Source: Saccoglossus kowalevskii
Lineage: Eukaryota > Hemichordata > Enteropneusta > Harrimaniidae
NCBI RefSeq assembly: GCF_000003605.2
Contig: NW_003151264.1
Location: 126,069-190,068, forward strand
DNA length: 64,000 nt
Direction: 5' to 3'
Of the stretch, positions 1 to 64,000 are shown piece by piece (position 1 is the stretch's first letter; every line of letters starts with the position of its first letter). Below the pieces are notes generated by a model. The model searched no databases. It saw nothing but the letters and a program-made list of their open reading frames with translations, and had not been told where the DNA came from. A program made the translations under genes and the position numbers.

Positions 1-682
1 TTGTGCTTCCAATATTGATAGCATGAGAGACCATTCTTTGAGACAGCCGATTTAAGCAGTTTTAGCTGATTAGTACATTTTACAAAAAGTATATGGTAAC
101 ACGACATCGGGGTAAACTCATTACTCAAATTTAAATTGACAATTGGTTTCTATGATTATCGGTATACTGTTTTGCATCTAAAATTTATTGATTAGTGAAG
201 AGTTGAGGTTTTAGTTAACTCCTTTTGTTAGAAATACTTTTAGAACTAATGTAACAGTTTCAAACTACACATCTGAAACATTTTTATTCCCATATTTTAT
301 TATTTGCAAGTTATGCGTGTATAATATTGTCCAGATATGTTGCATGCTACTACTACTCCATGTCTTGTTTCTGTTTGAGTGATGGTGTATGTTGTAAGGT
401 TTCAGTGAACATAAGCCACCCTTGTGAAACAAGGCAACTTGTGCCCTCCACATGGCCTTGGATTTATAAACAATAATTTAAAAATGTTGGCCTGCTAATG
501 GAATTCCTGTGTTTCATATAACTTGGGTACACATGCAGTTCTCTGTGCTGTTGTTTGGGAAGTATCAAATATCACCATATTGCTATTAAAAAATCTATCA
601 CTAGTCAAGCGGCATATTTTATGCCAGTCTGGTGTGTACAAGTATAATACTAGCAGTGAAAATGACTACTCGGTTATTGGAC

Positions 683-894
683 TACTGTGAAATACTTTAT
701 TTTAGCTGGAATTAATTTTTGCTGAATAGACTTTTTGGGTGTTTTTTACAGAATTTATTTTCACTGATTTTTGACAAGTTGAATGTAAAATATATGAAAA
801 CAGGTTTATTCATTGGATTTTATTTTCACTAAATCATTCCTTTAACAAAAATAGCGAAAATTAATTCCAAGCAAAAATGAAGTATTTTACAGTA
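683..894 (+). mobile_element. MITE-like element, family 1, copy A
   Basis: About 212 bp bounded by imperfect terminal inverted repeats of about 37 bp. The left end reads tactgtgaaatactttattt and the reverse complement of the right end starts tactgtaaaatacttcattt. No coding capacity. The same element recurs at 26441-26653 and, inverted, at 44606-44817, which supports a short non-autonomous DNA transposon. The terminal TA may be part of a target duplication; the superfamily is not determined. Confidence 0.75.
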
Positions 895-3800
895 ATCTGG
901 CCATGTTTACTTTAATTCACACCTATGATTTGCTTTTGAAATGTGTTTAAAATTTCTCGTACCATTCAGATTCTTATATATTTACCCAACTTTATTAGTT
1001 AGACAGGACCTATTTGTTGGCAAACCTTGAATAATTTGTTTTGAGTAGGAGTTTATTATAGACATGGGGGATTAGAAATAGTTTCATAATTTGACATCTA
1101 ATAATTTTTTATTACTTACTGGTTCTACTAACACCAGTCATAGATGAAATATTAATATGTTAAAATTAACAGCAACAAGATTGACTAAAAGACATTGTTT
1201 TGCTTGACTAGAGTAGCATGTCATGCCAGTGGTAAAGGCCATTTCATCTCTGGATAAGGACTGTAATTGCTAACCAGCCATCAGAGCATATTGAATGCAT
1301 TCCATAGTCCATGTAATGACACTGAGAGGGAGATCTGCTTCAGTTCATGTTTTATCAGTAACTACTGGGTCATGCCGAATTGACGCCTAATTTATTTGGG
1401 AGGCTAGTTAGATTTCAGCTTATTTATTGTGAATTATTCAACTGACAAGCAGTTTGATATTCAATACTTTGCAGTTGGTCACATTTAGAAAAGATCGGGA
1501 TGAGAAATTCCTCTGTACTGTTGGCAGTCTCTTTGGGGGAATGAAAACCAAGTGAAGTGATCATTTGTTTATGTCTTGAACACCTAATACTATTAGTGGT
1601 CATGTCTCGTTTTGTCCTGTGAGATTACCAAGTATCTCTCCACCCACCCTCCACTGCACCATTATCCGATCCACTGTTCATATTAATCATACAGCAATCA
1701 ACAGGGTTGTTTTTTAATGCTTTGGATGTCCCACAATTCTTCAAGTAAGATACGTGCAGGTATTCCAGAAACTAAAATGTAGAAAGTTTAAATAAACCAA
1801 GACTAGTTCGTGTCTACCAATTTTTACATGTACACTAAATGGCAAGTCATTTTAAAAATGGATTAGTACTATTATACAGTGTTGTTTGAAATGGAAATAA
1901 CCTATGACCTAATCAAGTTATGCATAGTTATGCAGATGTGAATGCCTTATGGGTGGAGCAACCACCAGCCAATGTTACTATTAGTCAATCAAGCTGTTTG
2001 TGAGTGGTGTGCTAGATATGTATTAAATGAAACCCAAGACCCTTGAGAGTGTTAGATGATAGAGGAACAATTAATATATTGGTAATATAACCACCTAGAT
2101 GTAGCTGGCATGATGCCAGAATGAGGATTCAAATTAGATACAGGTTATCAGTCAGGTCAACAGTAATATTTGGATAAATAGTAGTTAGGATTTATTATTT
2201 CCTCCCTTACAATGCACAGACTTTCATCTAAAGTATATAGCAAGGATTCTTATGATTTATTTATTTGTGGGAAACAAGATAAACGATGGATTTCAGATAA
2301 CAAAATATTTTACTATAAAATAGAAGAGATGTTATTGAGAATTGATGAAATTTCACTGACAAACTCACTAGTGCATACTGTTTAATGTCAGCAGAGCAGT
2401 GAAAGATGAAATAAAGATGTCTACATGTAGCATTACTGGGTTTTTGACAAATATTGCTTGTTTGACTTCTCCTATGCTTTAAGTTTGCTAGCTTACAGTA
2501 GTTGACATTGATTAATGATGTAGTATCTAATGGCAGTCATTCTAGCTCGATTTAAATGACTTCCTGGTGTTTCCAGTGGCAGTTAGCTGGCCATTTTACA
2601 GGCAGAAAATAAGTCTCAAACTGCTCAAGTAGATAGTGCAAATCAGGGTTTGTGCTAGTTTCTCGGCAAGACGAGTCCCACTTGAAAAATTGAAATTTGA
2701 CCCTGGATAACTTTATTAGATATTGGACCCCAGCTTGCCTGAAAAACTGGGTCCCTCTTTAATAATTGGAGTCCGGGAAGCAAAATATGGAGTTAACGCG
2801 CAATTCCATGCAAATGTATTTCTGAATGTTGTGGTTATTTTTGGCCACCCCTTATTGCTGTGAAAAATCAACTGTTCTTTTCTAATTCATGGTTGTGAAT
2901 TTCATTACTGTCAATAGGAAGGATGTTAAACATTTGAAAAAGTGTGATGTATTGAAAATCTGTTTTATGGTATGTACTGAAGGTGTGTTAACATTGCCCT
3001 TCTTCAACAATAACTGTTAAATTTGATGTCGCCAATTTTCATTCATACACATTGTTAACATGTCTACCTGCGGCACCTTTCCGTGATTGTCCAATAGGGT
3101 TTATGTTCAGGGTGAGGCTACACATAGCAATTACTAAAGCTGAGTAAAATGTTGCACGATATGTGTGGGCATATCAGAGCTTTTTTTCATTATCGCAGTG
3201 CTGTTTGTTTTGGTGTGAAATATTGTGAAACTGCAACTTCATTGTATTTATGCAGTCAGTATTACTGGTTTTCTCTGTACAAAATCCAAATAGTCAGGCT
3301 TGGTATTTTTCTGCCTCAATTAATTTCATGGAGGTGTCAGAAATTTTGGAGAATGTCCTCATGTCAATAACTGACAACCTACCATTGTATGTAAATTATA
3401 AGTTATACAATGTAGTTGAACCCTGCCTTTGCATAACCACACCCCCTCCCTTCCCCTCAGAAAAGTAAAAGATAAAGAAATTTGCACACTTTTTCTTTCC
3501 TCTTCATCAGCAATTTACATAAATCTATCTTTATAATAGCCGACTGCTAAATCACCCAGGGCGGAAGGAGACATAAGATCTTTTAGATTGGTTTCTTGAA
3601 CTGTTCCCAAATTCCTATATTCCTCGCTTCTTGCCTTGGATTGGATAACTTACTCCCCTTGTGACTCGTTATCAATCAAAGCTTTCAATGTAATTAATTT
3701 CCTGCCCCATGTCACTGTTAGCTGGCAAGGTGCTTTTGATTTTCTATCACCCTTGGGAAGTCTCCCTTGTCAGTTACATTCCATATATTTACTATTATGT

Positions 3801-6800
3801 TGTACTTAAGTTAAGTTGTACACTGAGGCTGCAAAACTCTTTTTAACCCATAATAGTATTTCTCTATTGATAATATTTTCATGTCTCGATGAGATATATT
3901 AATGCCTGCAGGAATTTTATTTTTTGTATATCCATATGAATTTCAATCTTTGCATTATAGTGCCGAGCAATTTTTTTGTTACTCTGCATATACCTGTAGT
4001 GCGTGTGAAAAAAATTCAAGAATCAGAGAAAATTGAACAAATTTTGTAAAAGTAAACAGTTTATAAAGATTCCCACTTTACAAATATGTGAAATGTCACT
4101 TTCAGAACAACGTAAAACATAACATAAAATATGCAATAATTATTTTTTTTGCTATTGAAAGTAGATATCTCGTCCTCATATTTCCACACATTTCATTTTG
4201 AGATTAGTGTGGCATCTTATTTCTTAGAAAAACAAACCTACAATGTAACTTACCTACAAGAACAAACAAAACCTCTTAGTATGTGAGTCTATTGTTCACA
4301 AATCTAACTTAATTTAGGAGAATCGCGTACATTTATTTTCTGCATTTTCTTTCTCATCCACCACCTCAACATTTCATGGTGTATATATTTGTTATAAAAT
4401 GCAACTTTGAGAACTTTGCCAAATTTGTTTCTTCATGAATGGTCGCAAATTATCAAATCAATAGATACAAAAATTAATGAGATTATAGTATAGGTGCACG
4501 TTACTGGAATTCTGAAATGTATTTTAATTGGTAATTTTATTAATACTACTGTTTTAAGAGAAGACAAATTGGTAGGTTTTGCAATTGAATACAATGACAT
4601 CATCTTAAACCATCTCACTCAATATTAATCTTGAGGTATAAATAGTGTATGATAAAAAAAAAACGTTACCCGTCTTTTTGTGCAGCCATGTGTTTGTGTC
4701 AACTATTTAACAGAAATGTTGTATTTTTATAGCTGAAACTTAGTCACAATGTCAGGTGTTTGCTGACAGTGACCATGGTGTTTCTTTTTGTTGAATGTTT
4801 CCCTTGAAGCCTGAGTTTTCTAAGTTGACAGAAGTGTGTACACCATAATGGAAAGATTGTTAATTTTTAAAATAATGAAGAAATTTTTGAAAAGGGAAAT
4901 TTATTAAAGCCGAGAAAAGTGCAGATTGGTTGTTATAAAGTGGAACCCCCTTTGGGCTGAGCAAAATATTGTAAAGCTTTTTATGAAAAGCATGTGTCAT
5001 TTTCAACTAAGTGTTATTGCTAATGTTTTCACTTAGCATACCGTCTGAGTTGTCTTTCAGTTCTGAATTGTATTTGAAATTTGATTCCATCATGTTTGTG
5101 TAAATGTTTTGGAATATCATATATCCATTTGGGAATCCAGAAATATTAATGGGAGCTGGTTAGGTCACAACCAAGGTCATTTCTAAAGAATAAGGTGCTG
5201 TTTTGTTCATTTGCACATGTATGATTGTAACAATTCTACTTTTTCGTATCCTATCACAATTGAGTGTACAGGTTATGGATCATTCAAAATGAAAACCATG
5301 TACCACGAAGGTCATTTATGGGTATTAGATAAGATATTCAGACTACCATGATTTTTATAGATAAGATGGGTATTCTGATTGACATAAATTATTAGAAGAT
5401 TCTTGAGAATACTATTTATTTTCCAGGAATCGTGTTTTTACATAGATTCCTATAAAAATCGTTCCAAAATGCCTGTTTTTGGCATATTATAACATGATTT
5501 TCTCTAAAACCATGATTTGTACGGAGTAAAAACTCTCAAATGGCTATGGTATACATCAAATTCTATAATGTTGAAACAAAATATGGTGATAACATTTTTA
5601 TCATATCAAATACCGTAGATCAAACGACCTTCAAATTGTGTGTTCAGTGTGTTAATATAATGGTTGGTCACAAAGACCTCTAACATATGTTTACAGTTTC
5701 ATCTTTTATTTTTTGTTTTTAGTTGATTTCAAATTGCCTAAAGCATGAAGACATTATTTACCCTGATAAAACAATAACAACAAGGGAATAGATTAAAAAA
5801 CTTTTATTTTAACAGATTTCTCTGAATTAAATTTGTAATTAGCGTAACCCTTGCAGTTGATGTCAAGCCATCCTATAGCCATGAACTTAGCGTTGTACTT
5901 ACAAGTGACCTACCTACCTGCATTGAAAGTTAGCTAGAGTTGAATTTTGTTGGTTTCTGTCATACAACACACTGGTCAATATTGAGATGCTTGGCAACTC
6001 ATTTCAATGGTATGCCTGCTCCTCAAAAGTTCAAAGGAACTTCTTTTAGTTGAAGATAACGAGACTTGTTAATGATTTGGAATTTAGGCTAAACTTATTA
6101 GCAGTAAAAGCCTCAATATCTACAACAAAGGAATAGGGTCACCAAAAAGTCCACATGAACTTTTTTGTCAATTTATAAGCTTGCTTCACTGTTAATATGA
6201 TTTCTCGTAGATTTGCATAATTAATTGTGATGGCTGTGGGATGATGTAGTCTAAGTGGTTGGTATATGCAGTAGAAACAGGTTATATGAAAACCATTGAT
6301 TGCCCCTGTCCTTAACAATAAACATCTTCACCCTATCTTCAGTGGTCTTAATTTGAAAGCGTGTGCCCCTTCTTTTATGTAGAACAAAGCGACCGCTCCT
6401 TGCTTGATGCTTTTCATATCAGAGCAGGCTTGGTGAATGGGTGCAGGAAACTGCTCATTGTTCGCAAACAGCAGTCTTGCCCATTAGTCATAGTCTGCAA
6501 GAAAGACTCTGATTTTATGTTGTATGTTTAGTTATTCAGATTACGATGTAGTATTTGGTGCTGGGGAGGTCAACGGATGCAGTTCCCTGTGTGTCATATG
6601 CGATAAAGAGATGATTCCATCAAATTATATTTAGAAGATTTCAATTATATTCTTTCTACTTTACACTGCTTTTTTCTATCGATGGGGTCCAATTTGCACT
6701 GGTCTGTAGAAATTCTCAAAACTCGCATTTCCAGTTTGGCAGTTCATGTATAAAGTTCCATTGTTTGATAATCTGTGGTTTTAGTCATTCTCTTTATGTT

Positions 6801-7735
6801 TTCAATAGTATAAGACCATGTTTTCAATAACATTGGTTCATGAAAATTTCCCGAAACTCAGCTTTTTTGTAATTGTTTCAGTTCTTATAGCGAATATAAA
6901 ATGAAAAAGTTGTATTTTATGAATCCTAATATTGTTAGAAAAAATTTAAATTAAATTATATATTTGAAGAAAATTCGTGTAAATCATTATACATACTTTT
7001 TTTGATTTGTAGTAATCATTTACATATCCTCAGTAACATTTTGTAAAACTTATTTTGGCTTGAACTCCCTTAAGAAGTGCCTGCTGCTATCTTTGGCTAA
7101 AATAAATCTTAAAACACAAGTTAGCCTTACAGGTCATTTTATTGATGCTTGTCACATGGCTAGACAATAGATGAAATCAACTGATACTAATCAGATGTCA
7201 TGCTTTCTAATATAAAGTCCATCTAAAGAACACTGGAGTTCTTTGTACCACTACTACATTACCCAAGTTCACTTCTTAAAAATCTACAAAAGTTAAATTG
7301 ACAGTTATCGAGCCGTATAGGCCGTCACATTCATTTGTGTAGTAGCGTTATCAAAAGCAGTCTTTGTCAATTGCTCGTTTACGACCTTGACAAATTCACT
7401 GCCATATCTGACCGTTACTGTAACTACCCTTAGTTTTGTAGGTACACCCTGTTTGCTTTTCAGTGTTATGGAATGCCAACATAATATGGGATACCAGATT
7501 AATAACATGTCCTCCAGTAAAACGTTAGCCCAGGGTATACCAGAATGTTACCATCTGTTACTATCAAGACAGTCATTAATAGACAGACAAATAATTCTCT
7601 GTCCATTTGTTTGATATCTTGAGAGTATAGAATGATTGGACAGGGAAAGAAAAAAAATCTCCATCTCATTTAGCTTGTATAAACAAGAACAGTTACAGTT
7701 GTTAAAATGAGCATGTGTGTTGAAAACTATATTTA

Positions 7736-7862
7736 GTCAGTAAAAGGTGTAGGGTGTGGATGTGCACATGTGGTCTGGTATCCAGTGTTTGTCCCTGATT
7801 GCATAGTCAGTAAGGGGTGTGTATGTGCACATGTGGTCTAGTATCCGATGTCTGTCCCTAAC
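7736..7862. repeat. Two-copy tandem duplication, 70-bp period
   Basis: Two consecutive, slightly diverged copies, the first beginning gtcagtaaaaggtgtagggt at 7736 and the second gtcagtaaggggtgtgtatg at 7806. Both share tgtgcacatgtggtct and end in tgtccct. Intronic, no coding signal. Confidence 0.7.
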
Positions 7863-9904
7863 CTTTCTATATACATGTCAGGTAGTAAATTGTGATGATT
7901 TTCATTGCATAAGATGGTGATTTCATTAAATAACCACATTTTTCTTTTTCTGTACTCCCTCCCCTGCTCTGGTAGCAATTTGTCCTCGTCCTAAATGCAT
8001 AAATATCTATAAAATTAAAAACATATTTTTTTGCTACATATATAGTGTTTCCATATACTACTGCTATTGATCTTTTGTAATATCATTATTGTGCATATGT
8101 ATTCAATTTAAAAAATAATAATCAGAAAATGTAATTAATGTAGCTAGTTTGTTGTGGAATTTATCCCAAAACAGGAAACAAGTGAAATGATAATTTCCGG
8201 CATAAAATATAAAAATTGTTATGTCTTACCGCGGTTCGTTATTTTTTGGATAAATACAGCACCACTATTGCATAATAGAATATACAATTCTCATTTAACT
8301 TAACAACTGATGTAGCCAACAGCCACCTTAATTATTGTGACCTAAATATTTGTTGCATGTCAGGATATTCAATGGCACATATTTCCATAATTAGAAAACT
8401 ATAAAAAACACAGCAGTTAAATAAGTTTATAGCAGTAAATTAAATACTGTATAGGGACATCCAACCCTTGTATATTATGGAAAATATTAGATTTGATAGC
8501 ACCTAACTATCAGTTTTACATTAAATGAATTATGCAAGGTTGTAGTTATACAAGTATTTACGGAGTGGAAATGAGGGAAGCTCTCCAGGTGTCACATAAC
8601 TGAAGTAGCTCTCACTGTAAATAAGTAGGCATTTGAAATATTTCAAAAATAGTTTCATAGCTGAAAATTGTTCCTGGGCTTTATTCAAGCATGGTGGCTA
8701 ATTTGCATATAGTTGTGATTACAGCAAATACATAAAAGCCAGTTTCTGAGCAAAAAGATTCTCAAGACTTGTGTAGGGAAAAAATCTGTAATTTTGAAAA
8801 TGAAAATAGAACCCCTTTGACACTTTAACAGTCTATTAGCATTGCTGCCCTAGATTTTTTGAATTACTCTTTAAAATCTTACCTACATTCCCGAGTGATG
8901 CAAGACATTTACATTGTACAAGGACAAATATATATATGCAGCTGAACTTCTGTTAACTGTTTAAAATGTTGATAATCTAGGAAAAAATTGCAATATTTAT
9001 CAGGGTTCTTATTAACACATCGATCTCGTTGAAAGTTTCTTCGGATTGCCAATATCTTTTGTATGAAAATGTTCAAGCAAGCAATGTGTTAACATAGTGA
9101 CAGTATCACAGTGATGGACATTTGCTAAATGCACTCTTAAATCATCAAATCTTGAATCTTTACGGTGCTGAAAGTTTTCTGATTTACCGTGTTGTTTGTT
9201 TCTTTCCTTGAAAATGAGTGGTTTATTCCTATGTTAACATTGAAGGTCAGTTTTCAATTAACTAACTTGGTGTTGAAAACCATTACACATCCCTATCAAA
9301 TTGTTAAAATGAGCTTTGCCAAGGTCAATTTCAGTTTGAGTGATAACAAGCAGGAGATCATCAGCAAGATAATGATGTCCACTTTCTTGTCCTCATTACT
9401 AGATTCAGTTTCAAACAAGACAAATGACAGGAAAACATGATTAGTGTTAAGTTTAGTGATTGCTTACTGCTGGATATTGACACCAGTGGGACTAATTTGG
9501 GTTACAATACGCTTATTGGTTTTAGCCAAGCTGTTGATGAACAAGGCAGTGGGAAAACTGCATTGATTGAATTTGTTATGCAATTTAGCCAGGGTTTGTC
9601 GAGGCTGGCTTCACACTGTGCTGTTAATGTATTCATACATCATTTAAACACACATTGTATTCAGTGGTGTCCTTCCATAGGTATATAAAGTAGTTTCTCT
9701 TTCTTGAAAACCTTGCATTAACATTTGTAGTTATGAATGTTTGGTTCAATAGTATTTTAAATTAGTTTATGTATGAAATTTGCTCTATTATAAGCGAATT
9801 CTTTACAAACCAGTGAAAAATCAATGTGTGTGCAAATTCCCAACAAAATGAACATTTCTGGCCTTTATGCACCTCTACTGGAAATGTTCTTCAAATAAAA
9901 AAAA

Positions 9905-10680
9905 TATGGTACAAAATGGCCGACTGGCAGCCATCTTGTTTTCTGAAAATAGTGTATTTTGGACATGCTTTGGCAGTTTTCTTTCAAACTTGGTACATAG
10001 ATTATACATGTTAGGATACATGTCCATGACGATTTATTTCACAATTGGATCAAAGATGGCCGACTGGCAGCCATCTTGTTTTTTTAAAATGTCGTATTTT
10101 GGACATGCTTTGTCAGTTTTCATTCAAATTTAGTACATAGATCATAGATGTTGGGATACATGTCCCCAGCTGTCCGTGAGTTCCTGAGTCTGTCCGTCCC
10201 TCCGTGTGTCGGTCCGTCCGTGCGTCAGTCTGTTCAGAGTCATATTTCAGAATCCTGTGGTCCGATTCCGTTCATTCTTCGCATGTGCCTAGTACCTTAT
10301 GTGGGACATATGCACATGCAGTGGTTTAGCAATTTGATTCAAAATGGCCGACTAGCAGCCATCTTGGTTTTTGAAAATGTTGTATTTTGGACATGCTCTG
10401 TCAGTTTTCATTCAAATTTGGCACATACATGTACTTTATACACGTTAGGATGCATGTCCATGACAATTTGTTTCAAAATCTGGTCAAGGATGGCCGATTG
10501 ACAGCCATCTGACTTTTTGGCCTTACTACTATATTTCCACAATTTATGTACCATTTTCATTCGTATTGGCACATACATCATACATATCAGTGTGTTTCAT
10601 AATCAGATCAAAGATGGACGAATAACAGCTGTTTTTATTTTTGGCCATATTACTACTACACGGAACACATGTTTTGATGT
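9905..10680 (+). repeat. Cluster of dispersed 'tggccgactgg' repeat, about 140-bp units
   Basis: Five diverged units with cores near 9916, 10056, 10344, 10490 and 10614. Each has a block like aaaatggccgactggcagcc, then a ttttggacatgct block, then a 'ggtacatagat..tacatgt' block. A C/G-rich 'tccgtccgtgcg' insert separates units 2 and 3 (about 10170-10250). Related clusters occur at 29960-30780 and 40280-40460. The open frames here are artefacts of the repeat. Confidence 0.75.
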
Positions 10681-10859
10681 AAATAAATAATCTGTTGTAT
10701 ACGCCACTTGATACTCAAGTTTCAAGGACACGCTCATGACAACCCCTCTGCTTTAATATGACGAGCACAAAGAGAACTTTCCAAAATTTAACGGGGACTG
10801 TGTCATTTTCAATGACTTGTAGTCCATATATTTTATTTTCTGCATTTGTATCATTTCAG

Positions 10860-11174
10860 GAACTATACATACTGCTGAGATCCTAGACCGTGAAGCCCAG
10901 GAGCGTTATTGGTTGACAGTTTATGCTCAGGATCGTGGAGCTGTACCTCTGTACTCCTACATTGACATTCTGATTGATGTGATCGACGTGAACGACAATG
11001 CACCACAGACAACAGATCCAGTGTACTATCCATCAGTCATGGAAGATAGTCCTCCAGATGTTGAAGTTGCCCAAGTTAAAGCATATGATCCAGATATCAG
11101 TAGCAACCAAAAGTTAACTTTCCGCATCTCAGGTGGAAATCCACAGGGATTCTTCAAGATTGATGAAAACACTG
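10860..11174 (+). CDS. FAT1-like: Exon 1: cadherin repeat junction (end of about repeat 10, start of about repeat 11)
   Basis: First exon in the window, phase 1 at both ends (acceptor tcatttcag, donor gtaggt after ACT G). It encodes the end of one repeat (LDRE, VYAQDRG, calcium motif DVNDNAP) and most of the next up to FFKIDENTG. Both introns split the glycine codon of the same D-x-x-T-G-x-I turn, so the exon spans exactly one repeat in circular permutation. Confidence 0.95.
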
Positions 11175-14100
11175 GTAGGTGGTCTTGCATCCCTCTAATG
11201 TGGTATTACCCCGTTGTGATGCGTATTTATCAAGCCCTTTCAGTGTGATTTCAGGTGGAACAGGCAGCCAGGTGAAGGCTGTTCGTCTTGCTTTAACCTG
11301 ATTCAGTGTTCTATTTTCCATTTAAAAAAAAAACAATCATGAAAGTACCGCACTTTAAACAGCATCTATCAACTAAGCATGTTTGATTTGCTGATAATAA
11401 AAGGCCCTTTGAAATTTGAATATTTGGTTTCATATGTAATTTGAATTGATAATGTAAACTTGACCTTGTTATGTTTAAGTCTTTATTGATGTACTAATAA
11501 CCCTATGGGAATACCTCAATGAGAGTTCATTTATCCATAACATCTCATCCATATCGCTCATTGGCTCCTCTTTTTATAGTCAACTCTCAAAATCAGATTG
11601 TTATCTCTTTATCCTGAATTGAAAGTAGAAAATGGAATTTCTGTTTGTCTGTGATAATTAACAAAATTACTTTTTGGTGGCCACAATCTTTTGTTGCCAT
11701 GCTGATTGGATGTTGCAAGTTTACCTTGGTTTTCGGGTCGGCATACTATAATTTGTTTCACGAGGAATTTATTTCTGTCTGTTAATTCACATGATGAATG
11801 TTAACAATCTCCCAGTGTTATCTTATTAGAACATAGATTCTCTGAATTGATAATTAGATTCAGTCTGCCAAACTCCGCAGAGGTTAATAATAATCAAGCA
11901 CCCTCTTAAAAAGACACAGTGATCGATAGACAGGTGTGCCCACTGAAGCTCTCAGAGATGAGGTTTATTTATGTTTCTCCTGTCAAGCAAAAAGCCATCA
12001 TTGCAAAATTGATGAATATGCGTAGGTGGGTTCTGACATTTTAAATTATTGCTGACTACATGCTTTTTAACTCTTTAAGTAAAATTTGATATATATGCTG
12101 TTTTATATGGCAATTAGGCAGCTGATGAAACAAAGATTTTCGTGATTAGTGGCTGACAAGTATGTTGCAATGAATGATCAGAAAATTTGTGACTTTAATG
12201 TTTGTGAAAGTAACATCCAAATTACTCCCCTAGTAAAATTGAGTCTTGAAACAATCAGCATTTACCTGTGTGTGTAGTTTAGATTTCTTTTTCTATTAAA
12301 TGTTATTGTATATTTGTTACATTTAATCTGGGAATGACATAAGTTAAATAGGTAACATTACTGTACTATTAACATGTATCTTTAAAATTACCGGGTATAT
12401 TGAATGTGGATGTGAATGTGGTGATATGTAACTACTGAATATTGTATTGGTGAATGTACTTATACAGGAAATGTATATAATGGGGTTGTATGTAAGACTT
12501 GAAAGGGGAATATATATCAATGATCCCATAGTGTTAGATCATGTGTTAAGGTTTTTGCACCCTGAAAAAACCATTATATGTAGAACTGCGAACCTTCAGA
12601 GTGTCTATGATAGAACTAAAGCTATCAGTGAATAGGGAGATTAGCTCTGATTAGAAAGACAAAAAGATTGTTTACATAACTGTCCAACTAATGTTGGCAT
12701 TCTTCTTTTTCACAATAAGTAATTATGTGCATATTTAGGCGAGATGCACCATGGGAGTACTGCCATCTTGTATTGCATGGTGATTTTTTTCTTTCTTATT
12801 TCTTATTATTTCATTTTTTTGTGTTATCCAGTATATAATTTCACATATTCTTAATAATATGGTATACTTTGGCATCTACTTTGATATTGGAATAGTAAGA
12901 GGATGAAGAGTGAGTGAGTGTGTGTGTCTCGTGGGATACGGTAGTTTTAACATTTTATTGATAAAAAAAATGTCTGGTCAATTTTTTTTTATAAAATCAA
13001 CATGCATGGTTTCTCATGAAAAAACTACTGCCATTACCAGACCTATGACAGATAGAAAAGTGTTTAAATTGTACATTTTTATCAAAATTAGGACTGTGAT
13101 TCATAATGTCTGTAGACAGGTAGCTTACTGCATTAGTGCAATGACATCAAATACCACAGGAAATAGAGAAACACCTAGCAAGGAAAGAATCAAATTACAA
13201 AACTTGTCATGTCATGATTTGGGGGGTTAGCTCCAGAAGATGAAGTGTGGTGTAATAATTAAACCATCAAGAAAACAAGGGACCAGTGTTTTGTTAATTG
13301 TGTGGGAAAGAATGAATAATGATGATAGCCTACATATTGTGTGTAAGTGGGGATAAGGCCAGGTGATTTAAGTTCAGTTTGTACAAGGGCCATGAGCTGT
13401 GAAAGATGTGTGTCAAGATAATATAGAAATAGGTTAGTGATACTCTTAAATGACTGTGTACACTTCTGGTTCATTCTCCTCAGAACGGTACAAACATCAT
13501 TCTTTTTTCACCATTAATAAGTTACTGACATCCGAATTGCCGTACATGTCAAATGGTGACAGGTAATTAATTGACTGTGAGTTTCTAATTGAAACTCTAG
13601 CTTGTTACAGGCACTGGATTGGTGATGGAGATTTAGGAGAAATTAATAGCCAAACTGTTCTGGTTGAAATAAATTATACTGACAGTTTTAAAAGTGATGG
13701 AAGGTTGCTCAAAAAATGGAAAAAAAACAAACTTAGATATGTAAAAATGTCCCAGGAAATAGCATCGCCCGTCATTTCCGTTTTCAACCTCTTTTGTTCT
13801 TATAGTGTTTTGTACTTTTACAGCCGTGATTTACCTTGCCTCATATCTAATGTCTATGTATTTCCTGCTGGATCTGGTGTTACCATCATTTTTGTCACAA
13901 TTCACAAATTCATATTTTTTGTTGTTGTAATTTTTCCATAGTGTTGATCATGACTTGTAGCCAATAGAATATTTTGCCCATTTCATCCAAAATTTTCAAG
14001 ACCATTCTAGAAAGATACTCAAAAAAAATGAGCCAGAATGTTGCATCAAAATGTTTACAAATTATGGTGATCAAAGAGTTAATTTAATGTCTGTACTTGG

Positions 14101-17100
14101 TTCCAGCTGGATTGATTTGATGTTACGTCATATATCAGCATGTCTAATACTCATAAAATTTATCAAGTTGCACACAGTGTCATCATTTCTATTTATATCT
14201 ATAATTTGTGAGCAGTTGTTTGCATTCTCTGATAGTACCTTATCTTGGTTCAAGAGATCACCTCTCATCATGTGAAACACTGTATAGATGGGAATGTTTG
14301 GTTGCCGTAACTCACATTTGAAGTATTAAACGGAGAAAGTAGTGTGTACATAAGGGTTAGGTACATCGTTTTGCAAAGTTTCCACTGTCTGGGATATTGC
14401 CAAGTTGTTACAAAGACCTCTTTGAAGGCCGTTTAGTAGTCTGCAAGGAAAACGATGATGTCACTTTGGTGTTTAATATCATTTGATGGGCATTCAGCAT
14501 GTTTGCTTTTCTGCTATCTTGAAAGGGACAGAATACAGAACATAGTCATGCAGCCAGCAAGGCGGCTAAGTAAATTTAGAGTGTAGGTCGCGAGACCCAG
14601 TAGACTTGTTGAAGTGGAAAATGTTGTGAAACAGTGGTTGGATCGCAAAGATTAGGTAGTTGGGTTAGCATGGTTCATATCCAACACAAATGCCCTACCA
14701 AAATAATTACACTAGACCAAACAATGCTGCCAGTCTTTGGTAGATGTAAAACAAAGTCTTTTCAACTCTGCCTCTCAGCCATGAGATTGTCAAAAACTTA
14801 GAGCAGTTTCCCACAACGTTGTTGACAAAAACAAAGCTTAAGCATTTGTATAGCACAAGTTAACCAGACATTGCGAATACACAGGTCTTAAACTGCAATT
14901 GAAATGATGCCCTTTGTGTGATGCCAGTGACCTGGTAGGTAGCATTGAACACCATCATTAGTTTGCCCTGCTATATTCGATTGAGCAAAACAGAGCCTCT
15001 TTGTGAACGTTACTGCGCAACTATTTTGGGGATAAATGAAGTTACAAATTAGGAGCACTGATGATGAATTTGAATACAAGGCATCACACCCTTGACTGTT
15101 GTATGCATATCAAATAACTTCAAACTAAATTCATTTTGTATTGTGAAATGATTCTTACTGCAGCATTTCCAGTTAGCCTACGTAAAGCTATAGTGTATTG
15201 AGTCATTCAAATGGAATTTTTACTATTTGGTTCTCCTTTAGAATTACAGTTAACCAGTTTTATCTACCATGAAAAGCACTTGTGTGTGGTTGAAAGATCA
15301 AAATGGAAGAACCTCACTTCTATCTCGGCTTAAATTTATGGATGTTTTGATTTTAGTTTACTGAAAGCCATGCTTTTAAGATAAAGATGGAAACAAAAAT
15401 GCAATTAGATTTAAATAATTGGTTTAATAAGTTGCCCTTTGTCAAGGCATGCTACTTTTATAATCTCCCTCTCTAGTGGTACTTCTCAAGTTGGCTACTT
15501 CTTTTAACTCTTATAAAAAAAATAAAAACATTTTTCCAAATCAAATTAAACTACATTTGGTCGGTATCAAAATAGTTCTTGGTTTCTGCTAATTACAGTT
15601 CTCGTCTAAATTTCTTAATTGTTCATAAAAAGAGAATTAACAACCTAATTTGCACACATGACCCATTCATCTAATGCTGTTGCCATGACCCAGCCAAATC
15701 ATATAAATCAAATTATAATTTGTGGGGAAATCGTAGCTTGCATAACATGCGCGCACATTTCATCTGTCTATTTCTTTTTGTGAACCAATTAGCTCTCAGT
15801 GTTTGGTTGGTGGTCTATTTCACCATCATCCTGAATGTGGCTATGTTTTTTTTGGTACCATATGGTTGGTGGTCTTTTATCAGCTATTCTTAACAAACCA
15901 TTAATTTAAATCTGACCTTTGACATGGCTGGTAATTCCTTTGGTTCTAAATGGGTTAAATAAGATTTATAGCTGGATCGGTCATCTGAAAGCTTTGATAA
16001 CTGTCTGACTTCCAACTTACACATGCTGCTTAGTACCAAGCCAAATAACCTCCCTCTCTGTTCGCTTTCGTGCAACTTGGAAACTTAGATATTTGGCATG
16101 GGGAATATTGGCCTGCATTCCATCTTCCACGCAAGTATTAACAAATACTGTCAAATGGTTCAAACCATTGACGACTGTTTGGAATGGCGACTTCTAGTAC
16201 ATGGTCTAGTACATTTACCAGGGAATTCTTATTGTCATCCTGGTTAAAATTCCCAAGTACATGTGAAAATGCAGTATTACAATTTTGGGTGGTTTTACCA
16301 TGGTTTTAACACTGTCTGTGAACCCAGATATTGACCTATATCTCCAGTGGTTAGTACTGAATTTCGAAGTTGTGAGTCAAAAAGGAAGCTCTCCTACAGA
16401 GATGCAGGTCTTTCAACTATGTCTCTTCACGTACCCAGTTTACAATTTGTACATAATTGCATATTTCCTGTACTACAGAAATGAATCTCGACTAGGATAT
16501 GTGAACTTTTAACTGATCTTTCTAGAAGTTGCATAATTAGTTGAACCATCTGGGGTATGAAAATAATAAATCTATAAAAGTTGGAGTGTTATATTGTTGG
16601 GTAGACCGAATGCGACATACCACATACATGTACACTCTAGTTTTCTTGTGAATGCTAAATTTTTCGTTTCAAGATGGTCATAAATAAAAAGGAAAAGCAT
16701 CTATTTATGCAAATGAGGATTGAAAGCTTTGGCTCATAGTTTTTGTGAGTTGTAGAGTAGAAATGTTTGTTTTGAGTCATTCTAACTTTTCAAGATTTCC
16801 CTGATTTTTGTTTATGTCGCAATATTTAAATTTAGTATGAAAATCAATTTATAGATTTTGGTCTCTTTGCTCTCACAAGTAAGAATTAAACTGAAAAAAA
16901 TGTTAAAAGTTCTTGTTAGAAGTCAGTGATTCTCCAGGGACAGTAGATCACACTGGATTCCTATAAGATATGATGGGAAAGCTACTAAAGACATAACTGG
17001 ACTTAATGGCATCAGATAAACATCTCAACATAACATAAACCACCAAATCCAAATAAACATTTGGACCAGTGGCAAACTCCCAGGCTGAATTGTTGGTAAA

Positions 17101-20100
17101 TCAAATTGTCTTGACTTGAAAAAAAAAAAACTAGCATGTCAATTTCACAATGCTTACAGCATGAGACTGTACATTGACAATTGATTCACGGGTTCAATGC
17201 TTTCACTCCAGCTGTTCTATAAATTAGCACAAAATGGAAGGACATGTTTGGTGTGGACTCATCACATGCAGTCTCGCATAAAGTAAGCATAATAGTGTCC
17301 CATAAAGATGTTATTACTTGCCATGTTCTGCAATCTTCAAGATGATATACCCATCAGGTGGGGTAACACCAGGTTAGATAACTGACAGGTACAATGTATA
17401 CATTAACTAGCAGTCAAGAATTGGGATAAATAGTGGGAGGGGAGATTGACAAGCTGTGGACGTGTGTGGGCATAGAGAAACTTAACATCAGTCAATTGGT
17501 ACATTTTGTTTACTATATTCTTGTGCATGATTCTTTTAGGCACTGTCTGTCTGAATGTTTCCAGTACTGATCAGCCAGTTTGCTAATTTATGGTAATTGC
17601 TAAAGCGAGTCAAGGAGTAACCATCTGCCTTTACAACAAAATGCACACTTTCTATGAGCCGGAAAACTAAATTTGATTTAAATATTTTACACAGTGCAGA
17701 AGTTTGAAATGACTTCTAGACTAGACACTATGTAACCTCACCACCCCCACAATTAAATGAAAGTTAGTGCTTATAACAAATAAGGATATGGGGGTGGATG
17801 GGGGTGGGTGATGGGCACGTATGCAAATATACACTATTTGGTAATAAACATTCCTTTCTTACAATACTTACAGTGTGCTGAGCTCAGTACATATTGGAAG
17901 TGATCGACTGGTAGTTAGGGTGAGAAGGCCAAATTATAGTTTTATAGCAGTGTGGTAGACCATTATCTTGAAAATAAATGACACCATAAACATACTTCCA
18001 CCTAACACAAGGTGGGAATCATTTGCCACTTAGTTACTGAGCAGGCTCTAAGTATATTTGGCATGTTGTATCTGAATTCACATATTTGAGAGGAAGGTAA
18101 TTTATCTGGAGTGTTTACCAGTGATGTAAATCTTTGCTCTGGAATAAAAGACCCTCTCTTATTTCCAAGTACTCTTGTAAGACTGAAGGGCTAAAAAAAA
18201 AGTTATTGGTGAGAAAGATATGTATGCGCCCATAAGAGACTTCCTAATAAGGTAGTGTAGTGGTGAATTTATAGTTATGTGCTGGGTAAAAAAGAAACTT
18301 GCCTACAGAGAAGGGATTTTCGTGTAGTGAGTAAACAAATAAGACCTTTTTGTACTTGGGTAGGGGTATCTCTCTAATATTGGGGGTCTGGGAAGCAGAA
18401 TATGGGGTTAGTGTTAGCCATAGTGTCTTGAACTTTGCTGCCAGAAGCTTACCAGTCTGTATAAAAAAAACAAAGAATTCAAGCTAAAATTAATTTAGAT
18501 TACGTACATGCAGTGCCTTGTTATCTACCATCTAACTATGAGCAAATGATGGAACAAGTTTGTTACATGTAAAATGTTATAGTATACTCCACAAGTCTGT
18601 GCAGACAGTGGCCCTAGGCTGACATTTAGATAACTACAGATGAAATTCAAAACTCCTGTCCGTTTTAATTATGTCAACTTATTATTACTCGTGTTGGCAT
18701 TTATATATAAAGTTTTCCCATCTGACTGGGTTGAACTTCAGTATTTGAAATGTGCCAATTTCATATGACACATTCGGTTTAAAGGACATCAAGGTGTCAT
18801 GGCACTTGAATTTCGATTCCTGTCATATTTCCTCTATTAGAAGTTTACGTGGGGTGGAAAATACCAAGAATATATTAATTTACAATTATAACTCAAGTAT
18901 TTTCCCTAAAATAATGCCATGTAATCCAATAATATAGCACACAGTTTCTGTAACAAAATGCATTGTATCTGTAGTTTTCACCTGCACTTATCATTTACTG
19001 AAATGTTACAAGAATGATATTTAGTGATTGTGAGCAACAACTATTTTTCGACTATCAAAACAAACTTACATTACGGTACATTGTCTAGTATTTGTTGTAT
19101 TTGAAGCACATCTCTGATACATACATGTGTAAGCCAAACAAACTAAGATTGTTAAGATGTAAGTACACCTAATTCTCACTAATACATTGATGCTTCAGGT
19201 CTTCAATAAATCTTCTAATAAAAGAAATACGGTATTGACAATTGTGTCAACTCGCAACCCTGAATAACAAATTTATTTTGATTACATGCCTTGTTATCTA
19301 CCATCGAACCATAAAAATCATGTCACAACATGGAACAAGTTAGTCACATGTAGTCTGTAATACAGTAGTGGTTAGTGTATAAATGTGTTGTACAGGTTAT
19401 CATAGCATACTTTACAAGTCTCTGCAGACAGTGGCCCTAGGCTGACATTTAGATAATACAGATGAAATTCATATCAACTCCTGTCATTCCTAATTATTTC
19501 TTGCATACCGATAAGGTGTTGACATTCATAAGAAGTACCGGGCTATATATTCTCTGGTAGTTTTCGTCTTCTAATATATCGGTCACTTTCAGCCACAGTA
19601 ATTGTATTGAAATTATAAAGGTACCCAATATCAAAATGTAAACTTGGAGGAATACCTAAAAAATACCTTAGACTGATTGAAATACTATTTCGAATTTTGT
19701 CAATACAATAGCATAATTTGTATATTTAAAGCTTGTCTATTTTCAAGATGCATTATGTTGACCTGCACCCCAAAAACATTGTGGCAAAATGCATTGTCTC
19801 TGCAAATGAGTTGTAAAAAAAATGAGGGAAAAAACAACAGCATTCAGTGGCTGTCTTAAAAACAAATTCCATCATAAACAACTTTAGGTCCTACATGCCC
19901 ATGGATCAAATATATTTAACAGTCACAACTCCCCATTTGTCTCCGCATCTGCTTCACTTATGTTTTTTCAGAATATTGAAATTGCTTATAATCATCAGTG
20001 AGTCATGTCAACAAGCTGTTATCTTAACTATTTTCTCCACTGACAGTTGCCACCTAAACAATATTAATTTCACACCACCTTATCTGAAATGCTCCACTAC

Positions 20101-23100
20101 TTTCTTTTCTGGAATTTTTCAAGTTTCCGAAACCGCTATATATAGTCCGTGTCAGTCAAACAGCAGACTGGTATGCACCCCTCCCAAACGAGTCTTTTAA
20201 CAAGACACACTAGTGGCTTACTGTGCCCCGGCCAGTTGAGTGATTCCCATTTATTTACATTGGCAATATGATTCCTGTTATTATAGCTGGGTATTCTAAG
20301 AGGAGGTGAACTATTGGCACATTCTAAAGTAGAATCAGTTGGCATTCATTTATCTTTTGTTTTCCTTGATTGCAAACTTAAGAATAATTGCATATTTATT
20401 GTACTTTGAGAAACCCATTAGTCACTTAAAAGGTGAATTCCATCAAGAGACATGAATACAGGGGCAGAGTTATATTTAATAGTATCCTGTAGTGTTAGTT
20501 ATGATAAAAATATTGAATTCTTCCCCATCACATACTATAAGTATAGCTAAATCTAGTAATTCATTGCATTATTGCTCAAGCTACCATTATTATGGAATTA
20601 TAAATGCACTGACGGGATCTAGTAGACATCTGGCGCTTGTTACAATCACTTATTTTGATAAAATACCAATTTGCAAGAATTTCATAGACCCAATACTGTG
20701 CCCTTTCCCTGCCATACAGCATTTCTCATGATGGATTAAATATTTCAGTGTAAGCACAAATATTCATCATGTTCCACTTTAGAACTAGACTAAACCTGAA
20801 CTATCATCTACCATATGTTATGCACTGTGTATGAAAGCTGTTCAAGGTTTCTGTGTAGAATGAATGACCTGATTAGTTTTCTATTTTGTGAAAATACATC
20901 AGTATTTAACTCGAATGATTTAAATTATTAAAATTGCATTTTATTGTATTTTCTGAAAAATGTGAATATTTGTAAGATCACATTAAATGTAAGTAGTGTT
21001 CTAGGAGCCATGGATTAACAAAAGATTCATCTCTGTTGCACCAAAGTAATGCCAAGCAATTTATCAAATATTTTCTGTAATTTACATGTAAGCATTCCAT
21101 CTAATATTTCACCCAAAGCAATAGGAATGATCTTAGAGTGCAAGTTTATAGGCTTGTTTGTTTGGGGTTCATCTTGATTTTACTTGATGGTTTCTGGACT
21201 ATTTTACAGGATAAACCGTAATGGGACTTCTCTCATTCTTGTTTATTCATCATTTATATTAAAAACTGTTTCTTTTAATTTCTTTCAGGTGTTATAACAA
21301 CAACAAATAGAAAACTTGACCGAGAAGGGCAGGAAGAGCACAGTCTAGAGGTATGCCATTAATATATAATTTGCATGTTTTATCATATATTTGCATGTAA
21401 TCTGACTATTTAATGACTAGTATACTACTGAAGTCTTTTCACCACATTGTGCAAGTTGATATCTCCTCAGCCTGATTTACTGAAAACATTTACATGATAT
21501 TGTATTTATACAGGGTGGTGTTTTTATGACACACCCATGTTTTTCTTAAACAACTCTGTAGTCTATGCTAATACTCATCCTTGATATCATCTGCTTAAAT
21601 ATCACATTGCCTAAATTTGTTTTAATGGGTTGGACTTAACTGCTTAGCTATGACTGAGATTATAAATCTTGATTTTTACTCTGAGCTATTAGTGACATTC
21701 TTATTTTTTTTATTGTGATATGCATTAGCCAGCAAAAAAGTCAAAAAAATGAATCAATTTTTAGATTAATTCTCAAAATATTCATTAATAAAAAGATAAA
21801 TCTTACACATTGAAAAATATTAAAGCATTGGTATTCATGGAATTATCCAGCACTGGTATTAGATTAGTGTAATTTACATATCCCACACCCTAGTACTTCC
21901 TCAAACCTAATTCACAACCAGGATTAATAACTGAATTGTGCACCACAGCCCTGTCATGTAGTCCCTAACAGAGATGTTGTTTCTGTGGCATAATGTCTCC
22001 AGTTAGCACTTGCAATAAAACAAAACAGACAACAGTGACACTCAGTGCCAGAAGCTGTCGCCTGGCACCAAAATATTTAAAAAACAAAATGTACATCAGC
22101 TTATTTGTGTTTCCATTCAAAATATTTACATTATAGATAATAAAAATAATCAAATTCTCTGGATTGTGGATTATTCCTTTGGAAATATATTAATGTAAAT
22201 ATTGCATCTACTGGATGAACTTTAATGATCTTTTATTGTCTCATGAGTATTACTTATTCATTGTACCTGACCCATCTTTGTAGGGTCACACGGTTTGTGT
22301 TAACTGTCTGTCAATCTGTCATTATCATTACCATTCTATTTGATGAACTTGAATTTACATAAATGAGAAGTTATTAAGTGAGAGGTCAGGAAAATGCATG
22401 GCTGCTTTTAACTGATTGTTATCCTGTTAGCAGCTTTAAGTGCTTTGATAAGGGCGTTTGTGATGAAGACATTTGTGAAATTTGGTTTGACTTTTTGTCT
22501 TGAAAAATCATTAATCATTTGCTGCAGCAACATTTTGCATTGTTTCTCGACTCCAAAATCTCACAAAATAATTGTATATTGAGAAATTAAATTAGTTTAC
22601 AGTAGTGGCAAACACCAGACGTGCATAATTTTCTCTGATAGAAGCGTATCTCCAGTAGAAACATGCATTAACCAAAAATTGCCTATGTTGGATGTTTGAT
22701 CATTAAAATATTACTTCATTTGACAATAGACATACCTCTGTCATTTACATAAGTACATATGCTCCTAATAGAGCAAACTACCGTAAAATCTGTATTAGAA
22801 GCTGCATCCCTAATAGAAGTCAAACCTATTCTTTTTAAAAAAATTGAGAACCACAAATTCATTTTTTCTCATATGTGTAATTGTTCTAATTGAAGCCACA
22901 TCCTATCTGTTGCATTGTACCCTTTTAATAGAAGTCGTAGCTCTTAATAAGCATTTTACAGTAGATATTTGAATTAGCTACTTCTAGAAAAGGTGTTTCA
23001 GTTAGGTAGGACAGTAGCATGTATAAAATCTATTATTCAATTCTCTGCAGTAGAAGACAATCTCGACTGATGCTGGCCCTTTCCTACGCTAAAATTGGAA

Positions 23101-26100
23101 TTTAAAAGATGCTGTTATTCCCCTACAGCCATAACAAAAATCTCTTGTGTTTTAAGCTCACTATGGGTAAAAAAAGTAATATCTAAAACAGATTAATACT
23201 TGATTGTATCAGGAGTACGTTTTTTTTTGTACTTCATAGGTTTCACAGGCTTCAAAATAAATATTACAGCTTTAATTAACACATTGTTGTCCCAGGCCAC
23301 TGGACAATTTTGCAAATTCATGAGTTTGTTTGACTGTCAAGATGGATTGCAACCTTGCAGCATAGTTTGCTTAATCATAGTTTTCTTTAGTTTTATTTTG
23401 ATCTTCCTTACAACAGACCTTTCTTTCTTGAAATTCTTCCAGCATCTTCCAAGCAGGCATAGTAATAGATTCAAAAAACTGCAGGACTGGTTTGTTTCTT
23501 TTTGACAGCCAACTTTGTGGAAGGCAAACATTGGGTGCCAGGATCAGTTTTATTGGTTGAATGTCTGAACTAAACCATAGAATGGTGTGTATTGATATTT
23601 ACCAACACCACAGTACACATATGACTTTGAGACTGACATTTTTATCACCTTGTATACATACATCCAGACATGCCCCATTTTCTCTTGTTTAGTTCGCTGG
23701 GATCTGTACCAAATGAACAAAAAAAAACTATCAGCTGCGAGTAAATTGAATGTAAACAGGTCCAAGATTTCCCACGCTGTGAAAGTCATCATAATTACAT
23801 TGCTGGATAATGTTTGTGGAAAGACCACAGAAAAAAAGAGGTTGATAATTTCCAAATGTTTTAGCACGTCCCTTTCCCAGTACAAAGTAATGACTTCCAG
23901 GTCAGAATATCTGGAAATCATCCTTGATGATCTAGTGCTTCTATTCCAATAATCCTCTAACATATCTTTTGATCATAGAAGCATATATAATAGATAACAG
24001 TCGCGCCTAGGGCATCTGATAACAGTTGACTTCAAATAGGAATGTTACAGACACAATGAGAAACATGATTCTTTTCTCCATCTCGGGAGGCGAGGATTCC
24101 CAATTTATGACTTCTTTTAGAACAGTTGTGATGTAAGTTTGACAAAGATAATACAGATGAGCCTAACAAACACTGGTTAGATGATAAAAGATTGCTGAAT
24201 ATACTATTGAGTAATGTCTATTCAAAACCCTCTTTGGCGCACCACTCAAGGTTGTGTTAATTGGCTTTGTAGTTATGATGATCCAATCCCCTGGATTATT
24301 CTCACCTGCATGTTATTTTCACTTGAGGGCGAGAAACAAACAAAAAATAAATCTTATGGGGTTTAATCTATCTTTTCAATGCCGTGCATATATGTGCATA
24401 TACTAGTAGTTGGTACACTATTGTTGAAAACAAAACTCAAGGTCTGTGTGCGCTTTTCCATGACAATTAATCATAGTATCATTTCTGCCTACATATTACT
24501 GTACAATACTTCATTTTCAACTGGAATATATTTTTTGCTGAAAGAATAAATCCAAATAAATGAATGGTTTACATGTTCTTTATGACAAATTATTTCTAAT
24601 AAATTACATTACAATTATTTCTAATAAAATGCAACTTGCAGTTTTCAGTTTATCCCCACTAAAATAAAATACCGCACAGTATTTTTTGATAAAGCCTATG
24701 CTGATGGTGCTGTAGCAAATGAGTCTGGTGACTCAAATAGCCTTACTAAATTCCAATGAGGTGTCACTTCATCAATTTTTTGTAAGAGTCTAGCTGTGGG
24801 TATTCCATGTAAAGTAGTGTAAATGGATTTAGTTTTAAGTGTAACTGTGAAACTATTTGTCAATAGGGAAAGCAGTAATTGCTATAAATTCATACTTGTA
24901 TTCAGTTGCCATCAACTATGTGAATATATGCATACCGTTACCTCCCCACCAGCCAAGTAATCTTCAAAGGAGTCCCGATTCTTGATGTAAACTTGATCTC
25001 TATAATACTTGGCGTGTAAAAAGCTCTCAAGTAGTCAAACGCAGCTGCACTAGAGTTTTATCTTTAACTATTATAAGTTTTGTACACTGCTAAGAGCAGT
25101 ACAATTGACCCGATTCACGAACTTGACTTCAGGGGTTTACAACTAAAGTGGTAATTTTAAACAGTATTTGAAAATTCTGTTCTGTAGTAAAACCAAAACG
25201 TGCTGAGGAATTTTTATTTTTCACAAACTGGTTGATCTACAAGACTGTGTTCAGTCTCTTGTGTACAAGAGATTTCTTATGACATTTATTTCAGCTGTAT
25301 TGGCTAAATGTAATCCTAGTTAGTGTAATCTTAGGATTAGACCTAACTGTTCATATGTGGCAGTGCTTGACCTCAAATTCCTAATATTTTTAGAATACTT
25401 CATTTTCACTTTCAATTTATTTTCACTGGAAAGATGGATAAATTGCTGAAATAATAATATCCAGTGAATACGCTTTGTTCATTTTAGACAATTTGGTAAA
25501 AACAAATTACATGTGCCAACCCCGATTTTTTTTTTTTCTAAGCAAGATATAATTGAAACTTTATTTTTCCTTCTTCATTCTTCAACTCCTTTCTGTATGG
25601 TTTCTTGATGCAGATTTTTTTCTGTTACATATAAAGTTGCTGGCTTCTCCTTTGTAGTAAATAATTGTTTTATTAAATGTACTTCCTTCCTTTTGCTATA
25701 AAATTGTAATATCTTGTGTTCAGCCTTGATAACTGATGAGTTTACCAGTAGGGAATGTGTGCAGTCTGAGGTTGAGGTAGTAACAACAATGTCTCTTTAG
25801 TCTTCTCCGATGCATGCCTCTTGTTAATTGGGAAATTCTTTTATGAATACTATCCAATATTCCGTCAATTTCAGGAGTCACATTGGAGTATTTGATAAAA
25901 TTGGAAGGGGTGCCTTGCAACACATGGCTAGAATTGAAATTGTTACAAGCCAGCAAAATGAAATACTGTATTTACTCTATTAGTAGCATTATGCGCTCAT
26001 GTAAATGACATGGGTATGTTCATGATCAAGCATGTAAAAAATGCAATTTTTGGTTTATGTGCGAAGCACAGATGCACTTCTAATAGACCAAATAAAATAT

Positions 26101-29100
26101 GTTTTCCTGGTTTAGGAAAAGTCTTCTAGACAGTCTTCATACGGTGCAATTTGCACCAAACTTTCCATCTTTATTTGATTATTATCAATATCACTTTGAG
26201 AAAATTAAATTATGACTTGAGAGGCTGGTAACTGGATACGTTTGTTATTTTAAAATTTAAATATCAATTTCTAGGGTTTTGCATTACAAGCAGGTGGGGT
26301 GAAATGTCAAACATAATTAGAGTTCCGTGCAAAAATGAAGGGGAGAAACAAGCTGAAGTGTTCATAATGTGTTCTAAGTTAGTTGTCTTTGATGAGTTGT
26401 ATGTGCGTAACATTATTGTCCAGCACTAGCTAATTGTAGGTACTGTAAATACTTTATTTTTTTGCTGGAATTAATTTTCGCTGAAAAGACATTTTTGGTG
26501 TTTTGTATGGAATTTATTTTCATGGATTTTTGACAAGTTAAATGTAAAATATAGAAAAAAAGGTATATTCGCTGGATTTTATTTTCACTGAATCATTCCT
26601 TCAGTGAAAATAGCGAAAATTAATTTTAAGTGAAAATGAAATATTTTACAGTAGTCTGTGCTAGGTTATCACTAATTGTAGTTGTGTTAGTGATAATTAT
26701 TCTTCAGATCTCAACTTGAACTTTGGTATTTTAAAAGACACAACTTAAGCCACAAGGTGTGAAGGAATTTTCTAACTGTTTTGATATGTGCCAAGTCAGT
26801 CATGAGTATCCAACTCTGATTATTGCCTTATTTCCGCTGAATATACATTATGTTTTACAAGCTACTGTATTTGTCTTTTTAGAAGTGCACATATAAATCC
26901 AAACATTGTATTTATTGTATGCTGGATCTTTAAAATGACTTGGACCATAGATGTACAAGTGTTTGCGCTACTGATAGAGCAAATACAGTTGGGTTACATT
27001 GGAATGAGTAAATTTTGTAATCAACATTGTTGACGTTTCTGAACACCCCATCCCTAACTGTTCACCCATTACTGTTTATTATTAGTGTTTCCTGTTCTTT
27101 GAGGTTCCGTGTTTCCACTCCATTGGGATGCTGGAGGTGTATAAGGATGTACATTTTTGGCTATAGGCTAATATAGAATATTTGTGGACCTAAAAACCTC
27201 CGGTATTGGTGATTAAAACAGAAACAGCTCAGGACGCATGCTGAGTGTAAACATATCTTGCAGGAGTTTCTTGTTAGCAATTCCAACCATACTGAGTTGA
27301 GAGAGTTATTGTTTAGAAATACAGCATGTGAGAATATTAGCATATGACATGTTGCTTTGAGTAGCAGTGGATTTGTTTAGACATTACGTTTTATACTATT
27401 TGCAACCTGAATCTATCCCACACACATGATATTATGCCATGTATATATCTATAGTGGGAGAGAAAGTGTGTGACTGTGCCGCATCCATTGGAAATCTACC
27501 ATGTGTTTTCTCAAGAAGCAGAATTTGAAGTTATTTAACATGGTTCTATGATTCTCTTGCGATTAACCAAAGTCGGCTTTTTGTCAGCTCTTTAAAACAA
27601 ACCTGCATAATTTTTTTGCATTTCTTAAAAAATTTTGACCAAAAGCTGTGGTCAATGAAAAATTATGTCCATTTGGTCCCAAATTACCACAAAAATGATT
27701 TCAAAATAAATAAAAATTTATAAAATCTTGCACCCACATTTTGATGAGAAAAAATATTGTGTTCAGCTGGTAAATATTTGTTGTGCAGTTCAGATATCAG
27801 ATTGCTGATGTCTGTAGATATACCAGAATGATTGTATCTATAATGACAAAATATATAGTTATTAATATTAATAACTTATTAAAATCCCCAGGTATACCTA
27901 TAAGCAATTATACATGTCCTCAATTTGAAGACTTTCTGGGTGAGGTACTGAGCTATTTTATTGTGTGCAGACAAGTATTAAAATAAAAGAAATTAAACCC
28001 AGTGATGCTAATACATTGATACTAAAATAAAAATATGCTCAGAAAAAATAAAATAAAAACCAACCAAGTTGAAAAAGTAATTGGCAATTACTGGTATAGT
28101 GCTCACTATCAAAAGCAAATAATTATACTAATCTTGTACATTAATGCTTAAACTCAAATGTCACTCAACATCAAATTTGTTAGCGACTTAATGTTGACTT
28201 CCATGAATAATCAAAATAGTATGTTCATTCGTCAATAATAACACAGTTTTGTGCCCAAACTCTGTTACAGCTGCTTTCTTGGAGCACCATGGCATGATGG
28301 GAGCTCTGTTGATAAGACAGAAACAAATTCCAACCAAGTGTGAGGAATGTTACATCTTTAACTCAAAGAGGCATGGGGAGGGGTGTGATATCCATAAGTT
28401 TAATCATTGTATGGGGGCCCATCAAGGTGAAATTTCCACAGCTCTGGCTAATAAAATTAACTGTCAAATTTGATGCATAGTCTCAAAAGATTCATTGGTC
28501 ATGCTTGGAGATCCGAAGTAATAATATATTGGAATATAGTGAGTTTCTGGGATGCATGCTTGAATTATTGCATTCATTACTGCCCTCTGCAAGCTTTACT
28601 TTAGTTTTCTTTGAATTTCCTGCTTGCCACTAGAATAAATAATATATAAAACTATGAATATAAAAACACCTTAATTATAATTATTTGGTGTTCTGATGTA
28701 ATTATTTCATATTATGCCACCATATCATTAATTTTCAATTTCAATTTTGAGTGAATACAACAATAAATTAAAAATAAATAAAATAAAATGTTTTCTTATC
28801 TTCAAAGGTACAAATTCATATATTTTGACTTCTAATTGGTTACAAGAATTTATCTTTTCTGTACTTGAACTAACAACAAATGCCCTTATTGATTGTGAAG
28901 TACTACCCGATAAAAAAACTAATATATTCTGATGATATTTTCAATATTTCATATTATTAATCTTCAAAAAAACTTTCTGTGGATATTAATATTCCTGAAG
29001 CGTGCATTGGAATCTGGAGTGATCAGGGTAAAGAAGGGTAGATATATTGATACTAAAAATTGCTGATACTCTGAAAAAAAATAGACTTTGTAGGTATTCT

Positions 29101-32100
29101 GTTTTGATCCACCAGTTGCAATGGGAATTTCATTTTAAAAATATATACATAGATTACCCTCTAGCTGGGATTATCTTTCCCATGTCAAAATAGAAAGTGA
29201 AGGTCAGAAATGCAGAAAAATGTGAAAGTCAAAATGCAAATGCCCCAATACTTTAAAAAATAATAATTGTGCCTAAAACCAAAATTGACACATTTCAGAT
29301 GCTATGATGTTATTTTTTTGACAAGTAATAACACTTTTAGTTCTGTGTTATGTTCAATTCTGTATTACACATGAAAATTCAGCCAATTCTAAAAATAATA
29401 ATTCATTCATGGTCAAATTAAACCGTTCTTGATACGATGTAAATTGTGAGTAGAAAATAATATTTCAGCAAGTAATAGAAATATTGCAGACTGAAATAAA
29501 ACTAAAACTGAAGATTAAAGAAAATCAAATTCTATAAAAAGAACTCAATTGAGAAAACATGTATTATGCATACTTTTCTTTTTGGACAAAGATTGCTATT
29601 GCTTTTTGTGAATTACCTGCCAAATATATTCCCTCCTGGCCCAAATTTATTGAGAGAAGTAAAGCCTTAGTCCCAGGTCTAATCAGTGTGCTTTCATGTA
29701 TCATGCATGCACTGCTGGTGTATTTATTCACAGAATGTCATTGAACAATATGTGTATATCAACATTCTTGCTTTTTTAATTCACTCAACTTGGGAAAAAA
29801 AATCATATTAATAATTCTATATGGACTACTTTATAATTTTGATAAAGTCTAAAGAAAATTGTGTGTTTTGACAATCTCACTGGGGAAAGTCTCTATCAGG
29901 TGTGGTCCTACCTGGAAATTATTATTCAGTAAATAAGACTGTGTAATAGCCGTTTGTATTATTAGTCTCCGTTCGGACGCAGTCCGAAAACGGGGTCTTA
30001 TGTTTTGACCTGCGTGTGTCCGTGCGTGCGTGCGTGCGTGTGTGTGTGTCTGTGTGTGTGCGTGCGTCTGTGCGTGCGTCTGGACCTGTATCTTAGAAAT
30101 GCCTGGACTAATCACAATCAAACTTCACACATACATCACACATGATATTATACATATGCACGGCAATTTGTTTCACGATCTGATTCAAGATGGCCAAATG
30201 GCGGCCATTTTTGTGCTAAAAAATCCTAAAAATCAAGCATTTCTCGGCTGTTTACTGAATGTGGTTCTTGTGCCATATCTCTGACTTGCTTTCACTGATT
30301 ATGTTCAAATTTTAAATATTCATCATACATCATGTCATAGATAAACAGATATATTGGTTTGACGATCCTATTCAAAATAGCCAAATGGTGGCCATTTTTG
30401 TGCTAAAAAATCATCAAATATCAAGCATTTTTAGCATTTATGGATGGATTTTGTTAAAACTTGGTACATATATTAGACATTACAGGTTCCTGATGCACAT
30501 CATTTATTTTTCAGATTGGATTCAAAATGGCTGACTGGTAGCCATTTTGTTTTAATGATTGGGCTTCTAGAGTCATATCTCTTAAATGCTTTGACTGATT
30601 ATATATTCAAATTGTATATATTCATTATACATCATGTTATATGTATACATGTATTCAAAATGGCTGATTTTGAATGCTGTTCCAGAGCAATATCTCTCAA
30701 GTACTTGTTTGACGATCAGATACAAATGTCAATAATTTTAATGTTAAAAAATCATATTCCTGACATGGTTATATTCCAGCTATATTACTATAAATAAAAC
30801 TATATATCTTAAATTTGATAACTAACTGGGACTGTGCCATGCATGGCTTGTTTTAATCCAAAGCTGCATGGCGGTCAAAGCAGTGAAAGTATAAAAATGT
30901 TTGCACGGAAATTTGAGCGGGAATTTTTTTGCAGTTAAAGATTACAGTCACCTGTGTCCGTCTTTTATATATTGTGTTTGAACAGTCAGCTGTGAACTTT
31001 TGACCTGATGTTAACAAGTACTGCAAAATCATTATGTATTCTCATCAGATCATTGTATTTAAATAAAATGCATGATGCATGATTCGTTTGAAAATATCGA
31101 CAGCTATTTAAATATTATCGGGCGAGTAGCCTGAAGATTGATAACTGTTCCTCTTGTTAAAATGCAATTTGATTTACGAATCTTTAAACACTATCTCATC
31201 GCTATCAATGTTCTCGCATTTATTTTCTCCGCAGCTGCATTGTAAATTTCCATGAACAAAAAATTGATAACCGTGCAATATGTTATCGCGTGTATTCATA
31301 TTTAATATCCATTCCAGTCATACCTCATTGGTTTTCACTATTACCTGGCAATTCATGAAGCGTGTTCAATTTATATACATGGAGGCAGTCTTGATGGCAC
31401 ACTTGAGCATAATGGGAATTGCTGGCAAGATGTAGTAGTTCTGCCAAGTTTTCTCATTACAAGGCAGCCGCAATACTAAATTGCTAAATGTACATTTTTT
31501 ACTGTCTAGCTCTGCATTTTACCTCCAGGTAATGGTTGAATTATACCACATTGTATGCTGTAATTACAGATGAATACGTTGTCCCTGCAAGCCAAAAAAT
31601 AAGATCACTCTTTTACTGACCCTGCTTTGCGTACCTGCTATTAGAAATGCCAGTTGTATAATTCTGAGCTTGAAATTCAGCAGTAATCTTTTTCACCTCT
31701 GATAATTTTCAACTATTTTTTATATCTCTCCAAATAAAAATAATATTTTAACATTCTATTGAAATGAATCTTGTATCTTCAGCTGGGTCCTGGTAATCTC
31801 CATTTCACGGTTGACTTGATTGTAGTAATGGGTCGGGGGTCACGCTACCAGAATGGAGGGTAATTACACCAAATAATTTGTTCATTTATTCTGAATAACT
31901 CGCAGGTGATGCCAGGTTTAATGCAATTACCTCTGAAGAATTATAGAACAATACCCCCCCCCCCCCCCCTACTGCTTCATTGTAATTATACCTCTGTGTC
32001 CTTATGCATGGTTTTTGGCTTACTGGTCTAAATTTGCTCATTTGTATATGAAATTAATTATCTGAATAAAGATCTCCAAAGACCAATTAGTTTTCAACCT

Positions 32101-35100
32101 AATTAGTCTGATTAAAGGAATAATCTTGTATTGTTATATAATGTAATTATCATTATGTCTATTTTTTGTCTAACTCGACATTGTTACTGGCTTTTCAAAT
32201 ATGATGGAACAGTTTACCCTTGTGTGTCTTTAAAAGTAAACTTTTTTGCCATTCACAAAATAAACCTAAAACATACTGTTTCAAAACCTGTAGGCAATAG
32301 AAAAGTTTAACCATATGGTCTTAAATTACCAAAGAAATTGTAGAAATATGCATAATCTTGGACAGCAAAAGAAATAATGGCATTTAAAGAGGTCAATATT
32401 TATATATTTTCGTTGAATTGCAAATGTTGTCAGGGTGGTGAAATATTACATCTAAATTTCCAGCATTTCTATTTTCAGTGTCAGTAGCATTATAACTATG
32501 AGTAATAGGTTTAAACAAAGGTTACAAAAGAATACATTTTCATATTCAGTGTCACTTTTAAGTTTAGCTTTGGAATGTACCACTCGCTTGTTCGAGTGAC
32601 GGCTTTATCTTGCTTTTCTCATATCAAACAAAAAGCTTTAGCTGTACAGCTGCTGGGCACACACACAAATCTGAGTTGTGTTCTAGATTTTTAAAAGAAA
32701 TTTATCGCTCCATTTTTAGTGTAACCACACCCATATTTCCCACACCCCTTTCTGCCTACCTGTGTCGTAAATCATATGACCCGTTCTTGTTCAGTCTTGT
32801 TTTATGAAATCAACGAGTTTGCATGTCTATACTCTACGCCTGTTTCTGTATATCCATATTTGTAAAGTGTAAGAGACATGTACGTTATAGTTGCAGCTTA
32901 TGTTTGAAATAGTTTCGCATGAGACCCACACTGATAATGACGGTGATATGACGATTATTTGGCTTCAAGTTGACAAATTTATTATTTACCCGTTAGATGC
33001 GCACCATCGTTTATGGCATTTTGACATTAGAATTTTACAAGTCTGTGTTAAATTCTCTCATGCATTTTGCAGGGATTTCTCATAAAAACATTTTCTTACC
33101 TTGTAAACTCACAAATCAGGAAAAATCACACTAGCATAAAATAAATTTAAAGTAAACCATGTAATAGGAGCAAAAATACTAGATAAACAGCAATATGATT
33201 ATGAATAATAATTGCCAAAATAAATTTCTAGGGAGTGTTTAGTATCTTCTGTATATATAAATAATGCATTAGATAAAACTTGTTTTACGTTATTAATATT
33301 CAACAGTTGAGGTGTCCCCGGTTTCTCATCTTAATATTACATTAGAAGCAGTGATCACATTAGATGAAAAGTTTGTTAAACACACCTGGTACATTATGAG
33401 CTTGAATTATTAAAATAAAGCACATGATGCAATATGTAAATGTTGTTAATTAATGATTAATGGAGTAATTTATTGCATTTGTCATTCATACTGCTTATAC
33501 TGGGTGTTCGTATTACCTAGACAGTAGCAAATAATATATTAGTTGTCTAATCCGCTATACATGCTAAGTTAATATCTTTTACATAATGTTATGTATAAGA
33601 CTTGCCGTTGCCTTGGTTTTTTTCTTGTAACATGTTATATTGATTGCATTTCTGATAAATTGGCTTTGCATTTTAAGGTCAGAACTGATAAATTAACTGA
33701 ATACTAGCATAGAGTGGAGTGCTGATATGTGATGACTCATTCCTGTCATCATAATTAATAAATTATGATAGATGAGAGTTTAATTATTATCAGATTTTAC
33801 TTGATCTAATTTGTTATTTTAATGTGGTATATGTGGATGCAGGTTCCAGTAAAATATCACCAATGTAATGTGATCCATCCTCTATTGAAATTACTTCTAT
33901 TCACACACAGTTCACAGCATTACCTGTTTTAACACACTGCCTATGCAAACAACCACCTTGCCAACTTTATTTTAATTTCCCCTTCATGCAAATATCAGTG
34001 TTTCCATGACAACTGTCACATGATGCTTAATTCCTATTCACCTGTGTTACCTCCTGGTGAGAACTAAACAGTGAATTTTATATGAGAATAGAATGCAATT
34101 AGCAACTGATTCCATTTGCAATTTTGAAATTATGCTATCAGGTTGTTCTATCAGTAATGAAATGGGGAAGCAATTTCCCTTACCTCTGGGTATCTTTAAA
34201 AACATTCGCGATGAAATTATTAATTTTTCTTTCCATATATTTATACAGAGAAAATTGAATAATAAAATTTATAAAATAGTAAAAAAAAACAACTAAATGT
34301 CAAACAAATGCATGGCATGTTTAATTTCCTGAAATATTAATTAAAGATAAATCTTCTTTTTTCAGTGTAAGTAAAGAAAGCTGGGTGTTGGTTAACATCA
34401 ATATTTTCGGAAAAATAAATCATATTTATGATTTCTGTTTTCTGCTTTGTGAATTTAATTGAGGGATGTGTATGATAAATTAACAAAAAGATGGAAATCA
34501 CGACTTTGAAAGCTTTCTCATAAAATCCAATTTAGATATCTTATTATTTTCTCTTTCATCTTGCCTACTGTGCTGTAACCAATACCGAGGCTTGGCTATT
34601 ATTGTATGCAATATCATAGTATTCAGATCTTGAGGCGCCAGTAATATCAATTGATAACAAAATATATTTTGAGCAATTGCCATATAGGGTTTGATTCATT
34701 GTTATTTGTATGTTTTTTTTGTTTTTTAAATCGATTTTTAGCAAACTGTATTTCATTTGTATTTCAATTGCTTGCTATATGAAAAGTCTATATAATTAGA
34801 TTTTAAAAAGGTGCCTTAATGGAATTTCTCGCAGAGATCTGATTAGATGCTGCAGAGCGAACAGAGTGAAAATAATTGTTAATGTGGAGACATTTCACAA
34901 TAAAAATTGAGTTTCTAGAATGAATTATGTCATAGCACGTTCAGCTGAGCAAACAAATTTGCATATTAGAAATGGGGCATATGTTTTACAATTTATTTCT
35001 TGTATTAGCTGAGAAGTTAATGATCTATTGGTTGTGCCCTCTTTACATGTTATATGGCCACACACCAGTGTTGTTCTGACCACCAGACAATCTAACACAT

Positions 35101-37840
35101 AGCTATGTATGCAAGGTTGCTTGTCAACTACTTTTTAATCAACAAGGCTAGTGCAGTTATTTAATCTTCCAACCCCTGGATTATAGATAATACATCTAAA
35201 GAATTGTCTCTGTTTTGTTGTTGTTACAATCATCTAAAGGCCATACACACAGATTTAAAAACAAGGTCTCCCAGTCTTGTACAATGTAAAAATATTGACA
35301 TATATTAGTGTGGGGTTTGTTAGTTGGTATGTCAAGTTGCTACATTGTTGTAAGACATACCATATACCTAGGTGATCTCTCCTAACAATGCAGTGGGTGT
35401 CACTAATCTTTGTCCCAAATCTATCTGATGATTTGTACGCTGCTTTAAATCTTATGACTTTACTCACCCAAAGTTGACATAATGATACATCAATGTCTTA
35501 AAAGTTTTGAGATGTTGAAATTAAAACAACAAAAATCAATTATTGTATGTGTTTATATGATTTTATTCAACACTTTAAAAAATGAAGGGGAGAATAAGTG
35601 GACATTTATTGCTTTCTGAATGAGACACGTGCCAATAATACACAGTTTGGGGATTTATATAGAATCTTTTATGCTGTTTCATTATTTGTTTTGACTTGTT
35701 TTGTGCGGAGGTGTGGTTGGGAGAATTCTACTTCTATCAGAGGGTGATGTGGGATTAACATACCGACATTCCATATATTCATGTTGTAAATAACCAAGAA
35801 ATGTTTGGAGCTTTCTTATTTGATTTGATTAACTCACTAATACTTTAACTGTACTTTTAATTGTGTTTTTGAAATCCAATTTGTCACGCAGAGTGAAGCT
35901 TGGTTTTGTGAAGCGTAGTTTTTTTTCTATTTCTTGTATTCCAATCATCTGGTATGGTTTTGAAGTCATTAAGTATTGTGGTATACAATACGTGGGTGTT
36001 CTTGTTCTCTACAATATTGTCGGATTATGCCTTGTTTATATAGCATACAACCTGCATTTTAAAGTTGGTCACACAAGTTATAGCTTATAGCACATGTAAG
36101 ACAGGATAGTCCATGTGTGTGTGAGTGTGAGTTTTTGAATAAATACACTAACTCTAGAGATGGATTTCCTACATTCCATTTGTATGTACATTTTTACATT
36201 CCAACTGACTCAGCTGGGAGCGATCTTGCTCAGAGATTATGGTCTTGCTGAATAGTGCCCTCTATAGGTGAAAAGCATCTCTAAGCCAGTACTTCCATCT
36301 GATGTCCTATATATTTTACAATTATTAATAATCAATACTGCACACCCAGTGATAATAATAATTAAATAATTAATGAAATAGTTTGAACATTTATTGATTT
36401 TGTGTATTTTTATAGATCTTGCTCATAAACATAAATACATTACTAAAATCATTTATTTCAATATTTACACGACAGAGGTGATGAAAGGTTAATATTTTTC
36501 TAAAATGATCTTAAGTTATGAATGTAATCCTAAGTTGTATGTTCTCATCATCAATATTTACCAGTGTCCTATTTCCCAAATTTTCAGATAACCGTATCCG
36601 ATAATGGCAACCCACCGCTGACGTCAACGGCTAGAGTTATCGTATCTGTTGATGATTTGAATGATAATGATCCAACATTTGCTGAATCATTTATGTATAA
36701 TTTCCAAGTACCTGCCAGAGAACGAACACAGGAGAGAGATCCTATATTCCGTGTCTTTGCTTATGACAAGGATAGAGGTGACAACGCAAAACTCAGTTAT
36801 TCCATCAAGGATGGGGATCCCAAAGGAAAGTTTTTCATTGACCCACTGACTGGTACTATTCTGACCAGAAAGCAACTGGAAGAAGGTGATGTGTATGACT
36901 TATTGGTAAGTTTTATGAAATACTTGTACAGCAATTAGATGGGGGTCTCATCCCATTTTGTGTAACCATTGAGGTGAAATACCTTGGAACTGACCAAGCC
37001 TTTTTTTGTCAAACTGATCAATTAATTAACATAATTTCTTATCCAATTTCTTGTAATGTAGAGTGATTGAATCAAAAATTAATGAATACTGTTGTAGCAA
37101 AGTTTCAACTCCTAGCTCTCGCATAGGCCATTATACTAGAATATGTAGAATAAAGTAAAATTCAGACTCCCCAAAGCTCGCAAACAATTGTCAATTGGTT
37201 AATGATACAGAAACAAAACGATGGATGGTGCAAATAATATAGCATTGTGCAAATATGATATCAGTGTGTAGCTTTAGCATCAGTTAGTATGCTCTGTAAC
37301 AAAGTCTTGAGCTGCAATGCATACCCCTCCTTTCTTACTCTATGTTGTCAAAATATACACACTTCCTGGCTTTACACAAGTCCACATTGCTAGCCATCCA
37401 ACTTTCACAAAAGCCATCACCTGCTGCTAAAGTAGGGAAAATTTAACTAATGACTTATGTCTTTGTTTAGCTGGAAGTGGTAGACAATGGTAAAGTGCCT
37501 CAACAGAGAAGTGGGCGTGCAAGATGCATGATAACAGTATCAGCAAAACCACTACCAACTATGAGTGCTCCAGTTATACTGACACCAGATTTACATGTAC
37601 AAGTGATGGAGAGTGACCCTATTAATCACATGGTTACACTGGTGGAAGCCCGGGCAGCTGATGATGATCATGGATTCTTGTGGTATACTATCATAAGTAA
37701 GTTGTGAAACATGAGGCTCTTGTACCAACTGTTCATACTGTCTGATAAGAACATGATATGTCACCTGTTTTGAGTGTACACATGATAAAATTAGTTGTTA
37801 TCTCAGTAAACCATTGCAGTGTTATTGCTGTCTACATAAG

Positions 37841-37902
<62 letters not shown>

Positions 37903-40900
37903 CTTTTATTTCCATGTACATTGGACCCTGATTAATGCATTATCTGTAATTCTTAAGAGTTACTTTCAGACATACAAGAAATTAAAAATGTTCACTCTGT
38001 TATGACTTTAGAGAATATTCAAAACAGTGAGACATACCCCAAATGGATTAAGATGTTCTGCAAAGATAACTTTATAAATGTACTGTAATGTAATGTATTT
38101 CAGAAACAGAATTTCATGGGTCAGGAAAAAAAAGTGAATTCTAGTATTATTGATCATTACACTTTTGCTCTTTATAGTAAATAATATTCTGAGTGACAAC
38201 ATATTAACATATTGCCTATAAACACACATTTTTCCCATTCATTTCCATATTTTTTGAATTAATAAATATTGTTATCCAATGTATTTACAGATGGAAATGT
38301 TGGAAATAAGTTCTTCCTGCACCCCACTGAGGGCCATTTGAAAGTTGCTGAGAAGTTAGATTGGGAAACAAGAGCTGCTTATAATCTAACAATATCTATA
38401 AGTGATGGTTTCAAAGAATCTTACACTCAGGTAAACTAATCATACCCACCTGCTTTCCCTTGTTGTATATGCTGTATTTCTGTGCATTATTTCTTTGAAT
38501 ACTTATTTCGCCAATGGTTTATTCCTCAGATATTGTGCATGACATTTGATTAAGATTTCCCAAAAATTATCTATATAAGAAAAAGATGAAACATGACGTC
38601 CTATTCAGAAGCTAAGATTATGACCCTATTCTTAAAAAAAAATGAAAATTTTACGTTGCATTTCTGAAAAAAATAATCATTCAAAATTGAAATGTGCAAA
38701 AGTTCATTGATATTTGTATCTTGCAGATTTATATTGATGTCCTTGATACCAATGACAACCGTCCGGAGTTTGTGGAGCGGGAGTACACTCTAGAAATCCC
38801 AGAAGACATTGGAGTAGACTCTGTAGTCCTGAAAGTCACTGCTGTGGACAAAGACCAGAATAACAAACTTTCCTATATCATCCATGGCAGTACCGATCCA
38901 TCCAGTATGCGAAAATTTCGGATTGATTCCTTGAGTGGTGTCATCTACACTCAAGCACAGTTGGACCATGAAACTACTCGTAAACATGTATTGACTGTTC
39001 AAGCCAAAGATCAAGGAATCCCATCCATGAGGGCTTACGTCCGAGTTACTATCCATGTGAGAGATTCTAATGATCACAAACCAGTGTTTAGTTCGCAGAA
39101 TTACATAACACAGGTGTACGAGACTGCAGCTATTGGTGGATCTATCGTACAAGTCGTTGCGATGGATCGTGATCGAGGAGAGAATGCAGAGTTGGTTTAC
39201 TCCATAGAGTCAGGTAAGTCCACGGTTTTTAAAATAATAAACCACCTGAAGTACACAGAATAATTAATTTTTGTACAAACAGCATCTATATATATGAGAA
39301 ATGCCTCATTGAAAAGCTCAGAATTACACACAGGTTCTTAGTATGGTAATAATAATTGTTCAGTGGATAATATGTGATCTGTATGTTTGTGCTTGGTGGT
39401 AATTTTTACTGGTGCTTTACTGGAATAATGTCAGTTAACTGCTTTCATCTTCTTGTCCACGTATTTATGGTGGTGGTGCTTGGTAGGATAATGGATCATT
39501 GCGGAGTAGAATACATGTAGAAGAGATTTTGATTGTTTAAAGATATACTTGATATATTTGGAAGTGTTCTCTGTAGATAGAATGAGTAGACAATAATGTA
39601 TACCAAGAATACCATGAGAAGTTGATCCACTATTTGACTTTAATAGTCTCAGTATAAATTTTTACTGGCTTTCAAAAAGATAATAAATGCTTAAACTTGT
39701 GTTAGTGGATAATGTTGGTATTGTTCAGTGTTAGTCTTTCTCACCATAACTCTTTTATGTAAAGAAGACGCTGGAGTTAAATCAGAGTTAATGTGATTGC
39801 CTTCTGGGCTTGATGAACATAAATGTCTTAAGAACAATACTGGATTTCACATAAAAGAAGATTCACTACTGAAACGGTTGATATTGTTGAATGAATGCTG
39901 TTTGAATGACTGTCATTGTTTGGCCATTGATTGTGAAGCCAGAGATGTTGCCTTTTCCAGTCAAACTCTCACGGAGTATAATAAATGTGGTAACTTTGAT
40001 GATCATGACCTGGTACATGTATTTTGGTATTGCTATTTCAGTGTTACCTATGTTCCTTTAGCCATAGGTGTTACACATGTTCTGCCATATAGGTGTTACA
40101 CATGTTCCACCATAGGTATTACCTTGGTTCATTCATAGGTGTTATCTATATTCTTCCATAGGTGTTTACGATGCTCACAGAGTTAACCAATAGATGTTAA
40201 TTGTGTTCTTGAGTTGTCAGAGCTCACTTGTGTTCTCCCATGAGTCTCTTTCTGTCTGAATGACATTTTTGCCATTCCAAAACCTGATGTCAGTTGTGTA
40301 TGGATTATTGAATCTTTATGCACATCATTTTGTTTTTAAATCAGATTCAAAATGGCCGACTGGTGGTCATTTAACAAATGCAGTTCCAGAGCCATATGTC
40401 TAAACCAATAATCTTTATATATACTTCATACATTATGTCGCCTCTTGCAATTTCTTGTATCAGAATCAATTAATATTTCCCATACACACCTAAATTCCAA
40501 AGTCACCTTGTCTCATGCCTGGTTATCCTTGCCAACTGACTGGTTTCTCAATAAATCACTTTAACATGTGTGTTTCATCATTAATAAGTACAATTTGGCT
40601 GACAAGTTGATGTCGTTTTTTTTTTAGCTTCTTCTAATAAGGTGCCTTGTGTCTATTATTTGACTGGTGAGGAAGAAAAATGCTTTCTGCCAGTCACAAC
40701 AAATTATAAATCCATTTGTCGATGACCTCTAAACCTTCTTTAGTTCCAATCTTCTTACAAACTGTCCTACATGTATTATACATCATAGTGTTTTCAATCA
40801 GTGGACGTGATAATCATTGGTAATTCAATTGACCCCGCTGACCTACTAAAATTTGACAGAGCTTGTGGTTTTCTTAGAGTAATGATTGGAACATTTGGAC

Positions 40901-43900
40901 ATCAGTTATCACATATATAATTCTAATGAACAAGAAAGTGTGCTAGATTAAGCAAGGCTGGGAAACTGTTTACATAACTTTATCTTTAAGCATGTCAACT
41001 ACAGTTGTAGTTGGATGGCATCTGTACAATACTAAGTGTATTCAAGTCGTAAATGTCAGGCATCTGTCAACTCAGATAACAGTAGCTGACCTAGCTTAAA
41101 ATAGTGTATGGCCTAACCTAACTAGGTGCCTCTCTACCCATTGTCTGTCTGAATTGTAAAACCTCATAGATCTTCAATGATTTAATCAATTCTAGTAAAT
41201 AAAATAACACAACACACCACCAGCTGTATGTTTTACAAGGGATCCTATTGTGGAGTTAAAAAGAAACCTTCACCCAAATGTAGGTTACCAGTAAATCTCA
41301 ACTGGGACACTCCCAATGTATAGAATCTATGTACCCTGGTATCTAGAATGACGGGTACAAAAAGCAGACTGCTCAGCCATATTTAGTGTATTTTCACACA
41401 TCAACTTTTCACTTAGGTAGTGAGAAAAAGTAGACCTAAATGTTACTCTTAACTTTTTACAACATTGTAATGTATTTCTTTCATGAAATTGTGCACCATC
41501 ATCTATAGTTTATTTAAAAGACATGTTCAGTACCAGTGTCTCAAAATTACCTTCAGTTTTGTCTTTAAAATCAGGGTTCAAACGCAGTATTGAGTTTGGG
41601 ATTTCAGTATCTTCTATTTTACTTTTTATGTGACTGTATGCATTTGTTATTGTGCTTATGGTTTGATTGTGACTTAGCTGAATGGTTGAAGTCTAGGCTT
41701 GAATATTTTGCAAGTTATTAACTATAAAAGTATGATTTATGACTTTGGGGAGCATTCTAATGTGACATGATATGTATCTGTTTTATGAATGGGTGCAAAT
41801 ACATGTAATGCGATTCCTATACTAACCTGATATGTTTAGCCTTACCAGTCTTATTTCTACTAATATCTGGGATGCTGGCATGCTGCCTTGATAACTAATA
41901 TCTTTCTTTTCTTTATCAACCAATCAATTGACCAATCAATCATGAATTCAAATTCAATCTCATGACACCATGCGTTCGTCCGTCCACCAAGCAGTAAGAG
42001 GAATCATTCGTCGCAGAGGTTTGACTGTTTTACAATCATGTCCTTGTTATATAAACAGTGGAATTGACATAGTAGGAGTTCATTGAAGTTGATAAAGTGG
42101 TCAACCAATAACACAACCCTTACCTCTTACCCCTCCTCCTCCTCCTCCTCCTCCTCGTAGTAAAATGCATGTAAAATTCTATTTAGGGGGTGAAACCTTA
42201 AAACGCTCTGGGAGGGGCAAGGCAGAAAAACTGTGCAAAACATTTTTAATTATTTACTGTTTTCAGACTATTGATCTTTGCGAATTTTTCCAAGGATTTT
42301 TTTCTGTGTAAATTTTTTTTTTTTTAATTCTGCCTCTCAGAATTTCTAATGGTCAGCCTCTTAATTTTTATGGCTGGTATATTTCTAAAAATTAATTCAG
42401 CATAAAATTCATCACTTATACTTGAAAATATGTCTTACTAGACCACCAACTGAATTTTGAACACCTACTATGTGTATCGTTCTGATTGGTCAACGTGTAA
42501 CTGTTCGTCTTTAAATCCATCCATAGCATGTATCTGTTTGCTTGTAACTTAAACAGCACTATGCTAGTTTTATTAATTCTCACTCATTTAACTGATAGCT
42601 TCAGCCATCATTATATTAAATAAACTTAACTGTTCATAATCAGTGTTGTTGTGTCACAACAGCCACCAGTTTTTTGTTTGTGGGATTTTATTGATTTTTA
42701 TTTGGGAGCAAGGAATCATTATGTGTTGTCATTATTTAAAAAAAAAATCATTATTACTTATTAACTTATTTTTTCTTACTCCACCCAGGTAACATAGATG
42801 ATATGTTTACAATAGATCCTAAACTTGGTATTATTGCTGTGGCTAAAGAACTGGATCGTGAAAAACAACCAGAGTACATAGTAATTGTCCGGGCATTTGA
42901 TAAGGGATCTCCTCCTCAGAGCAACACAGCAGAAGTGACTATCACTGTAACAATATCTAACAATGCTCCTCCCAAATTTGAATTTGATGACTACACTACA
43001 AATATATATGAGAACATGCCGTCAGGAAGCTTTGTGGTTGAACTTAACGCTATTAGTTTGTCATCAGTTTACTTTGAAATCACCACAGGGAATGAATATG
43101 CACATTTTGAGATCAACCCTCATTCTGGTGTTATTACAACAACAGTAGAGTTAGACTATGAAATGATTATGTTCTACAATTTGACCATACAAGCCACTAA
43201 CATGGTTGGTCTAGCTACACGAGTAAGTGTTATCATATATGTTAATGATAAGAACGATAATGCACCTGTGTTTGTGAATTCACTGTATGTTGGGAACATT
43301 AGTGAAGCAGCACCTCTCGGTAGTGTAGTCCTTGATGAAGACAACCATCCACTTGTGATCAGTGCAACTGATGCGGACGCCGACACTGAAATGAACGCTT
43401 TCCTGATCTATGATATCAGTGAGACTGATGCCAAGGAATATTTCACTATTGATTCTAACACTGGTGCAATACGTACTGTGAAAACTCTGGATCATGAGTT
43501 TATGCCAGAGTTCCGGTTCACTGTTCAAGTCACCGATATGGGTCAGCCGAAATTACAAGCGGAAAAAGCAGCTAAGGTCATCATCTATGTGATGGATGTC
43601 AACGACTCTCCTCCTGCTTTCACCGAAAAACAATTCAGTGCAACTTTACTTTTACCGACTTACCAAGATGTAGCATTCATCCAAGTAACAGCAGTGGATC
43701 CTGACTCTGAGGTCAACTCTAGATTGGAATATTCCCTGATTTCTGGTGATCCCAAAGGAGAATTCAAAATAGACGCTGATACTGGAGTAATTCGAGTTGT
43801 AGATTCTAGTGAGTTGCAGAATCATTACGAGTTGGAAGTTAGAGTTAGTGATTTCTTGTACCACAGTTCAGCTATGGTCATTCTGGATGTCAAACAAACC

Positions 43901-46900
43901 AGTGAGTCAGGACTAGTGTTTGCATCTGAAAACTACTACGCTGTTGTGATGGAGAACCATACAGAGGTGAAGACTATTGCTGTTGTCAGTACATTGGGCA
44001 ATGAACTGAATGAACCACTGGAATACAGAATACTAAATCCTAACAACCTATTTGAGATTGGTACAACCTCAGGCGTCTTGAAAACCACTGGTGTTCACTT
44101 TGATAGAGAAAAACAAGAAGTATATGAAATTATAGTTGAGGTTCATGATATGCGTTCTCCAGACCAACGTGTGGCTCATGTGATAGTTCATGTGGAAGTG
44201 TTAGACATCAATGACAATGCACCGTTATTTGTAAACCTACCATACTTCGCTGTTGTTCAAGTAGATGCCAAACAAGGAGATGTGGTCAGAAAGGTGAGAT
44301 TTTCTGAAACTCTATTCACAATGTTCATTGCTTTTCCTAAGCTACAATTATTTTTAGCTGATAATTGTATTTTCGTATATTCCTGAAAAGTTATATGTAA
44401 AATCATTGACAAAATTATTTTCACTTATTTGTCTGTCTGGTGAAAATTGAAATAATAACGCATCTATTCTCAGTTTACTCTTGTTTGCAATTGTAACTTT
44501 TTAAAATGCATTCTACTGATGTTGTTCAAGATTTTTTTATAATGCAAACTCCTGCATTAACCTGCTCTGAATTTTTGACAACTTTGTGTATATTCAGATT
44601 TAAAATACTGTAGAATACTTTATTTCCGCTTGGAAATTATTTTCGCTATTTTGGCTGAAGGGATGAGTCTGTGAAAATAAAATCCAGCGAATATACTTTT
44701 TTCCCTATATTTCACATTAAACTCATCAAAAATCAGTGAAAATAAATTCCATACAAAACGTTCAAAAAGCCTTTTCAGCGAAAATTAATTCCAGCGAAAA
44801 TAAAGTATTCCACAGTACTCAGTTGGTCTTATACTCTTACCCTTTCATTAACAATAATAATATTTTATTTGCATGCAACTTTTCACAGGCTTGCTCATTT
44901 TAACATTTTAAGATGAAATAATTCCAAGTAGTTAAACTGTCTATTGTTGCGTCTTACTCAGGTTGAAGCCATTGATCGTGACATTGGGAAAAATGGTGAA
45001 GTGCGATACACATTGTTGTTTGGCGGTGACGGCCACTTTGATGTTAACAGCAATACTGGGGAAATAACTGTCGCTAGAGAACTTGATCCAATTGTACAAA
45101 ACCAAGAGTTCACCCTCAAGATTATGGCAACTGATAAAGGTAGGAGAACTAACATTTATTTGTATATATCAAAATCACAGCATATGTTATGGTGGTATAT
45201 CTTCACCAAGCTACCTTCAGTTGCCACAAAAACCTTTACCTAGATGCTCTATACAACTCAAAATAGTTTGTTTATTTAAAGAAAATTATTGGAAATCTTA
45301 TTTACCAACATCATACTCTGAGGAAATTTTTTAAGATTGAACTTCTTAAAGGGGCACCTTCCAGTTAAGATTAATTTCACAACAAATTTACTTTCTGGAT
45401 TAAAATAACAATGGATAACAAAAGATAGATTAACATTGTAAACAACATAAACAATAGTGTCCCATGATTCTTTGGTGCAATCCATGGGATTGAGCGGTTC
45501 CCCTTTAAGATGCATTATAAAAAGTTGTATAGGAATATACATTTCAAAGACTGCCTATTGATTTATGTCATCACTGTTATCACTGTTATCATATTGTTGT
45601 GTTGTCTTCCTAGGTACTCCAAAACTAACAGCAGAAGTGAGTGTACCAATATCAGTAATGAATAAAGCTATGCCTGTATTTGAGAAAGCCTTTTACACAT
45701 CCAAGATCAAAGAAAACATCCAGTTGCACAACCAAGTCATCAATATACAAGCAACAAGCTCTAATGGCAGAAAACTGATTTACAGTATAACTGGTGGCGA
45801 TACATTCAATCAGTTTGCAATAGATCATAATTCCGGTATGTGCAGACTTTGACATTATTTCTGTGTATGCTCTATTAGAAGCGCAAACAACAGTACAAAA
45901 ATAATGTAAATACTTTTACACTGTAGTCAAAAGTTTTTAGATAATCAAAAATATTTTGGAACAAAGTAGATAATCAGCAATCTCACTAAAAAATTATTTA
46001 AAATATTTATCTTTTACAGGGGTGATATCTGTGGTTGGACCTATGGATTATGAAACACAACAAGAATTCAGTCTGAATGTACGAGCCTCTGATACTTTAA
46101 CTGGTGCCTATGCTGAGGTAGTAGTGGTCATAGATATTGAAGATATCAATGATATTCCACCAATCTTTACACAACAGTCCTATGAAATCACTCTATCAGA
46201 AGCAGTTCCCGTTGGTACATATGTTGCGTCTGTTAGCAGCAGAGATTATGATTCAGGTCTCAACTCTCTTGTATCCTACCACTTTGCCGAGGTGTCCAAC
46301 ATCACAGATTACTTCCATATTGACTCATCCAGCGGTCTCCTCTTGACGTCCCGTGCATTGGATCATGAAGTCTTCGCTAGCCATGATTTTAAGGTTGTTG
46401 CTATTGATGGTGGTGTTCCTGCTTTGACAAGTGAAGCACGTGTTAGCGTCACCGTGACAGACCTGAATGACAACCCACCAAACTTTGAAAAGCAACTATA
46501 TGAATGTACAATCAGTGAACTGGCAGATAGAGGAAACTTTGTTACCATGGTAACAGCTACCGATCCAGATAGCACTGATGCTAACCGTTTGGTATATTCG
46601 ATTGCATCTGGCAACAAGGAGATGTACTTTGTTATTGACAGTGCAACAGGTATACATACATTTTTTAACGCTTTGCACCCTGTTGCCTTGTTTAACCATT
46701 CACAGACAGTGCAACTCACTATGTTGTGTAAACAGCATTGCATGTGGGCAAATAGTGTAAGCTATTTTCAGGAGTAAACTTAATATGCATGCAGTGTGCT
46801 GAAATTGTAATTCACAACAAAAATGCAAGTAATGTGTATGGGGTGGCATTATTTGTATTTGTGTTGTACATCAACAGTGAGACACTAATAAAAGAGTTAT

Positions 46901-49900
46901 TAATTCATGTTTTTTGGCACACTTGAGTAACTTAATCATTGACTCATTGTTATTTCAGGTATAATAAGTCTGACCAGTACCAGATCACCACAACTGAAAG
47001 GAGTCTACTCCCTGAATGTGTCTGTATCTGACGGCGTCTTTACTAACTCGGCTAACGTTAAGATAAGTGTTACTACAGTGAATCATTACAGTCCTTGGTT
47101 TACATCTAGACAATACAGTGCTGTTTTACAAGAAAATTTCCCAGCTGGGACACATGTCTTTACAGTTATAGCTGAAGATCAAGATGAAGGTACCAATGGC
47201 AGGTTAATTTATTCAATTATCAGTGAAGATGCAAAGGAGAAATTTACTATAGATCCCGAAAGCGGTAAGTCTAAAACAAACAATATTTCAAGGGTGCTAC
47301 TATATTGGCCATTGTTGTAGGTTAGAATCAGAGAAAAAATCACGATGAAATCTATTGTTGGAGATGCCGAAAAAAAAAATAAACAAGACAATTTGTCCAC
47401 TTATTCCAACCTACCCACACCTGCATAAGTAATGGTATTTCCCGAGCAAAGCATGAAAGTCTTTTAATAAAATGATTTATACACAAGACTCCATGTTTGA
47501 GTATGCTTGCCATTATTTCTGGTAGTCTTTTTTTCGTGCTTCGTATATATATTCATGAATTTCATTGTGTGATTTTCTATAGGTGAGATATTCAGCACCG
47601 TAGTGATGGACCACGAAGTGGCATCAGATCGTACCATGACTATCCCAATCATGGCAGCTGATGGTGGTGGCAAAGTTGCATTTACTGAGGTTATTGTTGC
47701 AGTCGTGGATCATAATGATAATGCACCACAGTTTGAATTAACCGAATATAAAGCTAACATCAAATCAGACATTGCAGTGGGGAGTATGATATTACATGTA
47801 ACAGCCGTTGATGTAGATATTGGTGTAAATGCTGATATTAACTATTCTATCTATGGTGATGACTCCACCGATGCCCTTGAGTTGTTCACAATTGATCTTT
47901 TGAGTGGCTTTTTAACAACGCTGGAACCTCTTGTTGGTCGAGGTGAGAATCCTTTTATTGCTATCCGACTCATCAGCGAGGAGTGGATTTCTATCCTAAG
48001 TGTGGTACAGCAGACTTTATCATTAATTACTTTCAATTTTCATGGTTGGAATTTTCCAAATATGATGATTTAGAAAGTAACTGTGATTCCTGAAAGTCAA
48101 GTAAAAGCCACAGTAGCTCCCTAGGATCCAGAAAAAGGTTACTGTGACTTCCCAGGACTACTGTAACTCATTTCTTAGGAAATGTTACTTATTACAAAGT
48201 TTCATAATTTTCCTTGTAACTTTCACAAAAGTGTGTCCCTTAGTAGTTACAGCATTGGGTTATTGTAACTTAGACTTAGTTCATAAAAACATTCTAGCCT
48301 TTGTCTATGTGTGTTGATTACCAAGAAATGAAGATGTTTACTATACTCTGTTTGACAGATAACGTAACAAATTCTTTTAATCAAAAACAATATATAAAAT
48401 AACATGTTGTTGCAAGACAAGGGGGGTTTATGGAATACTTCAGAAATGAATGTCACTAATGTTTTATTTGTGTTTACTTAACTATTTCAGAAGGTACTGT
48501 AATGCAGTTCTTCATCAAAGCTGAAGATCATGGTGAACCACCAAAGTCTGGCAATGTACCAATTGAAATCTACATACTAGGCCCTAATGAGTACCCACCC
48601 TACTTTGAAGAAACATCCTTCGTATTCCATGTACTTGAACTCATACAAGTTGGCAGTGAGGTTGGAAAAATACACGCCATGAGCAACCATACTTTGAAGT
48701 ACAGCATAGTGCCTGGAAATGGGCCAAACACGAACAATCCTGTTAAATTCAATATTGACGGTACTGGACTGATTACTGTAAGTGGTAATTTGGATTACGA
48801 GACTGTACATTGGTATAAACTAACAATCCAAGCAGCTACTGAAACTGTACCTTCACTATCAGCATACGTGGATGTCACAGTTCAAGTTAAAGATTCTAAT
48901 GATAATGCACCTAGGTTTGAAGCAAACCCCTACGTTGTGAGTTTACCTGAAAATGCTGATTTAGACATGCAAGTAATTCAGGTATCTGCAAGTGATATTG
49001 ATTCTACTACTAATAGTCAAATTACTTACTCACTGAGTGATAACCTTGGTGATGTGTCTGAGGTATTTGCAGTTGATGCCATGAATGGTTGGATAACGCT
49101 AATTGGTGATTTAGATAGAGAAACTACACCTACATTTGTATTCAGTGTCACAGCAACTGATAGCAATGATTGGAATCCATTATCAGACAACACAGTCATA
49201 CAACTAGAAGTAACTGACTACAACGATTCTCCACCTGTTTTCCTACAACCTGTCTATATGGGTGACATAATGGAGGATGCAGAAGTTGGCACCGAAGTCC
49301 TAACAGTGTCGGCCGTAGATGCCGATGCAGACTCCAATGCTGAGATTACGTACTACATCACTAATGGTAACCCACTGGCGCAGTTCTCAATTGACAGTAA
49401 ATCTGGACAGTTGAAAGTAAACAGACCACTGGATAGAGAAATGAAAGAATCATACATGTTGAATATTACAGCTAGTGATGGTGTCTTCACTGATGTCACA
49501 TTGGTTGTTCTGGATGTGTTGGATGCCAATGATAACAGTCCACAATGTCAACAGGTCAGTTACCAAACAAATTATTCCTGTACATCCAGTATATACTGTA
49601 AACCGTTTTTCCTGCTAGAAATGCATTAATAAATTGCAATGTTACATTCACCAAAATAATTGCTGTATATTACATATAAAATGTACATCACAAATGTATG
49701 GTATACTAAATCCTGACTATGAATTGCAATGACACGAATTGCAGTCAAAATACGGGAAAGAATTCAAAATTCATTTGGCGTATTAAATATTCCCTTATTT
49801 TTTCAATTGAAGGCACATCTCCAGTAGAATGTGCATATACACCAAGTTGTATACTGAATTCTTAAAATATTACTTAGATTTGGGTGCCAAACTTGTCTTC

Positions 49901-52900
49901 AAATCAGTTACAATCTGTAATTTCAGCATACCAATTATAGATTGCGGTTTCATTCTTTTATTTCTTATGTTTTACAGACTTTGTATTCAGAGTTGATATC
50001 GGAGAGTGTTCCTGTTGGTACATTTGTTGTCACAGTTTCAGCAATAGATTACGACAAAGGAATCAATGCAGAAATTACATATATCATTGAAGGGAATGGT
50101 ATGGAGGTTTTTAGCATGAATCCCAAAACAGGTATGACATGAGCATATTTCAATTTTGATGTCAGGGCAGTGTTGGTTGCTGCATATAGTATATTGTATA
50201 TTTTCTATCAGTTACTTGTTTTCAATACAAATATGTGTGGGCATTATTCATTATGATCTACTTGCCTTTGCCCATGAAATGACACGACACGAGTGTCCCT
50301 GAATTTGATCTGATTTCTGCTTACCCCAGAGTGGTATCTCCCAGAATATGCTAAGCAGCCTTGAAGTCATCCTTTTTAAAGTCGGATGCAATCAAAATGT
50401 TGATTTCCATTCATAACTGCCTGTTTTCCAAAGCAATCCAACTAGTTCATTACATTGCATGTTTTCTTGCTCATTGAATACATGATAAAAGCACATCCAA
50501 TATGTGAGCTCCATTTTGCTTGTCTATCTCTAGGTGTTCTGACTACAGCATCAGTTTTAGATAGAGAGATCAAACCTGTTTATAGTCTCAGTGTGACAGC
50601 GACTGATGGTGGTGGTAGATCATGTACAACGGAGATATCTATTAGCCTTACTGATGTCAATGACAATCCACCTCAGTTTACACAGAAGATATTCCGTGAA
50701 TGGTTTTCTGAGAAGACTGCAGTCAATTCATTATTGACCAGAGTACTGGCCACTGATCCAGACACAGGTATTTACATTTACTCTTTGTCACATGTATTTC
50801 ATGACATGTTTCAAATACTAGCCATTTCAGATGTACTAATTCTAAATTATTCACAAATACTGGTTTGACATGAAATACACACCATCAATTCTGCCTAAAG
50901 TTTTCTCAACTCAAATAATTAAATCTTAAGTCATGTGTTGTCTGTTACAGGTATGAATCGTCAAGTGAAGTATTCCTTTGTTGACTCTGCCCGTGGTGTG
51001 TTTGATATTGATAAAGATTCTGGCATCATTAGTCTTTCCAAAGAACTAGATAGAGAAGTACAAGACTTCTATAATCTGACTGTAAGAGCTACTGATAGTG
51101 GGACACCAAAACTCAGTTCTGTGGCATATCTAGAAATCTTTGTACTTGACGAGGATGATAATCCACCCGAGTTTGAATTCCGTGATTACTACGCTACTGT
51201 GTCTGAAGATGTGCCTGTCGGTCATAGAGTTATTTCAGTACTTGCTACGAGTAAAGATATTGGTGTCAATGCAGAGATAACATACAGAATTACTGGTGGC
51301 AATGAACATGGCAAGTTCCGTATTGATCCCAAGAATGGTAAGTGATACTTATATTCTATGAAAAAAACAGAACTGAGACAGGTGTTCGGTTTTTAGGAGT
51401 AAGCAAGTAAGCAAGTCTGATGAGAAATGACTGGGAGAAAGCCGTTTGTGTTTAATGTGCTGGTTTACTCAATACATGATTTGTTGAACTCCTTTCAAAC
51501 CACAGACAGAAATTCACTATTGAGGTGATCAAATTGTCCTATTACATGGAAACCCACTGTTATCTTTAGAAACACTGAGTGGACAATGTTAGCTGTAATG
51601 ACATTTTCTGTAATGTTGATAAACAGTTCTATATCAGTTCAGTATCTACCAAGAAGTCCATTATATTTAAAATGGGTCATGTCATGTGTAAAATACCATT
51701 TTGTAATATGCTAATGTTTCTAAATATGATGTATTTTTTCTCCCATAGGTGTTATCACAGTGGTTGAACCTTTGGATTATGAAATGGCCACTGACTATTA
51801 TCTGACTGTGCAGGCTGTTGATGGTGGTGACCAACCACAACATGATCTAACCACAGTTAATATTAATGTCACAGACGCCAATGACAATTCACCAATATTC
51901 AACCAGCAGATCTATAGTACCGATATCAATGAAGCAGCACAAGTTGGCGATAGTGTGTTGCAGGTAACTAAGCAATTTGTATTTTCCCAGTATACTGTGT
52001 TGTGATATTAGAGTACTTTAGTAGTGTGAATTTACCTAATGCTTGGACTTTCTTGTGCGTTGGACTGAATTTAGTTCACATTTGAATGAATCAAGAAATT
52101 TGGTTTGTATTCTAGGTGATAGCCACAGATGCCGATAGTGGATTCAATGGTGATGTCATTTATACTATACAACGTGGAGATAGATTGAATCAATTCCACA
52201 TTGGCAGTAAAAGTGGTCTCATTAGTATTACATCAGAGTTGGACAGAGAGCAGGTGAGTGCTTTTTCTCTTCTCAATAAATGAACTGTGAAGCGAATAGC
52301 GACATTTTCTGAGATTGATTGCTCATAGCCTGCAGATAAACTCAACCAATAACTGAAATTAAGCTAGAAAAACACTCCCAGCAAGTTTTGTTTTGTGATT
52401 ATTCCTGACTCGACTATATGTATGAATTACTTGAATGTGTGTTTAAATGGAACATTTTATCTTTGAGTTAGTATTAATGATAACTCTCTCTTTGTATACA
52501 TAGATGTCAGCATACACATTGACAATAAGAGCCAGTGATCAGGGCCATGATCCACAGTTTACTGATGTAACCATACAGATAAGAGTCTCGGACATCAATG
52601 ACAATCCACCAAGATTTTCACAAGATAACTACACTGTCATTGCACAGGTAAGTCATTCCAGCTATCTACATATATGGGTTATAACTGACATTCAGTCTCA
52701 GGTATGAGACTTCTACTGATTCTAACTTCCTTCATTCAAAATTTATATTACTATTGCCAAGAATGAATATTCTTGGTTGGTTGCAAAAAAAAAGTGACTG
52801 TTGTTCATTACATAAAATGTATTGCAGCTTGCTGTCATTAAGAGCCTCGCAACAAGATTACAATTCAAAGCCAAGATCTCCTGGGTAAATCATTATCAGT

Positions 52901-55900
52901 TTGTTGAGAATGTTCCTGTTATTGACACATGGTTATTTGTATTGTGTTACAGGAGGATACGGAAATCAATGCACCATTGCAGCAGTTCTTCATTACTGAC
53001 CTTGACGCTCCTCCCAACGGTTCACCGTTCAAGATTGAAATAGTCGGTGGGAACGAGGGCAATGAATTTCGTATCAGTCGTGACAGCATTCTACGACCTA
53101 TGATCAGATTTAACCAAGGGCAGAAAGACAATTACATATTGAAAGTCAGAGTAACTGACAGCGGCACACCAGCCATGTGGTCTGAAGCACATGTGGAAGT
53201 CAAAGTTATAATATCTAAACATCCACCTGTGGTTTCCAGTCCTATGGAAGTCACTATCAACTCGTATCAAGATGACTTCCCTGGTGGGGTTATTGGTATG
53301 ATACATGCTGTAGATAATGATGAATATGACACTCTGACATATGCCTTAGTCTCAAATAATGGCCATCTGTTTATGGTTAATTCTAATGATGGTATGATCA
53401 TAGCATTGCCCGATCTTGATATTGGCTTCTATATCCTGAATATCAGCGTCTCGGATAATAAGCATATCTCATATGGTGAAGTGCGTGTTAATGTAGTCAT
53501 GGTAACACAGGATACCCTTGAAAACAGTCTCACCATTCGCTTCAGTGGAATTAGCCCAGAAGTCTTCCTGGAGGGTTACTATCGTATCTTTACCCGTACG
53601 CTTAAGAACATGCTGTTGTCAGTCCAGCCAGATGATATACAAATGGTCAGTTTACAGGAGACAGACTTTGATAGTGGTGACCTGGACGTCTTATTTGCTG
53701 TGGAGAAATCGCCAAATACATACTACAAACCTAAGCCACTGGTTCGGAAAATCAATGACAGCATTGCTTCGCTTGAAGAAAGAATGGGAGTGTCAGTAGC
53801 TGAAATATTCACATCTGTTTGCCTACTTGATACATGTGATAAAACAACACGATGTAAAGACAGTCTTACTTTAGATCAGTCAACCATTGCTGCGGTGTAT
53901 TCAACAAGGACCAGCTTTGTGTCTGCCAAACATGTCAGGTCATACACTTGTGTATGCAAGGAAAAGAGTAAGTAAACTATTGCATTAAGTTTTGCTGAAG
54001 AGAATCTCTTTTTTGCTCTGCTTTCTCTGTCTGACTCTTTGAGTGCCAAACTGTTGTTACCATCCACACTGTGCCAGTTCATTCTAATTTATTTGTGGAC
54101 AATAATTACTTTAGTTGCTATTATTATATGTATTTGTATGATTATGTATATGAATGAACATTCAAAATAATGACCATACACATCACTTTTGTTTTTGTAG
54201 GCGACAGTTGTGAGGAACCAACAACTGAAGAACCGGGTAATGCGTGTGATAATGATCCCTGTCCAGAACACATGATTTGTTTACCAGCTGGTACTATAGA
54301 CTACAGCTGTGTCTGTCCAGATAATAGCGTGGATGATGACTGTGTTGGTAAGTCTGTCTATACAACCACTATAAGAGCATTGTGGTCATGTGATGGTGTT
54401 CTGATGATGACTGTACGTACAGAAGGTCTAAAAATCGGTGCATTGTGGGACAACACCTTTTGTGCTGTGTTGTTCATTACACATCTAATATGGTCTGTGC
54501 AAATTGTATTTAACTCCTTTTCCACTTTTGAAATGCTACTTTTGTCCCTCACAAAAATGAATAATTTTTCCCAATTTGCGCAAAAAATGATTATAGAAAA
54601 ATACTTAAAAATGGGCAATATTTGTCACTAAAATTTTGAGAGGAAAAAATGATGACCATCAAAGTGTAATGTTAATTTTTTTTCCAGATCCTAGATTCCG
54701 CCCTGTTAGTTTCAGTGGGTCCAGTTATATTCATTATAACAACCTGGTGTTGGATACTACATCAACACGTGTCTCTGCTAAAGTTAGAACTATGAAATCT
54801 CATGGTAACATTATGTATGGTACTGGTGACTATGATTACAGTATTCTGGAGGTAAGTACTGTTAATTTACTATTAGCTGTTTATGTTATTAGTAAAGTAT
54901 GAATAGTTTATTGTTAGCAACCTCAATTATTGTATTGTAAATTATGATGAATACTTGCTCTACTCATTCAGCAGAACAACTGGGCTAATGAGTATATAAA
55001 GAAGTTGTAGCGAGAATAACAATTGTGTCATTCAGAAGAAAACAAGAATGTTTATAGTTACCTGGATTGATTTAACTTATTACATGCGATAGAGCCTTTA
55101 AAACAGTGCCAATCACATGTGAAATCAAACGTGTCAGCCACTTAATCATGCTCTGTACCATTTCTATTTCTAGATTGAAAATGGTTTGCTGCAGTATCGT
55201 TTCCAGTGTGGTAGCGGTGAAGGACTTGTCCAGATAGTACAGAAAATAGACGATGGTCAATGGCATGACGTTAGTGTACATCGAAGAGGCAATAGTGCGA
55301 AATTAGTACTTGATAATCAGTATGTCGAAAATGGTGATGCACCTGGCGATAAACGAGAACTCAACTTAGATGATATCTTTTTTGGAGCTGAAGTTGAAAG
55401 TGATGCACGTCGTAGACGAGATCCCATTTCTCAGTACGGGAGTATCAGCAATGGGCTTGATGGTTGTATGAGTAATTTGAATTTGAATGGCGAAAGATTA
55501 CCAACGTCCGGTGATGACGTGCAATCGAATGGTGTTGGCGAGTGTCCGTACAGTATTAGAAGTGCTTGTCTTAGTAGTCCGTGCGTGAATGGCGCGACAT
55601 GCTTGGATATTGATGGCACCTTTCAATGCAATTGCATGATGAATTGGTTTGGTGATCGCTGTCAATTTACATCGCCATGTGGACCGAGCCCATGTAGGAA
55701 TGGTGGTACGTGCATCAATGAGAAAACAGACTTCCGCTGTGAATGTCCCGAAGGACTGTATGGTAAAACTTGTACAAATTACTGTATTCCAAATCCATGC
55801 TTGCATGGCGGTTTGTGTATTGAGAGTGATGATGGTCCCATCTGTGAGTGTCGTGGCTTCACTGGACCTTATTGTAACGAAGACATCAACGAATGTCTGG

Positions 55901-58900
55901 ATAATCCATGCAATGGTGGGATGTGTACAAATACTCCTGGAGGTTTCACCTGTAACTGTACTATCGATAGACAAGGGCCGGACTGTAATGAAGTAAGCGC
56001 ATTCTCCCCTCATATCACAACATCCAACTTCCTCATTACGTGGCAGGAAATAGTTGGTATTATCGCCGCCCTGCTGGGGTTGACTCTGCTAGTCATCTTC
56101 TTTGTCGCATGTCGAAAATACAGACGTAGGAAGAATTATAAGGGGAAGAAGAGGCAAACTAACTTGAATGACAGCCTGACACGTGATGCCAATACATTGA
56201 TGTTACATCGCATGGACAATCTTGGAGGAGATAAACGTGATAGCAAATTATCTAATCTGGAAGTTAACTTTCAACCAAGTAATAACATGCCTCCTGAGAT
56301 CCCGAATAGACCAACCTCATACACACCAAGTAATCATAATTCATTAAACAACCTTGACAGTGATCGTAACTATGATGAAAATGATCAGAATGCTTATCAA
56401 GGTCAACCAGTTAGTCAGCCACCAACACTGGGTCCAATGCCACCCTCCAACTCAGCATCTGATAGTGACTCTATTGCAAAGCCTCCATGGGATTTTAATG
56501 AGACGACACCACCAAATGTGACTGGCACTGAGAACTACGATAACAGTAAGTCTCATCTTAATGCAATTCTATACACATATGTCACCAAAATCATGCTAGA
56601 AAAGTGGCCAACATTCTCTGTCTTCATTTGGAAATCCTTAAAAGTGAGCAGGGATTGGGTTAACCCCATATTGCTTTCATGAATCCTCAATATCGAAGAC
56701 CCCTGTTTTGTACAATAAAGACACAGCGTATATCATCTTTATTTTGGCATGAGACTCACACAATCCTGAAATTGAGTAACTATTTCTATCAAAGTATTAT
56801 TGATGACTGGATCGTAAGGTCAATTGTTGTGACATTCAATGTTCAGAGTCTTCATCTGATGCAAAAATATATATTAAACATCACCTGCTAAAAACTGATG
56901 ATGTGTTAACTCTAGCTTCAAACATGTATACTATTTCCCCTATTTTTATTTCTTTTTTGGAATGGTGTAGACCATTTGATGTATCTATGTTTTACTTTCC
57001 CAGTGTGTAATAAATTAAATGACCCTGATGCCAACAATGTACCAAAGAATGTAGTGAGTGAAGAGACTCCTGGCTACAGACAGCGAGATGGAACTAATAC
57101 TAACTACAGTTCATTGAGTTCATTGCAGTCAGAAAATGATGAAGATATGTTACCAGGTAAAATATTCCTCAGTTCTAGACATTATAACGTGAAGTAATTA
57201 TTGAGTCTGTGTTACCCCCTCAGCTAATAGGGTTTGAAATAGGAATTGCCAAAATAACAGATTGGTCTCAGTATGTCAATGTTATTATTTATTTCTGATC
57301 ATTAGTTTTCAGACAGTATATAGTTGATTACCCATGATGAATCAAATCCACTAAATCAATTAAACACATTGCGCTTGAGTTAGTGAAAGATTTTGTTCGA
57401 GAGAGCAAACCTACTGGAATATAAATTTTTTTTTTTTTCAAATTGAAAACCCTTCCAAAATGTAGGATATATTTATGGTTTAAATTAGCGTGGCTCTTGG
57501 CTACACAGGAAAGTTGAAAGTAATTTTTACAACCAATTTCAAACCCTGGTTGAGGCTGATATTAATTTCCCATTTTCAAATGTATTTTTTCCCCCCAAGA
57601 CTGGTAGTAATAGCTGTATCTTAATGTATTGTATATCTTATGTATGTATGTGTAATTTGTTATAAGACCACATTGGTCTCTGTGTTATAATGCATTGTCT
57701 GGTGAATACATTTTAATATATAATGTTGTGTATTATATGTGGTCTTAATTTGTTTTCTGGTTTCTTTACGTCTCTGTAATTATTCAGTCATTTGTGGGAT
57801 GTCCAATGTGAAAAGGAAAAGTATTGTGTTTTCTATGTCTACATCACATATGTGCATGTTTTTCATCACTGTTTTCTTGCTTTACTTTATGATATTATCC
57901 TAGATGTGCTGTGCTGTGTTTCAAAAAAAAAAAAAAAAAACACTAACTCATTGCAATTAACTTTTGTTGTCCAGCAACTGCAGATCAAAAGTCTGACTCT
58001 GGCAAAGCCAAACCCAAGTCTTCTCTGAGTCTTAAACTGTCAAAGTGTGATAAAAACACATCAACGTACAAAGACGCATCTCCATCCTCCGTGAAGTGTG
58101 TCCGTTTCAATATGACGCCTAAAGTTACAAACTTTGTAATTGAAAGCCCTGGGTCTGAGCAGAGCATCCCAGTAGAATCAGAATATGAGAAGGCTACTAA
58201 TTTGATGTATTTTGATCAAACTGAGGAGGAGGAGGAGGGTTCAACTGAGCTTGCTACAAATACTGATCAAATTTGTAATATTGACCACACAAATAACAAT
58301 GCTATGCAAAATAATGTAGCACTAAATTTGAATGAACACAGTAATGTAGATTTAGATAATTTAGAAAACTCTGGCACCGCAGCCGCTTGCTATGAACCCT
58401 CAGTAGTAGAGAATAAAGCTAGTGTTACTAACCTCAAAACTGATGAATCACAAAACGATCTAAAAACGCCTAATTCCTTACCGCCACCACCAACAACATG
58501 GGATTCTGATTTGTCTGATGTAGAGTCAGTTAGATCAGACGCTGAATTGACACAGAGAGATGCAGGGATGGCTGATGCTGAATGTCAGACAGATGATGAT
58601 ATGGACGTAGCAGAACATACATTCCTCGGGGCTGCAGAGGAGCCTCTGGAAACCACCACAGAATTCCACGATACTCACCAGACTGTGTTCATTCATCGAC
58701 CCAACAAGCCTAAAGCACATAAGAAACGTAAAAACCCTGGTTAGCATCTTTCTATCTTCGCTTTTCTTTACCTTCTTCCTCTTATGGTTTCTGGTGCAGT
58801 TTTCAAATCATGATTCTATCTTTTACTGGGTAATCCCTGCTTACAACACCACCAACCTTTGGTGCATGCTTCATTAACTGTCGTATATATTACAATAACA

Positions 58901-61353
58901 AACACCAACAACTGCTGTAAATGTAAACTTGAATGATAATAATTAAGTAATACCCCAGTCACTTCTGAAGCAAATCCGAGAATATCCGATGTATTTTTGT
59001 TTTTAAAAGTCAGTGTGATTATGTTATTCATTATAAGTTGTTTACTCAATAAATCTCTTCTTATGAATACATTTGAATTGTTTGACTGCCCTCATGTGTA
59101 GCCTTTTTCAGTAACTGTTGAGATCTGGTGTGACGTTGATTCTACCACATGAGCATGAACAAAACGCATGCACTTACGTAAATGTCTATGGTTGAAATAA
59201 TTCAATAAATGCAATACGATATTTAAATTGCTATGCGTTAGCTGCACATAAAACGTGATCATTTTAAAATTCTTTTTTTGTGTCCTTGTTGCATTTATAA
59301 ATTTTGACACTGAGAACACCGGTGCCAGTTGTCAATTCATCGCATCAACATGTGTGATCTCAAGATCTCGCAATTACTTGAAAAAACAAAGATTTGCTAC
59401 ATGTAAAACAACATACCGTTACTAACACTCTTAACTCTCTCCTTCTTTTCCTATTGCTGCCATGCTGCTTTGATCCTAAAAAAACATGTTATTTTTGCAA
59501 ATAAAACACATAAATATAAACAGCACCCACCCAGCCGCCGAAAGATGTAGATGGGTATACTAACAGCGGTAACCCAGTGTGGGAACTGTAATAGTGTGAG
59601 CGGGTAAAAGTATTTACTCTATGTGTAATTCAATGTCATACTTATATATATATTTATGTAATCAATCCATATCCGTAGATTGTATCACACAGCATGTTAT
59701 TGTTTAAGATATTATTTTTTTCCTTTTTTCTAGGAATGTCAGTAATATTTATGTTTTCATTAACATCCATCTATGCATGCATCCATGCATTTGCAGACTT
59801 TTCTTTGCAGCTAGGATGGGACGTCGTTGTTGGTGTAATAGGAGATTTCTTTTGTTGATTTTGTCTTGCAAGCTTTTATAAATGTTTATGCACAGTGTTT
59901 TTTTGTATATCTGTTATGTTTCTGATGTTTACCATTATTAAGGCTTCTGTAATTTGCTTTTATATTTCCCTATTTGACACACGATGAGAAATAGTTCATA
60001 AGATTAAGTCAACAATTTCCTTTCTCTGTTCATAGTTGTATTAGCTTTAGTTCTCTTAATTTTTTGCCTCACTTGGTGAGGTAGACAACAAAAAATGAGA
60101 AAACATGAGAAACATAACAGATGTTACTTTCATCATTATTGTCTTCAACCATGTGAACATTGTCAGTTGTTTCCATGATCGGTATTGTGAAGGACATAAG
60201 TCTTGCTTATATGATCAACATTGTAAAGAAGTGTTACGTCAGGACATCAGACTGTACAAATAGTAGTTTTCATTTCATCGTATCAGTATTTCATTGGTGA
60301 AAAGCATGTCAAAGCTTGTTTGTTTTTTTATCTAACGAGGACACATGGTTGAAGTTTCCGTAAATCACATGAATATTGGAATTTTTGAAATTTATTTATT
60401 TAAAAAATAAACTGGTCATATGTCAAATTCATCAAACCATTTTAAAAAATGGCTTCCAGTGTGCTATTAGCATATTGAAAGTCATAATGGTTTAGTTTCT
60501 ACTTCTGTAATTCAAGTGATGGTCTAAAAAAATGGCATTTCAAGAAGATTTCCAATTTCATGTTGATGATGTTTGTTTATATGATAATGATAAAAAAATG
60601 TTTCTTGGATAATTTATGCATGCTTCCACATTCAATCTTGACGTTTATTCATCACGTGTCTTCATTCCAGGCTACCACTGGGACTGCACAGACTGGATGC
60701 CACCAGAAAACCTGCCAGATATTTCCGAATTACCACAGTATGAGGTACCAGACTCTCCAACAAATAGTAACGGGACAAATACAAATGATTTCATTATTGA
60801 AGATGAGTATGTAGGAGAGGATACAGACTATCCTGAGGACCCGAGTGATATTCAGTACCCTCATAACATAGATGACTTTCAAAGACAATTAGAGAACTAT
60901 CCTCCTCCTCCTCCACCGCCACCTCCCCCTCAACATCCAGAGGAAGGGAGTCAATATGGTAGCTATCAGCACAAAGAAAACTTATACAAGCAACATCCCA
61001 GCCATTATTTACCACATCATAGTTATAGTAATTCACAGACATCCCAGGATATGTACGGTAGTGGACTAGACATGTACGGCCCTGCACCACGTTACCACAA
61101 TAACGTAGCAGGACCACAAGATGAAATTCCTATGGCCGATGAAGATGAGTACGACGATGGTAGCGAATACAATGCGGACTGTGAGCACTCAGTGTCCAAC
61201 CTGGACAACCTGTCAATCTCTGTGTACTCCACAAACGCTTCATGCTCAGACGTTTCGGCTCTTTACGAGCCGGATTCCGAGATGGGTTTAAGTGATTATG
61301 AGAGTGGAGATGACAACCTTTCCCATCTGTCCACTTTGCACACTGAGGTTTGA
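10860..61353 (+). CDS. FAT1-like: FAT1/2/3-type atypical cadherin, 5'-truncated by window, about 25 constitutive exons
   Basis: Giant single-pass membrane protocadherin. Fat cadherins mediate cell contact and act on actin organisation, planar polarity and growth control. Joining exons 10860-11174 through 60671-61353 at GT-AG sites keeps one open frame: 3,538 residues plus a partial first glycine. Order: end of one cadherin repeat, 24 full repeats (residues 1 to about 2550), Fat-specific region, EGF1 (about 2714-2748), one LamG (about 2750-2910), EGF2-5 (about 2915-3080), transmembrane helix 3096-3116, cytoplasmic tail 3117-3538 ending HTEV. One LamG and five EGFs fit FAT1/2/3 rather than FAT4 (two LamG); no GPS/7TM excludes Celsr. 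Family members are about 4,500 residues with 34 repeats, so roughly nine repeats and the signal peptide lie upstream. As recalled, the order and wording follow human FAT1/FAT3 collinearly. No start codon or promoter is in the window. Whether this is a pre-duplication single orthologue cannot be told here. Confidence 0.96.
18371..18410 (+). repeat. Short dispersed repeat, second copy of 2754-2795
   Basis: Both sites share a near-identical run of about 40 bp that includes 'gtc(t/c)gggaagca(g/a)aatatgg'. They sit in two different introns in the same orientation. Too short to classify. Confidence 0.5.
18515..18660 (+). repeat. Local duplication, copy 1
   Basis: Shares tgccttgttatctaccatc, catggaacaag-type and 'gcagacagtggccctaggct' blocks in the same order with 19288-19500. 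The second copy has an extra insertion of about 60 bp in the middle. Non-coding. Confidence 0.65.
19288..19500 (+). repeat. Local duplication, copy 2
   Basis: Direct-repeat partner of 18515-18660, about 0.8 kb away. The 3' block (gcagacagtggccctaggct, then gacatttagataa) is almost identical. Could be two copies of a dispersed element rather than a segmental duplication. Confidence 0.65.
21289..21350 (+). CDS. FAT1-like: Exon 2: 62-base exon inside a cadherin repeat
   Basis: Phase 1 in, phase 0 out; acceptor tttctttcag, donor gtatgc. Translates as [20 protein letters not shown] followed by E, which joins exon 1 (..DENTG) to exon 3 (ITVSDNG..) without a break. It carries the LDRE calcium-ligand motif. 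Very small and isolated by introns of 10.1 and 15.2 kb. Confidence 0.93.
22779..22963. mobile_element. MITE-like element, family 2
   Basis: 185 bp with terminal inverted repeats of about 24 bp: left taccgtaaaatctgtattag, right end reverse-complemented tactgtaaaatgcttattaa. 'aatagaagt' words recur inside. No open frame. Related but diverged elements appear at 25964-26100 and 26863-26989. Confidence 0.6.
25964..26100. mobile_element. Probable family 2 MITE, degraded
   Basis: Left end tactgtatttactctattag and an interior like that of 26863-26989 (taatagac, gtgcac/tgcactt words). The right end is only a weak inverted match, so boundaries are approximate. Confidence 0.4.
26441..26653 (+). mobile_element. 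MITE-like element, family 1, copy B
   Basis: 213 bp, same orientation and ends as copy A at 683-894 (left tactgtaaatactttatttt, right gaaatattttacagta). The interior shares gatttttgacaagtt, aatgtaaaatata and 'gcgaaaattaatt' blocks. Confidence 0.75.
26863..26989. mobile_element. Short family 2 MITE-like element
   Basis: 127 bp between tactgtatttgtc at 26863 and gagcaaatacagt ending 26989, which are inverted copies of each other. No coding capacity. Confidence 0.45.
29960..30780 (+). repeat. Second cluster of the 'tggccgactgg'-type repeat with CG/TG-rich leader
   Basis: Begins with a leader (gtctccgttcggacgcagtc) and a (TG/CG)n tract at 30011-30080. Degenerate units follow with cores near 30190, 30390, 30527 and 30657 (for example caaaatggctgactggtagc). 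Same orientation as the 9905-10680 cluster. The open frames on both strands here come from the simple repeat. Confidence 0.7.
31954..31969. repeat. Poly-C run, 16 bases
   Basis: Uninterrupted C run in intron 2. Likely length-variable, and could be an assembly-sensitive spot. Confidence 0.85.
36588..36905 (+). CDS. FAT1-like: Exon 3: cadherin repeat, calcium motif DDLNDNDP
   Basis: 106 codons, phase 0 at both ends; acceptor ttttcag, donor gtaagt. Encodes the end of one repeat ([15 protein letters not shown]) and most of the next ([23 protein letters not shown]) up to VYDLL. The 5' and 3' introns cut the same strand position (SL-E/ITV and DLL/LEV), so this is again one repeat in permuted form. 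Confidence 0.95.
36906..37470 (+). other. Intron 3, 565 bp
   Basis: Ordinary AT-rich intron, donor gtaagt, acceptor ctttgtttag. Nothing else seen. Confidence 0.85.
37471..37696 (+). CDS. FAT1-like: Exon 4: cadherin repeat end with degenerate linker and next repeat start
   Basis: 75 codons plus one base (phase 0 in, 1 out; donor gtaagt after ATA A). It finishes the exon 3 repeat with VVDNG, but the usual D-x-N-D-N-x-P linker is replaced by [11 protein letters not shown], so calcium ligands are missing there. It then starts a repeat containing HVQVMESDP. Human FAT1 has a similarly ligand-free linker at this position, as recalled. Confidence 0.93.
37697..38290 (+). other. Intron 4, 594 bp, with AG microsatellite
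   Basis: Donor gtaagt, acceptor gtatttacag. Contains an (AG)27 tract at 37847-37900; otherwise unremarkable. Confidence 0.85.
37847..37900. repeat. (AG)n microsatellite, about 27 units
   Basis: Perfect AG dinucleotide run, 54 bases, 150 bp downstream of the exon 4 donor. It creates an artefactual RE-repeat open frame. Confidence 0.95.
38291..38430 (+). CDS. FAT1-like: Exon 5: interior of a divergent cadherin repeat
   Basis: 2 + 138 bases, phase 1 in, 0 out; donor gtaaac. Codes [20 protein letters not shown] and then [19 protein letters not shown] Trp-Glu pair replaces the usual R-E in LDRE, as expected for a weak-calcium repeat. Joins exon 6 [13 protein letters not shown]. Confidence 0.93.
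38727..39213 (+). CDS. FAT1-like: Exon 6: two cadherin repeats (DTNDNRP, DSNDHKP)
   Basis: 162 codons plus one base; phase 0 in, 1 out; acceptor ttgcag, donor gtaagt. Encodes linker DTNDNRP, a whole repeat ([44 protein letters not shown]) and the first half of the next up to LVYSIESG. The preceding 296-bp intron 5 shows nothing. Confidence 0.95.
40041..40178. repeat. Minisatellite, about 24-bp period
   Basis: About five imperfect units built on ccataggtgttacacatgtt. Intron 6. Confidence 0.7.
40280..40460 (+). repeat. Solo truncated copy of 'tggccgactgg' repeat
   Basis: Contains cagattcaaaatggccgact followed by a 'gccatatgtctaa' block, matching units at 9905-10680 and 29960-30780 in the same orientation. 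Confidence 0.55.
42132..42156. repeat. (CCT)8 microsatellite
   Basis: Pure CCT repeat in intron 6, 630 bp upstream of the exon 7 acceptor. Confidence 0.85.
42789..44293 (+). CDS. FAT1-like: Exon 7: large exon with five cadherin repeat linkers
   Basis: 501 codons, phase 1 in, 0 out; acceptor ccacccag, donor gtgaga. Linkers in order: TISNNAP (degenerate), DKNDNAP, DVNDSPP, KQTSESG (degenerate) and DINDNAP. Marker strings [33 protein letters not shown] and LPYFAVVQV match the FAT1 repeat order as I recall it. Ends in DVVRK just before the V-E-A-I-D strand of the next exon. Longest exon of the window. Confidence 0.96.
44294..44961 (+). other. Intron 7, 668 bp, carrying a MITE
   Basis: A family 1 MITE occupies 44606-44817; the rest is AT-rich with no coding signal. 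Acceptor gtcttactcag. Confidence 0.85.
44606..44817 (-). mobile_element. MITE-like element, family 1, copy C (inverted)
   Basis: 212 bp, opposite orientation to copies A and B. It ends gcgaaaataaagtattccac then agta and begins tactgtagaatactttattt. Sits wholly within a short intron without disrupting splice sites. Confidence 0.75.
44962..45139 (+). CDS. FAT1-like: Exon 8: cadherin repeat body
   Basis: 59 codons plus one base, phase 0 in, 1 out; donor gtagga. Codes [20 protein letters not shown], then HFDVNSNTG, an altered LDRE (ELDPIVQN) and ATDKG split by the intron. Joins the repeat begun in exon 7. Confidence 0.94.
45140..45613 (+). other. Intron 8, 474 bp
   Basis: AT-rich, no coding or repeat signal seen. 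Acceptor cttcctag. Confidence 0.85.
45614..45835 (+). CDS. FAT1-like: Exon 9: repeat end with ligand-free linker MNKAMP and next repeat start
   Basis: Phase 1-1, 222 bases; donor gtatgt. The linker [19 protein letters not shown] lacks the D-x-N-D-N-x-P calcium ligands; human FAT1 carries an almost identical MNKAMP-type linker there, as recalled. Ends ..FAIDHNSG at the recurring x-x-G split-glycine position. The following intron 9 (184 bp) shows nothing. Confidence 0.94.
46020..46649 (+). CDS. FAT1-like: Exon 10: two cadherin linkers (DINDIPP, DLNDNPP)
   Basis: Phase 1-1, 630 bases; acceptor cttttacag, donor gtatac. Encodes the end of one repeat ([22 protein letters not shown]), linker DINDIPP, one whole repeat ([41 protein letters not shown]), linker DLNDNPP, and the start of the next to VIDSATG. 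Confidence 0.95.
46650..46958 (+). other. Intron 10, 309 bp
   Basis: Open for 43 codons after the donor, but this is unlike cadherin. Acceptor tatttcag. Nothing else seen. Confidence 0.85.
46959..47264 (+). CDS. FAT1-like: Exon 11: cadherin repeat with ligand-free linker VNHYSP
   Basis: Phase 1-1, 306 bases; donor gtaagt. Lacks LDRE ([10 protein letters not shown] instead) and has linker VNHYSPWF in place of D-x-N-D-N-x-P. It then starts a normal repeat ([27 protein letters not shown]) to FTIDPESG. Human FAT1 has a similarly abnormal repeat here, as recalled. Confidence 0.94.
47265..47582 (+). other. Intron 11, 318 bp
   Basis: AT-rich, nothing notable. Acceptor gattttctatag. Confidence 0.85.
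47583..47942 (+). CDS. FAT1-like: Exon 12: cadherin linker DHNDNAP and next repeat body
   Basis: Phase 1-1, 360 bases; donor gtgaga. Codes [20 protein letters not shown] then DGGG, linker [11 protein letters not shown], and a repeat reading [16 protein letters not shown] with FTIDLLSG in place of F-x-I-D-x-x-T-G. Its last codon is split G/AA (Glu). Confidence 0.94.
47943..48490 (+). other. Intron 12, 548 bp
   Basis: The 48075-48265 part has several imperfect 'gttactgt(g/a)act' words in both orientations; otherwise unremarkable. Acceptor actatttcag. Confidence 0.75.
48491..49554 (+). CDS. FAT1-like: Exon 13: four cadherin linkers (GPNEYPP, DSNDNAP, DYNDSPP, DANDNSP)
   Basis: 2 + 1062 bases, phase 1 in, 0 out; donor gtcagt. 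The first linker ([11 protein letters not shown]) is ligand-free; the next three are DSNDNAP, DYNDSPP and DANDNSP. Two complete LDRE-bearing repeats are seen ([22 protein letters not shown]). It ends NSPQCQQ; the C next to the linker is also present in FAT1, as recalled. Confidence 0.96.
49555..49977 (+). other. Intron 13, 423 bp
   Basis: AT-rich; 'cacatctccagtagaat' recalls family 2 MITE wording but no element can be bounded. Acceptor atgttttacag. Confidence 0.8.
49978..50131 (+). CDS. FAT1-like: Exon 14: first half of a cadherin repeat
   Basis: 51 codons plus one base, phase 0 in, 1 out; donor gtatga. Codes [20 protein letters not shown], then [14 protein letters not shown] and FSMNPKTG. 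Confidence 0.93.
50132..50533 (+). other. Intron 14, 402 bp
   Basis: Nothing beyond AT-rich sequence. Acceptor tgtctatctctag. Confidence 0.85.
50534..50767 (+). CDS. FAT1-like: Exon 15: cadherin repeat end, linker DVNDNPP
   Basis: Phase 1-1, 234 bases; donor gtattt. [20 protein letters not shown] (the GGGRxC signature is shared with FAT1, as recalled), linker DVNDNPPQF and the next repeat to ATDPDTG. The following intron 15 (183 bp) shows nothing. Confidence 0.94.
50951..51337 (+). CDS. FAT1-like: Exon 16: cadherin repeat, linker DEDDNPP
   Basis: Phase 1-1, 387 bases; acceptor ctgttacag, donor gtaagt. [33 protein letters not shown], linker DEDDNPPEF (D instead of N at the ND position), next repeat [20 protein letters not shown] to FRIDPKNG. 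Confidence 0.95.
51338..51748 (+). other. Intron 16, 411 bp
   Basis: No coding or repeat signal. Acceptor tttctcccatag. Confidence 0.85.
51749..51963 (+). CDS. FAT1-like: Exon 17: cadherin repeat end, linker DANDNSP
   Basis: Phase 1 in, 0 out, 215 bases; donor gtaact. [20 protein letters not shown], linker DANDNSPIF, then [13 protein letters not shown]. The donor cuts just before V-x-A-x-D, the same place as the exon 7/8 junction. The following intron 17 is 152 bp and shows nothing. Confidence 0.94.
52116..52253 (+). CDS. FAT1-like: Exon 18: cadherin repeat core, 46 codons
   Basis: Phase 0-0; acceptor tattctag, donor gtgagt. [28 protein letters not shown], ending LDREQ. The following intron 18 is 250 bp with no signal. 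Confidence 0.94.
52504..52647 (+). CDS. FAT1-like: Exon 19: cadherin repeat end, linker DINDNPP
   Basis: 48 codons, phase 0-0; acceptor tatacatag, donor gtaagt. [17 protein letters not shown] (the ATG is internal), linker [19 protein letters not shown]. Confidence 0.94.
52648..52952 (+). other. Intron 19, 305 bp
   Basis: Contains, in another frame at about 52883-52930, a short cadherin-like string ([14 protein letters not shown]) with no usable splice sites. Acceptor attgtgttacag. Confidence 0.75.
52953..53967 (+). CDS. FAT1-like: Exon 20: last two cadherin repeats and Fat-specific membrane-proximal region
   Basis: 338 codons plus one base, phase 0 in, 1 out; donor gtaagt. The penultimate repeat (EDTEIN.., ILRPMIRF) ends in the ligand-free linker ISKHPPV. 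The last repeat has [20 protein letters not shown]. From about 53510 a non-cadherin region follows ([29 protein letters not shown], then a cysteine group [14 protein letters not shown] and YTCVCKEK) that is typical of Fat proteins between the cadherins and the first EGF. Confidence 0.96.
54201..54347 (+). CDS. FAT1-like: Exon 21: EGF-like domain 1
   Basis: Phase 1-1, 147 bases; acceptor tttttgtag, donor gtaagt. After [14 protein letters not shown] comes an EGF with six cysteines (CDNDPC, MIC, YSCVC, DDDC). Symmetric single-domain exon upstream of LamG, as in FAT1. The preceding intron 20 is 233 bp and shows nothing. Confidence 0.94.
54348..54687 (+). other. Intron 21, 340 bp
   Basis: The reading frame stays open past the donor by chance (about 90 codons), but the translation is not EGF- or LamG-like. 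Acceptor tttttttccag. Confidence 0.85.
54688..54851 (+). CDS. FAT1-like: Exon 22: laminin-G domain, first part
   Basis: Phase 1 in, 0 out, 164 bases; donor gtaagt. [36 protein letters not shown]: the LamG start pattern (hydrophobic-F-x-G-x-S-Y, R-T-x-x-x-x-G-x-I-M-Y). Confidence 0.94.
54852..55173 (+). other. Intron 22, 322 bp
   Basis: No coding or repeat signal. Acceptor tttctatttctag. Confidence 0.85.
55174..56545 (+). CDS. FAT1-like: Exon 23: LamG end, EGF2-5, transmembrane helix, juxtamembrane tail
   Basis: 457 codons plus one base, phase 0 in, 1 out; donor gtaagt. LamG completes with [30 protein letters not shown] and [14 protein letters not shown] basic RRRR run at 55408-55419 lies in a LamG loop. 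Four EGFs follow, each with six cysteines; the last begins DINEC with GGFTC, a calcium-binding type. The membrane helix is encoded by 56050-56112 ([20 protein letters not shown] then C), with a stop-transfer stretch [15 protein letters not shown]. The tail has [37 protein letters not shown] and WDF, all recognisable FAT1/FAT3 tail motifs. Confidence 0.97.
56546..57003 (+). other. Intron 23, 458 bp
   Basis: Frame open for 45 codons beyond the donor, then stop; no family similarity, so treated as intron. Acceptor tttactttcccag. Confidence 0.85.
57004..57156 (+). CDS. FAT1-like: Exon 24: cytoplasmic tail, SLSSLQSEN motif
   Basis: Phase 1-1, 153 bases; donor gtaaaa. Codes [12 protein letters not shown], then [18 protein letters not shown]. 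The SLSS(F/L)QSE string precedes YHWD directly in FAT1, which marks exon 60671-61353 as the constitutive partner of this exon. Confidence 0.93.
57157..57974 (+). other. Intron 24, 818 bp
   Basis: AT-rich, with an 18-base A run at 57923-57940, then a branch-point-like cactaac and a pyrimidine-rich tract before the ttgtccag acceptor. No other exon seen. Confidence 0.8.
57975..58744 (+). CDS. FAT1-like: Exon 25: large alternative (cassette or terminal) cytoplasmic exon
   Basis: The frame is open in phase 1 for 255 codons plus the stop at 58742-58744. Read as a cassette it ends at CCT G/gttagc (58739; 765 bases, weak donor) or AAA C/gtaaaa (58727; 753 bases). Both are phase 1 and join the last exon in frame. 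Read through, it stops one codon after CCT and gives a tail ending KRKNPG without the PDZ ligand. Composition is acidic and Ser/Asn-rich, as in intrinsically disordered tails. Visible motifs: KCVRF (fits the RVxF phosphatase-1 docking pattern), [29 protein letters not shown] (casein kinase 2-like) and a basic HKKRK end. I recognise no family. The sustained frame, good acceptor and codon-like composition argue for coding; use in mRNA is unproven. Confidence 0.75.
58745..60670 (+). other. Intron 25, 1.9 kb, with candidate mini-exon
   Basis: Mostly AT-rich and non-coding, except a GC-richer island at 59524-59591 described separately. Two aataaa words (59048-59053, 59204-59209) could serve a transcript ending in exon 25. 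The final acceptor is gtcttcattccag. Confidence 0.75.
59524..59591 (+). CDS. FAT1-like: Candidate alternative mini-exon of the cytoplasmic tail
   Basis: After an ag at 59522-59523, the phase 1 frame reads [16 protein letters not shown] donor GCG/gtaacc at 59568 gives a 45-base phase 1-1 exon that joins the YHWD exon in frame. Without that donor the frame runs seven more codons (..NPVWEL) to a TAA at 59589-59591, an alternative C-terminus of hydrophobic-x-hydrophobic type. The island is clearly GC-richer than the surrounding intron. The pyrimidine tract before the acceptor is poor, so this is a proposal. Confidence 0.45.
60671..61353 (+). CDS. FAT1-like: Exon 26: terminal cytoplasmic exon with C-terminal PDZ ligand HTEV
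   Basis: 2 + 681 bases including TGA; acceptor cttcattccag. Begins [37 protein letters not shown], matching the FAT1 YHWD..DWMP..LPDI..YEV block. Next are an acidic stretch, ten consecutive prolines after Tyr (60901-60930, a possible EVH1/SH3/WW ligand; FAT1 binds Ena/VASP through its tail), a Tyr/His-rich section, [25 protein letters not shown] and C-terminal LHTEV. HTEV is a class I PDZ ligand, identical to the human FAT1 end as recalled. Confidence 0.97.
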
Positions 61354-61538
61354 TTCACAGAGTATTGTAGATTCCTACCAAATTCTTACTCATTTACATA
61401 CAGGATATTTTAACTACGGTAGATAAAACTTAATGTTTTATGGATATTTGTCTTCTTGTTCTTCCAATGTGATGTCTCTACAGAATTTATTGTATATTGA
61501 GTTTTATGGATATTTGTTATATGTTGTCTTCTCATGTC

Positions 61539-61544
61539 AATAAA
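61539..61544 (+). terminator. FAT1-like: Polyadenylation signal AATAAA (proximal)
   Basis: Canonical hexamer 186 bases after the stop codon, followed by an A-rich stretch rather than a strong GT-rich element. Confidence 0.5.
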
Positions 61545-61928
61545 GTGAAAAAAGAAATTTTTGCTCTCAAATTGATTACACAGGAGATTGCCTTAAATGT
61601 TGAGAAGAGTTTCAATTGCCAAAAAAATCTTCCACATACTTAAGTGGTCTTTTCTTTTAATAGCTAGAATATCTTTCCCAGTTCAAACTTTTTTTTTTAA
61701 ATTTTAAGAACTTTTAGATCACAATTTAATTGGAAGATTTTAACCAATTGATTATTTAATTGAGAAAACCCCTTTTCCCAAAAATAGATTTCTACTCCCT
61801 CATTATTTACTTCAACTGTAAGTATGTATATATCTATATATGAAGGTAAAAATTGAACACTTGTCCCCTATTTTATTTTGTGCTTCCTTCCCTTGGATTA
61901 TAGTGTGATGTTCCAATCACTATGCATT

Positions 61929-61934
61929 AATAAA
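61929..61934 (+). terminator. FAT1-like: Polyadenylation signal AATAAA (second)
   Basis: Hexamer within cattaataaagac; downstream sequence is moderately GT-rich. Confidence 0.4.
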
Positions 61935-62250
61935 GACTATGCCATTGTATTAGAGGGAGCTGAAGCTGACAATTTGTCTCTGTTGACTGAGACTAGATTT
62001 GTTTTCTAAGGTGCTTAAATTCAATTTACTGTTACAAGTTATTTTTTTTAATTAATTTTTTCTGTCAGATGTATATGGAAACATATTTACTGCTCCAAAC
62101 TATGTTCAGGTGACTGTGAAATGCTACCCACATTGTACAGTGTCTTCTATTAAAAAAAATATGCATTCAGTGTTGGACTTTTATTTTGATGAACAGCGTG
62201 TTTACAATTGCAAATAGTAGGGGTGATATCTCATTTTAAGATCAGTTTGC

Positions 62251-62407
62251 AATTTGAGTATCCTTTCACAGTTCCCTAGGGGACCCAAATTTGAGTAGCC
62301 TTTCACAGTTTCCTAGGGGACCCAAATTTGAGTAGCCTTTCACAGTTTCCTAGGGGGACCTGAATTTCAGTAGCCTTTCACAGTTTCCTCGGGGACCTGA
62401 ATTTGAG
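62251..62407. repeat. 37-bp tandem repeat, four copies
   Basis: Units start at 62251, 62288, 62325 and 62363, with a partial fifth at 62400. Each carries agtagcctttcacagtttcc followed by taggggacc and a (c/t)(c/g)aaattt-type spacing. Lies between candidate polyadenylation sites, so it may be transcribed in the longer 3' UTR. Confidence 0.9.
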
Positions 62408-62728
62408 GAGTATTTAATATCTATAGCATTCACAGTATGATGTAATTTATTATAAACTTATAAAAAAACCTAAATGTATATGTGAAAGGTGTAAAACTAG
62501 CAATAGTTGTTTTATTTTTAGTGTTTCTAAGGCTTTTTTTTTGTTGAAACTTGACTTCAGAAGTCAAGTGCTGTAAAGTGTATCCGCTGCCTTTTGTGTA
62601 CAGAGATTTTATGTATCCGTAGTTGCTTTGTTATATATGTAATTAGTGAGTAGACAGCCCAGATGAGAAGAAATGCATTTTAAATATTTTAATTAAGGAG
62701 TATACCAAAATGAAAAAAAAATGTGTCC

Positions 62729-62734
62729 AATAAA
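62729..62734 (+). terminator. FAT1-like: Polyadenylation signal AATAAA (third)
   Basis: Hexamer in ccaataaatt, followed by A-rich sequence and then ttttggtgtg. Confidence 0.35.
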
Positions 62735-62884
62735 TTTAAAAAAAAGAAAATTGCCATTTTGGTGTGAAATAGATTTCCAATTTTCTTATTATCATGTTTA
62801 CTCCGTCAAATTTTATTGTGAAACATCTCTAGATAAAATTCTTCATCTGTGTTTTATTTACAGTTAGCGTGCTTGACAGAACTC

Positions 62885-62890
62885 AATAAA
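62885..62890 (+). terminator. FAT1-like: Polyadenylation signal AATAAA (distal)
   Basis: Hexamer followed within 30 bases by ttttattttgatgtttc, a plausible T/GT-rich downstream element. Confidence 0.45.
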
Positions 62891-63076
62891 ATAGTTTCAA
62901 TGAAAAGTTTTATTTTGATGTTTCACTCAAAAAACTATTCTACAAAATCCTTATTTTTAATTTTTAGCAGTTCTGAGATTGTTGAGTGAACAAAAGAGAA
63001 GTGATTCTGTAAATTTCAATGTTTAAATTACTTTTCACGTTATTGAAGTTATTTTGTCATTATTTTTTGTATCTTC

Positions 63077-63082
63077 AATAAA
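63077..63082 (+). terminator. FAT1-like: Polyadenylation signal AATAAA (most distal)
   Basis: Hexamer in ttcaataaaac; about 35 bases later comes tgctgtgtttattt, a good GT-rich element. Confidence 0.45.
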
Positions 63083-63100
63083 ACTTATAAAGTTGTATTT

Positions 63101-64000
63101 AAAAACAAACAAAAATGCTGTGTTTATTTTATCAGCTCTCTTGTCAAAAGCACAAATGTATGCCTCATTTCAAAAACCAGTGGCATTCATAGAAATGAAA
63201 TTTCATATATGTTCTTTATGACAAATGCAAGATCCAGGTTTCTGGTAAGTCATACTTGTATCTCAAGGTACAATATTCTCTTACTATAGTTTGAATTTCT
63301 TTTGTGTATTCACAAATTTCAACCCAAATTTGAAATACCGGTGAACTGAATATACCGGTATACAATATTGGAACATTTCTCAATAATTTACAGTCACTAA
63401 TTTCCATATTGTTTAGAAAACTTCCAAAGATAGCACATTTTGGAATTAGGTAATCTGTGATATGTTTTATGAACAGAATAGACTGGAACATTCTCAATGG
63501 CTTGTTGATATTGGCATGGAAAGATTTACAGATTTCTGCATAATAATGAGATAATTTGCATAATAGTTTACCACATTTTCATGTCAAATTGTGTAGTCAA
63601 ACTAGAGATGCATTCTTGGAAAGGTATGATCAATCCGTTTAGCTTTGGGGACAAATTCACTTTTGATAACTTGGGCATTGTTTTCTAAAACATTTCTTAT
63701 TGCTAATTGTAGCATTCCTTCCTCTTATATAAGAATGAAAAGGGGTACAAAAGTTGGCCACTATTTATACGATACATTTTCAGTATACACGATAGATTAT
63801 GCCTGGTTACATTCTCAAGACGAGTCCAGTCGGCTAAAAAAGGTTAAGGTAAACTTTGTCACAAAATACTTTCAAGAATGTCTTAGAAATCAGTTTGGAA
63901 ATCAATGTGCAGAAATAAAGCTGATTAGCTCATAGATAAAATGATGAACCTTACTATGTGATGAACCCAATTAGTGCAGTGTGACAAGGATGACCAATTG
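63101..64000. other. Downstream flank, unclassified
   Basis: Two open frames, 63216-63497 on the - strand (93 codons) and 63645-63935 on the + strand (96 codons), match no family I recognise and lack codon or splice support. They could be part of a neighbouring gene or an old transposon. No promoter or RNA gene is apparent. Confidence 0.5.

Follow-up and report, generated by a model that had tools for sequence, protein, structure and literature searches.

The window (the whole 64-kb stretch of DNA that was analysed; GC 34.6%) carries on its + strand the 3' portion of a gene for a Fat1/2/3-type cadherin. Proteins of the Fat family set the orientation of cells and guide growth. We set 19 exons of this gene by hand, the model being incomplete before 42789, and joined the last seven for a spliced translation. 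The joined exons encode cadherin repeats, an EGF domain, a laminin G domain (LamG), four further EGF domains, one transmembrane segment and an intracellular tail of 423 residues, the domain content of the Fat1/2/3 type. Pfam recognised EGF (4 stretches) and Laminin_G in 55174-56547; the cadherin motifs (DxNDNxP) and one EGF upstream were read by eye in the translation. The tail in the spliced translation contains a YHWD-type motif and ends in HTEV, both of which are features of FAT1 tails. A unit of 37-38 nt is repeated imperfectly in four tandem copies at 62235-62415, past the stop codon and thus within or beyond the probable 3' UTR.

The second last and the last exon of the model are separated by an intron of 3.5 kb (57156 to 60671), in which the candidate exon is located (Table 1). 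The initial annotation had proposed here a symmetric, phase 1-1 exon of 255 codons that is open throughout, and both direct reading and a script confirmed this for 57975-58739. From stop to stop the frame measures 265 codons. In simulated 64-kb sequences (n=60) that matched the gene's introns in trinucleotide composition, the longest stop-free run had a mean of 149 codons and a maximum of 211. Employing codon log-odds trained on the 19 hand-delimited Fat exons versus the introns, we obtained 0.252 bits/codon for the candidate frame and negative values for the other five frames. In leave-one-out scoring the Fat exons gave 0.106-0.462 bits/codon, 6 of the 19 falling below the candidate; none of the 73 intron stretches that stay open for 40 codons or more reached its score (maximum 0.178). 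In 40-codon windows, the coding signal began and stopped with the candidate exon and was confined to it within that intron, with a neutral score over the first ~35 and the last ~20 codons. Probably, 57975-58739 is a real coding exon with Fat-like codon use. The two best intron stretches (0.178 and 0.175) were both from the intron after 51963 (51964-52952), where stop-free stretches of 55 and 67 codons gave the top coding scores of all intron stretches and the spliced protein seemingly lacks part of one cadherin repeat; the hand-made gene model therefore probably misses an exon at that place.

Table 1. Features in and around the candidate exon of the Fat cadherin gene (positions in the window)
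Feature	Position	Strand	Basis
Fat exon encoding the end of LamG, EGF repeats, the transmembrane segment and the start of the intracellular tail; donor AACA/gtaagt	55174..56545	+	Pfam, gene model
Fat tail exon, 153 nt, phase 1-1, donor CCAG/gtaaaa	57004..57156	+	reading, gene model, codon statistics
Branch-point-like motif CTAAC, A 28 nt upstream of AG	57943..57947	+	motif match
Candidate exon, 765 nt (255 codons), phase 1-1	57975..58739	+	open frame, codon statistics, splice scores, one genome match
KCVRF, RVxF-like; candidate site for docking of protein phosphatase 1 (PP1)	58094..58108	+	pattern match
Basic end of the exon frame, 15 residues	58697..58741	+	translation
Donor-like CCTG/gttagc, phase 1	58740..58745	+	score 5.27
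TAG ending the frame if the donor is unused	58742..58744	+	reading, script
CU-rich tract, 43 nt, 86% pyrimidine	58747..58789	+	base composition
AATAAA, 304 nt past the TAG; possible poly(A) signal if the exon serves as a last exon	59048..59053	+	motif match; weak
Last Fat exon, ...HTEV, stop TGA	60671..61353	+	gene model; one match in genome

Splice sites were scored with matrices made from the gene's own sites. The acceptor, ttttgttgtccag/CA at 57974/57975, had been described as good. Its score of 1.64 does not bear this out: 18 of the 19 Fat acceptors (leave-one-out) scored higher, which places it among the weakest of the gene, and 14.7% of 3353 other AGs reached at least this value. The CTAAC upstream resembles the branch-point consensus. 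For the donor, the initial annotation had named gttagc or gtaaaa and considered it atypical. The former has T at +3, found in none of the 18 Fat donors, so that part of the description stands; the two alternatives are not equal, however, since gttagc at 58740 gave a fair score of 5.27 (lower values in 2 of 18 Fat donors; reached by 4.3% of 4044 other GTs), whereas AAAC/gtaaaa at 58728, also in phase 1, gave a poor one of 1.86 (reached by 19.6% of other GTs) and was set aside. Compared with the other sites of the gene, acceptor and donor are both weak, as is usual for optional exons. Directly behind the donor there is a CU-rich tract, one of only two this rich in pyrimidines on the + strand of the window; the same place behind the 18 other Fat donors contains 42-70% pyrimidine. 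Such a tract fits U- or CU-rich splicing regulation of the PTB or TIA1 type.

Two other acceptor-like sites were observed in this intron. Within 58741-58800, the AG at 58799 behind the CU-rich tract scored 5.28, higher than the candidate exon's own acceptor; splicing from 57156 to 58800 would add only VFKS before a stop, a possible short truncated tail with the same AATAAA at 59048. At 59734, atttttttccttttttctag/GAATG scored 12.8, above all 19 Fat acceptors (leave-one-out), with no coding signal behind it.

Depending on the use of the candidate exon, three tails can be written. Joining 57156 directly to 60671 keeps a gap-free frame as far as HTEV, in agreement with the earlier proposal that skipping gives the FAT1-type order (423 residues). 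Use of the exon as a cassette would lengthen the tail to 678 residues, and use as a last exon would give 452. The TAG directly follows the codon that spans the junction at 58740. The TAG one codon past the donor and the idea of one exon with two possible outcomes, insertion or stop, were both part of the initial annotation and are supported.

The segment encoded by the exon contains 46 D/E against 24 K/R (pI 4.6). It had been called acidic, which is correct for the whole and incorrect for both ends, which are basic. By charge and hydropathy it falls on the disordered side of the dividing line and is probably disordered. Pfam returned 0 families for this segment, and a search of the PDB returned two matches at chance level (E 0.23 and 1.7). 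RVxF patterns, strict or loose, describe a docking motif for PP1. KCVRF fits both and is a candidate PP1-docking site; in 20000 shuffles, the strict pattern occurred in 1.2% and the loose one in 8.3%. By pattern match, the skip-form tail has no RVxF-like motif, and neither the exon nor the skip tail has a WIRS motif.

Splicing in this region of the tail is known from vertebrates. As described in PMC5082931, mouse Fat3 carries between its exons 24 and 25 two optional ones, 24.1 of 56 nt and 24.2 of 40 nt, which together insert 32 residues into a DNXYH motif common to Fat3 and Fat1; the insert separates a conserved tyrosine from the Kif5-binding segment and blocks binding of Kif5B. Inserts of Fat1 also enter inside the DNXYH motif, and of the splice forms Fat1(+12) and Fat1(+32) (Braun et al. 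2007, as cited there), Fat1(+12) ends early by a premature stop (PMC5082931). According to PMC9130956, the splice forms of the Fat1 tail vary between tissues and with confluence. The statement in the initial annotation that vertebrate FAT1 and FAT3 tails are alternatively spliced here with much smaller inserts is borne out by the 32-residue insert of mouse Fat3, the matching one of Fat1 and the Fat1 form that ends early (PMC5082931).

In the gene studied here, the junction is G/YHWD in phase 1, with the conserved Tyr-His directly behind the insertion point. Judged by position and flanking motif, and as far as the description of the mouse genes in PMC5082931 goes, this is the same junction as the vertebrate FAT1/FAT3 splice switch. 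Within that limit, the candidate exon resembles mouse Fat3 24.1/24.2 in its place in the tail, after a serine- and Gln-rich acidic segment and before Tyr-His, and in being a predicted in-frame insert that would separate this segment from the tyrosine. It differs from the account of mouse Fat3 in being one exon of 765 nt and 255 residues instead of two small exons encoding 32, and in having a weak donor with a stop directly behind; the likeness is one of position, not of exon letters. With Fat1(+12) and Fat1(+32), as that source presents them, it shares the junction and the pairing of one inserting with one early-ending form (here predicted from the DNA). The early stop of Fat1 is described as arising from use of one of two small exons, whereas here it would come after 256 new residues. 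Like alternative or hybrid last exons generally, this exon could either splice on or end the transcript; unlike them, its dual use is so far a possibility read from the letters. The strict Kif5-ID pattern Q(S/T)XXSXQXXXXD(D/G)XXY together with DNXYH had no match in this tail; a relaxed Kif5-ID pattern, written after viewing the sequence, gave one match of 17 residues. Literature searches, including those on microexons of Fat1, on nuclear occurrence of its intracellular domain and on the evolution of Fat cadherins, listed no paper on this exon.

Taken as a whole, we consider it probable (about 0.68) that the stretch 57975-58739 is a genuine coding exon of a cadherin of the Fat1/2/3 type, alternatively used at the junction of the vertebrate FAT1/FAT3 switch so as to insert a segment or stop the protein. 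This reading is supported by the length and codon use of the frame, the phase 1-1 that both candidate donors give and the gap-free tail obtained by skipping, as well as by the single match in the genome and by the entry of the mouse Fat3 and Fat1 inserts inside the DNXYH motif (PMC5082931). Frame, coding statistics, phases, splice-site scores and position were directly observed. From these we infer the alternative use of the exon, its regulation and both of its functions. Optional use is favoured by the weakness of both splice sites relative to the gene's other sites, and regulated splicing by the CU-rich tract behind the donor (86% versus at most 70% at the 18 others). Weighed against this reading were the frequency with which other AGs match the acceptor, the missing strict Kif5-ID/DNXYH match and the occurrence of the loose RVxF pattern in shuffles.

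On this basis, the weak sites on both sides would cause the exon to be skipped by default, giving the tail that ends in HTEV, and the exon would be included in some cells or stages. Inclusion would place ~255 residues, probably disordered, between a 12-residue segment and YHWD. On the model of mouse Fat3, a kinesin-binding-like segment may thus be separated from its tyrosine, and the destination of the protein may change; inclusion would also add the candidate PP1-docking site KCVRF. Where the weak donor at 58740 is unused, the TAG would close the frame; given a functional AATAAA at 59048, the protein would then lack HTEV and end in the new sequence.

The exon may be an internal cassette or an alternative last exon. 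In the latter case the exon would extend from 57975 to about 59070, with the TAG as the true stop, the AATAAA at 59048 as poly(A) signal and the GT at 58740 there by chance, and the 227-residue end of the tail with HTEV would be swapped for a different end of 256 residues. T at +3 occurs in no Fat donor (0/18), nor is any of them followed by a stop within one codon (0/18), and GGT-TAG at the end of a last exon may therefore explain the GT. The AATAAA is followed by GT-rich sequence (59% G/T, 4 TGT/GTG) and is the best of four in this part of the intron, and PMC5082931 describes a form of Fat1 that stops prematurely at this junction. However, AATAAA occurs in introns here at 1.5 per kb, so one within 304 nt is unremarkable. 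Moreover, in-phase GTs of this quality are uncommon: of 3502 noncoding stops, just 102 (2.9%) have one within the preceding 10 codons, and of 2985 10-codon windows taken from Fat coding sequence, 131 (4.4%) contain one. Of the 18 Fat donors, 16 score as high as gttagc and 4 are followed by a stop within 10 codons. Since a donor-like GT this good near the stop would be a 3-4% coincidence, we rank the cassette, with somewhat better than even odds, above the last exon, which we regard as a serious but clearly less probable alternative. Use in both ways, as cassette and as last exon, is possible from these signals.

A constitutive exon, present in every transcript of the species, with the skip form merely reproducing a vertebrate-like ancestral order, would also account for a coding exon in phase; the weak acceptor and donor, the stop at the donor and the alternative nature of this junction in vertebrates (as far as PMC5082931 describes it) make this quite improbable.

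In the 572-Mb genome (4830 contigs), the exon had one match by DNA and one by protein, the best candidates being scored, and no second allelic copy was found; within 55000-64000, no long repeat is shared with the exon. The single match gives no sign of a transposon, and a transposon or repeat origin was rejected. Among viral and prokaryote sequences, 4 and 17 pattern matches, respectively, were found, and tblastn confirmed 0 of either; these collections hold no animals, so the negative result there says nothing on conservation. Origin as a duplicate of the last exon was likewise rejected: the best local alignment (EHS..LDNL..S) scored 52, a level reached by 4.9% of 1000 shuffles (blastp E 0.10) and, against the whole tail, by 29.2% of shuffles. 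That the frame is no Fat exon at all (a frame open by chance, the remnant of a former exon, a piece of a transposon or a nested gene) would agree with the lack of Pfam families, the chance-level PDB matches and the absence of relatives in viral or prokaryote contigs, and is very unlikely given a length beyond the simulation, Fat-like codon use, a stop-free frame in matching phase and the single match in the genome.

Returning to the alternatively used coding exon, its size and content are probably new, the splice switch at this place being already known in vertebrates. If the exon is used, an invertebrate Fat tail would be switched at the vertebrate point with a much larger cargo; the switch would date to before vertebrates, with its position kept rather than its content, and the gene would offer a compact test of what the parts of the tail do. 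More speculatively, and in our view rather unlikely, splicing at a single fixed place in the Fat1/2/3 tail may have served as a switch since before vertebrates arose and may have been kept while its cargo was exchanged, vertebrates inserting a 32-residue spacer and this lineage 255 residues with a PP1-docking motif, the same hybrid exon being able to end the protein without HTEV. According to PMC10734073, Fat1 is apparently absent in the hemichordate S. kowalevskii; the gene in the window, if from a hemichordate, would bear on that claim.

A mitochondrial contig of 17,037 bp was also inspected. COX1 (1501-2841) is encoded on one strand and most other protein genes on the other, and the order COX3-Gly-ND3-Arg-ND4L-ND4-His-Ser-ND5 was read, with genes named by eye. 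TGA is mostly read as W; across nine aligned COX1 places, ATA falls opposite I, V or L and in no case opposite M, and it looks like Ile. Gene order and codon reading point to a deuterostome, perhaps a hemichordate. In nine untrimmed frames, AGA and AGG are rare (6 and 1) and AAA is common (48), and the anticodon of tRNA-Lys is TTT. Common AAA and a tRNA-Lys with TTT fit poorly with the mitochondria of acorn worms.
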